Assembly (NCBI RefSeq): GCF_001889305.1 | Contig: NZ_CP013074.1 | Span: forward strand, 434,001 to 498,000 | Direction: 5' to 3' | Source: Dehalococcoides mccartyi | GTDB lineage: Bacteria > Chloroflexota > Dehalococcoidia > Dehalococcoidales > Dehalococcoidaceae | DNA length: 64,000 nt | In this document: positions 1 to 64,000 of the stretch, piece by piece | Layout: every line of letters begins with the position of its first letter | Numbering within the stretch: the stretch's first letter is position 1 | Notes under the pieces: generated by a model | Databases searched by the model: none | Told to the model about the DNA's origin: nothing | Seen by the model: the letters and a program-made list of their open reading frames with translations, nothing else | Position numbers and translations under genes: made by a program

Positions 1-596
1 ATGTGCCGCTGCTGGCTATGAATCTGGCTTATGGGCTGAAAAGCGTGGATATTTACGGCAGTGAGGCGGTTGAAGAAGTGGTTACCAAGCCGCCTTTTTC
101 CGGCGGTTTTTACCCTGATTTTTTTACCCGCCCGCCATCTACTCCGGTTTTGCGGTTTAATACAATTATTCCCGGTTCGGAGTTTGACTGCGAGGTTTAC
201 CGGATACTGCCGGTATCTGTACCCCATTCTCGGGATACCACCGGTTTTTGGGTAAAAGACTCAAACGGACATTCGTTTTTTTATACCTCGGATACTGGGA
301 TTGGCTTAGGGGATGTCTGGAAACAGATTGACCCGGAAATGCTTATTATCGAGCTGACCATGCCGAATAAACTTAGCGAGCTGGCTTTAAGCTCAAAACA
401 CCTTTCCCCTGAACTTTTGGAGACGGAGCTCAGGCTCTTTCGGGAGATAAAAGGGTATTTGCCAAAGATAGTCACCCTTCACACCACGCCTTTGTTTGAA
501 GCTGAAATCAAAACTGAAATAAAGGCAGTTGCTAAAAAAATGCATGCAGATATACTTATGGCTAGTGAAGGGCTAAAACTCCGGCTGGGAGAGTAG
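1..596 (+). CDS. MBL-fold metallo-hydrolase, C-terminal part (5' end outside window)
   Basis: The reading frame is open from the first base, so this is the C-terminal ~197 residues of a longer protein. Visible features fit the second half of a metallo-beta-lactamase fold, related to RNase Z or cyclic-nucleotide phosphodiesterases: a central SHSRDTTGF stretch, a YTSDTG segment whose Asp would bridge the metals, an IIELTMP strand, a KHLSP segment, and a late TLHTTPLFEAEI strand carrying a likely metal-binding His. The metal-binding HxHxDH motif would lie upstream and is not visible. The substrate cannot be told. It is followed after 2 bp by the Mut7-C gene, so the two are probably co-transcribed. 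Confidence 0.6.
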   Translation, partial: VPLLAMNLAYGLKSVDIYGSEAVEEVVTKPPFSGGFYPDFFTRPPSTPVLRFNTIIPGSEFDCEVYRILPVSVPHSRDTTGFWVKDSNGHSFFYTSDTGIGLGDVWKQIDPEMLIIELTMPNKLSELALSSKHLSPELLETELRLFREIKGYLPKIVTLHTTPLFEAEIKTEIKAVAKKMHADILMASEGLKLRLGE

Positions 597-598
597 GT

Positions 599-1102
599 AT
601 GTTTGCTGCCTCGGAGGCTCCGCGGTTTCTGGTTGACCAGAATGTGGGCAAGCTGGCTGTTAACCTGAGGATGCTGGGTTTTGACGCCCGCCGTTTTGGA
701 AGCGGGCCTGATAAACAGCTTGTTTCCGAAGCCCTGGCTGAGGGGAGAGTAATACTTACCCGTGACCATCTGCTTGCGGAAAGACGGCTGGTCAAAAAGG
801 GCAATTTGAAGGTCATGCTTTTTGAAACCGAAGTGGCGGAAGACCAGCTCCGGCAGCTTTTATCGGATATGGTGTTTCGTTCATTTATTTGCCCTTTCAG
901 CCGCTGCATAGAGTGCAATTACCCGCTTTATCCTGTTATGAAAGACACTCTGTCAGAGAGAGTGCCTCCATACGTTTACCAGAATCAGACTGAGTTCAAA
1001 GAGTGCCACCACTGCGGACGGGTTTTCTGGAAGGGAAGCCACTGGCAAGCCATGCAGGAATTATTAAGAAGAGTGGGTGTTGATAATAACACCTCTTGCT
1101 GA
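599..1102 (+). CDS. Mut7-C RNase domain protein with zinc ribbon
   Basis: A 167-residue protein. The N-terminal half has the PIN-like Mut7-C pattern: FLVDQNVGKLAVNLRMLG near the start, with an acidic Asp, and VILTRDHLLAERR around residues 50-62. The C-terminal half carries paired cysteines (CIEC near residue 101 and CHHCGRVFW near 139) that form a zinc ribbon typical of this family. Mut7-C proteins are predicted RNases related to the C terminus of eukaryotic Mut-7; the target is unknown. It starts 2 bp after the MBL-fold gene and precedes the NAD(P)HX repair gene. Confidence 0.75.
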   Translation: MFAASEAPRFLVDQNVGKLAVNLRMLGFDARRFGSGPDKQLVSEALAEGRVILTRDHLLAERRLVKKGNLKVMLFETEVAEDQLRQLLSDMVFRSFICPFSRCIECNYPLYPVMKDTLSERVPPYVYQNQTEFKECHHCGRVFWKGSHWQAMQELLRRVGVDNNTSC

Positions 1103-1138
1103 TAAACTCGTCTTAGCCTTTGCGAAAGCCGGTAGAAA

Positions 1139-2677
1139 ATGGAAATAACCACAAGCATACGGATGAGGCAAATAGAAGATGACTGTCAGAAACGGGGCAT
1201 TAGCACCGAAACCCTGATGGAAAATGCCGGCAGGGCGGTGGCGGTGTTTACCCGCCATCTGCTGGAACAGAAAAATGGCTCCCGTGTGCTGATACTTGCG
1301 GGTGCGGGCAATAACGGAGGTGACGGACTGGTTGCCGGACGTTATCTGCAGAGCTGGGGCGAGGATGTAAGCATATTTAAGCCCTTCAGGGACACCCAGA
1401 AAAATAAGACTATTTCAGATGGTTTAAAACTCCCTGAAAATATATTTACGGATTTAACAAAACTGGAAGAATGCCTGGCAGATACCGATATTGTGATAGA
1501 TGCTTTGCTGGGTACAGGCGCAAACCGTCCTTTGGAAGGTATATACAAGCAAGCCCTGCAAATGGCTGCCGCTGTCAAAAGTACCAGACCAGAAATGCAG
1601 GTGCTGGCCGTAGATTTACCTTCTGGTTTGAATGCCGATACAGGGCAGGCGGATGCGGCTTGCCTGAAAGCGGATTTTACCCTTTCACTGGGCGTTGCTA
1701 AGCAGGGTCTTTTTACCCACTGCGGGCTGGAGTTAAGCGGGGTGGTTTTGGTGGTGGATATCGGCATACCGCCCGGACTGACATCTGATATCCATACCCA
1801 TTTGATTGAAAAAGATTGGGTAAGGGGTATTTTGCCTGTTCGTTCTGCTCATGCCAACAAGGGCAGTTTCGGCCGGGTGATGATTGTGGCGGGAAGTGAA
1901 CGCTATATTGGGGCTGCTATGCTGGCCGGAAGCGCCGCCATGCGCATCGGTGCGGGCTTAGTTAATTTGGCGCTGCCGCAAAGTTTAACCGGGGCAGTGT
2001 CCGCCAAAATACCAGAAGCTATCTACCTGCCGTTGCCTGAAGTATCTTGCGGCATTCCCGATAGCTCTGCTTCACGTCTTATCCTGAGTGAACTGGGTAA
2101 ATATGACGTACTTCTCATAGGGCCGGGCCTTGGGCAGAGCGCATATTCCGCCAGACTGGTTAGCGAAGTGCTTTCAAATCTGCCCGCAGGGATAAAGGTT
2201 GTCATAGATGCCGATGCTTTAAATATACTCGCCGCTATACCGGACTGGTGGCTTGAATATAAATTTGATGCTATACTCACCCCTCACCCGGGTGAAATGG
2301 GAAGGCTTACTAAGACTACTGCCGAATCTGTTCAGTCTGACCGTTTCGGTATTTGCCGTGAATCTGCCCGCAAGTGGGGCAAGACAATTATTCTGAAGGG
2401 TGCCGGGACAATTATTTCATCACCGCAGGGTGAAACCCTGTGTAATCCGGCGGCTAACCCTGTGTTGGCCTCGGCCGGTACGGGTGATGTACTTGCCGGA
2501 ATAATAAGCGGTCTTCTCGGGCAGGGGTTGAATCTTTTTGAGGCGGCGGGTTTAGGTGTTAACCTGCACTCTGCTGCTGCGGAAGCACTGCGGAATGAGA
2601 TGGGTGATGCCGGTGTACTGGCTTCGGATTTACTGTTAAAATTGCCTGTGATTATAAAAGAATTGAAACAGGGCTAG
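1139..2677 (+). CDS. nnrD: Bifunctional NAD(P)H-hydrate epimerase / ADP-dependent dehydratase
   Basis: A 512-residue fusion that repairs hydrated NADH and NADPH. The N-terminal epimerase (about residues 1-220, YjeF_N) shows the GAGNNGGDGLVAGRYL nucleotide motif. The C-terminal ribokinase-like dehydratase (about 235-510) shows HANKGSFGRV, LLIGPGLGQ, LTPHPGEMGRL and ASAGTGDVLAGIISGLLGQG, the last being the ADP/substrate-binding signature. The length is usual for the fused bacterial form. The start codon has only a weak Shine-Dalgarno. It is followed 3 bp later by coaX, placing cofactor repair with CoA synthesis genes. Confidence 0.93.
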   Translation: MEITTSIRMRQIEDDCQKRGISTETLMENAGRAVAVFTRHLLEQKNGSRVLILAGAGNNGGDGLVAGRYLQSWGEDVSIFKPFRDTQKNKTISDGLKLPENIFTDLTKLEECLADTDIVIDALLGTGANRPLEGIYKQALQMAAAVKSTRPEMQVLAVDLPSGLNADTGQADAACLKADFTLSLGVAKQGLFTHCGLELSGVVLVVDIGIPPGLTSDIHTHLIEKDWVRGILPVRSAHANKGSFGRVMIVAGSERYIGAAMLAGSAAMRIGAGLVNLALPQSLTGAVSAKIPEAIYLPLPEVSCGIPDSSASRLILSELGKYDVLLIGPGLGQSAYSARLVSEVLSNLPAGIKVVIDADALNILAAIPDWWLEYKFDAILTPHPGEMGRLTKTTAESVQSDRFGICRESARKWGKTIILKGAGTIISSPQGETLCNPAANPVLASAGTGDVLAGIISGLLGQGLNLFEAAGLGVNLHSAAAEALRNEMGDAGVLASDLLLKLPVIIKELKQG

Positions 2678-2680
2678 ATT

Positions 2681-3472
2681 ATGAATAAACAAACTGCTGC
2701 TGAACGACTTGTTGCCGTAGATATCGGCAATACCAGTGTAAATATAGGTATATTTGAGGGCGAAAAACTGCTGGCAAATTGGCATCTGGGTTCGGTTGCC
2801 CAGCGTATGGCTGACGAATATGCCGGTCTGCTTTTAGGCTTGTTGCAGCACTCAGGCATACGCCCCGAAGAACTAAATAGGGTAATCATGTGCAGTGTTG
2901 TGCCGCCCCTTACCACTACTTTTGAAGAGGTATTTAAAACTTATTTCAAGGCTGTTCCTCTGGTAGTGGGTGCAGGCATAAAGAGCGGGGTTAAGATACG
3001 AATGGATAATCCCCGTGAAGTTGGGGCTGACCGCATAGTAAATGCCGCTGCCGCCAGAGTGCTTTATCCGGGGGCGTGCATAATAGTGGATATGGGTACG
3101 GCCACTACCTTTGATACACTTTCGGAGAGCGGGGAATATATAGGCGGGGCGATTGCACCGGGTATTGCCACCTCGGCTCAAGCCATTGTAGAGAGGACAT
3201 CAAAACTGCCTAAGATTGAAATAATCCACCCCGCTAGAGCTATCGGTTCTAATACTGTTTCGGCTATGCAGTCAGGGGTATATTTCGGTTATATCGGGCT
3301 AGTGGAAGAACTGGTCAGACGGATTCAAGCTGAGTTGGGGCAGAAAACCAGGGTGATTGCTACCGGCGGATACGCCTCACTTATAGCCGAAGGCAGCCGT
3401 ATGTTTGACATAGTACGTCCTGACCTTACTCTTCAGGGGCTCAGGCTTATTTACCAGATGAATCAGGTTTAA
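2681..3472 (+). CDS. coaX: Type III pantothenate kinase
   Basis: A 263-residue ASKHA-fold kinase catalysing ATP-dependent phosphorylation of pantothenate, the first step of CoA synthesis. Visible motifs are AVDIGNTSVNIGIF at residues 13-26 (phosphate 1), GADRIVNAAAA in the middle, IIVDMGTATTFDTL (phosphate 2) and GGAIAPGI. Type III enzymes need a monovalent cation and are not inhibited by CoA. It lies directly upstream of coaBC, so three consecutive CoA steps are encoded together. Confidence 0.95.
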   Translation: MNKQTAAERLVAVDIGNTSVNIGIFEGEKLLANWHLGSVAQRMADEYAGLLLGLLQHSGIRPEELNRVIMCSVVPPLTTTFEEVFKTYFKAVPLVVGAGIKSGVKIRMDNPREVGADRIVNAAAARVLYPGACIIVDMGTATTFDTLSESGEYIGGAIAPGIATSAQAIVERTSKLPKIEIIHPARAIGSNTVSAMQSGVYFGYIGLVEELVRRIQAELGQKTRVIATGGYASLIAEGSRMFDIVRPDLTLQGLRLIYQMNQV

Positions 3473-3555
3473 GGGCTTTTATTTTGCAAAAATGAAATAG
3501 ATGGTACGGCAACAGCTTCCCTTGTGTTCAGGACATCTAATAAGGGGTATTTGCC

Positions 3556-4755
3556 GTGGGAGTGCAAACGGATATGAAAAAGAAACAAACAATAGTTTTG
3601 GGGATAACAGGCAGTATTTCTGCCTATAAAGCGGCGGATATCACCTCCAAACTGGTTGGCGAAGGGTATACAGTCAAAGCGGTTATGACCGAAGATGCCT
3701 GCCATTTCATATCTCCCCTTACCATTCGGACGCTTAGCCACCAGCCGGTGGTAACCAGTATGTGGGATATGAATTCCGAATACAGTGTAGAGCATGTCTC
3801 ACTGGCAGAGGAAGCGGATATTATTCTGGTAGCTCCGGCTACCGCTAATATCATTGCCAAGCTTGCCTGCGGCATGGCAAATGATATGCTTTCGGCTACT
3901 ATTCTGGCTTGTAAATCACCTGTCATAATAGCTCCGGCTATGAATGACAATATGTATTCCAATCCTGTTACCCAGCAGAATATATCAAAGCTCAAGGAAC
4001 GGGGTTTTGTATTTGTAGAACCGGAATACGGCCGGCTGGCTTCGGGGAAAACTGGGCAGGGCAGGCTGGCTTCGCTGGATAAGGTATTGGGCTCAGTTAC
4101 CCAGGTTTTGGGTAAAAGCGGACCTTTGGCCGGGAAAAAACTGGTTATCAGCGCCGGGGGCACCCGTGAGCCGGTTGACCCGGTGCGTTATCTGGGTAAC
4201 CGCAGTTCCGGTAAAATGGGCTATGCTCTGGCAGAGGAAGCTGTCAGACGAGGTGCCAGTGTAAGGCTGATTTCAGGGACTGTTGATAAACCTGCCCCTT
4301 TTGGAGTTGACATAAAGTATGCAGAAACCGCTATGGAAATGTTTATCTCTCTCAGAGAAGCGGTCAAAGGGGCAGATGCCCTAATTATGACAGCTGCTGT
4401 GGCAGATTACCGCCCGGAAAAACCGGCGGCGGATAAGATTAAAAAAGGGGATGGGGGGCTCGATTTGCATCTGGTAGCCAACCCTGATATTTTGACTGCT
4501 TTGCAGGGTGATTTTGTTAAGGTGGGTTTTGCGGCTGAAAGCCGTGACCTTATGATAAATGCCGTTAAAAAAATGGCTGATAAGAATCTGGATATTATTG
4601 CGGCTAACGATATCAGCCAGCCGGACAGCACCTTTGGTTCTGACACTACCCGCCTGACCCTTTTCTTTAAAAACGGGCGGATAGAGGAAATGCCGCTTAT
4701 GTCCAAAAAGGAAGCGGCCGTGAGACTTCTTGATGAACTTTCAGCTTTACTTTAA
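3556..4755 (+). CDS. coaBC: Phosphopantothenoylcysteine decarboxylase / phosphopantothenate-cysteine ligase
   Basis: A 399-residue bifunctional CoA synthesis enzyme. The N-terminal flavoprotein (CoaC, about 10-185) has GITGSISAYKAADITSKL, the catalytic His80 in EHVSLAEEADI and the PAMN motif with Asn130. The C-terminal CoaB half (about 195-399) has SAGGTREPVDPVRYLGNRSSGKMG and the ADKIKK substrate loop. The flap that carries the catalytic Cys in E. coli Dfp (ACG) reads LASGKTGQGR here, with Ser163 in its place. The GTG start at 3556 has AAGGGG seven bases upstream; an ATG at 3574 is an alternative. Confidence 0.93.
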   Translation: MGVQTDMKKKQTIVLGITGSISAYKAADITSKLVGEGYTVKAVMTEDACHFISPLTIRTLSHQPVVTSMWDMNSEYSVEHVSLAEEADIILVAPATANIIAKLACGMANDMLSATILACKSPVIIAPAMNDNMYSNPVTQQNISKLKERGFVFVEPEYGRLASGKTGQGRLASLDKVLGSVTQVLGKSGPLAGKKLVISAGGTREPVDPVRYLGNRSSGKMGYALAEEAVRRGASVRLISGTVDKPAPFGVDIKYAETAMEMFISLREAVKGADALIMTAAVADYRPEKPAADKIKKGDGGLDLHLVANPDILTALQGDFVKVGFAAESRDLMINAVKKMADKNLDIIAANDISQPDSTFGSDTTRLTLFFKNGRIEEMPLMSKKEAAVRLLDELSALL

Positions 4756-4844
4756 AATTTGATTTAAAACTACCAAAATAAGATTATATAGTTCAAGTCA
4801 GATGCGGGGTGTTTACCCGGCCGCAGTTTGTGAGGTTAATTGAT

Positions 4845-7487
4845 ATGGCTCAGTGTTCCGATTTACCTGAAATGGCTAAGGCTTATGAAGCCGCCGAGGT
4901 TGAGAAAAAATGGTATCAGTACTGGATGGGGAAAGGTTATTTTAAGCCAAACCCTGATTCAGATAAAAAACCGTTTGTTATAATAATGCCCCCGCCCAAT
5001 GTTACCGGGGAGCTCCACCTTGGTCATGCTCTGACAGCCACATTGGAAGATATTATGATCCGCTGGCACCGCATGTTGGGTGAACCGGCTTTATGGCTGC
5101 CGGGTGCGGACCATGCCGGTATTGCCGCTCAGGTAGTAGTGGAACGTGAACTAGCCAAACAGGGCAAAACCCGCCAAGAGCTGGGACGGGAACTTTTCTT
5201 GGAGAAAATGTGGGAATGGGTTAATCCCTGCCGTGAGAGAATCCGCCACCAGCATATGCGTCTGGGTGCTTCGTGTGATTGGGATAGGGAGACCTTTACT
5301 CTGGATGAAGGACCAGTTAAAGCTGTACGTGAGATATTCACCAATCTTTACGAAAAAGGATTAATCTACCGGGGAGAGCGGATAATCAACTGGTGTCCCC
5401 GCTGTGCTACCGCTGTTTCAGACCTTGAGGTAGACCATAAAGATTTAGCCGGGCATATCTGGCACTTGCGTTACCCTCTGGAAGACGGAAGCGGGTTTGT
5501 CACCGTGGCGACCACCCGGCCTGAAACCATGCTGGGGGATACGGCTGTTGCCGTTCACCCGGACGATGTCAGATATACAGGTATGGTAGGTAAGAATGTC
5601 CTTTTGCCCATTATGAACCGCCGCATACCTATTATTGCTGACGAAGCAGTAGATATGGCGTTCGGTACGGGTGCGGTCAAGGTTACGCCTGCCCATGACC
5701 CCAATGACTTTGAAATGGGGCTTCGCCATAGCTTGCCCATGATTACCATTCAGAACCGTGATACTACCATGAACGAAAATGCCGGCCCCTGCAGCGGCAT
5801 GACAGCCAAAGCCTGCCGTGAATATGTGGTTTCGGAGATGAAGTCACTGGGTCTGCTGCTTAAGATAGAGGATTATACCCATTCGGTGGGGCATTGCCAG
5901 CGCTGCAGCGCGGTTATTGAACCTATGGTCAGCAAGCAATGGTTTGTTAAGATGGAACCTTTGGCTAAACCGGCTCTGGAGGCGGTAAACAGCGGGCGTA
6001 TCCAGATACTGCCCGAAAGATTTACCAAAGTTTACCAGAACTGGATGGAAAATATCCGTGACTGGTGTATTTCCCGCCAGCTTTGGTGGGGTCACCGCAT
6101 ACCCGTCTGGTATTGCCCCTGCGGTGAGATGATAGTTTCCAAGGAAGACCCGACTGCTTGCCCCAAATGCGGCGGTACCAAGTTGGAACAAGACCCGGAT
6201 GTGCTGGATACATGGTTTTCTTCAGGTTTATGGCCGCACTCTACTTTGGGCTGGCCTGACCAAACCGAAGATTTAAAACGTTTTTATCCAGGCTCGGTTC
6301 TGGAAACCGCCTATGACATTATCTTTTTCTGGGTAGCCCGGATGATTGTCATGGGTATAGAGGACATGAAAGAAGTCCCTTTCCGCACCGTTTATCTGCA
6401 TGGCTTGATACGGGATGATAAGGGCGAAAAAATGAGCAAAACCAAGGGGAATGTGATAGACCCGCTTAAGGTTATTGACCAGTACGGAACAGATGCCCTG
6501 CGGTTTGCGGTTACCTTTGGCACTTCACCGGGAAATGACTCCAAACTGGGGCAGACCAAGCTTGAGGCCGCCCGTAACTTTGCCAACAAACTCTGGAACG
6601 CCAGCCGTTTCGTCATTATGAATTTGGGTGAAGGGAAAGAACTCTTGCCGGAGGCCGAATTGCCCCTTGAAGACCGCTGGATACTCAGCCGTATGAATAG
6701 AGTGACGGCAGACGTAACCCGTCTGATGGAGGAGTTTCAGTTTGGTGAAGCCCAGAGGATTTTACAGGATTTTATCTGGGGAGAGTTTTGTGACTGGTAT
6801 ATTGAGCTTGCCAAAGTACGGCTGCGTGATGAAGCGTCTGTATCCCCCCACTCGGTGCTGGTTAAGGTGCTTTCCACCATTTTGCGGTTGCTTCACCCCT
6901 ACATGCCATTTATTACCGAAGAACTCTGGAGTTATTTAAGACCGTATCTGCCGAAATTACTCTGCGAAATGGATATTATCGTTGCTCCTTTCCCGCAAGC
7001 GGACAAGGCTTGTTTTGATGAGCAGACCGAAAGTATTATGGGCAGTCTGGTTGAAGTAGTCCGTTCGTTGCGTAACCTTCGGGCGGAACATAACGTGGAG
7101 ATTTCCCGCTACATACAGGCAAACATATATGCCGGAGATATGGCAGAGGTTCTCAGTAACTACTTAGGGGCGGTAGAAACCCTTTCCCGCTCCCGCCCGG
7201 TGAATATCCTGCCCGGCCACTATATCGGTGCGTCTACTGCCACTGAGGTGGTTCTGGTGCTTAACGGAATTGAAGTGGTGGTGCCCATGTCTACTATGGT
7301 AGACCTTGAGGCAGAGGCCAAACGGGTAAAAGCTGAAATTGCTGAGTTGGAAACCCAGATAGAACGGCTTTCCGCCAGGCTTCAAGATGCGCAGTTCCTT
7401 GCCAAAGCACCCCAGGCGGTGGTAGACAAAGAACGTATCAAGCTTGAAGGTTATATTGAGAAAGTAAGCCGCCTGAAAGCGGCTTAG
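4845..7487 (+). CDS. valS: Valyl-tRNA synthetase
   Basis: An 880-residue class I aminoacyl-tRNA synthetase charging tRNA-Val. The start is set at ATG 4845 because GAGG lies nine bases upstream; the frame is open 12 codons further up. Domains in order: Rossmann fold with PPPNVTGELHLGHAL (HIGH), an inserted CP1 editing domain, zinc-type cysteine pairs (CPRC, CPCGE and CPKCGG), the KMSKT catalytic loop, an anticodon-binding domain and a C-terminal coiled coil (last ~65 residues). No T-box leader is visible upstream. The stop overlaps the convergent kinase gene by 4 bp. Confidence 0.97.
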   Translation: MAQCSDLPEMAKAYEAAEVEKKWYQYWMGKGYFKPNPDSDKKPFVIIMPPPNVTGELHLGHALTATLEDIMIRWHRMLGEPALWLPGADHAGIAAQVVVERELAKQGKTRQELGRELFLEKMWEWVNPCRERIRHQHMRLGASCDWDRETFTLDEGPVKAVREIFTNLYEKGLIYRGERIINWCPRCATAVSDLEVDHKDLAGHIWHLRYPLEDGSGFVTVATTRPETMLGDTAVAVHPDDVRYTGMVGKNVLLPIMNRRIPIIADEAVDMAFGTGAVKVTPAHDPNDFEMGLRHSLPMITIQNRDTTMNENAGPCSGMTAKACREYVVSEMKSLGLLLKIEDYTHSVGHCQRCSAVIEPMVSKQWFVKMEPLAKPALEAVNSGRIQILPERFTKVYQNWMENIRDWCISRQLWWGHRIPVWYCPCGEMIVSKEDPTACPKCGGTKLEQDPDVLDTWFSSGLWPHSTLGWPDQTEDLKRFYPGSVLETAYDIIFFWVARMIVMGIEDMKEVPFRTVYLHGLIRDDKGEKMSKTKGNVIDPLKVIDQYGTDALRFAVTFGTSPGNDSKLGQTKLEAARNFANKLWNASRFVIMNLGEGKELLPEAELPLEDRWILSRMNRVTADVTRLMEEFQFGEAQRILQDFIWGEFCDWYIELAKVRLRDEASVSPHSVLVKVLSTILRLLHPYMPFITEELWSYLRPYLPKLLCEMDIIVAPFPQADKACFDEQTESIMGSLVEVVRSLRNLRAEHNVEISRYIQANIYAGDMAEVLSNYLGAVETLSRSRPVNILPGHYIGASTATEVVLVLNGIEVVVPMSTMVDLEAEAKRVKAEIAELETQIERLSARLQDAQFLAKAPQAVVDKERIKLEGYIEKVSRLKAA
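7465..7486. repeat. Inverted repeat over the convergent stop codons of valS and the kinase gene
   Basis: A perfect 8 bp dyad (TAAGCCGC, 6-base loop, GCGGCTTA) spans the last codons of valS and of the convergent histidine kinase gene. It could act as a bidirectional 3' hairpin. No T-run follows on either strand, so it is not a classical intrinsic terminator. Confidence 0.45.
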
Positions 7488-8557
7488 GAAGCTTGCTTGG
7501 CATCAGGGTTGATAGTAGGCACTTCGGCAATCACGGTAGTTCCCTGTCCGGGGTGAGTAAGTATGTGTATATGCCCGCCAATCAGCTGGGCACGTTCGTG
7601 CATACCTGCCAGTCCTAGTTTGCCGTTTTGAGCCAGATTGTCAGTCTGTTCCGAAAGGTTAAACCCTTTGCCGTTATCCTGGATAGTCAGTAAAATGGCT
7701 TTGGGTTTGAACTCCAGTTCCAGCCGTACCCAGGTGGCCAGTGAGTGTTTGCGGATATTATTAAAGGCTTCCTGAGCGATGCGGAAAATAAGCAACTGGA
7801 TTTCGGCTGTCAGCTCTACTTCACGCCCTTTTATATTTGACTCAGTATGTATCTGCCCGTCCTGTGCCAGTTTCTCGGTCAGCCATTCCAAGGCGGGTAT
7901 CAAGCCTAAATCATCCAGTATACGCGGCCGCAGGTCCTGGGCTATACGCCGCAGGCTTTCAAGGGCCTCTTCAGACTGGCTTCGCAGGGCATCAAGCTGG
8001 GGTTTGCAATCTGCAATGTCACGTTCAGACTGCTTACCCAAATTGTCTATCTTTTGCATCAGCAGCAAGAGCAGGGGGGCTACTTCGTCATGGAGTTCAC
8101 GTGAAATACGTTTGCGTTCAGCTTCCTGTGCCCGTATTACATCCTGAACGAATGACTTCATGTTTTGCTGACGGCGAAGTTCTTCGGTGATATCCCGGGC
8201 TATATTTTGAAAACCAAGTACTTCGTCAGCTGATTTTACTAGAGTAGTTGCCATACGCAGTACCGCTACTGAACCGTCATGCCGGCGGATTTTTTGTTCG
8301 TAAGGCATTTTTACTTCTGCGCCGGCTGCCATACGGGCATTCATATCCATTATCTGGTCATACTCGGAGGCAGTAGTCAGCAGGTCTTTCAGGTTTTTCT
8401 GTTTAAGCTCGGTTCGGGAATAGCCTGTCAGGTCGGCTGATGCCCGGTTGGCGTATACAATATGCCCCTTCCGGTCATAAAACCAGATAGCATCGGAGGC
8501 ATTTTCAAATAAACAGCGGTGGCAGAGTGCCGGCGGTTTAAAGCGTGTTTCGGTCAT
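7484..8557 (-). CDS. Cytosolic PAS-domain sensor histidine kinase (HisKA_3/NarL type)
   Basis: A 357-residue kinase without any membrane segment. A PAS domain with PAC tail covers about 13-130. The dimerisation/phosphoacceptor domain follows (ISRELHDEV, phospho-His156), then a HATPase with N-box AFNNIRKHS, the DNGKGF G1 box and GLAGMHERA. A CHRC pair (Cys12, Cys15) just before the PAS domain could bind a metal or cluster, as in some oxygen or redox sensors; this is inference. It overlaps its upstream response regulator gene by 20 bp, so the two form a coupled pair. Convergent with valS. Confidence 0.9.
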   Translation of the reverse strand: MTETRFKPPALCHRCLFENASDAIWFYDRKGHIVYANRASADLTGYSRTELKQKNLKDLLTTASEYDQIMDMNARMAAGAEVKMPYEQKIRRHDGSVAVLRMATTLVKSADEVLGFQNIARDITEELRRQQNMKSFVQDVIRAQEAERKRISRELHDEVAPLLLLLMQKIDNLGKQSERDIADCKPQLDALRSQSEEALESLRRIAQDLRPRILDDLGLIPALEWLTEKLAQDGQIHTESNIKGREVELTAEIQLLIFRIAQEAFNNIRKHSLATWVRLELEFKPKAILLTIQDNGKGFNLSEQTDNLAQNGKLGLAGMHERAQLIGGHIHILTHPGQGTTVIAEVPTINPDAKQAS

Positions 8558-9236
8558 AGCCTTCTATCCCTTGAGGTACATCTTCAAGCATTACATAACC
8601 TTCGCGGAAGCCTTTGACAATAGCTTCAGTGCGGCAGCTGCAGCGCATTTTATTAAATATATTTGAAAGGTGGGCTTTTACTGTCCGCATGGAAAGGGTC
8701 AACTTATCGGCGATTTCGCGGTTGCTTAGACCCTTTGATGCCAGCTGGAGTATTTCAACTTCCCGCGGGGAAAGCTGGCCGCGGACTTTATCTTCGTCAG
8801 ATTCCTTGCTCACATTTACCACCCGTTCCAGCAGTTTTCGGGTTGCAATAGAATCCAGTACGGATTCGCCGGCTTTTATAGCCCTGATAGCCCCTACAAT
8901 TTCATCGCTTTTGGCGCTTTTCAGCAGGTAACCGCTGGCTCCGGCTTCAAGCAAACCGAGTATATAGCGGATATCGCTATATGCCGTAAGTATTAGGATA
9001 CAGGTAGATGGGTTATTTTTCTTTATAAGTTTGGTTGCTTCCACACCGGTCAGTCTGGGCATGACTATGTCCATAAGGACTACGTCCGGTTTGAACTGAG
9101 CTACCATATCAACGGCTTCCTGCCCGTCTCCGGCTTCGCCGACTACTTCAATGTCTTTTTCCTGGCTTAACAATCGGCTCATACCCTCTCTAAGGACTGC
9201 ATGATCATCAGCTATCAGGACTTTGGTTTTTGCCAT
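8538..9236 (-). CDS. NarL/FixJ-family response regulator
   Basis: A 232-residue DNA-binding regulator. The receiver domain (about 5-120) has the acidic pair Asp10/Asp11, phosphoacceptor Asp56 in VVLMDIVMPRLTG, and LLKSAKSDEI near the conserved Lys. A LuxR-type helix-turn-helix lies at about 155-220 (LSPREVEILQLASKGLSNREIA). The start has a good CGGAGG ribosome site. It is first in a two-gene operon with the PAS kinase, its probable phosphodonor. Target genes cannot be told from the sequence. Confidence 0.93.
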   Translation of the reverse strand: MAKTKVLIADDHAVLREGMSRLLSQEKDIEVVGEAGDGQEAVDMVAQFKPDVVLMDIVMPRLTGVEATKLIKKNNPSTCILILTAYSDIRYILGLLEAGASGYLLKSAKSDEIVGAIRAIKAGESVLDSIATRKLLERVVNVSKESDEDKVRGQLSPREVEILQLASKGLSNREIADKLTLSMRTVKAHLSNIFNKMRCSCRTEAIVKGFREGYVMLEDVPQGIEGYDRNTL

Positions 9237-9275
9237 GTTAAGCCTCCGTAAGTGGGGAATTAGTACTGTTAAATG

Positions 9276-9304
9276 ATTGTATTATATCTTTGGGACTATA
9301 GCAA
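9276..9304 (-). promoter_or_regulatory. Sigma70-type promoter of the two-component operon
   Basis: On the minus strand TTGCTA (9299-9304) is separated by exactly 17 bp from TACAAT (9276-9281). It sits about 40 bp upstream of the response-regulator start codon, leaving a short 5' UTR with CGGAGG. Confidence 0.55.
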
Positions 9305-9338
9305 TACATCATTTGATGAAATGCCCGAAATGGCCGGC

Positions 9339-10022
9339 TTAGCCCGATTTTTGCTGAAGCCGCCGGGCATATTTTTTAAGATAATTGAGGGACTTATTGG
9401 TGTCGGAAGCGACTCTGGCTTTTTCGCTGTGAAGCAGACGGTATTTAAATAACCAGTAGGTGAACTCTTTGAGCTGATGGATTTTTATGGTACTGGTTTT
9501 GGAATAACGTTTTTCGCGGCGGAACTGGTCCAGCATTTCGTCATGGGTGCGTTCATACAACTGGACAAAGGCCTCGTCTATAACTGTACCTTCCCTGCGT
9601 ACCCCCAGTGAGCGGTGTTCTTTGCGGACTTCACTCTGGGTAACTACCAACAGCGCTTCTTCTACCGTGATACCGTAAAAATAGTTCAGGTACTGGCGGT
9701 AACGCACTTCCCCCAGAAATGCCATAAGTTCGTCAGACGTGAGTTCCTGAGGTGCAATCCCCTTGAAAAGAAGGTTATCCCTTTCCTGAGCAGGTATCAG
9801 GTCTTCCAGTTCGCGGCTGAAGCGTTCAAACAGAAGTATCAGGTCAAGTGCTTCACCGCCAATCAGGTATTGGTAGTGCCGCCCGGCATATTCTTCACTT
9901 TCCAGCGGCCAGGAGGCGGCTGCTTCCAGCATAGCCGGATACCATGTCTGCCCTTTTTCTATGGCTGCCCTGAGGCGGGCAATAACCAGTTCCGGGGTTT
10001 GTCCGTTTAATATTTCAGTCAA
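9339..10022 (-). CDS. Conserved-looking hypothetical protein, mostly helical
   Basis: A 227-residue soluble protein that I do not recognise. It is rich in Glu, Arg, Tyr and Leu and looks all-helical, without signal peptide or membrane segment. The C terminus is basic (KSLNYLKKYARRLQQKSG). It begins 24 bp downstream of the secA stop on the same strand, so it is probably the last gene of a glyA-prs-secA operon, but nothing in the sequence ties it to secretion. Confidence 0.7.
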   Translation of the reverse strand: MTEILNGQTPELVIARLRAAIEKGQTWYPAMLEAAASWPLESEEYAGRHYQYLIGGEALDLILLFERFSRELEDLIPAQERDNLLFKGIAPQELTSDELMAFLGEVRYRQYLNYFYGITVEEALLVVTQSEVRKEHRSLGVRREGTVIDEAFVQLYERTHDEMLDQFRREKRYSKTSTIKIHQLKEFTYWLFKYRLLHSEKARVASDTNKSLNYLKKYARRLQQKSG

Positions 10023-10046
10023 CTGATTTATCCGTTTGCCAAGTGT

Positions 10047-12905
10047 TTATTTACCGCAGCATTTTTTGTATTTTTTGCCGCTGCCGCAGGGACAGGGGTC
10101 ATTCCGGCCTACTTCTTTAGCAGCAGGTGCGGCCGGTTGGGTAGCGGCTTTGGCGGAAACACCGGGTATAGCGGCGGCGGGTGCGGCCGGCAGGGGTTTT
10201 TGCTGCTGCACCGGGCGGGAGGCAGCCTTGGCGGTGGCAGATTCGGTTTGGTGCTGAATCTGGATTCCAACCCGGTAAATATTGTGAACGACATCATGTT
10301 TGATAGTTTCCAGCAATTCCTGAAAACGTACATGCCCTTCGTTCTTATAAGCTATCAGCGGGTCACGCTGGGCAAAAGCCTGAAGCCCTATTTCCCGTCT
10401 TAAGTTTTCCATAATAGTTAGGTGTTCCACCCACAGGGAATCAAGGGTGTGGAGCATAATAATCCGTTCAAGCAGCCTCATTGAGCCTGCCCCGGTTTCA
10501 TCTTCCTTTTTCTGATAGAGCTCTTCGGCGGTACGGGTGAGGAGTTCGGTTATTTCCTCCCTGGAAAGTTTTGCCAGTGCCTCTGCATTTATTTCGGTGG
10601 GCAGGGCAAAAATACCGCCTATATGGGTGACTAACCCTTCCAGATTCCATTCGGAAGAGTCATATCCCTGGGTATGTTCGGTAGTCTGGGTCATTATCTC
10701 TTCCCGAATCATATCCAGTATGTTTGATTTCAGGTCTGCCCCCAGGAGTATCTTGCGGCGTTCCGCATAGATAACCTCGCGGTGCTTGTTAACTACATCA
10801 TCATATTCCACCAGGTGTTTGCGCACGTCAAAATGGTAACCCTCCACCCGTTTCTGGGCGTTTTCCAGAGTACGGCTGACCAGCCCGTTTTCTATGGGGG
10901 TGTTTTCGTCCATGCCGGCCCATTCCATAATGCCCTGTATGCGTTCACTCCCGAAACGGCGCATGATATCATCATCCAGTGCTACGTAGAAACGGGAAGA
11001 ACCGGGGTCTCCCTGGCGGCCTGAGCGTCCTCTAAGCTGGTTATCAATCCGTCTGGATTCGTGGCGTTCTGTACCTATTACGTGTAAGCCGCCGGCTTCC
11101 AGCACCTGCTGGTGATGGGCCTGCCACTGGCTATAGGCTTTGTCATCATCTTTAGGCGGTTCTTTGCCGCCCAGCAGTATATCCACACCGCGTCCGGCCA
11201 TGTTTGTAGCTACGGTTACCGCACTGGGTTTGCCTGCCTCGGCTACCACCTGAGCCTCTTTTTCATGCTGTTTGGCATTAAGTACCTTGTGTTCAATACC
11301 CTGCCTTTTTAGCATATTTGAAAGCATTTCAGAGTTTTCAATGGAAACTGTACCTACCAGCACCGGGCGTCCCAGGTTCCGCATTTCGTTTATTTCATTG
11401 ACCACTGCTTTGAATTTGGCGGACTGGTCTTTATATATCTGGTCACCGTAATCTTCGCGGATGGCGGGTTTGTTGGTGGGGATAATAACTACTTCCAGTT
11501 TATAAATCTTGGAAAATTCCTCTGCTTCGGTAGCCGCCGTACCTGTCATGCCGCAGAGTTTACGGTACATGCGGAACAGATTCTGGATGGTCACGGTGGC
11601 ATAGGTCTTGCTTTCCTGCTGGATTTTTACGTGTTCTTTGGCTTCAATAGCCTGGTGCAAGCCCTCGGAGTAACGTCTTCCCAGCATCATGCGGCCGGTG
11701 AATTCATCAATTATGATAACTTCGTTTTCCTTGACTACATACTGGTGGTCTTTCTTATAAAACTCCTTGGCGGAGAGGGCATTCCGTAGATGGCGGATAA
11801 GGGGGGCATTCTGGGGGTCATACAGGCTGCTGCCCTTCATAACTCCTTCGCGTGAAAGCAGTTTTTCCACATTTGCCCAGCCGTCTTCGGTCAGTTCGGC
11901 ATTGCGGTCTTTTTCGTTTATCTCGTAGTCTTTCCCTGCCGCCAAACGGGGAGCCAGCCGGGCAAAGACTTCGTACAGTTTACCTGCCTCGGCATCCGGG
12001 GCGGAGATAATAAGAGGTGTGCGGGCTTCGTCTATAAGCAGGTTGTCAATTTCGTCTACTATGGCATAGTTCATTTCCCGCTGGACGCACTGGGCAAGGT
12101 CCGGCCGCAGATTATCCCGCAAATAATCAAAGCCGAATTCGGTAGAAGTGCCATAGGTAATATCTGCTTTATAGGCTTCCTGCCGTGAGACAGGGCGGAA
12201 ATGCGCCCATGGGTCATTGGGTGTTTCAGAGGTATAAGCCGGGTCAAACAGCCGCGAAGGCAGTTCTTCGGTGGGTGTTTGCATGGGGTAAATACTGGAA
12301 ACGCTGACCCCCAGCGCATGGTAGACCGGCCCCATCCAGTAAGCGTCACGTCTGGCCAGATAGTCATTTACGGTTACCAGATGAACACCTTTTCCCAGCA
12401 GGGAATTAAGGTAAAGGGGCAGAGTGGCTACCAGGGTCTTACCTTCACCGGTGCGCATCTCGGCTATCTTGCCGTGGTGAAGCACCATACCGCCGATAAG
12501 CTGAACGTCATAGTGCCTGAGGCCTATATTGCGGCGGGAGGCTTCCCTGACAGCAGCAAAGGCTTCGGGCAGAATTGCGTTAAGAGCGGCATTTTCTTTA
12601 ACGGAAAGGTCTTTGTTTAAAGACTCAAGCTTAGCCTTGAGGCGGCTTTGTTTGCTGTTGTCAGCCGTTTTCTGGGCTTCAACAAGTTCGGCAGCAGTGT
12701 TGGCAATATCTTTCCGGATGCCTGCAGCGGTGGTTTCAAAGGTATCCTTCAGGCGTTCCTTAAATTCGTCAGTCTTGGCCTTTAGGGCTTCGTCACTGAG
12801 GGCGGTGAAAGAACTTTCAAGCTGGTTTATTTTGTCTACCAGCGGTTCAAGTGCCCGGATCTCCTTCTCGTTTGAGTCTCCGAAGCCGGAAAAGAATTTA
12901 AACAT
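10047..12905 (-). CDS. secA: Preprotein translocase ATPase SecA
   Basis: A 952-residue motor that drives unfolded preproteins through SecYEG. Visible are Walker A MRTGEGKTLVATLP, a DEAD-like box VDEIDNLLIDEARTPLIIS (DEID where DEVD is common), GTSTEFGFDYLRDN, the second ATPase motif GRSGRQGDPGSSRF, and a C-terminal zinc/SecB-type motif RNDPCPCGSGKKYKKCC. Two stretches look longer than in textbook SecA: a charged coiled coil at about 45-105, and a Pro-rich stretch around 208-240. GGAG seven bases before the start overlaps the prs stop, implying coupling. Confidence 0.97.
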   Translation of the reverse strand: MFKFFSGFGDSNEKEIRALEPLVDKINQLESSFTALSDEALKAKTDEFKERLKDTFETTAAGIRKDIANTAAELVEAQKTADNSKQSRLKAKLESLNKDLSVKENAALNAILPEAFAAVREASRRNIGLRHYDVQLIGGMVLHHGKIAEMRTGEGKTLVATLPLYLNSLLGKGVHLVTVNDYLARRDAYWMGPVYHALGVSVSSIYPMQTPTEELPSRLFDPAYTSETPNDPWAHFRPVSRQEAYKADITYGTSTEFGFDYLRDNLRPDLAQCVQREMNYAIVDEIDNLLIDEARTPLIISAPDAEAGKLYEVFARLAPRLAAGKDYEINEKDRNAELTEDGWANVEKLLSREGVMKGSSLYDPQNAPLIRHLRNALSAKEFYKKDHQYVVKENEVIIIDEFTGRMMLGRRYSEGLHQAIEAKEHVKIQQESKTYATVTIQNLFRMYRKLCGMTGTAATEAEEFSKIYKLEVVIIPTNKPAIREDYGDQIYKDQSAKFKAVVNEINEMRNLGRPVLVGTVSIENSEMLSNMLKRQGIEHKVLNAKQHEKEAQVVAEAGKPSAVTVATNMAGRGVDILLGGKEPPKDDDKAYSQWQAHHQQVLEAGGLHVIGTERHESRRIDNQLRGRSGRQGDPGSSRFYVALDDDIMRRFGSERIQGIMEWAGMDENTPIENGLVSRTLENAQKRVEGYHFDVRKHLVEYDDVVNKHREVIYAERRKILLGADLKSNILDMIREEIMTQTTEHTQGYDSSEWNLEGLVTHIGGIFALPTEINAEALAKLSREEITELLTRTAEELYQKKEDETGAGSMRLLERIIMLHTLDSLWVEHLTIMENLRREIGLQAFAQRDPLIAYKNEGHVRFQELLETIKHDVVHNIYRVGIQIQHQTESATAKAASRPVQQQKPLPAAPAAAIPGVSAKAATQPAAPAAKEVGRNDPCPCGSGKKYKKCCGK

Positions 12906-12908
12906 GGT

Positions 12909-13883
12909 TTACTCCATTTGCATCTGATCGTACATCTCGCCGATGGAATTACCGGTATGTATCCGGTAAATAGCCTCACCGATGAGAGGTGCGATGGAAA
13001 GAACAGTTATTTTATCTATTTTCTTGGGGGGAGTAAGAGGTATTGAGTCAGTTACCACCAGTTCCTTTATGGGGGAGGCCGCAATGCGCTGGATAGCCGG
13101 ACCGGAAAGCACCGGGTGAGTGGCGCAGGAATATACTTCTTTCACCCCTTTGCTTATAAGTATATTTACGTTGCCTACCAGTGAACCGGCGGTATCTATT
13201 TCATCATCAAAAGTCAGGGCGTTTTTGCCCTCTACATCGCCGATGATATTTATAGTGCGGGTTATATCGTTATTGCCCATCCGCCGTTTTTCTATAATGG
13301 CCAAAGGGGCATCCAGTTTGGCGGCAAAATCACGGGCTTTTTTGGAAATGCCCACGTCGGTGGCTACTACTACCAAGTCTTCTATTTTCTTCTTCTTGAA
13401 ATAGTTCGCCAGCAGGTTTTCAGCAGTCAGTTCGTCTACCGGCATATCAAAAAAGCCCTGTATCTGGGGGGCATGCAGGTCTACGGTGAGTATACGGCTG
13501 GCACCGGCGGTGGTTAAAAGGTCAGCAATAAGGCGGGCGGTAATGGGCACCCGCGGCTGGTCTTTTTTGTCAGTGCGGCCGTAGCCGTAATAAGGCAAAA
13601 CCGCCGTAATTCTCTCTGATGAAGCCCGTTTAAGGGCATCCATCATAATAAGCAGTTCCATTATGCTCTGGTTGACGGGTGAGCAGGTGGGCTGGATAAC
13701 GTAGACATCTTTCTGGCGGACACTTTCCTGTATTCTGACGAATATGTTTTCGTTTGAAAACTGGAAAACTTCGCATTTGCCCATCTGAACCTTCAGGTAG
13801 TCTGCTACCGCTTTGGCCAGATCAGGATTTGCGTTGCCGGTGAAGATTTTCAGTTCTTCTGTCAAATTGCCGTTAACCAACAC
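12909..13883 (-). CDS. prs: Ribose-phosphate pyrophosphokinase (PRPP synthetase)
   Basis: A 324-residue enzyme making PRPP from ribose 5-phosphate and ATP for nucleotide, His and Trp synthesis. Motifs seen: YGYGRTDKKDQPRVPITARL, VDLHAPQIQGFFDMPVDEL, the flexible catalytic loop region with KKKK, and the PRPP-binding DDEIDTAGSLVGN. Length is normal. It lies 15 bp after glyA and 3 bp before secA on the same strand. Confidence 0.95.
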   Translation of the reverse strand: MLVNGNLTEELKIFTGNANPDLAKAVADYLKVQMGKCEVFQFSNENIFVRIQESVRQKDVYVIQPTCSPVNQSIMELLIMMDALKRASSERITAVLPYYGYGRTDKKDQPRVPITARLIADLLTTAGASRILTVDLHAPQIQGFFDMPVDELTAENLLANYFKKKKIEDLVVVATDVGISKKARDFAAKLDAPLAIIEKRRMGNNDITRTINIIGDVEGKNALTFDDEIDTAGSLVGNVNILISKGVKEVYSCATHPVLSGPAIQRIAASPIKELVVTDSIPLTPPKKIDKITVLSIAPLIGEAIYRIHTGNSIGEMYDQMQME

Positions 13884-13898
13884 GTCCGTTCCCCCTTT

Positions 13899-15146
13899 TT
13901 ATGCGTCTATACCGGGTACAGGGAATTTGCGGCAAAGGTGAACTACCTCAGCCAGCACCTGTTTTTCTACATCTTCATTGCCTATGTTTTTAAGTACCTT
14001 GCCAATCCAGCTTACAGTCTGGCGGATTTCAGCTGGCCCAAACCCGCGGCTGGTTGCCGCCGGGCAACCCAGACGTATGCCTGCAGGTATGTTGGCAGTT
14101 TGATTTTCGGCAAAAGGTACGGTATTACGGTTTATTACAATACCGGCTCTGCGCAGTGCCAGCTGAGCATCGTAACCGTTTACCCCTATGGGGCTAAGGT
14201 CTACCAGCACCAGGTGGTTGTCAGTTCCGCCTGAGACCAGGCGTAAGCCCAGCTTGCGTAGTTCCTCAGCCATTACCTGGGTATTTTCAAGAGTCTTTTT
14301 CTGGTAAGTAACAAAACCGGGCTGCATAGCTTCCTGAAAAGCTACTGCTTTGGCGGCAACTACCTGCATAAGGGGGCCGCCCTGCATGACAGGGAATACA
14401 GCCTGGTCAATGGCTTTGGCGTATTGTTCTTTGCATAGGATAAAGCCGCCCCGCGGGCCGCGCAGGGTTTTATGGCTGGTAGAGGTAACTACATCGGCGT
14501 ATGGCACAGGTGAGGGATGAAGCCCGGCGGCTACCAGACCGGCAATATGGGCTATATCCACCATCAGCTTGGCGTCCACTTTGTCACAGATAGCCCTGAA
14601 ACGTTCAAAATCCAGTATGCGGGGATAGGCTGAGGCACCGGTCACAATCATGCGGGGACGATGCTCCATAGCCAGTTTTTCCAGATTATCGTAATCAATC
14701 CGTTCGGTTTCGGCATTCAACCCGTACTCAATTACATGGTAAAGTTTGCCGGTGAAGTTAACCTTTGAACCATGGGTCAGATGTCCGCCATGGGAAAGGG
14801 TGAGACCCATTATGGTATCACCGGGTTTTACCATGGCGAAATAGGCAGCCATGTTAGCCTGAGCCCCGGAATGGGGCTGGACGTTGGCATGTTCGGCATG
14901 GAACAGGGTCTTGGCCCTGTCTATAGCCAGCTCTTCTACGGCATCTGCATATTCACATCCGGCGTAGTATCTTTTACCGGGATAACCTTCGGCGTATTTA
15001 TTGGTGAAAACTGAACCCTGAGCTTCTAAAACAGCTTTGCTGGTATAGTTTTCCGAAGCAATGAGGTCAATTGTTTCTTTCAGGCGGGTGGTTTCCTGCA
15101 TTATGGCATTATAAACTGCCGGGTCCGAGGTCTTTAAAAAGCTCAT
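13899..15146 (-). CDS. glyA: Serine hydroxymethyltransferase
   Basis: A 415-residue PLP enzyme that converts serine and tetrahydrofolate to glycine and methylene-THF. The PLP lysine lies in [16 protein letters not shown] (about 225-240); [14 protein letters not shown] and the N-terminal IASENYTS are typical. The start has AAAGGAGAG about eight bases upstream. Upstream on the minus strand a TATAAT at 15202-15207 is a likely -10 box, without a good -35. It heads the glyA-prs-secA-hypothetical operon. Confidence 0.96.
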
Positions 15147-15212
15147 GGCTCTCCTTTCAGGTGTAAAAAAACAATCAGCGTAAGTCTACAACGCAAGGGA
15201 TATTATATCAAA

Positions 15213-15241
15213 TTGACTTGACATATTGACAGTGTTATCAT
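15213..15241 (+). promoter_or_regulatory. Putative promoter for the glycosylase-rnj-ftsK operon
   Basis: TTGACT (15213-15218), 17 bp, TATCAT (15236-15241). Two more TTGACA hexamers overlap or follow at 15218 and 15226, but neither has a -10 at good distance. It lies in the divergent glyA intergenic region, 39 bp upstream of the glycosylase start codon. Confidence 0.5.
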
Positions 15242-15279
15242 AACCCTATTAGGCAGCTAGATGTCAGATAAATAATATA

Positions 15280-15900
15280 ATGCACGATAAAGAAGAATTA
15301 CTCAAGGGCGTATATTCGGAAATAACCCGCTGTGTACGTTGTAACCTTCATACCACCCGCACCCGTTCTGTCCCCGGCGAAGGGAATGCCGATGCCAAGA
15401 TTATGTTTATTGGCGAAGCCCCCGGCTTTAACGAAGACCAGCAGGGGCGTCCTTTTGTAGGTGCAGCCGGCAAATTCCTTACGGAGCTTATTCACTCTAT
15501 AGGTCTTACACGGGAAGATGTGTATATTACCAATGTAGTTAAAGACCGTCCGCCGGGCAATCGTGACCCCTTGCCGGACGAGATTTCTGCCTGTCGCAAT
15601 TTTCTGGACCGCCAGATAGAAATAATAAAACCAAAAATAATAGTCACTCTGGGCAGGTATTCTATGGCCAGGTATTTCACCGGTATTACCATAAGTAAGA
15701 TTCATGGTCAGCCGATGAGACGGGACGGGATAATTTATTATCCTATGTACCACCCGGCCGCAGCCCTGCATCAGGGGGGCTTACGTAAGGAGATTGAGCA
15801 GGATATGCTCCGGATACCGGGGTTAGTTGCAGAGCTGGAACATGCTGAGGCACTTTCAGTTCCCAAAGAGCCTCCTGCCCGGCAGTTAGACCTGTTCTAA
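15280..15900 (+). CDS. Uracil-DNA glycosylase, family 4-like, with a Cys-to-Asp change at a cluster ligand
   Basis: A 206-residue DNA repair enzyme that removes uracil. Motif A is GEAPGFNEDQQGRPFVGAAG and motif B is MYHPAAAL. Family-4 enzymes hold a [4Fe-4S] cluster with four Cys. Here Cys18, Cys21 and Cys105 are present with the usual spacing, but the third position, normally in KCRPPGNRDP, is Asp89 (GAC). The start has little Shine-Dalgarno. It is followed 6 bp later by RNase J on the same strand. Confidence 0.88.
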   Translation: MHDKEELLKGVYSEITRCVRCNLHTTRTRSVPGEGNADAKIMFIGEAPGFNEDQQGRPFVGAAGKFLTELIHSIGLTREDVYITNVVKDRPPGNRDPLPDEISACRNFLDRQIEIIKPKIIVTLGRYSMARYFTGITISKIHGQPMRRDGIIYYPMYHPAAALHQGGLRKEIEQDMLRIPGLVAELEHAEALSVPKEPPARQLDLF

Positions 15901-15906
15901 CGAAGT

Positions 15907-17562
15907 ATGGCAAAACCTAAACTGAAGATTGTACCTCTGGGTGGCCTGGGTGAGATAGGCAAGAATATGATGTCTGTAGAATATGGGGAGGATATTATCC
16001 TCATAGACTGCGGGCTGATGTTCCCGGAAGAAGAAATGCTGGGTATAGATTTGGTTATACCTGACATTTCATACGTGCTGGAAAACCGCGAAAAAGTGCG
16101 GGGCATTGTAATCACCCATGGTCATGAAGATCATATAGGGGCATTACCTTATATACTTCCCCAGATAAACGTACCTATTTATTGTACCAAACTTACCCAG
16201 GGGCTTATTTCGGTAAAGCTGAAAGAGGCCAAGCTGCTGCACCAGACTAAGATAAATGTTATCCCGTCTGACGGCACTTTCAAGCTGGGTAAACTCAAAG
16301 TGGATTTTTACCCGGTCTGCCACAGCCTGCCGGATTCGGTGGGGCTGGTTATTCAGACGCCTATCGGGGCGGTAGTCCACAGCGGGGATTTCAAACTGGA
16401 CTATACGCCGGTAGACGGCAAACCCACCAATCTGTCACGTCTGGCTATGCTGGGCTCGCGTGGAGTACTGCTTTTAATGTCAGACTCCACCCATGTGGAG
16501 CTGCCGGGTTATACCCCTTCGGAAACTGTGGTGGGCGAAAATATTGACCGCATTATCGGGGCGGCTACGGGGCGGGTACTGGTAACCACTTTTGCTTCGC
16601 TTATTTCCCGCCAGCAGCAGGTTATTGATGCCGCTGCCAAATACGGGCGGAAGCTCTTTTTTGCCGGCCGCAGTATGACTGAGATTCATAAAATGGCGGC
16701 TGATTTGGGTTACCTTAAAGTGCCCGAAGGTCTGGTCTGCAATATAGACCAGCTTCAGCGTGTGCCTCCGGAAAAAGTGGTCTTGATGACCACCGGTTCT
16801 CAGGGTGAGCCTACTTCCGCTCTGGTGCGGATAGCCAACCGTGATTTCCGCCATGTCCATATAATGAAAGGTGACACCGTAATTATTTCGGCTTCGCCCA
16901 TACCCGGCAACGAGTCACTGGTGAGCCGTACTATAGACAGTTTGTTCCGCCAGGGGGCTAAGGTATTTTATGACCGCATAGCCAAAGTGCATGTACACGG
17001 GCATGCCAGCCAGGAAGAACTGAAGCTGGTGCTTAATCTGGTCAAGCCCAAGTATTTTGTGCCTGTACACGGCGAATACCGCCACTTAACCATGCATGCG
17101 GAGCTTGCCCGGACTATGGGTGTTGCCCCGGAAAATACTTTTATTATGGAAGACGGGGATATACTGGAGCTTAATACCAAATCCGGCCGTATTACCGGCA
17201 AAGTTCCCTCCGGCAATGTTTATGTAGACGGCCTTAGCGTGGGTGATGTGGGTGGGGTGGTACTCCGCAACCGCCGTATGCTTTCGCAGGATGGTATTGT
17301 GGTGGCGATTGTAGCTATCAACAAGCAAACCGGTATGTTGGTAGGCAGGCCGGATATTGTTTCCAGAGGTTTTGTTGACCCTGATGAATCTAAAGCCATG
17401 CTGGATGCCAGCCGTGACCTTATAATCAAGCTGCTTGACCATGACGGTAAAGACATTCCCGAAGGGGCTATGTATAATGACGTCAAAGAAACGCTGAATA
17501 AGTTTTACTACGAGCAGACTAAACGGCGTCCTATGGTTATTCCGGTTATGGTAAAAGTGTAG
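15907..17562 (+). CDS. rnj: Ribonuclease J
   Basis: A 551-residue metallo-beta-lactamase/beta-CASP RNase for mRNA decay and RNA maturation, with endo- and 5'-3' exonuclease activity in characterised homologues. The metal site HGHEDHIGALP is at about 71-81, followed by HSGDFKLDYTPVDG, the beta-CASP region (AGRSMTEI), HVHGHAS and PVHGEYRHL. A C-terminal domain is present. It lies between the glycosylase gene (6 bp) and ftsK (19 bp) in one operon. Confidence 0.95.
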   Translation: MAKPKLKIVPLGGLGEIGKNMMSVEYGEDIILIDCGLMFPEEEMLGIDLVIPDISYVLENREKVRGIVITHGHEDHIGALPYILPQINVPIYCTKLTQGLISVKLKEAKLLHQTKINVIPSDGTFKLGKLKVDFYPVCHSLPDSVGLVIQTPIGAVVHSGDFKLDYTPVDGKPTNLSRLAMLGSRGVLLLMSDSTHVELPGYTPSETVVGENIDRIIGAATGRVLVTTFASLISRQQQVIDAAAKYGRKLFFAGRSMTEIHKMAADLGYLKVPEGLVCNIDQLQRVPPEKVVLMTTGSQGEPTSALVRIANRDFRHVHIMKGDTVIISASPIPGNESLVSRTIDSLFRQGAKVFYDRIAKVHVHGHASQEELKLVLNLVKPKYFVPVHGEYRHLTMHAELARTMGVAPENTFIMEDGDILELNTKSGRITGKVPSGNVYVDGLSVGDVGGVVLRNRRMLSQDGIVVAIVAINKQTGMLVGRPDIVSRGFVDPDESKAMLDASRDLIIKLLDHDGKDIPEGAMYNDVKETLNKFYYEQTKRRPMVIPVMVKV

Positions 17563-17581
17563 GTTTGTAAATGAGGTTGAT

Positions 17582-20026
17582 ATGCCTAAAAAAGAAGACC
17601 CTAGAGAAACCCTGCGGAATGCCCGGCCCAGAGCTAAATCTGCGGCTAAGGTAACTGCCCGTCCGTCTAAAAAAACCGCTCCGGTACGCAGCAAGGCTAA
17701 AAAACCCGCTGCTAAGAAGGCTTTTTCAAATACCCCGGTCAAAGGCGGGGCTTCCTGGCTTTGGGTTATGCTGATAGCTTCGGCTATGGCCTTTGTGGTC
17801 TGGCAGTGGGAAGGCGTAATGGACTTTTTTGCCAATTTCGGCAGCGGTACGGCCGGGTTGTTCGGCTGGGGGCTGCTGCTTATTCTTTTGGGTATTATTA
17901 TAGCTATTGTGGCTCTCAGGTTTGACCAGATGTCCGAATGGGCTCACCGTTACCGCTTAAATCTCTGGAACAAATGGCTGGGCGGGGTAGTGCTGATTCT
18001 GGCGGCCTGGGGAATGCTGGGTATGATGGATGCCGGCGGTGATATAGGTCTAAGCATACTTGGCGGTAACGCTGATATAAACGGGTTTATGCGGGTGCTG
18101 GCTCTGATTGTACTGGGGGTTATCCTTATAGCTCCGGGTGCAGTCTGGCGAAGCCTCAGCGGGCTTTTCAGGGGCATTTTCAGCCCCTCCCGCCGCTCTA
18201 ATATGCCCGAAGTGGCCCGCCTTGACCGTACGGTAGTCAGCCGCCCTGTATTCGGCGGTGATGAAGACCGTATTGATATGGGTGAAGAGGCACGCAGACC
18301 TCTGCCTGAAAAAGCTGCCCCTAAGATAGAACTGCCCTCTATAAAGCTGCCGTCTTTCGGCAAAGCTGAATCACGGGTAGTAGAAGTAAAAAATCCGCTG
18401 GCGGCTAAAAGTACTCCCCAGACCGAGCTTCCCAATATGCCGCCGGAGGCTGCCGCTAAAGAACCTAAACCGGCTGATGAGCGCACTGATGCAGACCGCA
18501 AGCAGATAGCTTCCGAAGTCTGGAAAAAATATGGTGAGGCTGAGGGGATAGCCGAGGTGGACGGCTGGAAACTGCCGCCTATAGAAATGCTGGATAAAAC
18601 TACCGAAATAGGTTTTTCGGAAGCGGATAATCTGCAGCGGGCACGGGCTATTGAAGAAGCCCTGGCCAGCTACGGGGTGGAGGGCAAGGTTATCCAGATA
18701 AATGCCGGTCCTACCGTTACCCAATTCGGGGTTGAACCGGGCTGGGACCGCAAGTTTAAAGAAGTTAAAGAGCGTGACAAAGACGGGGAGACTGTTTCCC
18801 GCCAGGTGGAGGTTTCCAAGACAAGGGTCAAGGTTGACCGGATTGCCTCTCTGGCAAACGACCTGGCTCTGGCTCTGGCTGCTCCTAGTTTACGCATTGA
18901 AGCCCCGGTGCCGGGTAAATCCATAGTGGGTATAGAAGTGCCCAACACTTCATTCGGGGTGGTATCTATGCGGAGCGTCATGGAGACCAATACTTTTCAG
19001 AAGATACTGGCCCGTTCACCCCTGGCCCTGGCTTTGGGTAAAGGTGCAGGCGGTGAGGCTGTTTCGGGAGACCTTACCAAGATGCCCCATTTGCTTATTG
19101 CCGGTGCTACCGGTTCGGGGAAGACAGTCTGTTTAAACTCTATTATCTGCTGTATGCTGCTTAACAATACGCCTTCCAGCGTAAAGTTTATTATGATAGA
19201 CCCCAAACGGGTGGAGCTGACCCCCTTTAACGGCTTGCCCCATCTGGCTACCCCGGTGATTGTAGACGTGGAAAAAGCCCTTTCCGCCCTGCGCTGGCTG
19301 GCGGCCGAAATGGACCGCCGCTACCAGACACTGGCCGCCGCCGGTTCGCGTAATATAGAAGGTTACAACAAAACCCGCATGGGTTCTGACCGGATGGCGT
19401 TTATTGTGCTGATAATAGATGAGCTGGCTGACCTGATGATGGCTGGTTTTGATGAGGTTGAACATATCCTCTGCCGTTTGGCCCAGATGGCCAGAGCAGT
19501 GGGTATTCACCTGGTGGTGGCCACCCAGCGCCCGTCAGTAGATGTTATCACCGGGCTTATCAAGGCTAACTTCCCCACCCGTATCAGTTTTGCGGTTACC
19601 TCTCAGGTAGACTCGCGGACTATTCTGGATATGGTGGGGGCGGAAAAACTGCTGGGGCGGGGCGATATGCTTTATATGCCCACCGAGGCAGCCAAACCCA
19701 AACGCCTGCAGGGCTGTTATGTTTCGGATGCCGAGAGTGAACGCCTGATATATTTCTGGACCAACCAGAAAGATATTTCTCCATCTGAAGCTTTGAAGGT
19801 TGAGGAGATTACCGCGCCGCCGCCTGCCCAAAAGAGCAAAAGCAAAGACCCTTTGTTTGATGAGGCTATGGCACTTATATCAGAGCATAACAATATTATT
19901 TCAGCCTCGTTTTTACAAAGGAAGATGCATATCGGTTACCCCAGAGCCGCCCGTTTGGCAGATGAACTGCGGGAAGCTATTGAGGGTGATGACGGCAAAG
20001 CCGAAGTGCCTAAAGATGAGTATTAA
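17582..20026 (+). CDS. ftsK: FtsK/SpoIIIE-family DNA translocase
   Basis: An 814-residue membrane-anchored chromosome pump acting at the division site. A Lys/Ala-rich N-terminal tail (about 1-55) is followed by about four membrane segments (to about 190), an acidic/Pro-rich linker (about 200-310), the alpha/beta motor with Walker A AGATGSGKTVCLNS near 508 and Walker B LIIDELADLMM near 613, and a winged-helix gamma domain (SASFLQRKMHIGYPRAARLADEL) that would read polar sequence motifs. Last gene of the plus-strand block; a bidirectional terminator follows. Confidence 0.95.
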   Translation: MPKKEDPRETLRNARPRAKSAAKVTARPSKKTAPVRSKAKKPAAKKAFSNTPVKGGASWLWVMLIASAMAFVVWQWEGVMDFFANFGSGTAGLFGWGLLLILLGIIIAIVALRFDQMSEWAHRYRLNLWNKWLGGVVLILAAWGMLGMMDAGGDIGLSILGGNADINGFMRVLALIVLGVILIAPGAVWRSLSGLFRGIFSPSRRSNMPEVARLDRTVVSRPVFGGDEDRIDMGEEARRPLPEKAAPKIELPSIKLPSFGKAESRVVEVKNPLAAKSTPQTELPNMPPEAAAKEPKPADERTDADRKQIASEVWKKYGEAEGIAEVDGWKLPPIEMLDKTTEIGFSEADNLQRARAIEEALASYGVEGKVIQINAGPTVTQFGVEPGWDRKFKEVKERDKDGETVSRQVEVSKTRVKVDRIASLANDLALALAAPSLRIEAPVPGKSIVGIEVPNTSFGVVSMRSVMETNTFQKILARSPLALALGKGAGGEAVSGDLTKMPHLLIAGATGSGKTVCLNSIICCMLLNNTPSSVKFIMIDPKRVELTPFNGLPHLATPVIVDVEKALSALRWLAAEMDRRYQTLAAAGSRNIEGYNKTRMGSDRMAFIVLIIDELADLMMAGFDEVEHILCRLAQMARAVGIHLVVATQRPSVDVITGLIKANFPTRISFAVTSQVDSRTILDMVGAEKLLGRGDMLYMPTEAAKPKRLQGCYVSDAESERLIYFWTNQKDISPSEALKVEEITAPPPAQKSKSKDPLFDEAMALISEHNNIISASFLQRKMHIGYPRAARLADELREAIEGDDGKAEVPKDEY

Positions 20027-20049
20027 ATAAACAGCTTACTCTGTATTAA

Positions 20050-20077
20050 AAAAGCCCTGACTTAAATCAGGGCTTTT
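20050..20077. terminator. Bidirectional intrinsic terminator between ftsK and the uvrB operon
   Basis: An 11 bp perfect stem (AAAAGCCCTGA / TCAGGGCTTTT) with a 6-base loop. On the minus strand it ends in six T residues, a strong terminator for the uvrB operon; on the plus strand the T-run is interrupted (TTTTATTT). The stop codon of the small minus-strand ORF (20076-20078) overlaps its edge. Confidence 0.85.
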
Positions 20078-20216
20078 ATTTGGTCTTTTTTTCAACAGCG
20101 TCTTTGTAAACTCTGGCCAGACCTTTGCCGTGCTGGGTCATCTTGCGGCGGCGGCTTTCCAGCTTTTCTTCGCGCCGTTCCTGACGGGTTAAGGGGTTTT
20201 TACTTGGTTCTTTCAT
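20076..20216 (-). CDS. Small basic hypothetical protein overlapping the uvrB 3' end
   Basis: A 46-codon ORF ([18 protein letters not shown] at the start, [12 protein letters not shown] near the end). It starts 17 bp inside the 3' end of uvrB in another frame and stops at the terminator. It is extremely Arg/Lys/Glu-rich and probably one or two helices; function unknown. No Shine-Dalgarno is evident, so translation would be coupled to uvrB. The orderly non-repetitive composition and position between a stop codon and a terminator suggest a real gene rather than chance. Confidence 0.6.
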
Positions 20217-22206
20217 TTTTATTTACGGGGTCTGTTTCAAGTACCGTCCGCAGTTCCACCACCCGGTCACGGATAAGGGCTGCCCGTTCAAATTCCAGAT
20301 TTTTGGCCGCTTTTTTCATCTGGCTTTCCAGTTCTTTTATCAAACGGACAATGTCTTCCCTGAGAGTGGGGGCAGGCCTGAACTCAGGGCCGCTGACTTC
20401 GGCGGTGATTGAGCGGATACGTTCATTTATATCCTTGATAGCCTTGCGGATACCCTGCGGGGTAATATTGTGCAGACGGTTATAGTCTTCCTGTATTTTG
20501 CGGCGGCGGCTGATTTCGTCCATAGCCCGCTGCATAGACCCGGTGATTTTATCTGCATACATGATAACCTGCCCGTCCACATGGCGGGCGGCCCGCCCCA
20601 TAGTCTGGATAAGGGCCTGTTCACTCCGCAGATAACCCTCTTTGTCGGCATCCAGTATGGCCACCAGGCTGACCTCTGGAAGGTCAAGCCCTTCGCGGAG
20701 CAGGTTTATACCTACTATAACGTCATAAACCCCCAGCCGCAAATCACGCAGGATTTCCACCCGTTCCAGCGTGTCTACTTCCGAATGCAGATAATGGGTT
20801 TTTATCCCCATTTCCACCAGATAATCAGCCAGTTTTTCAGACATTTTTTTGGTAAGGGTAGTGATAAGCACCCGTTCTTTTTTATCTACCCGTTTTTTTA
20901 CTTCTTCCAGCAGGTCATCTATCTGGCCGCCGGTGGGTTTTACGGTTATAACCGGTTCAAGCAGCCCGGTGGGGCGTACCAGTTGCTCAACTACCTGCTG
21001 GGAGTGTTCTTTTTCATACGGGCCGGGTGTGGCTGATACGTAAATAGCCTGTTTGACTCTGGCTTTAAATTCATCAAAGCTTAAAGGGCGGTTATCCATG
21101 GCTGAGGGCAGGCGGAAGCCGTAGTCCACCAGGGTTTTCTTGCGGGCGGCATCTCCGGCATACATACCCCGTATCTGGGGCAGGCTCATATGGGATTCAT
21201 CTACTATCAGCAGGAAATCTTCCGGAAAGTAATCCAGCAGTGTCCAGGGGGCGCTGCCTGCTTTCCGTCCTGCCAGGTGGCGGGAATAGTTTTCCACCCC
21301 GGAGCAATACCCTGCCTGTTGCATCATTTCAAGGTCATAATTGGTGCGCTGCTTCAGGCGGGCGGCTTCCAGCATTTTGCCCTCGGCTTCCAGTTCCTTC
21401 AGGCGGTCTTCAAGCTCGGCCTGAATGCCCTTTATAGCTTCGACCATTTTTTCGGCTGAGGTTACAAAGTGCTTGGCGGGGTAGATATTTATCTCATCTA
21501 TGTCAGCCAGTAGTTCGCCGCTTACCGGGTCAAGGCTGACTATCCGTTCTATCTCGTCACCGAAAAACTCCACTCTGAGAGCCAGTTCTTCGTAGGCAGG
21601 CTGGATTTCAAGGGTATCTCCCCGCAGGCGGAACTTGCCGCGGGAGAAATCTATGTCATTCCGCTCATACTGCATATCCACCAGCCGCCGCAGTATAAGG
21701 TCACGCCTCAGGGACTGGCCCTTTTTCAAAGGGAGTACAAAACTGCGGTATTCTTCGGGTTCACCCAAACCGTAAATGCAGGAAACCGAGGCTACTATAA
21801 CCACATCCCGCCGTTCAAACAGGGCGCGGGTGGCCGCATGGCGGAGTTTATCAATTTCCTCGTTTATGTCAGCGTCTTTTTCAATATACATGTCCTTTTG
21901 GGGGACATAAGCTTCGGGCTGGTAATAATCATAATAACTTACAAAGTATTCAACCGAATTTTCGGGCAGGAACTCTTTCATTTCGGAGTAAAGCTGGGCA
22001 GCCAGAGTTTTATTGTGGCTGATTATCAGGGTGGGACGGTTTACTCTGGCAATTACATTTGCCATGGTAAAAGTTTTACCGGAGCCGGTAACCCCCAGCA
22101 GGGTCTGGTCTGTAAGCTCGTGTACCAGCCCCTCAGAGAGTTTTTCCACCGCTTGGGGCTGGTCACCGGTAAGCGCGAAATCCGAGACTATTTTGAAATC
22201 AGGCAT
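20200..22206 (-). CDS. uvrB: Excinuclease ABC subunit B
   Basis: A 668-residue nucleotide-excision-repair helicase that verifies damage delivered by UvrA and recruits UvrC. Walker A is [16 protein letters not shown]; the beta-hairpin region [15 protein letters not shown] (as [15 protein letters not shown]) follows, with helicase motifs [19 protein letters not shown] and QTMGRAARH, and a C-terminal UVR domain ([22 protein letters not shown] region) that contacts UvrC. It follows ruvA by 45 bp on the same strand. Confidence 0.97.
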
Positions 22207-22251
22207 ATTAAAATTATAAACATTTGGATGAGCGGGGGCAATCCGGGGAGG

Positions 22252-22836
22252 TCACTTATTGTTGAAATAATTAAGCGCCAGTTTTATCCGTTCTTCCAGC
22301 GGCAGGCCTGTGATATCTTCCAGACTGGCAATAGCTTTGGCGGCTTCGCCTGCGGAGTATCCCAGGGCGGTCAGGGTGGCTAAAATATCCGAATTGGCTT
22401 CGGTAACCTGGCTGAGGATACCTGCCTCCCAGCTTTTAGCTATCTTGTCTTTAAGTTCCAGCACAATACGGCTGGCGGTCTTTTTACCTATACCCGGTAT
22501 AGTGGAAAGAAGCTCTGTATTGCCGCTTATAATGGCGGAAGCCAGAGCTTCGGCATTCATGGCGGAAAGCATGGCTAAACCCAGTTTGGGGCCTATGCCG
22601 CTTACGTCTATAAGGGTTTCAAACAGGGAGAGCTCTTCGGCTGTGCCGAAACCAAACAAGTTCAGGGCGTCTTCGCGGACATGGAGGTGGGTAAATACCC
22701 GTACTCTCTGCCCAAGTTCGCCGATAAGGGCAGGCGAGGAAGCCGGCATATAGGTGCGGAAACCCACTCCGGATACATTTATTACCGCCCAGTCTTTGCC
22801 GCTGGCTTCCAGAATACCGCTCAGACTTGAAATCAT
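22252..22836 (-). CDS. ruvA: Holliday junction DNA helicase subunit RuvA
   Basis: A 194-residue protein that binds four-way DNA junctions and loads the RuvB motor. N-terminal OB fold (about 1-62), helix-hairpin-helix pairs ([14 protein letters not shown] and [19 protein letters not shown]) and a C-terminal RuvB-binding domain. It starts 1 bp after the ruvC stop. ruvB is not adjacent; uvrB takes that position. Confidence 0.95.
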
Positions 22837-22837
22837 T

Positions 22838-23335
22838 TCAGTCTCCCTGTGATGTTATATTTGCAAAAGCCCTGTGGCTGTGGTGGCAGATAGCTACTGC
22901 CAGGGCATCAGCGGCATCATTGGGCTGGGGTATTTCAGCCAGATTTAACAGCAGGCGCACCATTTCCTGTATCTGTTCTTTGGAGGCATTGCCTGAACCG
23001 CTTACCCGGCTTTTTATACAGGCGGGGCTGTATTCGGTAACTGACAGACTGTGGTTGGCGGCCGCAAGCAGGGCTACAGCCTGAGCTTTGCCAATGGCAA
23101 GAGCGCTCTTAATATTTTTATCTGCAAACGGGCTTTCCACCGCTACTTCGTCCGGCTGGTATAGTTCAATCACTTCCACCAGTCCTTTATATATATACGC
23201 CAAACGCTGAGGTACGGGTGCGCTGGCAGGGGGGGTAAGGCTGGAAAAACCTATCAGTGACAGCTCATCATCTGCGGCCTCAATAACGCCGTATCCCACT
23301 ACTATTGTGCCGGGGTCTATTCCCAATATTCTCAT
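22838..23335 (-). CDS. ruvC: Crossover junction endodeoxyribonuclease RuvC
   Basis: A 165-residue Holliday-junction resolvase with RNase H fold. Acidic catalytic residues are seen in [17 protein letters not shown] (Asp6), [10 protein letters not shown] (Glu) and [14 protein letters not shown] (two Asp). It lies 3 bp after yebC and 1 bp before ruvA, forming a recombination-repair operon. Confidence 0.95.
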
Positions 23336-23338
23336 AAA

Positions 23339-24094
23339 CTAAGCCTGAGAGTGGTATTTCTCCACTACTTCGGGGTCAAAATCTGCGTTGGAAGAAACAG
23401 TCTGGACATCATCCAGTTCCTCCAGCTTGTCCAGCAGCTTTAAAACCTGCAGGGAGGTTTCTTCGTCCAGTTTAACAGTATTTTTGGGTATCATGTTTAT
23501 TTCGGCTGAATCTACAGTAACGCCTTGGGCTTCCAGCTGCTGGCGGACTTTTTCCATATCCGGCATGGCAGTATATATCTCCATGTAGTTTTCTTCTACG
23601 TTTACGTCTTCCGCTCCCATATCGATGGCTTTTAAGGAAAGGTCATCGGTATCAAGCCCCACCGTTTCCACTCCGATGACCCCTTTAGCCTCAAATATCC
23701 AGGATACCGCCCCGGATTCAGCTAAACTGCCGCCGCTTCTTGAGAACATGTGACGGACATCTGAAACGGTGCGGTTGCGGTTGTCACTCATACCGTTCAC
23801 CAGTACGGCAACGCCTCCTGGTCCATAACCTTCCAAAACCATCTCAATGACAGTTGTTCCTTCCAGTTCCCCGGAACCTTTTTTGATAGCCCGTTCAATA
23901 TTGTCTGAAGGCATGCGGTTGTCTTTGGCTTTTTGTATAGCCAGGCGGAGGCGGGCATTTCCTTCGGGGCTGGGGCCGCCCTGTTTGGCGGCGAAGATGA
24001 TTTCGCGTGAGAGTTTGGTAAACAGCTGGCCTCGTTTGGCGTCAGCCGCACCCTTGGCGTGTTTGATGGTAGCCCACTTGGAATGTCCGGACAT
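23339..24094 (-). CDS. yebC: YebC/PmpR-family protein
   Basis: A 251-residue member of the YebC/PmpR (TACO1) family, starting MSGHSKWATIKHAKGAADAKRG as is typical. Family members have been described as transcription regulators and, more recently, as translation factors for proline-rich stretches; which role applies here is not visible. The start has CAGGAGAG upstream. A TAGAAT about 30 bp upstream may be a -10 box. It precedes ruvC, a common linkage. Confidence 0.93.
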   Translation of the reverse strand: MSGHSKWATIKHAKGAADAKRGQLFTKLSREIIFAAKQGGPSPEGNARLRLAIQKAKDNRMPSDNIERAIKKGSGELEGTTVIEMVLEGYGPGGVAVLVNGMSDNRNRTVSDVRHMFSRSGGSLAESGAVSWIFEAKGVIGVETVGLDTDDLSLKAIDMGAEDVNVEENYMEIYTAMPDMEKVRQQLEAQGVTVDSAEINMIPKNTVKLDEETSLQVLKLLDKLEELDDVQTVSSNADFDPEVVEKYHSQA

Positions 24095-24209
24095 ATATTA
24101 TCTCTCCTGTTGTCTAGCTGCTACCATTCTAGCACTTTTTACAATTTGGGATAAAGTGTTTGGGGAAAATGTAAAAAGCAAAATTTGTCAGGCGGAAGGT
24201 GTGGGTTTT

Positions 24210-24569
24210 TCAGTCTTGGGCAACTACCATTGCAATGGCGTATTCGCGGCAGTGGGATAGACTGACAGACAGCTGCTTGATACCAAGAAGACCAGCTTTG
24301 GCCAGTGCCTGCCCGTACAGATTTATTGACGGCTGTCCGTCAGGCAGATTCAGGGTTTCTATCTCTGAGTAGCTTTGGTTTTTAGGCAGGCTGAGGGCTT
24401 TTATGACTGCTTCTTTAGCCGCAAAACGGGCTGCCAGTGAAGGCAGGCGGTCTTTACATAAAGACAGTTCAGCCGGGGTGAATATGCGGTTCAAAAAACG
24501 TTCTCCCCAGCGGGCTTGGGCCGCTTTGATGCGGCGGATTTCAATAATATCCGTACCTGTATAAAGCAT
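24210..24569 (-). CDS. acpS: Holo-[acyl-carrier-protein] synthase
   Basis: A 119-residue enzyme that transfers 4'-phosphopantetheine from CoA to acyl carrier protein. The Mg-binding Asp7 is in YTGTDIIEI and Glu53 in [12 protein letters not shown]. It lies 41 bp downstream of the NuoE-like gene and 115 bp upstream of yebC on the same strand. Confidence 0.94.
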
Positions 24570-24610
24570 AACGGCTTTATTATAACGGCTGTCAGCGCAC
24601 TTGGCGAGGG

Positions 24611-25075
24611 TTATCTTTTCTTTTTGCCCAGTATGCGGTTTAAGCTGCTGCCGTCAAGGCGGGTATAAAGTTTGCCGTCTACCTCCAGGGTAGGTGCCAG
24701 CCCGCAGATACCGGCGCAGTTGATAGTATCCAGACTTATCTCATTATCAGGAGTGGTCTCGCCGGCTTTGATGCCCAACCGTTTTTCAATATTCCTAAGC
24801 AGTCTTTCCGCCCCCATTACGTGGCAGGCTGTTCCCCGGCAAACATGCACCTTGTGAATCCCCGGTGGTTCAAGCCTGAACTGGCTGTAAAAAGTGGCTA
24901 TATTGTAAACAGAGCTTTCGGGTACGCCTACGTAAACAGATACCGATTGCATCATGTCACGGGAAAGGTAAGAAAACTTGCGCTGGAAAGCCAGCAGAAT
25001 GGGGATAAGGTTTTCTCTTTTTGCTTCGTACAGGGAGAGTACGGGGGTGTATGCCTTGTTTACGGGCTTGTCCAT
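24611..25075 (-). CDS. NuoE-like [2Fe-2S] thioredoxin-fold subunit, without NuoF/NuoG neighbours
   Basis: A 154-residue protein of the 24-kDa NADH:quinone oxidoreductase/hydrogenase subunit family. The helical N-terminal part is followed by a thioredoxin-like fold with the four cluster cysteines Cys79, Cys84 (C-x4-C) and Cys120, Cys124 (C-x3-C), spaced as in NuoE. ATG 25075 is chosen because GGAGG sits seven bases upstream; the longer frame begins at TTG inside that site. NuoE normally sits with NuoF and NuoG or HymB/HndC, none of which is present here. Confidence 0.9.
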
Positions 25076-25126
25076 AATGCACCTCCGCAAGATTTACTTG
25101 GCTGGCATGGATTACCCTTGATAAAA

Positions 25127-25156
25127 AGTATATCTCAAATAAATCTTGATTAGCAA
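25127..25156 (-). promoter_or_regulatory. Putative promoter of the nuoE-like gene
   Basis: Minus strand TTGCTA (25151-25156), 18 bp, TATACT (25127-25132), about 52 bp upstream of the start codon. Confidence 0.45.
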
Positions 25157-25171
25157 CGAATTTGGTAAAAA

Positions 25172-25187
25172 TAAGTACTAATACTTA
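25172..25187. promoter_or_regulatory. Perfect palindrome in the nuoE-like/carboxyltransferase divergent region
   Basis: TAAGTA-CTAA-TACTTA, a perfect 6+4+6 dyad just upstream of the candidate nuoE-like -35 box and within 140 bp of the carboxyltransferase start. It has the size of a regulator binding site; there is no direct evidence for a regulator. Confidence 0.35.
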
Positions 25188-25311
25188 CGGCATATGCAGA
25201 TGTACTTAAGGGCAGTTTGCACCTGTATCTACGTACAATACAAACGTGAGTTCAGTTGCCCTTGGTAATGGGCTGTGTTATCATTACGAGAGTTTTGGGT
25301 GGAGGAAGTGT

Positions 25312-26862
25312 GTGGCTGTACAGGATCAACTTGACAACCTGAACCGCCTTAAAAAACAGGCGGAAATGGGCGGCGGAGAAGCCAAGATAGATGCTCAGCA
25401 TAAACGGGGCAAGTTAACTGCCCGTGAACGTATAGAATTGCTCTTTGACAAAGGAACATTTAACGAACTGGGAGCTTTTGCCGCCCACCGCTGCCGTGAT
25501 TTTGGGCTGGAAAAACAGCGGAACGCGGGAGATGCGGTGGTAACCGGCAGCGGTTTGGTAAACGGGCGGCTGGTTTTTGCCTACTCCCAGGATTTTACTG
25601 TTTTGGGCGGCTCTATCTCCGAAGTGGTAGGCCAGAAAGTAGCCCAGGTTATAGATATGGCTATCAGGGCGGGTGCGCCTCTGATTGCTATAAATGACTC
25701 AGGCGGTGCCCGTATACAGGAGGGCGTCGCCAGTCTGAGCGGGGTGGGGGATATACTTCTCCGCAATACAATTGCCAGCGGGGTTATTCCCCAGATATCG
25801 GTAGTGGTGGGCCCAAGTGCCGGAGGTGCGGTTTATGCTCCGGCTCTGACAGACTTTATCTTTGCGGTTAAGGGCATAAGCCAGATGTATATTACCGGGC
25901 CGGATGTTATCAAAGCGGTAACGGGGGAAGATATCAGCCATGAGGCACTGGGGGGAGCGGAAATCCACGCTAAGAAAAGCGGGGTAGCCCATTTCCTGTG
26001 CGAAAATGAAAAGGAGTGTTTTGAACAGATAAGGGAGCTGATGGGTTTCCTACCCCAGAGTAACCGCAACAAACCTCCCCGCGGCAAAAATAAGGATAAT
26101 GAAGAACGCAAAACCCGTGACCTCAGGGATATAATACCGGATAATCCCAAACGGGCTTACGATATGAAAAAAGTTATTACCGAAGTAGCTGACGAGAAAG
26201 AATTTTTTGAGGTTCACAAGCATTTTGCCCAGAATATAATAGTCGGCTTTGTGCGTATGGGCGGGCAGCCTGCGGGTATTGTCGCCCAACAGCCCTCGCA
26301 TATGGCCGGTGTTATAGACATAAACGCATCACTCAAAGCAGCTCGGTTTATCCGCTTTTGCGATGCCTTTGAGATACCGCTGGTCAGTTTTGTAGACGTG
26401 CCGGGTTTTATGCCGGGTACAGACCAGGAGCACAGCGGTATTATCAAGCACGGTGCCAAGCTGATTTATGCTTATGCGGAAGCAACTGTGCCCAAGATAA
26501 CGGTTATCACCCGCAAGGCTTACGGGGGTGCGTATATTGTTATGAGCAGCAAGCACCTCAGGGGTGATATAAACTATGCCTGGCCGGCCAGTGAAGTGGC
26601 GGTCATGGGGGCGGAAGGGGCAGTAAATATCATATCTCGTAAGGCTATTACCGAGTCTGCAAACCCGGAAGAAACCCGCCAGAAACTGCTTGACGAATAC
26701 CGGGAACACTTTGCCAACCCCTATCAGGCGGCTCAGCTGGGATATATAGACGACGTAATTGACCCGGCGGATACCAGGAGCAAAATAATAAAAGCCCTGC
26801 GCTCTCTGGAAAACAAGGTGCTGGCAAATCCGCCTAAGAAACACGGGAATATACCTTTGTAA
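25312..26862 (+). CDS. Acyl-CoA carboxyltransferase beta subunit (PccB/MmdA family)
   Basis: A 516-residue carboxyltransferase related to propionyl-CoA carboxylase beta and methylmalonyl-CoA decarboxylase alpha subunits. Two crotonase-like halves are visible; the first has NDSGGARIQEGVASLSG and GPSAGGAVYAPALTDF, the second has FVDVPGFMPGTDQEHSGII and RKAYGGAYIVMSSKHL. GTG 25312 is chosen because GGAGGA lies five bases upstream and the family begins at this point. No biotin carboxylase, biotin-carrier or decarboxylase subunit gene is nearby. It heads the plus-strand TCA-type cluster. Confidence 0.88.
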   Translation: MAVQDQLDNLNRLKKQAEMGGGEAKIDAQHKRGKLTARERIELLFDKGTFNELGAFAAHRCRDFGLEKQRNAGDAVVTGSGLVNGRLVFAYSQDFTVLGGSISEVVGQKVAQVIDMAIRAGAPLIAINDSGGARIQEGVASLSGVGDILLRNTIASGVIPQISVVVGPSAGGAVYAPALTDFIFAVKGISQMYITGPDVIKAVTGEDISHEALGGAEIHAKKSGVAHFLCENEKECFEQIRELMGFLPQSNRNKPPRGKNKDNEERKTRDLRDIIPDNPKRAYDMKKVITEVADEKEFFEVHKHFAQNIIVGFVRMGGQPAGIVAQQPSHMAGVIDINASLKAARFIRFCDAFEIPLVSFVDVPGFMPGTDQEHSGIIKHGAKLIYAYAEATVPKITVITRKAYGGAYIVMSSKHLRGDINYAWPASEVAVMGAEGAVNIISRKAITESANPEETRQKLLDEYREHFANPYQAAQLGYIDDVIDPADTRSKIIKALRSLENKVLANPPKKHGNIPL

Positions 26863-26884
26863 AGGAAGGTTGCATAAACAAAAC

Positions 26885-28138
26885 ATGGGGAAAACACTAG
26901 CAGAAAAAATACTCAGCCTGAAGTCTGGCAGTGATGCCAGCGCCGGAGACATAGTAGTCTCCAAGGTGGACCTGGCCTTTGTTCAGGATACCACCGGCCC
27001 TCTGACTGTCAGGGAATTTTGGGACAACGGCTTTACCAAACTGGCTAATCCGTCACGGACAGCCCTTTTTCTGGACCATGCCGCACCCAGCCCCCAAAGA
27101 CAGCTTTCAACAGACCATATCCTGCTCCGCAAGTTTGCCCGGGATACCGGGGCGCTCATTTTTGATGTAGGCGAGGGTGTCTGTCACCAGCTGGTAGCCG
27201 AAAAGCTGGCCAGACCGGGTGATGTGATTGTCGGGGCAGATTCCCATACGGTTACCGCCGGCGGTTTGGGCGCTTTTTCCACCGGTATGGGTTCATCTGA
27301 TATTGCGGTGGCCTTTGCCCTGGGCAAGACATGGTTCCGGGTGCCGGAGACTATTAAAGTAGTAGTTAACGGGCGGTTTAAACACGGAATTTATGCCAAA
27401 GATCTTATTTTGCATCTTATCGGGCTTATCGGGGCGGACGGGGCTACCTATAAAGCTCTGGAGTTTTCCGGTAATGTGGTTAATAATATGACGATAGCTG
27501 AAAGGTTGACTATCGCCAATATGGCGGTTGAGGCCGGGGCTAAAGTAGGTCTTTTCCCTTCTGACCGCCAAACACTTGAATACCTGCGTTCGGTAGGGCG
27601 TGAGGCTGACTACCAGCCTTTGGCAGCTGATGCAGATGCAGTGTACGAAAGGGTGATAGAAATAGACGCAACCGCCCTTGAACCCACCGTATCCAAACCC
27701 CACACTGTTGACAATACTGCTACTGCCCGTGAGCTTAAAGGTACCAAGCTTGACCAGGTGTTTATCGGCACTTGTACCGGGGGGCGTCTGGATGATTTGG
27801 CGGTAGCGGCGGCTATATTTAAGAACCGCAGACACCATCCCCAAACCCGCCTTATAGTCACGCCTGCTTCTCAGAAAGTATATCTGGAAGCTATTCGTTT
27901 GGGATATATAGAAATACTGGTGCAGGCCGGGGCAAATATCATGCCGCCCGGTTGCGGTGCCTGTCTGGGTGTTCATCAAGGTGTTTTGGGAGACGGGGAA
28001 GTCTGCCTTTCCACCGCCAACCGCAATTTCAAAGGCCGGATGGGCAACCCCGAAGGGTTTATTTATCTGGCAAGTGCGGCAACGGCTGCGGCATCAGCCA
28101 TCAAGGGTGAAATTTCAGACCCCAGAGAGGTAATGTAA
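26885..28138 (+). CDS. Aconitase-type hydro-lyase, large subunit
   Basis: A 417-residue large subunit of the aconitase/isopropylmalate isomerase superfamily. The [4Fe-4S] ligands are Cys297 (FIGTCTGGR) and Cys357/Cys360 (PPGCGACLG); GADSHTVTAGGLGAFSTGMGS is the conserved substrate loop. LeuC-like and aconitase-like enzymes are hard to separate by this subunit alone. The adjoining isocitrate dehydrogenase and the aconitase-like TDHIAP motif of the small subunit favour citrate/isocitrate. The start could be TTG 26870 or ATG 26885; the latter matches the family N terminus. Confidence 0.87.
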   Translation: MGKTLAEKILSLKSGSDASAGDIVVSKVDLAFVQDTTGPLTVREFWDNGFTKLANPSRTALFLDHAAPSPQRQLSTDHILLRKFARDTGALIFDVGEGVCHQLVAEKLARPGDVIVGADSHTVTAGGLGAFSTGMGSSDIAVAFALGKTWFRVPETIKVVVNGRFKHGIYAKDLILHLIGLIGADGATYKALEFSGNVVNNMTIAERLTIANMAVEAGAKVGLFPSDRQTLEYLRSVGREADYQPLAADADAVYERVIEIDATALEPTVSKPHTVDNTATARELKGTKLDQVFIGTCTGGRLDDLAVAAAIFKNRRHHPQTRLIVTPASQKVYLEAIRLGYIEILVQAGANIMPPGCGACLGVHQGVLGDGEVCLSTANRNFKGRMGNPEGFIYLASAATAAASAIKGEISDPREVM

Positions 28139-28641
28139 TGCTTAAGGGCAAAGCTTTTAAGTTTGGTGATAGCATATCCACTGACCATATTGCACCCGGC
28201 CGTCTGGTGCACCTGCGGAGCAATCTGCCGGAACTGGCCAAGCACGTGCTGGAAGATGCAGACCCCACTTTCGCCCAAAGGGTAAAACCGGGTGATTTTG
28301 TGGTAGCCGGCAACAACTTCGGCTTGGGTTCTTCGCGTGAACACGCCCCGCTGATTATTAAAATGTCCGGGGTGAGTGCAGTACTGGCAAAGTCGGTAGC
28401 CCGCATTTTCTTCCGCAACGCCATAAATCTGGGTCTGCCCGTACTTATATGTGATACCGATAAAATTGCCGAAGGGGATGAACTGGAAGTAGACCTTAAG
28501 GGCGGCAAAATATATGACCGTACCAACGGGGCAGAGCTGACATTTGGCAAGATACCCCCCGCCATGCTGAAGATACTTGATGAGGGCGGTGTTATGCCCT
28601 ATATAAAGAAATACGGTGATTTCAAGCTTAACGAAGTTTAA
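28138..28641 (+). CDS. Aconitase-type hydro-lyase, small (swivel) subunit
   Basis: A 167-residue swivel-domain partner. GDSISTDHIAPGR near the N terminus resembles the TTDHISP motif of aconitases more than the DTDAIIP of LeuD. The GNNFGLGSSREHAPL loop provides the substrate-binding Ser-Arg. Its ATG overlaps the stop of the large subunit by one base (TAATG), so the two are translated together. Confidence 0.88.
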   Translation: MLKGKAFKFGDSISTDHIAPGRLVHLRSNLPELAKHVLEDADPTFAQRVKPGDFVVAGNNFGLGSSREHAPLIIKMSGVSAVLAKSVARIFFRNAINLGLPVLICDTDKIAEGDELEVDLKGGKIYDRTNGAELTFGKIPPAMLKILDEGGVMPYIKKYGDFKLNEV

Positions 28642-28655
28642 GGAGTTTTATTCTG

Positions 28656-29735
28656 ATGTCTCATAACGTAACCCTTATACCCGGTGACGGGATTGGCCCT
28701 GAAATATCTGAGGCAACCCGCCGGGTACTGGAAGCTACCGGTGTAAAGTTTAACTGGGAGATAGTAAATGCCGGTGCGGACGTGGTAGCCGAATATGGCA
28801 CGCCTCTGCCGGATATGGTTCTTGAGTCCATTCGTAAAAACAAGGTTGCCATTAAAGGGCCGGTGACTACCCCGGTCGGCTCGGGATTCAGAAGTGTAAA
28901 TGTGGGTATGCGCAAGGCTCTCAATCTTTATACCTGCCTGCGCCCCTGCAAGACCTATCCCGGTGTTCCCTCCCGCTATGACAATGTGGATATTGTTATC
29001 GTGCGTGAAAATATGGAAGACCTGTATGCCGGTATTGAGTTTGAAAAGGGCAGCTCCGAAGCTTTGAAGCTTATTGAGTTTATTAAGGATAACAAAAAGG
29101 TTGAAATACGGGCAGATTCAGGTATCAGCATTAAGCCTATAAGTGTGTTCGGCACCGAACGCATATTCCGCTGGGCTTTTAAATATGCCAAAGAAAACAA
29201 CCGCAAAATGGTTACGGCTGTCCACAAGGCCAATATCATGAAATACTCTGACGGGCTTTTCCTGGCTATAGGCCGCAAGGTGGCCGAGGAATACCCGGAG
29301 ATAGAGTTTGAAGACCGTATTGTAGACAATATGACTATGCAGCTGGTCAAAAACCCCTCCCAGTTTGATATCCTGGTCTGCCCAAATTTGTACGGGGACA
29401 TTCTGTCTGATTTGTGTGCCGGGCTGGTGGGCGGCCTGGGGGTTGCACCGGGTGCTAATATCGGTGATGAGTACGCCCTGTTTGAGCCTACTCATGGCTC
29501 TGCCCCCAAGTACAAGGGGATGAATAAAGTAAACCCCATGGCCATGATGCTTTCCGGGGTGCTGATGCTTCGCTATCTGAAAGAGGAAAAGGCCGCTGAT
29601 AAGCTGGAAAATGCTATTGCGGCTGTTATTGCCGAAGGCAAGAGTGTTACCTATGATATGCTTTCACCTGACAAACAGGCGGCGGCGGTAGGCACTTCGC
29701 AGGTGGCAGACGCCATAATAGCCAAAATGAAATAA
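28656..29735 (+). CDS. icd: Isocitrate dehydrogenase, probably NADP-preferring
   Basis: A 359-residue beta-decarboxylating dehydrogenase converting isocitrate to 2-oxoglutarate. Residues matching the E. coli isocitrate site are Ser80, Asn82, Arg86, Arg96, Arg117 and Tyr124, which separates it from isopropylmalate dehydrogenase. For the coenzyme, Lys285-Tyr286, Val292 and Tyr333 match the NADP-specifying residues of E. coli Icd, but the fifth (Arg395 there) is Ser337. A good AAGGAG site precedes the start. It follows the aconitase-like subunits by 14 bp. Confidence 0.92.
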   Translation: MSHNVTLIPGDGIGPEISEATRRVLEATGVKFNWEIVNAGADVVAEYGTPLPDMVLESIRKNKVAIKGPVTTPVGSGFRSVNVGMRKALNLYTCLRPCKTYPGVPSRYDNVDIVIVRENMEDLYAGIEFEKGSSEALKLIEFIKDNKKVEIRADSGISIKPISVFGTERIFRWAFKYAKENNRKMVTAVHKANIMKYSDGLFLAIGRKVAEEYPEIEFEDRIVDNMTMQLVKNPSQFDILVCPNLYGDILSDLCAGLVGGLGVAPGANIGDEYALFEPTHGSAPKYKGMNKVNPMAMMLSGVLMLRYLKEEKAADKLENAIAAVIAEGKSVTYDMLSPDKQAAAVGTSQVADAIIAKMK

Positions 29736-29753
29736 AAGTGCGGCTAGTCTTAT

Positions 29754-29784
29754 GGGTATTGTACCCTCAGGCTTAGCTGCCTGA
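29754..29784 (+). other. Two tandem hairpins between icd and mdh
   Basis: GGGTA-TTG-TACCC (29754-29766) is immediately followed by TCAGGC-TTAGCT-GCCTGA (29767-29784). Neither has a T-run. They could be an RNA processing or 3'-stabilising element in the operon mRNA. Confidence 0.4.
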
Positions 29785-29811
29785 AGTGATAACAGGTGAG
29801 GAAGAAAATAA

Positions 29812-30738
29812 ATGCCCAAAATTAGTGTCATAGGTGCCGGCAATGTGGGTGCAACACTTGCCCAGCGCCTTATAGAAAAAGACTTTGCAGATGTGGTCAT
29901 GCTGGACGTGGTGGAGGGTATTCCCCAGGGTAAGGCTCTGGATATTTCCCAGTCTGCCAATATACTTGGTTTCAGCCATACCATTACCGGCAGCAATGAT
30001 TATGCCGAAACAGCCGGCTCTGAAATAGTGGTGATAACCGCCGGTATTGCCCGCAAACCGGGCATGACCCGTGAGGAACTGCTGGCTATAAACCAGAAGA
30101 TTATGACCGATGTGGTTTCAAACTGTCTTAAATATTCCCCCGAAGCCACTCTGGTAGTTGTTTCCAACCCGGTGGATACCATGACCTATCTGGCTTGGAA
30201 ACTTTCAGGCCTGTCCCGGAAACGGGTGGTGGGTCTTTCCGGCGTGCTGGACGGAGGGCGTCTGGCTACCTTTGTAGCCCGTGAGCTTGGGGTAAAACCT
30301 TCGGCTGTTACACCCTGCGTAATGGGCGAACACGGCGGCAGCATGGTGGTCATGCCCCGTTTTACACTGGTGAACGGCAAACCCCTGTCCGAACTGGTTT
30401 CGGCTGAAAAAGCAGATGAACTGGCCAAACGGGCAGTTAACGGCGGTGCCGAGATAGTGGCTTTCCTTAAAACCGGCAGCGCTTTTTATGCCCCGTCTGC
30501 TTCAGTAGCTGCCATGGTGGAGGCTATTTTTACGGGCAGCGGAAAGGTTATGAATTGTGCCGTCGTGCTGGATGGCGAATACGGCCTGAAAAATATTGTG
30601 CTGGGCGTGCCGGTAAAGCTGGGCAAAGGCGGCATACAGGAAATTATCACCTTGCCGTTAGATAAGATGGAAAATGCCAGCCTGTTGGCTTCTGCCGAAG
30701 TGGTAAAGGGACAGATAGCCGCACTTTCGCTTAAATAG
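29812..30738 (+). CDS. mdh: Malate dehydrogenase
   Basis: A 308-residue NAD-dependent lactate/malate dehydrogenase family member. N-terminal GAGNVGATLAQRL binds NAD. The specificity loop ARKPGMTREEL carries the Arg that marks malate rather than lactate, and MGEHGGSMV contains the catalytic His. It would interconvert malate and oxaloacetate in the partial TCA pathway together with the downstream fumarase. Confidence 0.94.
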   Translation: MPKISVIGAGNVGATLAQRLIEKDFADVVMLDVVEGIPQGKALDISQSANILGFSHTITGSNDYAETAGSEIVVITAGIARKPGMTREELLAINQKIMTDVVSNCLKYSPEATLVVVSNPVDTMTYLAWKLSGLSRKRVVGLSGVLDGGRLATFVARELGVKPSAVTPCVMGEHGGSMVVMPRFTLVNGKPLSELVSAEKADELAKRAVNGGAEIVAFLKTGSAFYAPSASVAAMVEAIFTGSGKVMNCAVVLDGEYGLKNIVLGVPVKLGKGGIQEIITLPLDKMENASLLASAEVVKGQIAALSLK

Positions 30739-30757
30739 GGTTAAAGGAGACAATGCA

Positions 30758-31129
30758 GTGAGTAATGATAAAGAATTTCTGGATGCTTTTTTAAAGCTCA
30801 AAACCGAGCTGGATGATACGGTTTACAAGCTTGAAGATGTGGTCATAAACGGCAATCTGGAAGAGAAAGTTGCCGCTTTGAAGGAAGCGGAAGAAACCCT
30901 GCTTCCCGCTTTAGAAAGATTTGATACCCTGCCCGAACCCGAAGCTGACAATGTTAAAAACGCCCGGGATTCATATAAAAAGGCTATGCATTTTTATCAG
31001 CAGGCTTGTGGTCATTACGTGAAGCTCCTTACCGAACAAAATCGCGAAGAAGGTAAAGAGGGTGCCTTCAAAATGAAACAGGCCGGAGACCTGTTTGTAA
31101 AGGCCAGCGAGTATCTAGAGGGCAAATAA
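30758..31129 (+). CDS. Small helical protein of unknown function in the TCA cluster
   Basis: A 123-residue soluble, acidic, all-helical protein with heptad-like Leu/Ala spacing and no membrane segment or Cys cluster. The GTG start has AAGGAG nine bases upstream; an ATG six bases before it runs directly into a stop. It lies 19 bp after mdh and directly abuts the fumarase gene (0 bp), so it is firmly inside the operon. I do not recognise the family; helical bundle or scaffold roles are speculation. Confidence 0.75.
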   Translation: MSNDKEFLDAFLKLKTELDDTVYKLEDVVINGNLEEKVAALKEAEETLLPALERFDTLPEPEADNVKNARDSYKKAMHFYQQACGHYVKLLTEQNREEGKEGAFKMKQAGDLFVKASEYLEGK

Positions 31130-31972
31130 GTGCGGGAGATAGATTCATCCCAAATAAGTGAGGCTCTCTCGGAGCTTATTATCCAAACCAGCACCAGCTT
31201 GTGTGATGACATTTTAACAGCTTTACATAAAGCATATGAAGCTGAGGTGTCTCCTGCCGGGCGGGATATACTTCTGAGTTTGCTTGAAAATGCCCGTATT
31301 GCGGGGGAGAAAAAAATACCCCTCTGCCAGGATACCGGTACGGCCATTGTCTTTGCCGAAGCAGGGCAGGACGTGCATATAAATGGTAGCCTTACGGATG
31401 CTATAAATCTGGGTGTCAGGCAGGGGTATGAGCAGGCTTACCTCAGGAAATCCATTGTCGCTCAGCCGTTTTCCGCACGTGCAAATACCCAAGACAATAC
31501 TCCGGCGGTTATTCATACCGAAATAGTTCCCGGTGACCGCCTGAAACTCAGTTTCATGGCAAAAGGAAGCGGGGCGGAGAATATGAGCCGCCTTTTCATG
31601 CTTAAGCCCGGGGTAGGGCGTGAAGGGGTGATAGAGGCGGTGCTGGAAACAGTGGAAAATGCCGGCGGCAGTCCCTGTCCGCCTATTATTATAGGGTTGG
31701 GGGTAGGGGCAACTGCCGAAAGGGCCATGTTTATGGCTAAAAAGGCTTTGCTTCGGCCGCTGGGTGTACCCAACTCTGAGGCTGAGGTGGCGGCTCTGGA
31801 AGCTGAGGTGCTGAAACGGGTAAATGGCTTGGGTATAGGCCCGCTTGGCTTAGGCGGCAGGGTTACGGCTCTGGGAGTGATGGCAGAAGCCGTGCCCACC
31901 CATATTGCCAGTTTGCCGGTAGCGGTAAACCTGCAGTGCCATAGTGCCCGCCATGGTGAGGTGGTGCTGTGA
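31130..31972 (+). CDS. fumA: Fumarate hydratase class I, alpha subunit
   Basis: A 280-residue N-terminal-half subunit of the two-subunit, oxygen-sensitive class I fumarase (hydration of fumarate to L-malate). Three cysteines for the [4Fe-4S] cluster are present: Cys66 (PLCQDTGT), Cys183 (GGSPCPP) and Cys270 (NLQCHSARHG). GTG start immediately after the previous stop. It overlaps the beta-subunit gene by 4 bp. Confidence 0.93.
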   Translation: MREIDSSQISEALSELIIQTSTSLCDDILTALHKAYEAEVSPAGRDILLSLLENARIAGEKKIPLCQDTGTAIVFAEAGQDVHINGSLTDAINLGVRQGYEQAYLRKSIVAQPFSARANTQDNTPAVIHTEIVPGDRLKLSFMAKGSGAENMSRLFMLKPGVGREGVIEAVLETVENAGGSPCPPIIIGLGVGATAERAMFMAKKALLRPLGVPNSEAEVAALEAEVLKRVNGLGIGPLGLGGRVTALGVMAEAVPTHIASLPVAVNLQCHSARHGEVVL

Positions 31973-32541
31973 TATCCGGTATAAAGCTGAATTCCCCTTT
32001 TGACCAATCTGAATTGGAAAAATTGCAGGCCGGAGACAGGGTACTGATATCCGGTGTCATATATGCTGCCCGGGATGCCGCCCATAAAAGGCTGGTGGAA
32101 GCCCTTAATCAGGGCAAACCGCTTCCGTTTGACATTGAAGGGCAGACTGTTTACTACATGGGCCCTTCTCCTGCCAAACCGGGTGAGGTTATAGGTTCAG
32201 CCGGCCCTACTACCAGCAGCCGGATGGACCGCTATACCCCGGAACTGCTGGATGCCGGATTATTGGCTATTATCGGCAAGGGCAACCGTTCGGCTGAGGT
32301 CAGCCGGGCTATTGTAAGTAAAAAGGCTGTTTATTTTATATCTATAGGCGGGGCAGGGGCACTTCTCTCACAGCGTATCAAGGAAAGCCGGATGGTGGCT
32401 TACCCTGAACTTGGGGCGGAAGCTATACTGGCACTAAAGGTCGAAGATTTTCCGGCTATAGTGGCTATTGACTCTCAGGGGAACAATGCATTTGCACTTG
32501 GACAGTCTCTTTACCGTATAGCAGATACTAAGGAGGCCTGA
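31969..32541 (+). CDS. fumB: Fumarate hydratase class I, beta subunit
   Basis: A 190-residue C-terminal-half subunit. SAGPTTSSRMDRYTP and IGKGNRS are the substrate-binding segments, followed by FISIGGAGALLS. Its GTG start overlaps the alpha-subunit stop (GTGA), the usual sign of stoichiometric co-translation. The related tartrate dehydratase is a formal alternative, but malate dehydrogenase next door favours fumarase. Confidence 0.92.
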   Translation: MISGIKLNSPFDQSELEKLQAGDRVLISGVIYAARDAAHKRLVEALNQGKPLPFDIEGQTVYYMGPSPAKPGEVIGSAGPTTSSRMDRYTPELLDAGLLAIIGKGNRSAEVSRAIVSKKAVYFISIGGAGALLSQRIKESRMVAYPELGAEAILALKVEDFPAIVAIDSQGNNAFALGQSLYRIADTKEA

Positions 32542-32542
32542 T

Positions 32543-32884
32543 ATGGGGTGTTTATTTTGCGGTATTGCCAAAGGGGAGATACCTGCCCAGATAGTTTACA
32601 AAGATGAAGATTTGGTGGCTTTCAAAGATATAAATCCCCAGTCACCGGTGCATATACTTATTATCCCTCGCAGGCATATTGCCAATCTGACCGAGCTGGA
32701 CGAAGCTGATACCGAACTGGCCGGTAAAATGATTTTGCTGGCAGGCAAACTTGCCCGTGAGATGGATATATCCGAAAGCGGTTACCGTCTGGTGATTAAC
32801 AGCGGACGGGAAGGCGGACAGGTAGTTAATCACCTTCATTTGCACCTTTTAGGCGGCCGCCAGCTTGGCGGGCAGCTGGGTTAG
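32543..32884 (+). CDS. HIT-family nucleotide hydrolase
   Basis: A 113-residue histidine-triad protein of the HinT branch. N-terminal CLFCGIAKGEIPAQIVY, then the catalytic HLHLHLLGG near residue 98. Such enzymes split AMP from phosphoramidates or aminoacyl-adenylates. It starts one base after the fumB stop. Its stop overlaps the convergent NUDIX stop by 4 bp. Confidence 0.93.
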   Translation: MGCLFCGIAKGEIPAQIVYKDEDLVAFKDINPQSPVHILIIPRRHIANLTELDEADTELAGKMILLAGKLAREMDISESGYRLVINSGREGGQVVNHLHLHLLGGRQLGGQLG

Positions 32885-33411
32885 ACAGGGCTTTGGCTGA
32901 AATAAAGCATCAGTCCTGCCAGTGTCTTTGAGTCTGTTATCTGCCCGTTTGCAATCATGGATTTTACTTCTGCCGGGGTATAGCGGAAGACTTCTATATC
33001 TTCGGTATCTTCGGCAATCAGGGGTGCATACTCAAGGTCTCTTGCCACCAGAACGTGCAGATACTCGGTCAGAAAGCCCGGTGATGAATAGAACCCCCCC
33101 AGCCGCCTGACGGAATTGGGTTTGAAACCGGCTTCCTCCCTCAGTTCACGGCGGGTGCTTTCCTCAGGTGTTTCACCGCTATCCATACTGCCGGCCACTA
33201 GTTCCAGCATATCTTGGGAAGCGGCCAGACGATACTGTTTTACCATCAGCAGTTTGCCGTCCGCATCTTCTGCTATTACTACCACGCAGGGGTTATGTTC
33301 CACCAGCTCACGCGGGGCAACTTTGCCCGAAGGCAATTCCACCGCCGCTTTGCGGACTTTAATCAGGTTGCCGCAGTATATATACTGGCTTGAAAGTATC
33401 TTTTCTACCAT
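32881..33411 (-). CDS. NUDIX hydrolase, ADP-ribose pyrophosphatase type
   Basis: A 176-residue NUDIX enzyme. The NUDIX box is GSMDSGETPEESTRRELREE, followed by AGF. The VVVIAEDADGKLLMVKQYR strand and the SPGFLTEYLHVLVARDL segment fit ADP-ribose pyrophosphatases. It follows the GNAT gene by 18 bp with GGAGACTTG before the start, so it is the last gene of a nadK-GNAT-NUDIX operon, all linked to NAD or acyl-CoA chemistry. Confidence 0.92.
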   Translation of the reverse strand: MVEKILSSQYIYCGNLIKVRKAAVELPSGKVAPRELVEHNPCVVVIAEDADGKLLMVKQYRLAASQDMLELVAGSMDSGETPEESTRRELREEAGFKPNSVRRLGGFYSSPGFLTEYLHVLVARDLEYAPLIAEDTEDIEVFRYTPAEVKSMIANGQITDSKTLAGLMLYFSQSPV

Positions 33412-33429
33412 GTTACAAGTCTCCTGAGT

Positions 33430-33912
33430 TTAGGTGGGATTTGCTTCGGTTAGGGATAGCATCATAGCAGTTTCATCACAGTTGGGGAATTTGGGGCACC
33501 GGTAGCATTCCCCCCATATTTTGTGGGGTAAAGCATTTTTCTCCACCTCGTGGAAACCGCATTTTGCAAAGAAAGCCGGTTTATAGGTCAGACAGAAAAC
33601 GGTGGGTATCTGGAGGGCTTTGGCATCTTCCAGACAGGCTTTGACCACCATTTCACCCAGACCCTGACGGTGGCGTTCTTCGGAAACAGCCAGAGATTTT
33701 ACCTCTGCCAGATCTGCCCAGCTAATATGCAGGGCAGCACAGGCAATTACCTCACCGCTATCACCCCGGATTACATAAAAATCCCGAAGGTTTTCATATA
33801 TTTCAGCCAGAGAGCGGGCCAGCATCTGGCCATGGTCGGCAAAATTGTTTACCAGCTTGTGAATAGTGGTGGCATCTTTAATGGTGGCTTTATCTATCAT
33901 ATACACTTTCAT
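33430..33912 (-). CDS. GNAT N-acetyltransferase, ArgA-like
   Basis: A 160-residue acetyl-CoA-dependent transferase. [20 protein letters not shown] is the acetyl-CoA loop (Q/RxxGxG/A). The C-terminal [18 protein letters not shown] with three Cys is typical of short ArgA-like N-acetylglutamate synthase relatives. The role in arginine synthesis is inferred from family only. AAAGG precedes the ATG; it overlaps the end of nadK by 23 bp. Confidence 0.85.
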
Positions 33913-34744
33913 TATTGCCTTTCAGTTTGGTATCAAGCTCTTTATAAAAATAATTATCCGGCCTCAGCCTTATGAATTTCACCTTTTTTGCACTTCGCCT
34001 GAGACGCAAAGTGTCTCCGCTTGATACCGGCATATTGATAAAGCCGTCTATGCTCAGGGTGGCTTCGTGCCATGTGTTTACCTTTAAATCTATGGTGCGG
34101 TCAGAAGGCAGCACCAGACTGTAACCCCGTCCCAAATGAGGGAGAATAGGCGTGAGTATAATATCAGCTGAGTTTGGCTGGAGGACAGGCCCTCCGGCGG
34201 CATACGAATAGCCGGTGCTGCCGGTGGCGGTGGAAACAATAGCCCCGTCAGCTTTGTAGGTAGTAAAGGGCTGTGAGTTTATATCTACTGAAACGCAGAT
34301 AACCCGGGCAATCTGCCCGCGGGCAACCACAGCATCATTCATAATGAAGAATTGACGGCTGGGGGTGGAGTTATGGGGTAAATATTCGGCTTCCAGCAGA
34401 CTGCGTTCATCTATCCATCCGTTACCGGCCAGTACCTTTTCCAGCCCCGAGATGGCATCTTCAGGTGAAAGCTCAGTCATAAAGCCCACTTTGCCCAGGT
34501 TTATACTTAAAATGGGTATTTCAAGGGGCAAAACGGCATGGGCGGTACGTAAAATAGTGCCGTCACCGCCGGTAGTCAAAATAAGCTGGGTATTTTGTAT
34601 TTTGGTAGCCAGCTTGTCTGCCTGCCAGGCAGAGTCAGACCAGTTTTCAATTCCCAGTGAGTCCAGCTTGGCGGCCAGCTTGACAGCCAGGTCACAGGCA
34701 GCCGGATTTAAAGGGTGATATATAATACCAATCTTTTTGTACAT
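33890..34744 (-). CDS. nadK: NAD kinase
   Basis: A 284-residue ATP-NAD kinase making [17 protein letters not shown] carries the GGDG motif; [11 protein letters not shown] corresponds to the NE/D motif, and [17 protein letters not shown] is the conserved glycine-rich signature. A near-consensus promoter lies 31 bp upstream. First gene of a three-gene operon. Confidence 0.95.
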
Positions 34745-34774
34745 AACAGAAAATCCTTAAATAAAGACAAAATG

Positions 34775-34803
34775 AGTGTAACAACCCGAAATGCGGGTGT
34801 CAA
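34775..34803 (-). promoter_or_regulatory. Promoter of the nadK operon, with a dyad in the spacer
   Basis: Minus strand TTGACA (34798-34803), 17 bp, TACACT (34775-34780). The spacer contains the inverted repeat CCCG-CATTT-CGGG, which might be a regulator site or a coincidence. Confidence 0.6.
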
Positions 34804-34815
34804 ACGGAGGAAAAT

Positions 34816-35139
34816 TTACCGGCGCCTGGAGAAAAACAACAGCAAAAGACCTATACAGGCAATGGCTGCACCCCAGACAATCCCGGATGCCAGCTGTTTC
34901 ACCAGCAGGAAGCTGACACCGCCTAGAAGGAGACCGCCGAACATAACAATAATACCCAAGTACTGCAAGCGGTATGATACATGGCTGCGGGGAGGTGCTT
35001 TGGGGGCAACCCGGACAGGTTTGGGTTTGGCATCTTCAGTGGTATCTGACTTTTTACCCAGCTTGCCGAATTTGCTGACCGCCCAGACAACAGCTATCAA
35101 GCCGCCTATCAAGAGTATTTCTATAGGGCCAATTCTCAT
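34816..35139 (-). CDS. Small membrane protein with a TatA-like N terminus
   Basis: A 107-residue protein. The first ~30 residues (GPIEILLIGGLIAVVWAV, then SKFGKLGKK) follow the TatA/Hcf106 plan: short N-terminal membrane helix with a polar GPxE entry, Phe-Gly hinge and amphipathic start. After a Lys/Pro linker, two more hydrophobic segments follow (about 61-80 and 84-102), ending in RRR. This combination is not ordinary TatA. GGGAG precedes the start. Function unknown; it lies between the tyrA end and the nadK promoter. Confidence 0.7.
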   Translation of the reverse strand: MRIGPIEILLIGGLIAVVWAVSKFGKLGKKSDTTEDAKPKPVRVAPKAPPRSHVSYRLQYLGIIVMFGGLLLGGVSFLLVKQLASGIVWGAAIACIGLLLLFFSRRR

Positions 35140-35231
35140 AATGCTCCCGCAGGTTCAAAATCAAATACTAAGTATATAGAATACCACAAAATACTGAAAG
35201 TTCAAATCATATTCTGCAGGAATTGAATTTA

Positions 35232-36095
35232 TCAAGGCTGTTTTAGATGATACATATCCTGATAGGCTTTTTCAAAACCGGGTTCTGTACGGGCAAGGTT
35301 ATCCTTAAGGGTTTGCATACGGTGGGCAAACCCGGCCTTGTCCCCGTTTTTTACCAGTTCAGCCCACTGGGTTGCTCTCTTTATGAAGTCGGCTTCCAGT
35401 TTGGGCAGCTTTGGCATATTCACCTGCAGTGAGGCATACAGATTAGGGTCTTCGGTTAAAACGCTCTTGGTAAGGGTATCCAGCAGGCGGAAGGTGGTAC
35501 CGCCGGCACCGGCTATACCGGGCAGATTTTGCCCCAGCAGGGTATCAGCTGACACTATAGCTATAAAGTGAGCCAGCCCCAGCACTACTGACATCAGCCG
35601 GTCATGCTCTTCCGGGCTGGTCAGGCTGACAGTGCTTTCATGTTTTTCCAGCCAGGTTTTAACCTTTTCGGCAAGTGCAGTTTCTGCTTCGGTGGTAGGT
35701 GTAAGGATAAAGTTATAACCCTTAAGTGATTTTGCCCCCGGCCCGAATACGGGGTGAGTACCCAGTATCCGGCAATGCGGCAAATATTGGTGCATCATCT
35801 CCACCGGGCGTTCTTTTACCGAACACAAGTCAAAAACCAGCTGCTCCCGTTTGGTAAACGGGGCAATTTCCTTCAGGGTGTCTTCAAATGCGTCAATAGG
35901 TACGGATATCACAAGACAGTCCATTTCGGTCAGTTGGTCAGGCTGGGTAATCACCTGAGAGCCTAAGCGGCTGGCTACGGGTGTAAGTTTGGAGGGGTTT
36001 CGCCCCCAAAGCCAAACCTGATGTCCGTTTTCCGTAAGGAAGCGGCCGAACCACTGTCCCATCTTGCCGCTGCCGCCCAGTATGCCTATTTTCAT
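35232..36095 (-). CDS. tyrA: Prephenate dehydrogenase
   Basis: A 287-residue enzyme forming 4-hydroxyphenylpyruvate for tyrosine. Rossmann motif GILGGSGKMGQWFGRFL at the N terminus, then GTHPVFGPGAKSLKGYN, a typical TyrA segment with the catalytic His. No ACT domain, so feedback is not evident. It is the last gene of the nine-gene aromatic operon and overlaps pheA by 4 bp. Confidence 0.93.
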   Translation of the reverse strand: MKIGILGGSGKMGQWFGRFLTENGHQVWLWGRNPSKLTPVASRLGSQVITQPDQLTEMDCLVISVPIDAFEDTLKEIAPFTKREQLVFDLCSVKERPVEMMHQYLPHCRILGTHPVFGPGAKSLKGYNFILTPTTEAETALAEKVKTWLEKHESTVSLTSPEEHDRLMSVVLGLAHFIAIVSADTLLGQNLPGIAGAGGTTFRLLDTLTKSVLTEDPNLYASLQVNMPKLPKLEADFIKRATQWAELVKNGDKAGFAHRMQTLKDNLARTEPGFEKAYQDMYHLKQP

Positions 36096-37168
36096 ATTCG
36101 TTTTTTCATTTTGGGGTAAGACCCAAGCACTTTCATAAATATAACATGGTCTTCGGCTTTTGCCAGCGCCTGTTTAATGTTTTCGTCCTGGCGGTGGCCT
36201 TCTATATCCAGGTAAAAGTTATACTCCCAGGGTTTAAGGCGGGTAGGACGGGATTCCAGCTTGGTCATATTTATTTTTCTAGAGGCCAGTTCCTTTATAA
36301 AGTCATACAGCGCCCCGGCCTGATGTTTAACGGCGAAAACCACTGAAGTTTTATCATTGCCGCTAGGTGCGGAATCCTGCTTGGCCAAGACGAAGAAACG
36401 GGTGTAGTTGTTTATATTATCCTCTATTTCCCGTTCCAGCACTTTCATATTATAAATTACGGCCGCTCTTTCGGAGGCGATGGCCGCCCCGTCTAAAAGG
36501 TGTTTTTCTTTAATCATTTTGACGCTGCCGGCGGTATCGTAGGCCGGTATCAGTTCTGCCCGCAGGTGTTTTAAAAATGACTGGCATTGCCCCAGTGCCT
36601 GGGGGTGGGAATAAATGGTTTTTACCCCTTCCAGAGTGGTTTCGGGGTTGGCTATCAGGCAGTGGGAAACCCTAAGCTCATGTTCGGCGGCAACCATAAG
36701 GTTGGAATCAAGCAGCAGATCATAGGTGCGGGAAATAGAGCCCTCAAGTGAGTTTTCCACCGGCACTACCGCAAAGCGGGCCATTCCCTTTTCCACCGCC
36801 TCAAATGTGGCATCCAGCTGATCGCAGGGTAGGGTGAGAGTGTTTGGACCGAATATTTTCAGGGCGGTTTCTTCGCTGTAAGCACCGGCTGCTCCCTGAA
36901 AGGCTACGGTGAACCGCTGCTGTTTCTTGGATATAAACAGGATTTCCTGGTACAGGGATTCGATATCCTGCGGATCAAGGCCCAGAGATTGGGCTAGTGA
37001 CTGAACTCTGTTTAAAACCTCTGATTCGCGTGAAAGGTCCTGAACAGGAGAATTGGTTTCTTCTTTGACTTTGCCTATCTGGTCGGATACTTCAAGTCGC
37101 TTTGCCATCAGCTTTACCAACTCGGTATCCAGCTCATCTATCTGTTTGCGCAGGTCTGAAAGGTTCAT
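36092..37168 (-). CDS. pheA: Chorismate mutase / prephenate dehydratase (P-protein)
   Basis: A 358-residue fusion. AroQ chorismate mutase (about 1-85, [19 protein letters not shown]), prephenate dehydratase (about 90-275, with [10 protein letters not shown]) and a C-terminal ACT domain with [17 protein letters not shown], the Phe-binding motif for feedback inhibition. It overlaps aroC and tyrA by 4 bp each, so both terminal branches are translationally coupled to the common pathway. Confidence 0.96.
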
Positions 37169-38259
37169 TGTTTTATTACCCTCGGTATCATTCCGGCTCT
37201 CAGTGCCAGATCAGCCAGGACTATACAGGTCATAGCTTCCACTACGGAAACTGCTCTGGGTACGATGCAGGTATCATGACGGCCGCGTATTTCCAGACTG
37301 GTGTTGGTCATGGTATCAATATTTACGGTAGGTTGGGATAAAGATATGGAGGGGGTGGGTTTTACGGCCACCCTGAACTGAAGCGGCATGCCGTCTGAGA
37401 TTCCGCCCAGTACACCGCCGCAGTTGTTGCTGGTGGTGCGTATGTGGTTAGCCTGAATACTAAAAGGGTCGTTGTTTTTTGAACCGCGCAGGCGTGAAGC
37501 TTCAAAGCCCGCCCCGAATTCAACCCCTTTTACGGCCGGAATGGCAAACATAGCTTTGGCCAGTTCACCTTCCAGAGTATCAAACACCGGCTCTCCTAGA
37601 CCAACCGGCAGATTAAACCCTAAGCACTCTACTACCCCGCCCAGACTGTCACCCTCCTCAGCGGCTTGCTGGATAAGTGCCAGCATTTGTTTACTGGCCG
37701 CAAGATCAGGGCAGTTTACATCACTTTCGGAGATGTTCTGGCGGAGGTCTTTGGTTTTAGGCAATTTGGCTACTATTCCTCCCAGTTCGGCGGTATATCC
37801 AATCACCTCAATGCCGATAGTTGAAATAAGTTTACGGGCAATAGCGCCTGCCATAACATGTCCGGCGGTAATCCGTCCTGAGAAACGTCCTCCGCCGCGA
37901 AAATCATTGAAACCGCCGTATTTCACAAAGCCGGTAAAATCCGCATGTCCCGGTCTGATTTTACTGCGGGTGCGTTCATATTCGCTCGAGTCTATATTTC
38001 TGTTCCAGATGACCAGACAAATGGGTGCGCCGGTGGTGAAATTGTTGAATATGCCGGAAAATATTTCTATCCGGTCATCTTCACGGCGCGGCGTGGCATG
38101 CGCTTTTGCCCTGGATTTGCGTTTGTCTACTTCCACCTGGATTTCATCGACATTTATGGCCAGACCGGCCGGAACGCCATCAATTACTACTCCTACGCAG
38201 TCTCCATGGCTTTCGCCGAAACTGGTAATCTGAAACAGTTTTCCCAGACTGTTAGACAT
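37165..38259 (-). CDS. aroC: Chorismate synthase
   Basis: A 364-residue FMN-dependent lyase converting EPSP to chorismate. [18 protein letters not shown] at the N terminus and later [12 protein letters not shown]-type and [13 protein letters not shown] segments are conserved. It overlaps aroA by 8 bp and pheA by 4 bp. Confidence 0.97.
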
Positions 38260-39514
38260 CTTTTATTACCTTTCCGCCGAGGCTTTCCAGTTGCTCCCAG
38301 AAACCGGGGTAGGTTTTGGATACGCACTCAGCATCTGAAATATGGGTTTCTCCCGCAACCGCACCCAGTACACCGAAAGCCATGGCAATACGGTGGTCTC
38401 CGAAGCTGTCAATCTCTGTGCCTTTGGGATATCCGCCGTCAATAATCAGACGATCATCTTCTTCGGTAACATTTATGCCCATAGCAACAAGCCCCTGGCT
38501 TACCGCCCGGATACGGTTGGACTCTTTGATACGCGCCTGACGGACTCCGCTTAAAATACTTTGTCCTTTGGCACAGGCGGCCGCTACTGCCAGTGCAGGC
38601 AGCAAGTCAATGGAGTGGGTAAGGTCTGTGTTTATAGCTGAAAGGGGTTTGGGGCTTACCTTTACCCAGTTTTGGCCGCTTTCTGCTTCTGCCCCCATCT
38701 CGGTGAGGTATTTTATCATTATGCGGTCAGCCTGAAAGCTGTCCGTATCCAGGTTGGATACAAATACCGGGGCTGCAATAGCCCCCAGTGCCAGAAAGCT
38801 TGAGGCTGAAGACCAGTCTCCTTCTACTCGGTATCTGGCGGGCAGGTATGGCTGGGGCGGGATACTTATTTCCTGCCAGTTTATAGAAGAAAAGACCTTG
38901 ATACCAAAGCTTTCCAGTGTTTGTTTAGTCATTTTTAAATACGGCAGTGAAGCCGGCGGTGTAGCCAGATGAATTTCCAGCCCGTTTTTGCAGGCAGGCG
39001 CCATAAGCATAAGTGCTGAAACATATTGAGAGCTTATATTTCCCGGCAGGCTAACCTTTGAACGGGTTATCTCACCGCCCTTGATTACGGTAGTATTGCC
39101 GCGGGTTTCTATTTCTATGCCAAGCTGGTGCAGGGCTTGAATAAGGGGCAGCATGGGGCGTCTCATAAGGGAATGCCCAGCCAGCAGGTGGCATTCAAAT
39201 GGCAGTCTGGCACACACGGCTGACATAAAACGCAGGGTAGCGGCAGATTCGCGGCAGAAGAGGTTGCCTTCAGGTTTTTTGAAGGTATGGCCGGTAATCT
39301 GCCAGCTTCCGTCTTCAGTCTTGGTGTTTATATCTATACCCAGCCCTGAAAGCACCTGTTTGGTAGCCAGCGTATCATCTGCAATCAGCGGGCTTATTAT
39401 ATGGCTTTGGCCGTTTGCCTGGGCAGCTGCAACCAAACCGCGTATGGTATAGCTTTTTGAGGAAGGGACGGCGATTTCCCCGCCGGGTAAGCTTTTAGCC
39501 AGATGTATTTTCAT
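38252..39514 (-). CDS. aroA: 3-phosphoshikimate 1-carboxyvinyltransferase (EPSP synthase)
   Basis: A 420-residue two-domain enzyme joining PEP to shikimate 3-phosphate. [15 protein letters not shown] (N-terminal Lys/Ser), [12 protein letters not shown] and [11 protein letters not shown] are recognised active-site segments. The glyphosate-loop region reads [12 protein letters not shown], where the common form is GNSGTTMRL, a class II-like variation. It overlaps aroK by 20 bp and aroC by 8 bp. Confidence 0.95.
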
Positions 39515-40025
39515 ATTTCCTCAATCTGTTTTCTATTTCTTCACAGACTTCATGGCATAACTTGTTGTGGGTGGAGACTGTAATATCGGCCGCATCTTTG
39601 TATAGAGGCTGCCGGCTTTCAAGTAGTTTTATCATTTTATCCGAACGCTCGGCATTGTATAAAGGGCGGTTGGTATGGTTTCTCAAGCGGGCTTCCAGAT
39701 CTTCGGGGCGGCTTTCCAGGTAGATTACCAGACAGTTTAATCGCATAACACTCAGGTTTTGGGGTCGGGTAACTATACCGCCGCCGCAGTCTATAATCTG
39801 GCCTGATTGCCGGCAGACGTCTTCCAATACTCGGCTTTCCATCTGTCGAAAGTATTCTTCACCTTTTTCTTTGAATATGCTGCTTATGCTTAAACCTTCG
39901 CAGGTTTCTATGCAAGTATCTGTGCTGACCAGTGTTTTACCCAGCTTTTCAGAAAGCAGCTTTGAGACACTGGTTTTACCCGCACCCATAAAGCCTATCA
40001 GGGCGATGTTATTTTTCGTTTTCAT
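39495..40025 (-). CDS. aroK: Shikimate kinase
   Basis: A 176-residue P-loop kinase. Walker [15 protein letters not shown], the STD acidic pair, DCGGGIV and a lid with RNHTNRPLY are seen. It overlaps aroE by 17 bp and aroA by 20 bp, an unusually long run of overlaps. Confidence 0.95.
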
Positions 40026-40869
40026 CTAAAGCCAGCTCTGCTTCTTTCATCATCACCCGGAAAGGGGCTTTTTGGCTTGTCCAGATTTCAAATGACATAG
40101 CACCCTGCCAGACCAGCATTTCCAGCCCGTTTATTATCTTGGCGCCTTTATTTTCAGCCTCTTTCAACAGGCGGGTTTTACACGGGTTGTAAATAGCGTC
40201 TATAACTGTCAGGTCAGGACGCAGGAAACGGGCGGGGACAAGGCTTTGTCCGGTCAGATTTCCCATACCCACAGGTGTGCAGTTTACGATAATATCAGTT
40301 TCGGCTAGGACTTCTTCCAGATTGGTATCATTCAGTTCCAATCCCTGAGCCTTGCCATTAAAACGCAGGCACATTTTGCTAGCCAGGTCCTTGGCTTTTT
40401 CTTCCTGGCGGGCAAGTACAGTCAGGCGTCCGCCCAGTGTGCAAATAGCCAGTGCAATGGCATGGGCACTGCCTCCCGCACCCAGCAAGGCAAAGCGGTG
40501 TTTGGCCGGGGCAATACGGTTGTGTTCAAGTAAACGCACAAAGCCGCCAAAGTCAGTATTGTAACCTTTGAGCACACCGTTTTCATTTACAATGGTGTTT
40601 ACCGCTCCAATCTTTTTGGCAGCGGGGTCAAGTACATCTATATATTTGATAACCTCTATTTTGTGGGGTATGGTTACATTCAGACCGCGTATATTTAAAG
40701 GCCGCATGCTGGCAATTACGTTTTGCAGGTCTTCCGGTTTGGCAGCGACAGTCAAATACAAGTAATTCAGTTTGCAGTATTTGAAGGCCGCATTTTGCAT
40801 AGCCGGCGATATGGAGTGACTTACCGGGTAACCAATAATCCCGAATAATGCATCAGGTATGGTTTTCAT
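40009..40869 (-). CDS. aroE: Shikimate dehydrogenase
   Basis: A 286-residue NADP-dependent reductase of 3-dehydroshikimate. [17 protein letters not shown] binds shikimate, [13 protein letters not shown] carries the catalytic Lys, and [15 protein letters not shown] is the nucleotide motif. It overlaps aroD by 17 bp and aroK by 17 bp. Confidence 0.96.
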
Positions 40870-41521
40870 AATTTACAGACCGGTAGATTTCTATCATTTG
40901 AGCCAGGGTCATCTGACCTGATGCAGACTTATTGCCGTCATTCAGGCTGGCGTAGGTAAAAGGGCTTCCGGCCAGCGGACAGAGTATACGGCTCAGAATG
41001 CCCGGTTCCCCCATGGCAAAAGCGACAATTTCCTTATCCGGCATCTCCTTTATCAAATTAAGCAGCTTAATATTATCATTTATTGAGGCGGCAGTGGTAA
41101 TTACCTTATATATATCCGCCGGATAGGTGAGCATGTCCTTTACAAGAGTTTTGAGTTCAGCGGCGGAAGGAGTGTCAGTAAAATTATGATGGGATAACAA
41201 ACACTTCGCCTGCGGCCTGAGCCGCTTAAGTATTTCCCCAAGGTTGGGGCTGGAATATTCAATATCCAGCATAAATGCACCCGCTGCGGCGGCTTTTTCA
41301 AGTCTGCTTATCCGCTCTTCTTCGCTGCCGCTAAAACTGCCCCCTTCGGCAGCCCTGCGGCAGGTGGCTATAAATGGTTTATTAAGCATTGCTGCTGTTT
41401 CCTGCCAGCTTTCACCCAGAAGGTCCAGCCTTAGTTCATAAAAGGCCGCACCTTCGCTTTTTTTCAGGCTTTCGGCCTCCGGCAGCCGGGTGATTACGCA
41501 ACAGATGGATGGGGTTTTCAT
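40853..41521 (-). CDS. aroD: 3-dehydroquinate dehydratase, type I
   Basis: A 222-residue Schiff-base class I dehydroquinase. FYELRLDLL, the catalytic LLSHHNFTDTP (His) and YKVITTAAS (Schiff-base Lys) are visible. It overlaps aroB by 4 bp and aroE by 17 bp. Confidence 0.94.
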   Translation of the reverse strand: MKTPSICCVITRLPEAESLKKSEGAAFYELRLDLLGESWQETAAMLNKPFIATCRRAAEGGSFSGSEEERISRLEKAAAAGAFMLDIEYSSPNLGEILKRLRPQAKCLLSHHNFTDTPSAAELKTLVKDMLTYPADIYKVITTAASINDNIKLLNLIKEMPDKEIVAFAMGEPGILSRILCPLAGSPFTYASLNDGNKSASGQMTLAQMIEIYRSVNYENHT

Positions 41522-42597
41522 TTCATCTCCTCCAGTATGGAAATGACATCTTCCCTTAAAATATTTTCAGCTATCAAAGGTTCTTCCGGCCTTTTTAAAA
41601 GTATGAAACGTATACGTCCGTCGGATACCTTTTTATCATGGTGCATGGCATCTATAATTTTTTCGGGGTCTATATCTTGGGGTTTGGTGGGCAGACCGAA
41701 ATCAGCTATCAGTTTTTCCAGCCGCAGTACAGTCTCATTTTCACATAAACCCAGTTTTACCGAAAGCCTTGAGGCAAAACACATACCTATAGCTACTGCT
41801 GCCCCGTGGCTCTGGCTGAAAGAGGAAGTACTTTCCAAAGCATGTCCCAGGGTATGCCCGAAGTTAAGTATGTTTCTGATGCCGCGGTCAGTTTCGTCCT
41901 GGCAGACAATGCCGGCTTTGATAGCCGCAGTTTGGCTTATTATATCTTCCATTATCTCCGGAGAGCGGTCTTTGATAGCCTGGGTATTTGTCTCAAGCTG
42001 CTTGAACAGTTCGCTGCTGCCAATAGCGGCACTCTTTATTATTTCCGCCATGCCGCAGGCAAATTCTTTTTCAGGTAGGGTTTTAAGGCAGCTGATATCA
42101 GAAATAACCAGCCTTGGCTGATAGAAACTGCCGATAATATTTTTGATACCGCTATGGTTTACCGCTACCTTGCCGCCGATGCTGGAATCTACCTGTGACA
42201 GCAGGCTGGTAGGCAGATGGATAAGAGGGACGCCCCGCTGGTAGGTAGCGGCCACAAATCCGCTCAAATCGCCTATTACCCCGCCGCCTAAAGCCAGTAT
42301 GGGAGTATTTCTTTCGGCAAAGTGGTTTATCAGCTGGGGATAGATGTGGGCGGCCATATCCAGTGATTTATGTATTTCGCCCTCAGGCAGTTCCAGAAAC
42401 AGGCTTTCAATGCCATTTGCCTCAAGGTGTTTTTTCAGCTTTTTGCCGTAAAGCCTGTTTATATCTATATTGGTTATGACTATTACTCTGTCACAGGGTA
42501 CGTCATCCTTCAGAAGGCTGGCTGTTTCAGACAGCAAGTCACTTCCTATGAGTATTTTGTATTCACGCCCGCTTAGATTAAGCCCTATACTTTTCAA
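41518..42597 (-). CDS. aroB: 3-dehydroquinate synthase
   Basis: A 359-residue NAD- and metal-dependent enzyme. ALGGGVIGDLSGFVAATYQRGV is the signature, shown here in part (GGGVIGDLSGFVAATYQRG), and FGHTLGHALE carries the metal His. It follows aroF by 19 bp and overlaps aroD by 4 bp. Confidence 0.96.
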   Translation of the reverse strand: MKSIGLNLSGREYKILIGSDLLSETASLLKDDVPCDRVIVITNIDINRLYGKKLKKHLEANGIESLFLELPEGEIHKSLDMAAHIYPQLINHFAERNTPILALGGGVIGDLSGFVAATYQRGVPLIHLPTSLLSQVDSSIGGKVAVNHSGIKNIIGSFYQPRLVISDISCLKTLPEKEFACGMAEIIKSAAIGSSELFKQLETNTQAIKDRSPEIMEDIISQTAAIKAGIVCQDETDRGIRNILNFGHTLGHALESTSSFSQSHGAAVAIGMCFASRLSVKLGLCENETVLRLEKLIADFGLPTKPQDIDPEKIIDAMHHDKKVSDGRIRFILLKRPEEPLIAENILREDVISILEEMK

Positions 42598-42616
42598 GGT
42601 TCTTTCCTTATATATA

Positions 42617-43672
42617 TTAGTGTTTTTTCACCAGTTTGTTTATCTGGCGGCAAGTAGTTATAAGCTCTTTCAGTTCCGGCGGAGTAATCATCTGTGAAGC
42701 ATCTACCAAAGCCTCTGCCGGGTTGGTATGCACTTCAACCATCAGCCCGTTAGCCCCGGCAGCCATGGCAGCACAGCTCATGCTGTATATCAGGTCACGC
42801 CGCCCGGTGGCATGGCTGGGGTCAACCATAATGGGCAAATAGGTTTCCTTCAGGGCTACCGGCACGGCTGCCAAATCCAGATTGTAACGGGTGAAACTTT
42901 TACCTTTTCCCACCGGCACTATGCCTCTTTCGCATAATATTATATCCTTATTGCCCTCTGCGGCTATATATTCTGCAAAGGAAAGGAATTCCTCCATGCT
43001 GGCCCCGAAGTGGCGTTTGTACATAACCGGTTTGCCTTTTCTGGCAACTGTTGCCAGCAGGTCCTGGTCATACATATTGCGTGAACCCACCTGGAGTATA
43101 TCTACAAATTCGGCTACCAAATCCGCCTGGGATTCACCCCGTATCTCGGTCATTACCGCCATCTCAAAGCGTTCACCGGCTTCTTTCAGCCATGACAGGG
43201 CTTCGGTGGCTTCATCCTTGCCGGCAGAGCCCAGCCCCTGGAAAGAATGGACAGATGAGCGGGGTTTGTAAACGCCGCCTCTTAGTATCTGGGCACCAGC
43301 CATCTTTGCCCCTTCGGCTATCTTCATCAGGGCTTCTTTGCTTTCTACCGCGCAAGGTCCGGCAATGAAGACAGGCTCGTCCCCGCCGATAGTTATATTT
43401 TTTACTTTTATTTCACGGGTCAACCCCTCAGCCTGCCACAGGTTTGAGTATTCGCGGCTGATAAGCTTGTACGGGGTTTCTACCATACGGGCTTCCTTGA
43501 CACCGGGCAAGCTGGAAAAGTAAGCAAACGGGATGGATTTTTCATCTCCTATCAGGCCGATAATGGTTCTGAACGCCCCCTTTGAAACGTCGGTCTTGAG
43601 ACCGCAGCGGCGAACCTCGACAATTACGTTTTCTAGCTCTTCCGGGGTGGCATCCTTTTTCATGATAATCAT
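42617..43672 (-). CDS. aroF: 3-deoxy-7-phosphoheptulonate synthase (DAHP synthase), type I-beta
   Basis: A 351-residue first enzyme of the shikimate pathway. An N-terminal ferredoxin-like regulatory domain (about 1-70) precedes the barrel, as in Thermotoga-type enzymes where Phe or Tyr inhibit. IAGPCAVESKEAL and ILRGGVYKPRSSVHSFQG are the PEP and phosphate-binding segments. AGGAG lies upstream of the start. It is the first structural gene after the attenuator. Confidence 0.96.
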   Translation of the reverse strand: MIIMKKDATPEELENVIVEVRRCGLKTDVSKGAFRTIIGLIGDEKSIPFAYFSSLPGVKEARMVETPYKLISREYSNLWQAEGLTREIKVKNITIGGDEPVFIAGPCAVESKEALMKIAEGAKMAGAQILRGGVYKPRSSVHSFQGLGSAGKDEATEALSWLKEAGERFEMAVMTEIRGESQADLVAEFVDILQVGSRNMYDQDLLATVARKGKPVMYKRHFGASMEEFLSFAEYIAAEGNKDIILCERGIVPVGKGKSFTRYNLDLAAVPVALKETYLPIMVDPSHATGRRDLIYSMSCAAMAAGANGLMVEVHTNPAEALVDASQMITPPELKELITTCRQINKLVKKH

Positions 43673-43713
43673 TGTTTGCTTTCTCCTTTGCTTTTTATAC
43701 CCGTATAAATCAA

Positions 43714-43740
43714 AAATCCTCCCGTTGCCTGGGAGGATTT
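43714..43740 (-). terminator. Attenuator terminator before aroF
   Basis: On the minus strand AAATCCTCCC, a 7-base loop, GGGAGGATTT, then TTGATTT. This 10 bp perfect stem with T-run sits between the leader ORF and aroF, so it would stop aro transcription unless prevented. Confidence 0.88.
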
Positions 43741-43807
43741 CTAACTTACTAACTGGTGATTATTGATTTTTTAGTAAAACGTTATCTCCCAAGCAAACTT
43801 GCCTTGG
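43725..43807 (-). promoter_or_regulatory. Attenuator alternative structures (pause hairpin and antiterminator)
   Basis: Minus-strand RNA. Segments 1:2 (43789-43807) form a CCAAG/CUUGG-based hairpin within the last leader codons. Segment 2, UUGCUUGGGAG (43786-43796), can instead pair over 11 bp with segment 3, CUCCCAGGCAA (43725-43735), with only one G-U pair. Segment 3 is the left arm and loop of the terminator, so 2:3 pairing excludes termination. Segments 1 and 3 share AGGCAA, as expected for competing partners. Confidence 0.8.
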
Positions 43808-43847
43808 TAAAGTAATAATAGTTCTTAAAGGATTTAACGTTTAACAT
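43782..43847 (-). CDS. Aromatic operon leader peptide (21 codons)
   Basis: The ORF begins ATG at 43847 and ends TAA at 43782-43784. It carries Phe at codon 7 and an uninterrupted Tyr-Tyr-Tyr-Phe run at codons 10-13, then nine codons that overlap the 1:2 hairpin. Stalling of a ribosome at the Tyr/Phe codons would cover segment 1 and free segment 2 for antitermination, raising expression of the Phe/Tyr pathway when charged tRNA is scarce. No Shine-Dalgarno is evident; the promoter suggests a near-leaderless mRNA. Confidence 0.8.
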   Translation of the reverse strand: MLNVKSFKNYYYFTKASLLGR

Positions 43848-43873
43848 AGCTGAATGACAATAGCATAGCTGAA
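43845..43873. repeat. Direct repeat of 10 bp at the aro transcription start
   Basis: CATAGCTGAA occurs at 43845-43854 and again at 43864-43873, 19 bp apart. One copy covers the leader start codon and probable transcript start, the other lies in the promoter spacer. It could be an operator or a small duplication. Confidence 0.4.
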
Positions 43874-43886
43874 AAGGGTTTGTCAA
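43857..43886 (-). promoter_or_regulatory. Promoter of the aromatic operon
   Basis: Minus strand TTGACA (43881-43886), 18 bp, TATTGT (43857-43862). The expected start point is about 43849-43851, only two to four bases before the leader ATG at 43847. Confidence 0.6.
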
Positions 43887-43908
43887 GAAAACTATTTAGT
43901 GCTATTAT
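43880..43908 (+). promoter_or_regulatory. Distal promoter toward rpsL, sharing its -35 with the aro promoter
   Basis: Plus strand TTGTCA (43880-43885), 17 bp, TATTAT (43903-43908). Its -35 overlaps the minus-strand TTGACA almost completely within TTGTCAA, so the two polymerases could not bind at once. Confidence 0.5.
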
Positions 43909-44020
43909 ATGGGGTCTTTTTCCCTGGTGGTTGTTATCGGTCGGGCAGCGGATAAGTGCCCTGAGGCAGACGGGGATATCCCCCAGCTTTAAACCAGCGG
44001 GTTTTCAGTGATGGGTGGAG

Positions 44021-44049
44021 TTGACATCCATATATTGCTGTGCTAGACT
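44021..44049 (+). promoter_or_regulatory. Proximal promoter of the ribosomal superoperon
   Basis: TTGACA (44021-44026), exactly 17 bp, TAGACT (44044-44049). A start near 44056 would give a 5' UTR of about 137 bases before rpsL, which contains two hairpins. Confidence 0.65.
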
Positions 44050-44080
44050 AACTTTCTGTTTGTGGTTAGATTTCAGGTTT

Positions 44081-44136
44081 GACCATATCCGTTATGGTCG
44101 CCTTATGGGTTTTAAGGATGGGCCTGGCTCATCCTT
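44081..44136 (+). other. Two hairpins in the rpsL leader
   Basis: Hairpin A is GACCATA-TCCGT-TATGGTC (44081-44099). Hairpin B pairs AAGGATG at 44114-44120 with CATCCTT at 44130-44136, with further inner G-C pairs, giving a stem of about 10 bp. No T-run follows. They could bind a ribosomal protein for autoregulation; this is inference. Confidence 0.5.
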
Positions 44137-44192
44137 ATTGATTGAAAACGGGAAATTTATTAAAACAGCAATTGTTAACAGGAAGGTACATT

Positions 44193-44627
44193 ATGCCAAC
44201 GGTTAATCAGCTAGTAAGAAAAGGGCGCTCAAGTGCGGCCAAGAAGTACAAAGCACCTGCGCTGCATTACAGTTTCAATTCTCTGCGCAACAAGGTAGCC
44301 TTCGGTGACGGTTCCCCCCAGAAGAGGGGCGTCTGCACCCAGGTAAAGACTACTACCCCCAAAAAGCCGAATTCGGCTTTGCGCAAGATTGCCAGAGTAA
44401 GGCTGAGCAACCATATGGAAGTTACTGCATATATCCCCGGTGAAGGCCATAATCTTCAGGAGCACTCTGTGGTTCTGATACGTGGCGGCCGCGTCCCTGA
44501 CTTACCGGGTGTTCGCTATCACATCATCCGCGGTACTCTTGATACCGCCGGTGTGGCAAATCGGCAGCAGGGCCGCAGCAGATACGGCGCCAAAAAGGGC
44601 AAAGCCGCTCCTGCCAAGAAGAAATAA
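44193..44627 (+). CDS. rpsL: 30S ribosomal protein S12
   Basis: A 144-residue decoding-site protein. ATG 44193 is chosen because AGGAAGG lies just upstream and [12 protein letters not shown] is the family N terminus; the frame is open 17 codons further. [13 protein letters not shown] and [13 protein letters not shown] are conserved. About 14 extra residues between PAL and PQKRGVC are present, as in Bacillus-type S12. The C terminus is a Lys/Ala tail. Confidence 0.97.
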
Positions 44628-44640
44628 CCGGAGATAAGAT

Positions 44641-45111
44641 ATGCCTAGAAGAGCACGAAAATTTAAAAGAGCAGTTGCCCCGGATTCCAGGTATAACAGC
44701 CTGATGCTTTCTAATTTTATAAACAAGCTTATGATGCACGGCCAGAAGGCTACCGCCCAGAGGATTGTTTATGATGCAATTGACATAATGGGTAAACAGG
44801 AAAATAAAGAAGGTTTGGCTGTGTTTGAGCAGGGTCTCAAAAATGCCACTCCTTTTATTGAGGTTAAACCCCGCCGTGTAGGCGGTGCTACTTATCAGGT
44901 GCCTATTGAGGTTCGCCCTGACCGCGCCCAGACTATGGCTATGCGCTGGATTATCAAGGCTGCCCGCAAGCGGACCGGCAAGTCCATGGCTGAGCGGCTG
45001 GCGGCTGAGATGTTGGAAGCCTCACGCGAGCAGGGTGCTGCTGTTAAGAAAAGGGAAGAGACCCACAAGATGGCCGAAGCCAACCGTGCTTTCGCCCATT
45101 ACAGGTGGTAG
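44641..45111 (+). CDS. rpsG: 30S ribosomal protein S7
   Basis: A 156-residue 16S rRNA 3'-domain assembly protein, beginning MPRRARKFKR and containing KPRRVGGATYQVPIEVRPDR. Thirteen bases after rpsL with a GGAG site. In E. coli, S7 represses the str operon; a comparable site is not recognisable here. Confidence 0.97.
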   Translation: MPRRARKFKRAVAPDSRYNSLMLSNFINKLMMHGQKATAQRIVYDAIDIMGKQENKEGLAVFEQGLKNATPFIEVKPRRVGGATYQVPIEVRPDRAQTMAMRWIIKAARKRTGKSMAERLAAEMLEASREQGAAVKKREETHKMAEANRAFAHYRW

Positions 45112-45166
45112 AGAGAAAATAGGGGGAATTGGATAGCCCTGACGGGTTAGCCAGATTTTAGATAAT

Positions 45167-47248
45167 ATGAGCGACAGGAAATACCCTCTGGAGAGGGTTC
45201 GGAATATAGGTATCATTGCTCACATAGACGCCGGAAAGACGACTACTACTGAGCGTATCCTTTATCTTACCAAGCGTACCCATAAAATCGGCAATATTGA
45301 TGATGGTACTACTGTAATGGACTGGATGGAGCAGGAAAAGGCCAGGGGTATTACCATTACTTCTGCCGCCACTTCCGCTTACTGGAACGGGCATCACCTT
45401 AATGTTATTGATACTCCCGGACATGTTGACTTTACGGTAGAAGTAGAGCGCAGTCTGCGGGTGCTTGACGGCGGTGTAGTGGTGTTTGACGGCGTAGCCG
45501 GTGTTGAAGCCCAGTCTGAAACTGTCTGGCGTCAGGCCAGCCGCTACGGTGTACCCCGCATCTGTTTTATTAATAAAATGGATCGCACCGGTGCCAACTA
45601 CGAACGTACTTTGGGTATGATTACCCAGCGCCTCAAGGCTAAATGCTTGCCTCTTCAGATACCTATTGGTTGTGCTGAAACTTTCCGCGGCAATTGTGAT
45701 TTGCTTGACTTTCAGTGCTATGGCATGGATAACAGCCCTGAAGAACCTGCCGAGACATTTGATCTGCCCGCTGCTGACAAGGAACGGGCAGTAAAATACC
45801 GCAATATGATGATAGAGCGTCTGGCTGAAGAAGATGACGAGGTTATGGAAGCCTATTTGGTTGGTGAAGAACTGCCTATAGAGAAACTCAAAGCCGCTAT
45901 CCGCCGTGTATGCTTGGCCAACAAAGCCATTCCTATATTCTGCGGTACTTCGCTTCGCAACAAGGGCGTAAAAAGACTGTTAGATGCAGTCTGTGACTAT
46001 CTGCCCTCACCTTTGGATATCCCTGCCATAAAAGGGACTGCTCCTAAAACCGGTGAACCGATGGAACGCCATACCAGTGACACGGAGCCCTTTTCCGCGC
46101 TTGCTTTTAAGATTGTTTCTGACCCCTTTGTGGGACGTTTGGTGTATTTCCGGATTTATTCTGGGAATGTTTCTGCCGGTTCCGGCGTGTATAACAGTAC
46201 CCGCGGCGAACGCGAACGCATAGGCCGTCTTATCCGCATGCATGCCAATGACCGTGAGGAAATTGAATATGCTGATGCAGGTGAAATCGTGGCCAGTTTG
46301 GGTCTTCGCAATACCTTTACCGGTGATACTCTGTGTGACCAGAATGCACCTATTTTGCTTGAGAGCATCAAGTTCCCTGAGCCGGTTATTAATTTGGCCA
46401 TCGAACCCAAGACTCGCTCCGACCAGGATAAGATGACTGAAGGTCTGCAGAAACTGGCTGAAGAAGATCCTACTTTCAAAGTTAAGTTCGATGACGAAAC
46501 AGGTCAGACAGTTATATATGGTATGGGTGAACTTCACCTGGACGTACTGGTCAGCCGTTTGCTGTCTGAGTTCAAAGTTAATGCCGGCGTGGGCAAACCG
46601 CGGGTAGCTTACCGAGAGGCCATTACTGCTCATGCTAAAGCGCAGGGCAAATTTGTTCGCCAGTCCGGCGGCCGCGGTCAATATGGCGATGTTACCATTG
46701 AAGTTGAACCCCGCGAACGCGGTGCTGGTTATGAATTTGTTGATAACGTTAAGGGCGGCGCTGTACCCCGCAACTTCCTGATGGCGGCTGAAGCCGGTAT
46801 CAGGGAAACACTTGAAACAGGTGTATACGCCGGTTACCCCATGGTTGACGTAAAAGTAACCGCTGTTGATGGCAGCTATCACGATGTAGACTCTAATGAA
46901 AATGCTTTTAAAATGGCCGGGTCTATGGCTATCAAAGCGGCTGTTGCCAAAGCAAAGCCGATACTGCTTGAGCCTATTATGAAACTTGAGGCAGTTACTC
47001 CAGAAGAGTATATGGGTGATGTTATCGGCGACTTAAACTCACGCCGCGGCCAGATTATGTCCGTTGAGCCCAATCCCGAAACTACGGTTATTATCGGTAC
47101 AGTGCCTTTAGCTGAGAGCTTCGGTTACACTACTGACCTTCGGTCAGTAACCAAGGGACGGGCAACCTTTTCCATGGAGTTCGAATCTTACCGTGAAATG
47201 CCGGGTGAATTGGCCAATCAGGTCGTTGAAGCCGCCGGCAAGAAATAA
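45167..47248 (+). CDS. fusA: Elongation factor G
   Basis: A 693-residue translocation GTPase. G1 AHIDAGKTTTTERIL, switch GITITSAATSAYW, DTPGHVDF and NKMDRTGANY are intact, followed by domains II-V with GRGQYGDVTIEVEP. The start codon has little Shine-Dalgarno, and a small AGCCC/GGGTT hairpin precedes it. tuf, normally next, is absent; rpsJ follows. Confidence 0.97.
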   Translation: MSDRKYPLERVRNIGIIAHIDAGKTTTTERILYLTKRTHKIGNIDDGTTVMDWMEQEKARGITITSAATSAYWNGHHLNVIDTPGHVDFTVEVERSLRVLDGGVVVFDGVAGVEAQSETVWRQASRYGVPRICFINKMDRTGANYERTLGMITQRLKAKCLPLQIPIGCAETFRGNCDLLDFQCYGMDNSPEEPAETFDLPAADKERAVKYRNMMIERLAEEDDEVMEAYLVGEELPIEKLKAAIRRVCLANKAIPIFCGTSLRNKGVKRLLDAVCDYLPSPLDIPAIKGTAPKTGEPMERHTSDTEPFSALAFKIVSDPFVGRLVYFRIYSGNVSAGSGVYNSTRGERERIGRLIRMHANDREEIEYADAGEIVASLGLRNTFTGDTLCDQNAPILLESIKFPEPVINLAIEPKTRSDQDKMTEGLQKLAEEDPTFKVKFDDETGQTVIYGMGELHLDVLVSRLLSEFKVNAGVGKPRVAYREAITAHAKAQGKFVRQSGGRGQYGDVTIEVEPRERGAGYEFVDNVKGGAVPRNFLMAAEAGIRETLETGVYAGYPMVDVKVTAVDGSYHDVDSNENAFKMAGSMAIKAAVAKAKPILLEPIMKLEAVTPEEYMGDVIGDLNSRRGQIMSVEPNPETTVIIGTVPLAESFGYTTDLRSVTKGRATFSMEFESYREMPGELANQVVEAAGKK

Positions 47249-47272
47249 GTATACTGGTTAGGGTGATATTGT

Positions 47273-47581
47273 ATGACTAAACAAAAAATCAGGATAAAAC
47301 TAAAGGGCTTTGACCACAAGATTCTCGACCAGTCTGCATTGCAGATTGTAGAGGCTCTGGAACGGACAGGGGCTACTATATCTGGGCCGGTTCCTTTGCC
47401 TACCCGTATCCAGCGTTACAGTGTCATACGCTCATCCTTTATTGATAAGGATTCACAGGAGCAGTTTGAAATCAGGACTCACAAGCGTCTGATAGATATA
47501 GTGGAAACTACGTCCAAGACCATTGATGCCCTGACCAACCTGAACCTCCCGGCTGGCGTAAGTATAGATATTAAACTTTAG
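47273..47581 (+). CDS. rpsJ: 30S ribosomal protein S10
   Basis: A 102-residue protein of the 30S head, also NusE in antitermination complexes. [18 protein letters not shown] at the N terminus and the GPVPLPTR loop are typical. It starts 24 bp after fusA, so the S10 operon is fused directly to the str genes. Confidence 0.97.
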
Positions 47582-47589
47582 GAACGAAT

Positions 47590-48207
47590 ATGATTCAAGG
47601 TATTATCGGTAAAAAAATCGGTATGACCCAGATATTCCAGGAGGACGGCAAGGCTCAGCCGGTCACTCTGGTAGAAGCTGGTCCGTGTGTAGTGGTCCAG
47701 GTCAAGACCGAAAAACAGGACGGCTATGAAGCTGTTCAGCTGGGTTACGGTAAGGCCAAGCATATCACTTCAGCTGTCAAAGGGCAGTGCAGAGGATTCG
47801 GTGAATTCAAAGTGCTGCGCGAAGTAGATGTGGATGATATTGCGGCGGTTAATGTCGGTGACCAGATTACGGTCAGTGACTTTAAGGACGGCGAGAAGAT
47901 AGACGCCAGCGGCGTCTCCAGAGGGCGTGGTTTTGCCGGTGTAGTTAAACGCTGGCATTTTGCCGGTGGTCCCAAGACCCACGGTCAGTCTGACCGTCAC
48001 CGGGCTCCGGGTTCCATCAGCTCCACCACCACTCCCGGCCGTATTTATAAGGGCAAGCGCATGGCAGGCCACATGGGGAATGATGCGGTGACTATCCGCA
48101 ATCTGGTTGTGCTCAAAACTGATGCAGAAAAAAATCTGCTTATGGTAAAGGGCGCTATTCCCGGCGGCAAGAATACAATAATATTAATTAAGAAAACGGG
48201 TAAATAA
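47590..48207 (+). CDS. rplC: 50S ribosomal protein L3
   Basis: A 205-residue 23S rRNA-binding protein near the peptidyl-transferase centre. MIQGIIGKKIGMTQIF at the N terminus and the internal loop RGFAGVVKRWHFAGGP with GSISSTTTPGRIYKGKRMAG are characteristic. Eight bases after rpsJ. Confidence 0.97.
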   Translation: MIQGIIGKKIGMTQIFQEDGKAQPVTLVEAGPCVVVQVKTEKQDGYEAVQLGYGKAKHITSAVKGQCRGFGEFKVLREVDVDDIAAVNVGDQITVSDFKDGEKIDASGVSRGRGFAGVVKRWHFAGGPKTHGQSDRHRAPGSISSTTTPGRIYKGKRMAGHMGNDAVTIRNLVVLKTDAEKNLLMVKGAIPGGKNTIILIKKTGK

Positions 48208-48209
48208 AC

Positions 48210-48842
48210 GTGGAAATTCCTGTTTATAACGCATCCGGAGAAATCATTAAGAATATCAGCATCAGCGAAGACGTCTTTGGCGTACCCTTCAACGAAGCTC
48301 TGGTTCATCAGGCCTTTGTAGCCCAGCAGGCGAATGCCCGACAGGGTACTCAGTCCACCAAGACCAGAGGTGAAGTGCAGGGTTCAAGCCGCAAGATATA
48401 TCGCCAGAAGGGTACCGGTAATGCCCGTATGGGTACCAACCGTTCACCCGTCAGGCGGCATGGCGGCGTGGCCTTTGGTCCCCGCCCCAGAGATTTCAGC
48501 AAGGATCTTCCCAAGAAGATGCGCCGTCAGGCCATCAGGTGTGTGCTGTCCTTCAAGCTTGAAAGCGGCGAACTGAAGGTTATTGACCAACTTAGCTTTG
48601 AAGAACCCAAAACCAGAGATATGGCAAAGATACTTGCGGCTCTTCAGGTAATCTCTCCCACTCTTATAGCGGTGGATAATCCTGATACCAATTTTATCAA
48701 GTCTGCCCGCAATATACCGGCAGTCAAGACCACTCCGGCTAACCTTTTGAACATATCTGATATGCTCAAAAACAAGCAGCTGGTCATGACTGAGGAAGCA
48801 GTACGTCAGGTTGAAGAACTCTGGGGTCAGCGCTCAGGCTAA
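48210..48842 (+). CDS. rplD: 50S ribosomal protein L4
   Basis: A 210-residue exit-tunnel protein. The extended loop with KIYRQKGTGNARMGTNRSP lines the tunnel. GTG start two bases after rplC. In E. coli L4 autoregulates the S10 operon; no equivalent leader is recognised before rpsJ. Confidence 0.96.
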   Translation: MEIPVYNASGEIIKNISISEDVFGVPFNEALVHQAFVAQQANARQGTQSTKTRGEVQGSSRKIYRQKGTGNARMGTNRSPVRRHGGVAFGPRPRDFSKDLPKKMRRQAIRCVLSFKLESGELKVIDQLSFEEPKTRDMAKILAALQVISPTLIAVDNPDTNFIKSARNIPAVKTTPANLLNISDMLKNKQLVMTEEAVRQVEELWGQRSG

Positions 48843-48854
48843 GGAGAAGGAACA

Positions 48855-49139
48855 ATGAATTTATACGAAGTATTGCGCCGGCCGTTAATATCTGAAAAGA
48901 ACAGTGTTCATGCTATGCAGAACAAGTACGCTTTTGAAATAGCCAAAGGGGCCAACAAGCGTATGGTAAAGCTGGCGGTGGAACAGGCCTTTAATGTAAC
49001 GGTTGAAGATGTAAATATGCTTCACATACCGGGTAAGCAAAAGCGGATGGGGCGCAATCTGGTCCAAACCGCCGGGTTGCGTAAAGCCGTCATCACTCTC
49101 AAAGAGGGTGATAAAATAACTCTATTTGAGGGTGTTTAG
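48855..49139 (+). CDS. rplW: 50S ribosomal protein L23
   Basis: A 94-residue tunnel-exit protein, docking site for trigger factor and SRP. LRRPLISEKN and a KYAFEIAKGANKRMVKLAVE segment are typical. AAGGAGAAGG precedes the start. Confidence 0.96.
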   Translation: MNLYEVLRRPLISEKNSVHAMQNKYAFEIAKGANKRMVKLAVEQAFNVTVEDVNMLHIPGKQKRMGRNLVQTAGLRKAVITLKEGDKITLFEGV

Positions 49140-49164
49140 TCAAGGAAAGGGTGGTTGATATAAA

Positions 49165-49989
49165 GTGGCAATAAAGATATATCGCCCTACTTCCCCGGGT
49201 CGCCGGCATCACAGTGTTGCCTCCTTTGAGGAAATCACTAAGAGCCGGCCGGAGAGAGCTCTTCTGGTTTCGGTTAAGAATGATTCCGGCCGAAATAATC
49301 AGGGGCGCGTAACCGTTCGCCATAGGGGTGGTGGTAGCAAAACACAGATTCGCGTTATAGATTTCAAACGTAATAAACTGGATGTACCCGGAAGAGTAGC
49401 GGCTATAGAGTATGATCCTAACAGGACTGCCCGCATAGCTCTGGTCTTCTATACTGACGGTGAGAAACGCTATATTTTAGCCCCTTCAGATTTGAAGGTT
49501 GGGGACGTAATTATGGCGGGTGAGAATGCTGAGCCCAAAAGCGGCAACGCTTTGCCCCTCAGTGCCATACCCACCGGTACATTTATCCATAATATTGAGC
49601 TTATCAAAGGCCGTGGTGGCATAATGGTACGCAGTGCCGGTGCTGCAGCTCAGCTGATGGCTAAAGAGGGTGATTATGCTCTGGTGCGTTTGCCTTCCGG
49701 TGAAATGCGCAAGGTGCGGAGTGATTGCTCCGCAACCGTAGGCCAGATTGGCAATATAGAGCATGGTACTCTTGAAATAGGTAAAGCGGGACGCAACCGC
49801 CATATGGGTTGGAGACCGACTGTCAGAGGTTCTGCCATGTCACCTAACAACCATCCTCACGGCGGTGGTGAATGCCGCTGTCCTATCGGTATGACCGGGC
49901 CGAAAACTCCTTGGGGTAAACCGGCTCTGGGTTATCGTACCCGCAAGGCTAAATACTCTGATAAACTTATCGTGAAGCGGAGGGGGTAA
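49165..49989 (+). CDS. rplB: 50S ribosomal protein L2
   Basis: A 274-residue protein needed for peptidyl transfer and subunit joining. [20 protein letters not shown] and the C-terminal [20 protein letters not shown] loop (including the conserved His) are present. GTG start 25 bp after rplW. Confidence 0.97.
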
Positions 49990-49995
49990 AGAATA

Positions 49996-50277
49996 ATGTC
50001 ACGTTCTGTTAAAAAAGGGCCGGCTCTTTGCCCTAAACTTATGAAAAAAGTAGAGGTAGCTAGTGCTACCAACCAGAAGTCCATCATCAAGACCTGGGCT
50101 CGCTGGTCAACCATTACCCCGCTAATGGTCGGTTTGAATGTAGGTGTACATGACGGCAGACGCCACGTACCTATCTACATTACTGAAAACATGGTCGGTC
50201 ATAAGCTGGGCGAATTTACCACCACCAGAAATTTCCGCGGTCATGCTAAGGCGGAAAAAGTATCTCAGGTAAAATAG
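49996..50277 (+). CDS. rpsS: 30S ribosomal protein S19
   Basis: A 93-residue 30S head protein contacting S13 and the A-site region. MSRSVKKGP and [17 protein letters not shown] are signature segments. GGAGGG lies in the end of rplB before the start. Confidence 0.97.
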
Positions 50278-50307
50278 TGAAGTTAACCGGGTAGGGTAGG
50301 TTATAAA

Positions 50308-50637
50308 ATGGAAGTAAAAGCAATAGTAAAGGACACCGGATATTCAGCGCTTAAGGTAAGGCTGTGCGTTGATATGGTTCGCGGCAAGAAAGTAAGTGAA
50401 GCTATTACCATGCTTCGCTTTATGACCTCGCCTACGGCCAAGGTTGTATCCAAGGTTATAAAATCAGCCGCGGCTAATGCGGAAAATAATTTCCAGATGA
50501 ATCCGGCTGACTTAAAAATATCACAGATTTATGCAGATGAAGCGCGAATGCTTAAGCGGATGCGTCCTCAGGCCAGAGGCCGGGTTTCGCCGATACTAAA
50601 GCGCTCCAGCCATATAACTGTTGTCGTGGCTGACTAG
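50308..50637 (+). CDS. rplV: 50S ribosomal protein L22
   Basis: A 109-residue protein whose beta-hairpin (RMRPQARGRVSPILKRSSH) reaches into the exit tunnel. Length is standard. It lies 30 bp after rpsS and 8 bp before rpsC. Confidence 0.96.
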   Translation: MEVKAIVKDTGYSALKVRLCVDMVRGKKVSEAITMLRFMTSPTAKVVSKVIKSAAANAENNFQMNPADLKISQIYADEARMLKRMRPQARGRVSPILKRSSHITVVVAD

Positions 50638-50645
50638 GAGGGTTA

Positions 50646-51482
50646 ATGGGACGCAAAGTTCATCCAATCGGGTTTAGACTTGGCATTATTAAAGACTGGA
50701 GTGCTAAATGGCATGCCAGTGATAAGGGTTTTGCCGAATGCCTCACCGAAGACCTTAAGCTTCGCAAGGCTATTGCCAAGAAGTATGTAGATGCCGCTAT
50801 CTCTCAGGTAGATATTGAGCGCCAGTCCAACAAGGTGACTGTTTCTGTCCGGACAGCCCGGCCGGGTATTGTTATCGGACGGGGTGGTCAGCGTGTTGAT
50901 GAAATGCGCCATTTCCTTGAGGAGCTTATCGGCAAAAAGGTACAGCTGAATATTGTTGAAATATCTCAGGCTGAGCTTGATGCCTTCCTGGTTGCCCGGA
51001 GTGTGGCAGAGCAGATTGAACGCCGTGTTGCTTACCGGCGCGCCATGAAGCAGGCTATCTTCCGCAGTATGCAGGCTGGTGCCAAGGGTATTAAAGTATG
51101 TGCCTCAGGACGTTTGGGCGGCGTGGAGATTGCCCGGCGTGAGGTAATGCACGAAGGGCGTGTTCCGTTACATACTCTTCGGGCTGACATTGATTACGGC
51201 TGCACCAGGGCTCACACCGCTCTTGGAGATATAGGCATAAAGGTATGGGTATACCGTGGTGATATCCTGCCCGAAGCAAAAGAAAAATCTGAACCCGAAG
51301 TAACGGAAATGGCTGCTGTTATGGCTGATGCTCCTGCTGCCGCTGTTTCCGAAACTAAGGTTGCTGATACTGTGGCCAAACCCAAACGGGTTGTAAAAAA
51401 GGCCGAAGCCGAGGCTCCCGCTGAAGAAAAACCGAGGCGCGCAGCCAAAAAGGCTGAGAACATAACCAAGGAAGAGGAATAA
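50646..51482 (+). CDS. rpsC: 30S ribosomal protein S3 with a long charged C-terminal tail
   Basis: A 278-residue mRNA-entry-channel protein. The KH domain has [15 protein letters not shown], and the C domain has [14 protein letters not shown] and [22 protein letters not shown]. After about residue 210, the usual end, there is a ~65-residue Ala/Lys/Glu-rich low-complexity extension. It overlaps nothing; rplP starts one base later. Confidence 0.96.
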
Positions 51483-51483
51483 T

Positions 51484-51933
51484 ATGCTCCAACCCAAGCG
51501 TGTTAAGTTTAGAAAGGTACAGCGCGGGCGTCGTGACGGGGCTGCCCATAAAGGCAACACAGTTGCTTTTGGTGAATTCGCTTTGCAGTCTCTTGAGGCC
51601 GGCTGGATTACCGCCCGCCAGATAGAGGCTACACGCCGGGCAATCACCCGTTATATCCGCCGCGGCGGGCAGGTATGGATACGGATTTTCCCTGACAAAC
51701 CCATTACCAAGAAACCGGCTGAAACCCGTCAGGGTGGCGGTAAAGGTGCTCCGGAAGAATGGGTAGCGGTAGTAAGACGCGGCAGGATTATGTTTGAAAT
51801 CGGCGGGGTAACCCCCGAAGCTGCCAAAGAGGCTATGCGGCTTGCGTCTTATAAGATGCCGGTAAAGACCCGGTTTGTGGCTCGTGATATACCCGTAGTT
51901 GCGGAAGAAACTGAAGTAGAGGAGGCTGAATAA
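51484..51933 (+). CDS. rplP: 50S ribosomal protein L16
   Basis: A 149-residue protein near the A-site tRNA elbow. [19 protein letters not shown] and the [19 protein letters not shown] segment are characteristic. It starts 1 bp after rpsC and ends 1 bp before rpmC. Confidence 0.97.
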
Positions 51934-51934
51934 T

Positions 51935-52132
51935 ATGAATATAAGTGATATTCGCGGCCTTTCCGATACTGAAATAAAGAAAAAGCTTGAAGATGCCCAT
52001 AAGGAACTTTTTGAGCTTAGACTGAAGCTTTCTACCAGGCAGTTAGTGAATCACCGAGAGCTTCCCAGGGTAAAAAATGATATTGCCCGCATTCTAACCG
52101 TAATGCGTGAGCGCGAACTGCAGATAAGGTAG
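51935..52132 (+). CDS. rpmC: 50S ribosomal protein L29
   Basis: A 65-residue helical protein at the tunnel exit, next to L23. The ELFELRLKLSTRQLVNHRELP segment is typical, here cited in part. It starts one base after rplP with GAGGAGG upstream. Confidence 0.94.
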   Translation: MNISDIRGLSDTEIKKKLEDAHKELFELRLKLSTRQLVNHRELPRVKNDIARILTVMRERELQIR

Positions 52133-52139
52133 GACTGAT

Positions 52140-52409
52140 ATGGAAAAAAATAAAACCCGAATCGGTCATGTGATCAGCGATAAGATGGAAAAAACCATTG
52201 TAGTGGGTATTGATGTTGCCAAGCGCCATCCCCTTTACAAAAAGACTTATCGCCGGACTATGAAATATCTGGTTCATGATGAAAAAAACGAAGCTAAAAT
52301 TGGTGATATGATTGAAATAGTTGAATGCCGCCCCATCTCCAAGGGGAAATACTGGCGGCTCAGCAAAATAATCACCAAGGGCCACATTGTTGCGGCTCAG
52401 GAAGCATAG
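52140..52409 (+). CDS. rpsQ: 30S ribosomal protein S17
   Basis: An 89-residue OB-fold primary 16S rRNA binder. GHVISDKMEKTIVVGID and HPLYKKTYRRT followed by KIGDMIEIVECRPISKGKYW identify it. Seven bases after rpmC. Confidence 0.96.
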   Translation: MEKNKTRIGHVISDKMEKTIVVGIDVAKRHPLYKKTYRRTMKYLVHDEKNEAKIGDMIEIVECRPISKGKYWRLSKIITKGHIVAAQEA

Positions 52410-52424
52410 TTCTGGAGAGAAGAG

Positions 52425-52793
52425 ATGGTTCAGCAGTATACCAGGTTAAACGTAGCAGATAATACCGGCGCTAAGAAAATAATGTGCATCAACGTTTTGG
52501 GCGGTAGCCGCAAGATACAGGCCAAAGTTGGTGATGTTATAGTAGCTGCGGTAAAGAAATCCAGCCCTGATGCCCAGGCTAAATCCGGTACTGTGGTAAA
52601 GGCCGTTGTGGTACGTATTACCAAACCTTATGCCCGTCCGGATGGCTCTTATATAAAGTTTGATGATAACGCTGCAGTTATTCTGAATGACAAGATGGAG
52701 CCCAAAGGCACCCGTATTTTTGGCCCGGTGGCCCGCGAGCTTCGTGATAAAAAATTCACCAAGATTTTATCGCTGGCGCCTGAGGTATTGTAG
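52425..52793 (+). CDS. rplN: 50S ribosomal protein L14
   Basis: A 122-residue subunit-interface protein. [20 protein letters not shown] and [20 protein letters not shown] are the two signature segments. GGAGAGAAG precedes the start. Confidence 0.97.
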
Positions 52794-52803
52794 AGGTACT
52801 TAG

Positions 52804-53115
52804 ATGAGACTGAAGAAAAACGATAACGTGCTGGTAATTGCCGGTAAGGACAAGGGTAAAACCGGTAAGGTTCGTTATGCCTTTCCCCGCACCGACAGGG
52901 TGCTGGTGGAAGGCGTGAACATGATAAAGCGGCATTCACGTGCCAAGGGTCAGGCCAAACAGGCCGGGATTATTGAACGTGAAGCTCCTTTACATGTTTC
53001 AAATTTGATGTTGCTTTGCAGTAAATGCAACAAACCGGCTCGTATTGGAAGCCGGGAACTGGCGGACGGTAAAAGTGTACGCTACTGCAAATCCTGCAAT
53101 GAGGTAATTGACTAA
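52804..53115 (+). CDS. rplX: 50S ribosomal protein L24
   Basis: A 103-residue assembly initiator with KOW motif ([16 protein letters not shown]). Two C-x2-C pairs (CSKC and CKSC) near the C terminus could bind zinc. Its stop overlaps the rplE start by one base. Confidence 0.95.
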
Positions 53116-53654
53116 TGCTTAAGGTAGAGGAACGTTACACTAACGCCGTACCTGAACTTCAGAAGACTTTCAAGTACGAAAATATTATGCAGGTACCCAA
53201 GCTGGTAAAAGTGGTTATAAATACCGGTGTCGGTGAGGCTGTGTCCAACTCCAAGGCACTGGAAACTGCGGAAGCAGACATTGTAGCTATAGCCGGCCAG
53301 CACCCGGTAATCACCCGTGCCAAGCGTTCTGTGGCTAACTTTAAGCTGAGAGCCGGTATGCCCATTGGTTTAAAAGTTACCCTGCGCGGCCAGAGAATGT
53401 ATGATTTCCTTAATAAGTTATTTTTTATTACTCTACCCCGTGTGCGTGATTTTCAGGGTGTTTCAAATACCGCTTTTGACGAACACGGCAACTATACTTT
53501 AGGTTTTAAAGACCATTCGGTTTTCCCTGAAATTGATTTTAATAAGATTGAAAAACCGCGAGGTCTTGAAGTTTGTATTGTAACTACTGCCAACACACCT
53601 GAAGAAGGCAAGAAGCTCCTGGAACTCTTGGGCATGCCTTTCAGTAAGGATTAG
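53115..53654 (+). CDS. rplE: 50S ribosomal protein L5
   Basis: A 179-residue 5S rRNA-binding protein. [30 protein letters not shown] and [12 protein letters not shown] are characteristic. It starts on the last base of the rplX stop. Confidence 0.97.
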
Positions 53655-53662
53655 AGGAGACT

Positions 53663-53848
53663 ATGGCTAAAACATCTAAAATTGTTCAATCCCAGCGCGC
53701 ATCCAAGTTCAAGGTGCAGCACCATAACCGTTGTAGCCGGTGTGGTCGTCCCAGGGGCTATATTAACAGGTTTGGTTTGTGCCGCATCTGTTTCCGCGAG
53801 CTGGCATTACAGGGGCAGATACCCGGTGTCCGAAAGTCCAGTTGGTAG
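53663..53848 (+). CDS. rpsN: 30S ribosomal protein S14, zinc-binding type
   Basis: A 61-residue short S14 of the C+ type. [20 protein letters not shown] contains the four zinc Cys, and the end RKSSW is standard. GAGGAG precedes the start. Confidence 0.96.
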
Positions 53849-53881
53849 GGTATAATTGAGGTTTAATAACGGGGGTTTACG

Positions 53882-54277
53882 ATGATCTCTGATCCGATTG
53901 CAGATATGTTAACAAGAATACGAAATGGCGTAATGGCCAGACACGAGGTAGTAATCATGCCGGCTTCCCGGATGAAACAGTACCTTGCTAAGGTCATGAA
54001 ACAAGAAGGCTTTATTGCCGGTTATGAAGTAATTGGCGCAAAGCCCAAACGTCAGCTGAAAATAGTTCTTCGCTATGATGAAGGTGGTGCTTCCTTTGTC
54101 AGCGGGCTGGAACGAATCAGCAAGCCCGGTCTTCGGGTTTATGTACAGCGGGGCGAAATCCCCCGTGTTTACGGCGGTTTGGGTATTGCAATTGTCTCCA
54201 CCTCAAAGGGTGTTATGACCGGTTCACAGGCCTGGCGCCAGGGGCTCGGTGGCGAGCTGCTTTGCAAAGTCTGGTAA
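53882..54277 (+). CDS. rpsH: 30S ribosomal protein S8
   Basis: A 131-residue 16S central-domain protein. [16 protein letters not shown] and the STSKGVMT segment near the C terminus are typical. In E. coli S8 represses the spc operon; a mimic of its rRNA site was not recognised before rplE. Confidence 0.96.
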
Positions 54278-54292
54278 ACTAGAGGTTTTGAT

Positions 54293-54841
54293 ATGTCTAG
54301 AATAGGTAAAATGCCGATAAAGGTTCCACCCGGCGTAACGGTGGATATAAAAGGGAACGATGTAACTGTTAAAGGACCCAAGGGTACTCTTAGCAGGACT
54401 TTTAGACCGGAAGTGACCATTACCCGCGAGGGTGATCATTTGGTAGTCGCTCCGGTAGGCACAGACAAGGCCGCCAGGTCTTTCTTTGGTCTTAGCCGTA
54501 CCCTTTTGGATAATATGATAGTGGGTGTCAAAGACGGCTTTGACAAGAACCTTGAGATAACGGGCGTTGGTATGCGTGTAGATAAAGACGGCAACAATAT
54601 CGTCCTGAAGGTGGGTTATTCGCACACTGTTACAGTAGCCCCTCCGTCGGGCATCACTTTGAGCGTAGACGGTACCACCAAAGTCAAGGTATCCGGTATA
54701 AATAAAGAAGAAGTGGGCCAGATGGCTGCTGAAATCAGGTCTGTCAGAAAGCCTGATCATTACATGGGCAAAGGTATCAGATATGCCGGCGAATATGTAC
54801 GCATCAAGCCCGGCAAGGCTATCGGAAAGGGTGCTAAGTAA
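54293..54841 (+). CDS. rplF: 50S ribosomal protein L6
   Basis: A 182-residue two-domain protein near the sarcin-ricin loop. [15 protein letters not shown] and the C-terminal [18 protein letters not shown] identify it. Its TAA overlaps the rplR ATG by one base. Confidence 0.97.
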
Positions 54842-55206
54842 TGGCTAAAGTAAATGCCAGAGAAGCGCGAATTGTACGGCACGAACGGTTACGCAAGAAG
54901 GTCAGCGGTACAGAATTCCGCCCCAGATTATGCGTTTTCCGGAGTATTGAAAATATCTACACTCAGGTAATTAATGATAACTGTGGTTCAACCCTTGTTC
55001 AGGCCTCCACCAAGGATGCCGAGCTGAAGGCTGAGCTGGACGGTAAAACAAAAACCGAACAGGCAGTTGTAATAGGCAATTTGATTGCGAAACGGTCTCT
55101 TGAAGCAGGCATCTCGGAAGTGGTTTTTGATCGCGGCGGTTATAAATATCATGGCCGGGTCAAAGCTTTGGCTGAGGCTGCCCGCTCCGGCGGCCTGAAA
55201 TTCTAA
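54841..55206 (+). CDS. rplR: 50S ribosomal protein L18
   Basis: A 121-residue 5S rRNA binder. [19 protein letters not shown] and [20 protein letters not shown] are standard. It is coupled to rplF by the TAATG overlap. Confidence 0.97.
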
Positions 55207-55222
55207 GGAGGACGGAAAAGAC

Positions 55223-55741
55223 GTGTTAGCTAAGGTAGAAAGAATCGATCCTTCTGAGCTTGAACTGAATGACAAGCTTATATTTATTAACCGTGTAACC
55301 AAGGTGGTTAAGGGCGGTAAGCGCATGGGTTTTGCGGCTTTGGTGGTAACCGGAGACGGTAAAAATCATGTGGGTATCGGTGTGGGTAAGGCTAAGGAAG
55401 TTCCTTCGGCTATATCAAAAGCCAGTGCCAACGCCAAACGTAATCTTTCACGTATACTTCTGAATGGGACGACTGTTCCCCATGAAATTGTATTTAAATA
55501 TGGCGCCGCCCAGGTTTTACTGAAGCCGGCTGCTCCCGGTACCGGCATTATCGCAGGCGGTAGTGTTCGGGCAGTGTTGGAATCCACCGGTATCAAGGAT
55601 ATTCTGACCAAGTCTATGGGTTGTGGTAACAAGGCTAACGTTGCCAAGGCTACTTTAGGCGGGTTGACTGCTATGCGGGATCCCAAAACCACAGTTACCA
55701 AACGGCGCTCTTCTTTGAAAGAGGAGGCTGCTGGTGGCTAA
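55223..55741 (+). CDS. rpsE: 30S ribosomal protein S5
   Basis: A 172-residue accuracy and mRNA-unwinding protein. [19 protein letters not shown] and the [17 protein letters not shown] segment are present. The start at 55223 is GTG, with AAGGAGG upstream. Its end overlaps rpmD by 8 bp. Confidence 0.97.
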
Positions 55742-55916
55742 GATTAAGATTACCTGGGTAAAAAGTACTATCGGTTATAAATTTGACCAGGCGGCCACTA
55801 TCAAGGCTCTTGGTCTCAAAAAATTAAATCAGAGTGTTATACAGGATGATTCTGCTGCTATACGCGGCATGATACTGAAGGTAAGGCATCTTGTTGTTCT
55901 GGAAGAGGTGACCTAA
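55734..55916 (+). CDS. rpmD: 50S ribosomal protein L30
   Basis: A 60-residue L30. [12 protein letters not shown] and [16 protein letters not shown]-like spacing (here [16 protein letters not shown]) are typical. GTG start overlapping rpsE by 8 bp; GAGGAGG lies 12 bases upstream. Confidence 0.95.
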
Positions 55917-56378
55917 GTGAGATTGAATGAACTTTCTCCAGCCCCCGGTTCAAGAAAAGACCGCAAGCGGGTAGGCCGCGGTGATGCCGGACGGGGTAAC
56001 TATTCGGGGCGCGGCATGAAGGGCCAAAAAGCCCGTTCCGGTGGCGCTACACGCCCTGGTTTTGAAGGCGGTCAGTTGCCCATATATCTGCGTCTGCCCC
56101 GGAAGCGCGGTTTCTTTAATCCCTTCAGGATTAAATATACAGTGGTAAATGTTGAACAACTGAACATATTTGAAGCTGGCACCGAGGTCACTCCTGAGAC
56201 CATGCTGGCGGCAGGCTTGATAAGAAATTTCATAAAGCCGGTAAAAATACTTTCAGCCGGGCATGTTGACCGGGCTCTGGAAGTAAGCGCCCATAAATTT
56301 TCGCAGGCAGCCAAAGCTCAGATTGAAGCTGCTGGCGGTAAGGTACAGGAAATAGATTATGCGGCAGAAATCGAGTAG
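55917..56378 (+). CDS. rplO: 50S ribosomal protein L15
   Basis: A 153-residue late-assembly protein. MRLNELSPAPGSRKDRKRVG and GRGMKGQKARSGG are the signature. It abuts rpmD (0 bp) with a GTG start and overlaps secY by 20 bp. Confidence 0.96.
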   Translation: MRLNELSPAPGSRKDRKRVGRGDAGRGNYSGRGMKGQKARSGGATRPGFEGGQLPIYLRLPRKRGFFNPFRIKYTVVNVEQLNIFEAGTEVTPETMLAAGLIRNFIKPVKILSAGHVDRALEVSAHKFSQAAKAQIEAAGGKVQEIDYAAEIE

Positions 56379-57675
56379 ACCACGCCTCTTGCAGGCGATG
56401 ATTGACGCTTTCAGCTTGCCTGATTTAAGGCGTCGGTTGCTAATTACTTTGGGAATATTGGTTGCGGCACGTTTTATCGCTCATGTGCCGCTTCCTGGTG
56501 TTGATTCAGCTGCCCTTCAGGATTTGTTCGATCAGAACGGTGCTTTGGGTATGCTGGATTTGTTTTCCGGCGGTGCTATGCGGTACTTCAGTGTGGCGGC
56601 TCTGGGTGTTTATCCCTACATTACCGCATCCATCATCATGACTTTGCTTACGCCCGTTATCCCCAAACTTACCGCCCTTTCAAAAGAGGGAGAATCAGGG
56701 CGCAATAAAATCAATACTATTACTCACTGGCTGGCAGTGCCGACAGCGGCCTTAGCCGGTTACAGCCAGTTGCTTCTTCTCCAAAGAGAAGGGGCGGTAG
56801 CTCAGACCGAACCTTTGGCGGCAGTCGCCATAGTTTTATCCATTGTGGCCGGCACCATGTTTATGGTTTGGCTGGGTGAACAGATTACCAGTTATGGTAT
56901 AGGCAACGGTATTTCGCTGATAATATTTGCCGGCATCGTGGCCGGTCTGCCGGATATGATTGGGCGTGGTCTGATGGCCTCGGATCAGTTCGCCGGTTTG
57001 GCGGTATATGCCTTCATGGCTCTTTTAACTACAGTTTTGATAGTTATCTTTACTGAGGCACACCGACGGATACCTGTTCAGTATGCCCAGACTGTTATCC
57101 GCAGTGGCAAGATGTACCGCCGCGGCGGTGAGAGCCATATACCCTTGCGGGTCAATTCAGCCGGTATGATACCCCTGATATTTGCATCCGCATTGGTAAT
57201 GCTGCCTGGCTTGGTGGCCAGCTATTTCATGGCAGGCTCAACCGAAGACCCCAACTTCTGGAATACCATCTATAATATTTTCAATTCCGGCGCTTCCATG
57301 CCCGGGGGGTTGGTATACTGGGGTCTTTACTTCTTTATGACTATAATCTTCGCCTTCTTCTATACTATGGTAACCTTTGAACAGCAGGATATACCCGGCA
57401 CTCTTCAGAGGCAGGGCGGTTTTGTACCCGGCATTCGTCCCGGCAAAATGACTGACCAATATCTTAGCGGGGTTATCGGGCGGATTACCTGGGCTGGTGC
57501 ACTGTTCCTGGGGTTTGTAGCTATTATGCCTTTCATTGCCCGTGAGGTTACCGGCATACAGGTTATTCAGCTATCCAGCTTCGGTATGCTGATTGTGGTC
57601 GGTGTAGCTCTGGATACTATGAAACAGCTCGAAGCGCAGCTTGTAATGCGGCGTTACGAGGGCTTTATTAAGTAG
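56359..57675 (+). CDS. secY: Preprotein translocase channel SecY
   Basis: A 438-residue, ten-helix membrane channel used with SecA (encoded at 10047-12905) and by the ribosome. LPGVDSAALQDLF, the plug region, FSVAALGVYPYITASIIMTL and the cytoplasmic FEQQDIPGTLQRQGGFVPGI loop are seen. ATG 56359 lies in rplO; ATG 56398 is an alternative start. Confidence 0.97.
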   Translation: MRQKSSRPRLLQAMIDAFSLPDLRRRLLITLGILVAARFIAHVPLPGVDSAALQDLFDQNGALGMLDLFSGGAMRYFSVAALGVYPYITASIIMTLLTPVIPKLTALSKEGESGRNKINTITHWLAVPTAALAGYSQLLLLQREGAVAQTEPLAAVAIVLSIVAGTMFMVWLGEQITSYGIGNGISLIIFAGIVAGLPDMIGRGLMASDQFAGLAVYAFMALLTTVLIVIFTEAHRRIPVQYAQTVIRSGKMYRRGGESHIPLRVNSAGMIPLIFASALVMLPGLVASYFMAGSTEDPNFWNTIYNIFNSGASMPGGLVYWGLYFFMTIIFAFFYTMVTFEQQDIPGTLQRQGGFVPGIRPGKMTDQYLSGVIGRITWAGALFLGFVAIMPFIAREVTGIQVIQLSSFGMLIVVGVALDTMKQLEAQLVMRRYEGFIK

Positions 57676-57684
57676 GCAAGAATA

Positions 57685-58335
57685 GTGTATAATGTTATTT
57701 TCCTTGGCGCTCCGGGTTCGGGCAAAGGCACGCAAGGTGAAGTAGTCGCTAAAGAGCTTAAGCTGGCGCATATGGCTACCGGCGATTTGTTTCGCAAGGC
57801 TATAGAGTGTGGTGATGAGCTGGGTGATACCGTTAAGTCCTATATGGAACGGGGCGAGCTGGTACCGGATGAGATTACTATTAGTGTAGTCCTGAAGCAC
57901 CTTGCAAGTTTAAAAGATGTTACCGGAATTATTCTGGACGGATTTCCTAGAAGTCTGCGTCAGGCCGAAGCGCTGGATGAAGCGCTGGTCAAGCAGGGGC
58001 AGGGAATCGGAAGAGTAATATATATAAATGTGCCGGAAGATGAGCTGGTCCGGCGTCTAAGCGGCCGCTGGGTTTGCCGAAGCTGTCAGTCACCATATCA
58101 GTGTGGCTGTGCGGAAGTAACCGAGGGGAAATGCAGCCGCTGTCAGGGTGAGCTGTATCAGCGCCCTGATGATACGGCGGAAACCGTAAAAGAAAGGCTC
58201 AAAGTGTACTTTAGCAAAACAGCGCCGCTCATTGAGTACTATCGCTTAAAGGGTAAACTTAGTGAGATTGACGGTATGGCTGAAATATCAGAGGTTACCA
58301 AACGTATTATATCAGCTATAAAGTGCGGTAAATAA
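57685..58335 (+). CDS. adk: Adenylate kinase
   Basis: A 216-residue long-form adenylate kinase. P-loop FLGAPGSGKGTQGEV, HMATGDLFR, DGFPRSLRQAEAL, and a lid with zinc-type cysteines CRSC and CSRC. GTG start 9 bp after secY. It maintains ATP/ADP/AMP balance. Confidence 0.97.
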   Translation: MYNVIFLGAPGSGKGTQGEVVAKELKLAHMATGDLFRKAIECGDELGDTVKSYMERGELVPDEITISVVLKHLASLKDVTGIILDGFPRSLRQAEALDEALVKQGQGIGRVIYINVPEDELVRRLSGRWVCRSCQSPYQCGCAEVTEGKCSRCQGELYQRPDDTAETVKERLKVYFSKTAPLIEYYRLKGKLSEIDGMAEISEVTKRIISAIKCGK

Positions 58336-58342
58336 CCGGTTT

Positions 58343-59098
58343 ATGGCCATAATACTTAAAACTGAAAAAGAGATTGCTGTAATGAGGCGGGCCGGTCATA
58401 TACTGGCTGCTGCTTTAGAAGAAGTTAAGAAGAACGTCAGGCCGGGGATAACTACCCGGGAGTTGGACGAGATAGCCGAAAGGGAACTGTTAGGACGGGG
58501 GACTATCCCGTCGTTCAAAGGTTACCAGGGCTTCCCGGCCAGCCTTTGTGCGTCTGTTAACGATGAAATTGTTCACGGCATACCCGGCGGACGGGTATTA
58601 AAAGAAGGCGATATAATATCGCTGGATATAGGCAACATATTAGAAGGATTCCAGGCAGATATGGCCGTAACAATCGGAGTGGGTGCAATATCACCTGCTG
58701 CCCTGCGGCTTATATCCGCTACTCAGGCTGCACTGGTGGCCGGGATTGCTCAAGCCAGGGCAGGCGGGCATCTGGGCGATATAGGTGCGGTTGTGGAGGA
58801 ATATGCCCAAGGCAGAGGGTATGGGGTAGTCAGGGAATATACCGGACATGGTATTGGCCGGGATATGCATGAAGACCCCCAAATACCGAACTTTGGCCGC
58901 CGGGGTAAAGGCCCGGAATTAAAAAAGGGTATGACATTGGCTATAGAACCAATGTTAAACATTGGCACTGAAAAGACAAAAGTAGCTTCAGACTGCTGGA
59001 CAGTGTATACTGCGGATGGCAGTTTGTCGGCTCATTTTGAGCATACAGTTGCCATTACCGATGGTGAGCCGGAAATACTCACCGTGATAGAAGAATAG
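58343..59098 (+). CDS. map: Methionine aminopeptidase, type I
   Basis: A 251-residue dinuclear metallopeptidase removing N-terminal Met. VNDEIVHGIPGGRVLKEGD, SLDIGNILEGFQADMAVT (metal Asp), GHGIGRDMHEDPQIPNF (His) and AIEPMLNIG (Glu) are intact. Seven bases after adk. Confidence 0.97.
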   Translation: MAIILKTEKEIAVMRRAGHILAAALEEVKKNVRPGITTRELDEIAERELLGRGTIPSFKGYQGFPASLCASVNDEIVHGIPGGRVLKEGDIISLDIGNILEGFQADMAVTIGVGAISPAALRLISATQAALVAGIAQARAGGHLGDIGAVVEEYAQGRGYGVVREYTGHGIGRDMHEDPQIPNFGRRGKGPELKKGMTLAIEPMLNIGTEKTKVASDCWTVYTADGSLSAHFEHTVAITDGEPEILTVIEE

Positions 59099-59107
59099 CG
59101 GGGATTT

Positions 59108-59329
59108 ATGCCTAAGAAAGATGCAATAGAAGTTGAAGCGACAGTGCTGGAGGCTTTGCCCAGTGCCGCTTTTCGCGTTCAGCTTTCAAACGGGCATGAA
59201 GTCCTGGCCCATATTTCGGGCAAGATGAGGGTACATTACATAAGGATTTTGCCCGGTGACAGAGTACTGGTGGAGTTATCTCCCTATGATTTGACCCGCG
59301 GCCGGGTTACATACCGATTCAAGTCATAG
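59108..59329 (+). CDS. infA: Translation initiation factor IF-1
   Basis: A 73-residue OB-fold factor. [33 protein letters not shown] and [20 protein letters not shown] are diagnostic. Nine bases after map; rpmJ follows. Confidence 0.96.
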
Positions 59330-59357
59330 GTTTGGGAAGGATACAGGAGAACAGTAA

Positions 59358-59471
59358 ATGAAGGTTAGAGCTTCGGTAAAGACAATGTGCGAAAAGTGCA
59401 AAATAGTGAAACGTAGCGGGGTGGTTAGAAATATTTGCACCAACCCCAAACATAAACAGAGGCAGGGTTAA
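59358..59471 (+). CDS. rpmJ: 50S ribosomal protein L36
   Basis: A 37-residue zinc protein. [19 protein letters not shown] and the [13 protein letters not shown] end hold Cys11, Cys14, Cys27 and a His ligand. Preceded by AGGAGA and followed after nine bases by rpsM, with AAGGAGG in between. Confidence 0.97.
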
Positions 59472-59480
59472 GGAGGCATT

Positions 59481-59870
59481 ATGGTTCGCATAGCGGGTAC
59501 AGATATACCCGATAACAAGCAGGTTTATTTCTCGTTGCAGTATATTTTCGGTATCGGCCCTGCTCGCAGTGAGAAAGTACTTGCTCAGGCGGGTGTGGAT
59601 AAAGCGATTCGGGTTAATAAACTGACCGATGAGGAAATCAACCGCCTTAGGGAAATTATAGATAAAGAGTATCGGGTAGAAGGGGATCTTCGTAAAGAAA
59701 TCACCCTCAATATCAAGCGGCTTATTGATATTGGCTGTTACCGTGGTATTCGCCATAAGCACAATTTGCCGGTACGTGGCCAGCGCACCAAGACTAATGC
59801 TCGTACTCGTCGTGGCCCGCGCAAGACTGTGGCAGGGCGTGGACAAAAACGCGGTGCAACTAAGAAATAA
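59481..59870 (+). CDS. rpsM: 30S ribosomal protein S13
   Basis: A 129-residue head protein contacting P-site t[22 protein letters not shown] and the C-terminal [18 protein letters not shown] are characteristic. AAGGAGG precedes the start. Confidence 0.97.
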
Positions 59871-59895
59871 ACGCTAAGTAGCGTAGGAGGATATA

Positions 59896-60288
59896 ATGGC
59901 AGTTAAAAAACGTGCCGGTGCCAAGAAAAAAGAGAAGAAAGTAATACCTGTAGGTAAAGCCTTTGTACAGGCTACCTTTAATAATACTATCGTCACTCTG
60001 ACTGACCTTCAGGGCAATGTTATTGCCTGGGCCAGCTGCGGTACTGCCGGTTTCAAGGGTTCACGCAAGGGTACTCCCTATGCTGCCCAGATGGCCGCTC
60101 AGGCTGCTGCCCGCAAGGCTGCTGAAAGCGGTCTCAGGCAGGTTGAGGTACTGGTTAAGGGACCGGGAAGCGGCCGTGAAGCTGCTATCCGCTCTCTTCA
60201 GGCTTCAGGTATCAATGTGACCGCAATACGGGACGTCACTCCCATTCCGCATAATGGTTGCCGTCCTCCCAAGAGAAGGAGGGTATAG
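59896..60288 (+). CDS. rpsK: 30S ribosomal protein S11
   Basis: A 130-residue platform protein. [37 protein letters not shown] and [15 protein letters not shown] are signature segments. GTAGGAGGA precedes the start. Confidence 0.97.
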
Positions 60289-60297
60289 AGGTAGAAT

Positions 60298-60921
60298 ATG
60301 TCTAGAGAAACAGGTGCAGTTTGCAGAATGTGCCGCCGCAGCGGCGATAAATTGTTCTTAAAGGGCGATAAGTGCGTTACCAAATGTGTGTTTGAAAAAC
60401 GCCCCAAAGCCCCCGGCCCTCAACTGGGCAGACCCCGCCGTCTGTCTGACCGTGGTCAGCAGCTCCGGCAGAAACAGAGCATACGCTGGAGCTATGGTAT
60501 GACGGAGCGTCAGTTCCGCCGATTCTTCGGCTTGGCCAACGCGCAGCCTGGTGTTACCGGTGATAATATGATGATTCTTTTGGAACGCCGTCTGGATAAC
60601 GTTTTGTTCCGCTTGGGCTTCGGTACTTCACGTGCTCAGGCCAGACAGATTGTTATGCATGGACATATACTGGTAAACGGACAGAAAACTGACATTCCTT
60701 CTTATCTGATTAAAGAGGGTCAGGTGATAACTGTACGTGAGACCAGCAAGGCTACTGCATATTTCAAAACTTTAGCTGAAAATATTGAAGCCAAGGCAAT
60801 TCCTGGTTGGTTAAGCTTGGATCGAAAAACCCTTTCCGGCAAGGTCATTAGTTTGCCCGCTGCCGGTGATATAGACGCTAGATTCGATGCTCAGACCGTA
60901 GTTGAGTACTACTCCAGGTAA
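60298..60921 (+). CDS. rpsD: 30S ribosomal protein S4, zinc type
   Basis: A 207-residue primary 16S binder. The N terminus carries the four-Cys zinc site (CRMC, then CVTKC), and the S4 RNA domain has [14 protein letters not shown] and [13 protein letters not shown]. In other bacteria S4 represses the alpha operon. Nine bases after rpsK. Confidence 0.97.
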
Positions 60922-60941
60922 CTAGTATAAGGAGGTATTTC

Positions 60942-61934
60942 GTGTCTGATCTAGCTATACCCACAATTAGTTGCACCGAGAGCGACGGCAAGTACGGACG
61001 CTTTGTGGTAGAACCTTTGGAAAAAGGTTTCGGGACTACTATGGGTAATTCACTGCGCCGTATACTTCTTAGCTATCTGGACGGGGTTGCCATTACCCGT
61101 GTCCGGATAGATGGTATCCAGCATGAGTTCAGTGCTCTGCCCAAGGCCAAAGAAGATACACTTGATTTTTTGCTGAACCTTAAAAATATAAGGGTTGAGA
61201 GCCTTTCAGGGCTTGAGGGTATTTTGTACCTAAGAGCCTCCGGTTCTAAAGTAGTTACGGCAGCTGATATTGAGCCCTCAAATGATTTTGCGGTAGTAAA
61301 TCCGGAGCTGTACCTGCTTACCCTTGATTCGGATGATGCAGTATTAAATGTGGAACTTGAGGTGGAACTTGGCCGGGGCTATCGTCCTCCTGAAAGTACC
61401 GAAAATACTCCCATAGGGACTATTCCGGTAGATGCCATTTTTACTCCCATCCGCAAGGTGAACTTTACCACCGAGCCTATGCATGTAGGCCGCGAAACCA
61501 GCCTTGAACGGTTGGTGCTTGAGGTCTGGACTGACGGTACAGTAGAACCTGCTACTGCGGTCAGCCGCTCAGCAGACATTCTGGTGAAACAGTTTGCGGC
61601 TTTGGTTAGCCACAGCAAGGTAGTGGCTGAAGTAGAGGCAAGCGAGCCGGTTAAATATGCTATACCCGAAGAAAAATATAACATGCCTATTGAACAGCTG
61701 GATTTGTCCGTCAGGGCTGTTAATTGTTTGCGGCACGCAGGTATAACCACTGTGGGTGAGGTTATAAACAGGGGAACTAAAGAGTTGCTTACTCTTCGGA
61801 ATTTTGGTCTTAAATCTCTGACCGAGCTTGAGGATAGGCTCAAGACTATAGGTCTGTCCTTGAACCCCGAAGATGAACTGTTTGAAGATGCTGAAAACAC
61901 TAAGAAGAAAAACAAAGGCATAGACGAAGCCTAA
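60942..61934 (+). CDS. rpoA: RNA polymerase alpha subunit
   Basis: A 330-residue subunit. The N-terminal assembly domain has FGTTMGNSLRRILLSYLDG; the C-terminal domain (about 235-330) has LDLSVRAVNCLRHAGITTVG and LRNFGLKSLTELEDRL, which bind UP elements and activators. GTG start with AAGGAGG upstream. Confidence 0.97.
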   Translation: MSDLAIPTISCTESDGKYGRFVVEPLEKGFGTTMGNSLRRILLSYLDGVAITRVRIDGIQHEFSALPKAKEDTLDFLLNLKNIRVESLSGLEGILYLRASGSKVVTAADIEPSNDFAVVNPELYLLTLDSDDAVLNVELEVELGRGYRPPESTENTPIGTIPVDAIFTPIRKVNFTTEPMHVGRETSLERLVLEVWTDGTVEPATAVSRSADILVKQFAALVSHSKVVAEVEASEPVKYAIPEEKYNMPIEQLDLSVRAVNCLRHAGITTVGEVINRGTKELLTLRNFGLKSLTELEDRLKTIGLSLNPEDELFEDAENTKKKNKGIDEA

Positions 61935-61964
61935 AACTTGTACTTGCACATAAGGTGAGGAAAT

Positions 61965-62318
61965 ATGAGACACAACGTATCAGGTAGAAAATTTGATAGA
62001 CCCACTGGCCAGAGGATGGCACTTTACCGCAATCTGGTAACGGATCTTTTGAATTATGAAGAAATAACCATCTCTGAACCTCGGGCAAAGGAAATACGTA
62101 GCATGGCTGAAAAGATGATTACCCTCGGCAAAAAGGGTACTCTTGCTTCACGCCGCCGGGCTTTGGCTTTTGTATATATACCCGGTATTGTTGACAAGGT
62201 TTTTGAAGACCTGTCAAAACGGTATGCTGAGCGTCCGGGTGGTTATACACGCATAACCAAGCTGGGTCCCCGTCAGGGTGACGGTGCGGAGATGGTTAAG
62301 CTGGAACTTATCAAATAG
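61965..62318 (+). CDS. rplQ: 50S ribosomal protein L17
   Basis: A 117-residue protein. [20 protein letters not shown] and [20 protein letters not shown] are typical. AGGTGAGG precedes the start. Confidence 0.97.
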
Positions 62319-62353
62319 CTTTTGGGAGGGGTATTATCTCACCCAGGGTATTA

Positions 62354-63094
62354 ATGGTAATTGAATACGAGGGCACCAGGTATTTAGGTTTTCAGATTCA
62401 GGACAAAGGGGCCACGATACAGGGAGAGCTGGAAACAGCTATCCAAAAATTAACAAGTGAAAAAACCAGAGTGAGCGGTTCCGGAAGGACTGATGCTGGG
62501 GTACACGCGGCGTATCAGGTGGTCAGTTACCTCTCGGAATCTTCACTTGGGCTGGAAAAAATTAAAGGCGGGTTGAATTATTACCTGCCGACGGACATAG
62601 CCGTAAAAGAAGTCTACTTCGTAGCGGAAAACTTTGATGTGAGACGCCGGGCTATTAGCCGTGAGTACTCTTACCATATATTAAATAGCAAAACCCGCTC
62701 GCCGCTTGCCAGACTTCAAGCCTGGCAGGTGCCTTACAAGCTTGATACAAAGCTTATGGAACAGGCTTTTAAAATGCTTGAAGGGGAGCATGACTTTATC
62801 GCTTTTGCCTCCAGTCTGGGGCCGGAGATAAAGAAAACCGTTCGCAGGGTTAACTGGACCCGGTTAGATATTGCAGAGGATAGGCTGGTATTCAGGATAG
62901 AGGCCAATTCCTTTCTTACTCACCAGGTGAGAAATACTATCGGAACGCTGGTGGAACTGGGACGCGGGATTTTGAGTATGAGCGAGTTTGGGGCATTATT
63001 TGAGGCTAAAACCCCCGGACTGGCGGGGCCGGCAGCGCCGGCTTGTGGACTGAGCCTCGTTCGGGTAAACTATAGAGAACCTTTTGGGAGTTAA
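62354..63094 (+). CDS. truA: tRNA pseudouridine synthase A
   Basis: A 246-residue enzyme modifying positions 38-40 of tRNA. SGRTDAGVHA holds the catalytic Asp, and NSFLTHQVRNTIGTLVELG is conserved. The first ATG (62354) begins in the middle of the first strand; codons ahead of it (reading S-P-R-V-L) match the family N terminus, and the best ribosome site, GGGAGG at 62324, fits an ATC at 62336 or ATT at 62333. The true start may therefore be non-AUG. Confidence 0.93.
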   Translation: MVIEYEGTRYLGFQIQDKGATIQGELETAIQKLTSEKTRVSGSGRTDAGVHAAYQVVSYLSESSLGLEKIKGGLNYYLPTDIAVKEVYFVAENFDVRRRAISREYSYHILNSKTRSPLARLQAWQVPYKLDTKLMEQAFKMLEGEHDFIAFASSLGPEIKKTVRRVNWTRLDIAEDRLVFRIEANSFLTHQVRNTIGTLVELGRGILSMSEFGALFEAKTPGLAGPAAPACGLSLVRVNYREPFGS

Positions 63095-63095
63095 G

Positions 63096-63527
63096 ATGAA
63101 CACTTACACAGTTAAAGCTAGTGACATAAAACGGGATTGGCACGTAATAGACGCTTCCGGCCGTGTGCTGGGTGAAGTAGCTGCTGAAGCAGCTAAATAT
63201 CTCATGGGTAAGCACAAACCCATGTTTTGCCGCAATCTTGATTGCGGTGACTACGTGGTTATTGTAAATGCAAAGAAGATCACGGTTACCGGCAACAAGC
63301 TGGACCAGAAGATTTATTATCGCCATTCCGGCTTTCCCGGCGGTTTCCGTCAGGAAAAACTGGGTGACCTTCTGAAAACTAAGCCTTTGTTTGTGATTGA
63401 ACATGCCGTGAAAGGCATGATTCCCCGCAATACTTTGGGTGCCCAGATTTTGGCTAAATTAAAGGTCTATGAAGGTGCGGAACACCCCCATGCCTCTCAG
63501 ACCGGCGAAGTAAGCAAGGAGTCTTAA
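63096..63527 (+). CDS. rplM: 50S ribosomal protein L13
   Basis: A 143-residue early-assembly protein. ATG 63096 is chosen because GGGAG lies six bases upstream; the frame is open four codons further. WHVIDASGRVLGEVAAEAAK and HSGFPGGFR are diagnostic. It begins one base after the truA stop. Confidence 0.97.
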   Translation: MNTYTVKASDIKRDWHVIDASGRVLGEVAAEAAKYLMGKHKPMFCRNLDCGDYVVIVNAKKITVTGNKLDQKIYYRHSGFPGGFRQEKLGDLLKTKPLFVIEHAVKGMIPRNTLGAQILAKLKVYEGAEHPHASQTGEVSKES

Positions 63528-63539
63528 CGGGAGATAATA

Positions 63540-63938
63540 ATGGTAGAGAAGAATACATATTTTATTGGTGTTGGCCGGCGTAAGACTGCAGTTGCCACTG
63601 TAAAACTGACAAGCGGCAATGGAGTTATAGTAATTGATGGCAAGCCCATTGAAGAGCGGTTTACCCGCATTCAGGAGCGTAATGTTATTTTGAACCCTAT
63701 GATGGTTACTGATACCATGGGTAAGTTTAATGCTGTTGTAAAGGTTCTTGGCGGCGGTGTTACCGGTCAGAGCGGGGCTATCGCTCATGGCATTGCCCGT
63801 GCCCTTGAAAAGACTGATGATAAACTGCGTGCTACTCTTAAGAGTAATGGTCTTCTTACCCGTGATGATCGGACTAAAGAACGCAAGAAGCCCGGTTTGA
63901 AACGTGCCCGCAAGGCTCCCCAGTATACTAAACGTTAA
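63540..63938 (+). CDS. rpsI: 30S ribosomal protein S9
   Basis: A 132-residue protein whose C-terminal tail (KKPGLKRARKAPQYTKR) contacts P-site tRNA. GVGRRKTAVATVKL and GGGVTGQSGAIAHGIARAL are conserved. Last gene of the superoperon; terminator 22 bp later. Confidence 0.97.
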   Translation: MVEKNTYFIGVGRRKTAVATVKLTSGNGVIVIDGKPIEERFTRIQERNVILNPMMVTDTMGKFNAVVKVLGGGVTGQSGAIAHGIARALEKTDDKLRATLKSNGLLTRDDRTKERKKPGLKRARKAPQYTKR

Positions 63939-63960
63939 GATTATCTTACATAAAAAAGAT

Positions 63961-63990
63961 AAAGGCCGAAACTTTTAAGTTTCGGCCTTT
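63961..63990 (+). terminator. Intrinsic terminator of the ribosomal superoperon
   Basis: A 14 bp perfect stem (AAAGGCCGAAACTT / AAGTTTCGGCCTTT) with a 2-base minimal loop, followed by TTATT. It closes about 20 kb of plus-strand translation genes. Confidence 0.9.
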
Positions 63991-64000
63991 TTATTGATTA

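Follow-up and report, generated by a model that had tools for sequence, protein, structure and literature searches.

The nearest described precedent for the control region considered here is the aroR-aroF attenuator of C. glutamicum (Neshat et al. 2014, reviewed in PMC11802643; PMC4046766), which has a Phe-Tyr-Phe leader ahead of a DAHP synthase operon, with ribosome stalling relieving termination and a reported response to Phe and not to Tyr. The E. coli pheA, pheST and trp leaders obey the same 1:2/2:3/3:4 pairing logic, with control codons for the product of the regulated genes (PMC11802643). Leader ORFs that begin where the transcript does or close to it, or that are devoid of a ribosome binding site, have been described too, namely the leaderless rnTrpL peptide of S. 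meliloti (PMC7298713) and the leader of C. glutamicum ilvBNC (cited in PMC4046766); these respond to Trp or to branched-chain amino acids and belong to Proteobacteria or Actinobacteria. In Dehalococcoides, T-boxes have been reported at trpE and ileS (PMC2494555); they too act on termination according to the charging state of tRNA, and in the same genomes, but they bind the tRNA directly and involve no leader peptide. A search of open-licence papers returned no report of a leader-peptide attenuator for Dehalococcoides or Chloroflexota, and the preliminary description of the present locus knew of none for a complete shikimate operon of the phylum.

In the window, i.e. the whole 64 000-nucleotide stretch of Dehalococcoides mccartyi DNA that was analysed, a nine-gene aro/phe/tyr operon is preceded by what is, with high confidence, a ribosome-mediated transcription attenuator. 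With respect to the C. glutamicum system, the differences are the phylum, the Tyr-rich leaders, the control of a whole shikimate-Phe-Tyr operon and the reuse of the switch elsewhere, while the E. coli leaders sense one amino acid each and two or three would be sensed here. A leaderless start is not a known feature of the E. coli leaders. Comparison with the corresponding Rfam families (Phe_leader, RF01859; Trp_leader, RF00513) gave Phe_leader as the best match, at 24.6 bits against a cut-off of 55, which does not make the leader a member; a match to the hairpin was obtained on the opposite strand as well. Ribosome-mediated attenuation is an already known mechanism; what we rate as new are the phylum, the whole-pathway operon, the multi-aromatic codons, the probable leaderless start and the regulon-wide reuse.

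The leader, its operon and the alternative RNA folds

The nine genes, all on the minus strand and named from NCBIfam models, abut or overlap: aroF, encoding DAHP synthase, comes first (42617–43672; NF006421, TIGR01361), followed by aroB (41518–42597; TIGR01357), aroD (40853–41521; TIGR01093), aroE (40009–40869; NF001322, TIGR00507), the shikimate kinase gene aroK (39495–40025), which scores under the curated cut-off of its best model, aroA (38252–39514; TIGR01356), aroC (37165–38259; TIGR00033), pheA for chorismate mutase/prephenate dehydratase (36092–37168; NF008865) and tyrA for prephenate dehydrogenase (35232–36095; NF006409). Within the operon, a promoter and terminator scan listed nothing convincing as a terminator on the minus strand, the same scan having also missed the real terminator upstream of it.

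The leader ORF, read directly from the sequence, spans 43782–43847 on the minus strand (ATG at 43847–43845, stop codon TAA at 43784–43782) and encodes MLNVKSFKNYYYFTKASLLGR in 21 codons. Phe7 (43829–43827) and the control run Tyr10-Tyr11-Tyr12-Phe13 (TAT TAT TAC TTT, 43809–43820), as given in the preliminary description, were confirmed base by base, its coordinates all proving correct, and a genus-level comparison of three species showed control codons that are identical save for one synonymous TAT/TAC change. Upstream, a sigma-70-like promoter is predicted on the same strand (TTGACA-18 bp-TATTGT with an extended −10 TG; 43857–43886), from which we infer a transcription start at approximately 43850, so that the ATG would lie at about +4 behind a 5′UTR of some 3 nt. 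Since the ATG in the window's family follows TTGACA by 36–39 nt and has no Shine-Dalgarno sequence, the leader mRNA is probably leaderless. Spacings of 36–41 nt between TTGAC and ATG were found in 30 loci, all 11 family genomes among them, and a Shine-Dalgarno match of 5/6 occurs in none (0/30), the transcription start sites being predictions. Another 42 loci have spacings of 46–69 nt, with a somewhat better average Shine-Dalgarno pairing and a 5/6 match in 4 of them; the aroF gene proper carries a Shine-Dalgarno sequence in 67 of 77 loci.

The RNA downstream of the control codons can adopt the three pairings known from classical attenuators. Segment 1 (43798–43807, minus strand as for all that follow) forms the 5′ side of the 1:2 hairpin and has AGGCAA in common with segment 3; segment 2 (TTGCTTGGGAG, 43786–43796), the 5′ side of the antiterminator, would lie under a ribosome halted at the leader stop codon; segment 3 (CTCCCAGGCAA, 43725–43735) is the partner of either segment 2 in the antiterminator or segment 4 in the terminator. 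The 2:3 helix of 11 bp with one G-U pair that had been proposed was recovered as the top duplex (−19.9 kcal/mol), and in the kinetic fold of the window genus it is lengthened by a further helix inside it (43778–43771/43752–43745), formed within the spacer (43745–43778). The intrinsic terminator with its T-run occupies 43710–43744 (core, 43740–43714; 5′ arm, 43740–43731); its 3:4 stem (AAATCCTCCC/GGGAGGATTT) has the 10 bp claimed for it, closes the loop AGGCAAC and reaches 14–19 bp once flanking A/U pairs are counted. The 1:2 hairpin (43807–43789) is also present, with just 5 bp in the window genus, and is the weakest element. As a whole, the leader RNA folds better than its dinucleotide shuffles (z = −5.0, 0/200 as good). 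At the gathering threshold the window has no Rfam match, T-box RF00230 included, and below the threshold the hits to the leader are confined to the hairpin.

When a modelled ribosome footprint was imposed on the equilibrium fold, the terminator was favoured in every case; thus, any effect of the 2:3 helix has to be a kinetic one, in line with classical attenuation. In the kinetic fold, with RNA polymerase at the end of segment 3, the probability of 2:3 was 0.91 with the ribosome at Tyr12 and 0 with the ribosome at the stop codon, the modelled footprint being displaced by one base relative to the codon coordinates above, a shift that is not expected to alter the outcome. In the modelled geometry, a ribosome at the control codons leaves segment 2 free and one at the stop codon covers it, as required of an attenuator.

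By taking these elements together, the following course of events can be proposed. RNA polymerase would start at approximately 43850 and a ribosome would translate the probably leaderless 21-codon peptide; on shortage of Tyr-tRNA or Phe-tRNA the ribosome would stall at codons 10–13, leaving segment 2 free to pair with the emerging segment 3, so that the 3:4 terminator could not form and the nine genes would be transcribed. With plentiful charged tRNA, the ribosome would reach the stop codon and cover segment 2, 3:4 would form and transcription would end near 43712. The switch thus very probably lets the operon be transcribed only when Tyr or Phe runs short. How much Tyr contributes to the response is less certain, because the comparable Phe-Tyr-Phe leader of C. 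glutamicum responded to Phe and not to Tyr (PMC11802643).

Conservation and covariation across Dehalococcoidia

Relatives of aroF were gathered from named genomes, from 11 genomes of the window's family and from the phylum. An aromatic-rich leader ORF and a terminator are found at all of the 78 Dehalococcoidia aroF loci examined, and the nine-gene order is kept, with few exceptions, wherever the contig is long enough. For 77 curated loci, which were picked with the leader in mind, the 8-codon aromatic cluster includes Tyr at 76 loci, Phe at 74 and Trp at 32; Trp codons are thus found in many relatives and are absent from the window genus. Tyr is encoded by TAT 169 times and by TAC 128 times in these leaders. 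The 78th locus (L074) has a sparser leader, beginning MPFYFVPEGIYNDYF, and the same terminator. A fixed rule, independent of such picking, was applied to the upstream regions with random 320-nt windows as the control: an ORF with at least 4 aromatic residues in 8 occurs in 65 of 66 aroF upstream regions and in 6.4% of the random windows, and one with at least 6 in 8 occurs in 50 of 66 and in 0 of 1953, respectively.

The 2:3 pairing is better than in dinucleotide shuffles at 60 of 66 loci, and segments 2 and 3 pair better with their own partners than with swapped ones (−19.4 versus −15.4 kcal/mol; 0/5000). In an alignment of 42 sequences (A1), on which covariation was counted, standard pairs make up 90.4% of the 2:3 helix versus 82.5 ± 0.9 in shuffles, double-changed cells number 40 versus 13.2 (0/500), and versions of the helix slid out of register are at most 69% paired. 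On the aroF tree, Watson-Crick pair types changed at least five times at each of two columns and three times at a third; among independent pairs at these columns the partner base moved along or stayed, never the opposite, the pairs being too few for a significant sign test. The arms of the 3:4 terminator swap C-G, T-A, A-T and G-C pairs in a compensatory manner across the relatives, as scored by per-locus stems, the terminator loop shifting register between subgroups so that column counts are unusable; eight loci missed by a simple terminator finder on account of stem mismatches were placed by hand. For the 1:2 hairpin, 69% of cells are paired across the relatives, above most but not all controls, and covariation is weaker than for 2:3, so that overall support for this hairpin is weak.

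An alignment across relatives, suggested as a check in the preliminary description, which counted absence of conservation as refuting, found the leader ORF, its aromatic codons, both the 2:3 and the 3:4 helix and the operon conserved across Dehalococcoidia, with covariation of 2:3. The proposal that Tyr and Phe supply controls the nine aro/phe/tyr genes is supported by this conservation, by covariation and by the operon context.

A few loci deserve separate mention. Two stand-alone aroF paralogues (L057, L061) retain the same leader, Phe-rich with Trp in their case. No leader was found at three archaeal-labelled aroF relatives (L066, L070 and L071; one uncultured archaeon and two Bathyarchaeota), whose aroF-aroB genes are 56–61% identical and may reflect gene transfer or mis-binning. 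A distant aroF (45% identity) in another Chloroflexota class (L123, genome G086) has a leader ORF containing CAYYFYRFFWYY and a terminator. The family genomes also contain second copies of DAHP synthase, and inspection by eye of the 200 nt upstream of these revealed no comparable leader.

Related leaders at other operons

A covariance model of the switch (R1) was searched against 294 genomes of the class. Among 55 hits inspected, 22 lie before DAHP synthase genes and 21 before one conserved acyl-CoA-ligase-like gene, the remaining 12 being before other genes or chance-like. Weak hits under approximately 24 bits (e.g. L162, L168, L169) and two at approximately 26 bits (L188, L190) had the look of chance terminators and were dropped. 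One site is in the window's own genome, outside the window (G000:C1:889869–889986, minus strand); it scores 19.6 bits, versus up to 49 bits for its orthologues in the family. The scope of the switch thus proved wider than first claimed, the same switch standing before at least one further operon of the genome.

The leader at this second site, MKYAGYTYFYFMFTGRTLCALSGAADE, has its ATG approximately 35 nt after TTGACA and a mixture of Tyr and Phe codons. The operon behind it (region G000:C1:881000–890030; L170, L160) is conserved in the family and comprises genes for an AMP ligase, LivH- and LivM-like permeases, two substrate-binding proteins, a LivF-like ATPase, a PaaK-like ligase and a LivG-like ATPase, none of which reaches an equivalog cut-off, so that homology assigns no substrates. 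Divergent from it are genes that resemble iorA and iorB, so named from similarity to the genes of genome G555 and from general features of the family; in the window genome they have no leader of their own. In another genome (L166/L175), a leader precedes an AMP ligase gene followed by iorA-iorB-like genes. Control regions at aroF are Tyr-rich (Y 27%, F 15%, W 4%), whereas Phe predominates in those of the ligase operon (F 26%, Y 8%, W 0), the leaders of which are Phe-rich in most relatives.

Leaders of the same architecture were also observed before pheST (Phe codons), trpE (Trp-Trp-Trp), metY/metX (Met-Met-Met), a TRAP-type binding protein gene (Tyr) and a HisC-family aminotransferase gene (a run of eight Tyr), at L185, L189, L191, L176 and L173, and Leu/Val/Ile-rich leader ORFs with terminators precede acetolactate-synthase-like (ilvB-like) genes of other Chloroflexota classes (L203, L205, L209). 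The HisC assignment comes from a model scan and the pheST, trpE, metY/metX, TRAP and ilvB-like names from reading of the sequence. Attenuation thus looks phylum-wide in Chloroflexota. That the codon content of the leader follows the downstream gene is the strongest sign that the codons are sensed.

The same observation bears on the other explanations that can be considered. The terminator could be real and governed by another sensor, such as a T-box, a riboswitch or an RNA-binding protein, the small ORF being incidental; T-boxes do occur in the same genome, at trpE, and are on record for ileS and trpE in Dehalococcoides (PMC2494555), but the Rfam hits in the window are sub-threshold and lie over the hairpin, in-frame aromatic codons are found in essentially all aroF relatives and their identity follows the regulated gene, which makes such a sensor very unlikely. 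A short peptide with an aromatic cluster would also be compatible with ligand-dependent arrest, in which the nascent chain would halt its own ribosome upon binding of the free amino acid, Tyr or Phe, with no sensing of uncharged tRNA; TnaC, with Trp as the ligand, is a precedent (PMC8429421). Here, however, the sequence outside the aromatic run varies widely, the order of Tyr, Phe and Trp is not fixed, and leaders of the same architecture carry Trp, Met or Leu/Val/Ile codons instead, depending on the gene. A variable peptide with gene-dependent codon switching argues for codon sensing and not for a fixed arrest motif, and arrest is likewise very unlikely.

A small ORF arising by chance before an ordinary hairpin is not in itself a rare object, since an ORF with 3 aromatic residues in 8 turns up in 28% of random windows; the frequencies under the fixed rule (65/66 versus 6.4% at 4 or more, 50/66 versus 0/1953 at 6 or more) and the 2:3 covariation refute this reading, the probability of which is negligible.

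A possible aromatic regulon and its implications

Trp may be handled separately. In the same genome a T-box (RF00230, 98.8 bits; L106 1114–1381, G000) lies before trpE, and not before aroF, and a second DAHP synthase gene is found approximately 4 kb downstream of trpE. Trp biosynthesis may therefore have an entry enzyme of its own, and a Trp-dedicated entry enzyme fits the absence of Trp codons in the aro leader of the window genus.

For Phe and Tyr, the chances are about even that the aro attenuator belongs to an aromatic regulon run by leader peptides throughout the class, and that this regulon includes a route for arylacetate salvage. Methanogens have been reported to obtain Phe and Tyr through the reductive carboxylation of arylacetates, and iorAB encodes indolepyruvate:ferredoxin oxidoreductase (IOR). 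The putative route would consist of the Liv-type importer, the AMP ligase and the PaaK-like ligase, acting as a phenylacetate-CoA ligase, beside the iorAB-like genes; going by predicted functions, each of the steps, namely import, CoA activation, IOR and transamination, has genes under or adjoining such leaders. On this hypothesis, arylacetates would serve organohalide-respiring Dehalococcoidia as precursors of Phe and Tyr via reductive carboxylation, and a transporter/ligase operon with the appearance of branched-chain or fatty-acid metabolism would function in the biosynthesis of aromatic amino acids.

These observations extend classical attenuation, mainly studied in Proteobacteria and Actinobacteria, to Chloroflexota, where a complete shikimate operon is probably governed by a single switch responsive to two or three of the aromatic amino acids. 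The coexistence of a Trp T-box and Tyr/Phe leader peptides in one genome makes two sensors of tRNA charging directly comparable, and a homologous switch whose start is probably leaderless in one branch and leadered in another represents a natural experiment on the initiation of leader-peptide translation. Dehalococcoidia are genetically difficult, and regulatory codons yield functional predictions that do not depend on genetics, as in the case of the Liv/ligase operon, which its Phe-rich leaders point to Phe metabolism.

Follow-up and report, generated by a model that had tools for sequence, protein, structure and literature searches.

The shikimate operon and its leader region

The window that we analyzed (64,000 nt of the Dehalococcoides mccartyi genome, which is a single contig of 1.52 Mb) carries a shikimate-pathway operon on its minus strand. 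The first gene (42617–43672) encodes a DAHP synthase (Pfam PF00793 and PF18152), and it is followed at 38252–42597 by those for dehydroquinate synthase, type I dehydroquinase, shikimate dehydrogenase, shikimate kinase and EPSP synthase, as assigned from Pfam matches and ORFs. Upstream of the leader described below lies rpsL (Pfam S12), divergently oriented on the plus strand, so that read-through from an upstream gene into the leader would not be expected.

Ahead of the DAHP synthase gene is a short minus-strand ORF (43782–43847; 21 codons plus a stop, MLNVKSFKNYYYFTKASLLGR) containing the run TAT TAT TAC TTT at 43809–43820, which encodes Tyr-Tyr-Tyr-Phe. A short ORF in which codons for the pathway's end products follow one another, ahead of structural genes that make the sensed amino acid (here DAHP synthase and five further shikimate-pathway enzymes), is the layout of a ribosome-mediated attenuator. 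In one congener (genome G013, locus L084), one of the Tyr control codons is changed synonymously, from TAT to TAC.

Directly after the control codons, folding places a pause hairpin (strands 1:2, CCAAGGCAAGTTTGCTTGG, 43789–43807 of the minus strand, −5.0 kcal/mol). Its strand 2 (TTGCTTGGGAG, 43786–43796) is also predicted to pair with 43735–43725, which takes in bases of the terminator loop, and this gives an antiterminator of −20.7 kcal/mol for 43799–43724 if strand 1 is excluded from the fold. An intrinsic terminator hairpin (strands 3:4) with its U tract separates the leader from the structural gene, at 43706–43748 of the minus strand (core 43740–43714), predicted at −23.1 kcal/mol for the full stem and −14.7 kcal/mol for the core. 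In silico these three structures compete, the alternative antiterminator excluding the terminator in these models, and folding of the whole leader is 4.6 standard deviations below shuffles. As modeled, the leader region is a classical attenuator arrangement, complete in silico.

An Rfam scan of the window returned no match at the gathering threshold, for a T-box or any other riboregulator. The best weak match was Phe_leader (RF01859), which lies over the terminator region at 24.6 bits, against a cut-off of 55; we therefore do not count the window leader as a member of that family. Elsewhere in the same genome, a T-box (RF00230, 98.8 bits, cut-off 93) is found ahead of trpE (1030–1297 of locus L155, at about 1351.2–1351.5 kb of G000:C1), and the trpE operon holds a second DAHP synthase; this T-box implies that two different types of attenuator govern the two DAHP synthases. 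A trp leader peptide considered ahead of trpE was rejected, as the T-box is there instead, and ilvB, considered as a leader candidate in the same genome, was set aside because it sits behind another open frame.

Conservation of the predicted attenuator among relatives

For comparison, we kept the best 80 of 101 DAHP synthase relatives; 71 of the 80 kept named relatives are labeled Dehalococcoidia, Dehalococcoidales, Dehalococcoides or Chloroflexi/Chloroflexota. A search of the class gave a match in 158 of 197 genomes, and among the 30 loci listed we used 17 (L082–L098, L082 being the window locus), leaving out L099–L111 (43–46% identity). Among the 97 loci L002–L098, four have less than 200 nt upstream (L064, L067, L068 and L072) and four have no leader (L066, L076, L077 and L081). 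Loci from other phyla or archaea (L070, L071, L078, L079 and L080) were excluded by hand, as were L062 (promoter cut off) and L074 (promoter unresolved), and L069 was excluded by script (TTG start only, 32 nt). This left 81 loci, 77 of them distinct, with the promoters of L044 and L095 set by hand; those relatives' loci that come from metagenome-assembled genomes (MAGs) may carry assembly faults.

The aromatic cluster is widely kept: a short upstream ORF with at least five F/Y/W in seven codons is found in 71 of the 77 relatives, compared with 2 of 770 dinucleotide shuffles. With a loose threshold of three, an aromatic-cluster short ORF appears in 89 of 93 upstream regions, including some from other phyla that look spurious and were excluded. 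The attenuator might instead work without translation of the ORF, as a protein-bound leader, T-box or riboswitch, and the T-box before trpE does imply that this genome uses other attenuator types. Given an aromatic cluster that stays in frame in so many loci, and the lack of any Rfam match at the gathering threshold in the window, we find such a translation-free leader barely credible.

The leaders of the sister genus, presumably Dehalogenimonas (L085, L087, L089 and L091–L094), have conserved C-termini (TWC..GT[ST]GR..V.A), possibly reflecting constraint from RNA pairing and not a function of the peptide. Outside Dehalococcoidia, a Clostridia MAG (L079) also has a short aromatic ORF, MKLNGFYFYGYYFFEPIS, ahead of its DAHP synthase, upstream of position 3001 and 17 nt from a TATATT.

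Our terminator script detected a terminator in 74 of the 77 relatives, one of these (L041) spurious, and missed it in L075, in the window locus L082 and in L083, the stems of the last two being nearly identical. The terminators of the window locus and L083 escaped the script because their stems run into the U tract; the terminator at 43706–43748 is also absent from the list given by a consensus scan of the window. For the antiterminator, the pairing of each locus's own strand 2 with its own strand 3 was matched by none of 2000 partner permutations over 73 loci. The mean for the leader and terminator arms was −10.2 with the locus's own partner and −9.5 with swapped partners, and own pairing beat mean foreign pairing in only 42 of 73 loci (Wilcoxon p 0.012). 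The per-locus signal is modest: for single loci, at most 5 of 100 shuffles were as good in 27 of 74.

Leader promoter and predicted transcription start

The earlier note had proposed a TTGACA-18-TATTGT promoter for the leader. Both sequence and promoter scan bear this out on the minus strand: the −35 box TTGACA (43881–43886) is separated by 18 nt from TATTGT (43862–43857), and the latter forms part of an extended −10, TGC-TATTGT (43857–43865), which adds a TG to the original proposal. The leader ATG (43847–43845) lies only 9 nt past the −10 and +1 is expected about 6–7 nt below it, so the 5′UTR should be about 2–4 nt long. From the position of the −10, we predict that transcription starts within 43849–43851 of the minus strand, with A43851 or G43850 likeliest; these two would give a 5′UTR of 3–4 nt, in keeping with the two to four bases first suggested.

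When the 106-nt region was dinucleotide-shuffled 2000 times, 2 shuffles matched the promoter score, which at 14.5 stands well above the 9.1 of the runner-up on the minus strand within 43840–44240. Pooled over the 77 loci, shuffles have a median score of 7.3 and a 95th percentile of 11.3. These scores come from an E. coli-like matrix of sigma-70 frequencies. The leader promoter is thus beyond chance, and it is the sole good one on its strand.

A perfect TATAAT is nonetheless present further upstream, at 43909–43904 (57–62 nt before the leader ATG), and the same attenuator could be transcribed from such a site, in which case the leader would be leadered and would initiate without a Shine-Dalgarno. 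This −10-like hexamer is kept in three genus genomes, and leadered leaders that lack a Shine-Dalgarno core are common among the relatives (27 of 44). Against this, the hexamer lacks a good −35, falls outside the eight best minus-strand sites, and lies opposite a strong −10 on the plus strand (43903–43908) that is directed toward rpsL and that it overlaps. In the three sister-genus loci scanned, moreover, the short-spaced promoter is again the top site. We regard a start further upstream as unlikely and continue with the start next to the leader ATG.

The gap between leader and rpsL contains two good plus-strand promoters toward rpsL, with −10 elements at 43903–43908 and 44044–44049. These are tandem extended −10 promoters (43880–43908 and 44021–44049 of the window) directed toward the rpsL operon, and the one nearer the leader has bases in common with the −35 region of the leader promoter. 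The divergent leader and rpsL-side promoters may interfere with one another.

Short and long promoter–leader spacing

In all 77 counted relatives (L062 and L074 having been left out beforehand), TTGACA is the −35 that scores best, and the promoter score exceeds the 99th percentile of shuffles in 74 of them. The distance from −10 to ATG is bimodal, at 5–12 nt in 33 and 14–47 nt in 44 of these distinct relatives, with modes of 7–9 nt in the short class and 26–29 nt in the long class and a single locus of the 77 at 13–16 nt. In the short class, 27 of 33 loci have 9 nt or less; the loci at 10–12 nt (6 of 77) come close to being leaderless without being strictly so. Where several in-frame ATGs precede the cluster (10 of 77 loci) the first was used, and taking the last instead moves three of the 77 (L007, L021 and L038) from short to long. 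In 10 loci a GTG or TTG lies further upstream in frame, and L060, counted as long, has a TTG at 9 nt.

Close to the window locus the short spacing is constant. It is 9 nt in all three genus genomes of the class search, in which the bases between −10 and ATG differ (CATTCAGCT, CATGCAAGT and CATTCAACT), and 7–8 nt in all seven sister-genus genomes of that search. Over the whole set the picture is more fluid: a careful tree of the 77 DAHP synthases has 15 changes between short and long, at least 10 of them forced by supported branches, and a quick tree likewise has 15, at least 5 of them forced. Shuffled short/long labels need about 25 changes, so that the state appears to be heritable yet labile.

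We lean somewhat toward the view that a single orthologous Dehalococcoidia attenuator has switched between leaderless and leadered forms at least 10 times while its control codons, terminator and antiterminator were kept. This repeated switching is the most interesting part of our analysis and is worth a comparison at the bench. If it is true, a stalling attenuator could exchange its mode of ribosome loading freely, as a module, and Dehalococcoidia would offer a ready natural experiment on loading mode versus attenuation timing, with matched pairs of relatives (such as the leadered L006, at 27 nt, and the predicted leaderless L092, at 7 nt, which are near each other on the tree) in which one could ask whether attenuation with 5′-end loading is faster, tighter or merely cheaper than with a leadered RNA.

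The same lability could be taken to mean that a compact promoter–leader layout produced the short spacing by accident, without functional meaning, and that initiation is inefficient and regulation weak: a feature so often lost and gained (15 changes on the best tree) cannot be essential. However, all 10 genomes of two genera keep 7–9 nt, and the three genomes of both genera that were examined for a second leader (below) have short spacing there too, and we consider a mere accident of layout very unlikely. The conserved spacing in the genus and sister genus and the bimodality among the 77 relatives support the earlier note's suggestion of a leaderless mRNA: the leader would probably be translated from an RNA with little or no 5′UTR.

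Lack of a Shine-Dalgarno at the leader start

It had also been noted that no Shine-Dalgarno precedes the leader. We confirm this: the 20 nt before the leader ATG give +1.0 kcal/mol with the 16S tail of the same genome, that is, no favorable pairing, whereas the DAHP synthase start has a Shine-Dalgarno, AAAGGAG. The leader thus combines an AUG start with no Shine-Dalgarno, as leaderless mRNAs do.

Among the relatives, none of the 33 short leaders has a Shine-Dalgarno 4-mer core (composition predicts 1.0); 17 of the 44 long leaders have one (11.4 predicted), as do 75 of the 77 DAHP synthase starts (40.2 predicted). Since only 1.0 in 33 is expected for the short leaders, the missing Shine-Dalgarno is weak evidence when taken alone. 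The comparison of leaders with DAHP synthase starts suggests that even the leadered relatives initiate the leader weakly or without a Shine-Dalgarno. Raw pairing energies have medians of −1.0 for the short and −4.25 for the long class (p 3.5e-9). For independent pairs on the careful tree, at the −3.5 threshold only, the median p is 0.008 (range 0.002–0.06), and on the quick tree it is 0.125, 0.375, 0.125 and 0.25 at −3.5, −3.0, −4.0 and −2.0, respectively. When the 20-mers are shuffled, the long class gives −4.5 against −4.1 shuffled (p 0.23) and the short class −1.0 against −1.4 (p 0.28). We therefore rejected the simple rule that leadered relatives carry a Shine-Dalgarno and leaderless ones do not, because the energy difference is mostly one of base composition, and rely on the core counts alone.

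Other leaderless-looking genes and a second aromatic leader

A scan of the window's own genome for TTGACA-17/18-TANNNT-4..34-ATG gave 59 matches, compared with 9 for the reversed pattern. ATGs 6–9 nt past the TANNNT open an ORF of at least 20 codons in 8 of 10 cases, versus 1 of 9 at 4–5 or 10–13 nt (p 0.005), although these bins were picked after the data had been seen and two leaders are among the 8; with the two leaders removed, the figures are 6 of 8 versus 1 of 9 (p 0.015). The leaderless-looking genes include, by Pfam, those for RNase III, a ComM-like Mg-chelatase and a FAS1-type dehydratase-domain protein; one leaderless-looking gene, L151, has an alternative start 15 nt downstream. The ORFs behind these 6–9 nt ATGs suggest that leaderless genes are in ordinary use in this genome. 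That seems to agree with a survey in which leaderless genes were detected in 4 of 12 Chloroflexi genomes, at 4.7% on average (PMC3160421).

Among the 59 matches is a second aromatic leader, MKYAGYTYFYFMFTGRTLCALSGAADE, which begins 6 nt from its −10 and is followed by a hairpin and a terminator. Its promoter and start lie at G000:C1:890060-890023 on the minus strand (locus L143, G000:C1:886000-892000), ahead of genes for an AMP-binding ligase and two branched-chain-type ABC permeases, and it points to an uptake or ligase operon under Phe/Tyr control. Of the 30 ligase loci listed from 61 order genomes, 24 have an F-x-F-T-type leader ahead of the ligase, by a filter that was written after four such upstream regions had been inspected (a stricter aromatic filter found few). 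Among the loci listed, the ATG is 6–13 nt from the −10 in 7 of 24, among them two genus genomes at 6 nt and the one listed sister-genus genome at 9 nt. In the other 17 the first ATG is 20–39 nt away (for L174, just a GTG at 27), and two of these 17 also have a TTG at 5 or 10 nt. This second short-spaced leader, together with the leaderless-looking ordinary genes, further supports the reading that the shikimate leader is probably leaderless.

Proposed mechanism

We think it likely that the shikimate operon is controlled by a ribosome-mediated attenuator and that the attenuator's leader peptide is translated from an mRNA that is leaderless or nearly so. The DNA itself shows the promoter and its spacing, the ORF, the terminator, the strands that can pair and their conservation; from them we infer the start site, translation, stalling and the governing amino acid. 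RNA polymerase would start 2–4 nt ahead of the leader ATG, and a ribosome would load at the 5′ end of the RNA without a Shine-Dalgarno, presumably as a 70S ribosome, by analogy with work on other leaderless mRNAs. The predicted RNA is unstructured in silico over its first 40 nt (0.0 kcal/mol), which would suit loading at the 5′ end. When Tyr-tRNA or Phe-tRNA is scarce, the ribosome would stall at Tyr-Tyr-Tyr-Phe; a ribosome halted on the Tyr codons would, from the size of its footprint, cover strand 1 of the pause hairpin. With strand 1 covered, strand 2 would pair with strand 3 in the antiterminator, and the operon would be transcribed. When charged tRNA is plentiful, the ribosome would reach the stop codon and cover strand 2, allowing the 3:4 terminator to form.

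Comparison with known systems

Open-licence articles on Dehalococcoides or Chloroflexi, searched by title or the start of the abstract, gave no account of this leader or of the group's start sites, and the passages searched in PMC3160421 and PMC5397173 do not name Dehalococcoid-. Within the literature searched, the mechanism is known and its membership in Dehalococcoidia is new. One view in the earlier note is not supported, namely that a stalling attenuator with a leaderless start would be an unusual design: Corynebacterium glutamicum, C. diphtheriae, Streptomyces lividans and Sinorhizobium meliloti already have published leaderless attenuator leaders.

The C. glutamicum aroR transcript is reportedly leaderless. 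For this Phe-Tyr-Phe leader, located ahead of aroF, enhancement under Phe limitation is described (Neshat 2014, as cited in PMC11802643; PMC4046766). As in our case, a DAHP synthase gene stands behind an aromatic leader peptide; the codons are Phe-Tyr-Phe, with Tyr having no effect, rather than Tyr-Tyr-Tyr-Phe, and the phylum is different. For C. glutamicum ilvBNC (IlvL), transcription begins a single nucleotide from the leader ATG (Morbach 2000, as cited in PMC11857589, by its title a leader without a ribosome binding site), and with AGG in place of that ATG expression falls by 80% (PMC11857589). It resembles the Dehalococcoides leader in being a stalling attenuator with +1 next to the leader ATG (predicted here), and differs in its branched-chain codons, its place in the Actinobacteria and its mapped start site.

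In C. diphtheriae, the start site of the ilvB leader is at the start of the leader, which is called leaderless (PMC5784534); this leader, too, is actinobacterial and has branched-chain codons. The same paper defines leaderless mRNAs by a 5′UTR of 0–5 nt, a range that includes the 2–4 nt predicted here from the promoter position. Start-site data for S. lividans identify leuL1/2, trpL1/2, ilvL, metL and thrL as leaderless attenuator leaders (PMC8079986), and unlike ours, none of the eight leaders listed there is a Tyr/Phe leader. In S. meliloti, the 5′ end of the attenuated RNA of trpL (rnTrpL) coincides with the leader ATG (PMC7298713), much like the 5′UTR of about 2–4 nt predicted for our leader. 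The S. meliloti system differs in its Trp codons, in belonging to the Alphaproteobacteria, and in that its peptide also acts in trans. The predicted Dehalococcoidia set would thus extend leaderless attenuator leaders beyond Actinobacteria and Sinorhizobium to another phylum.
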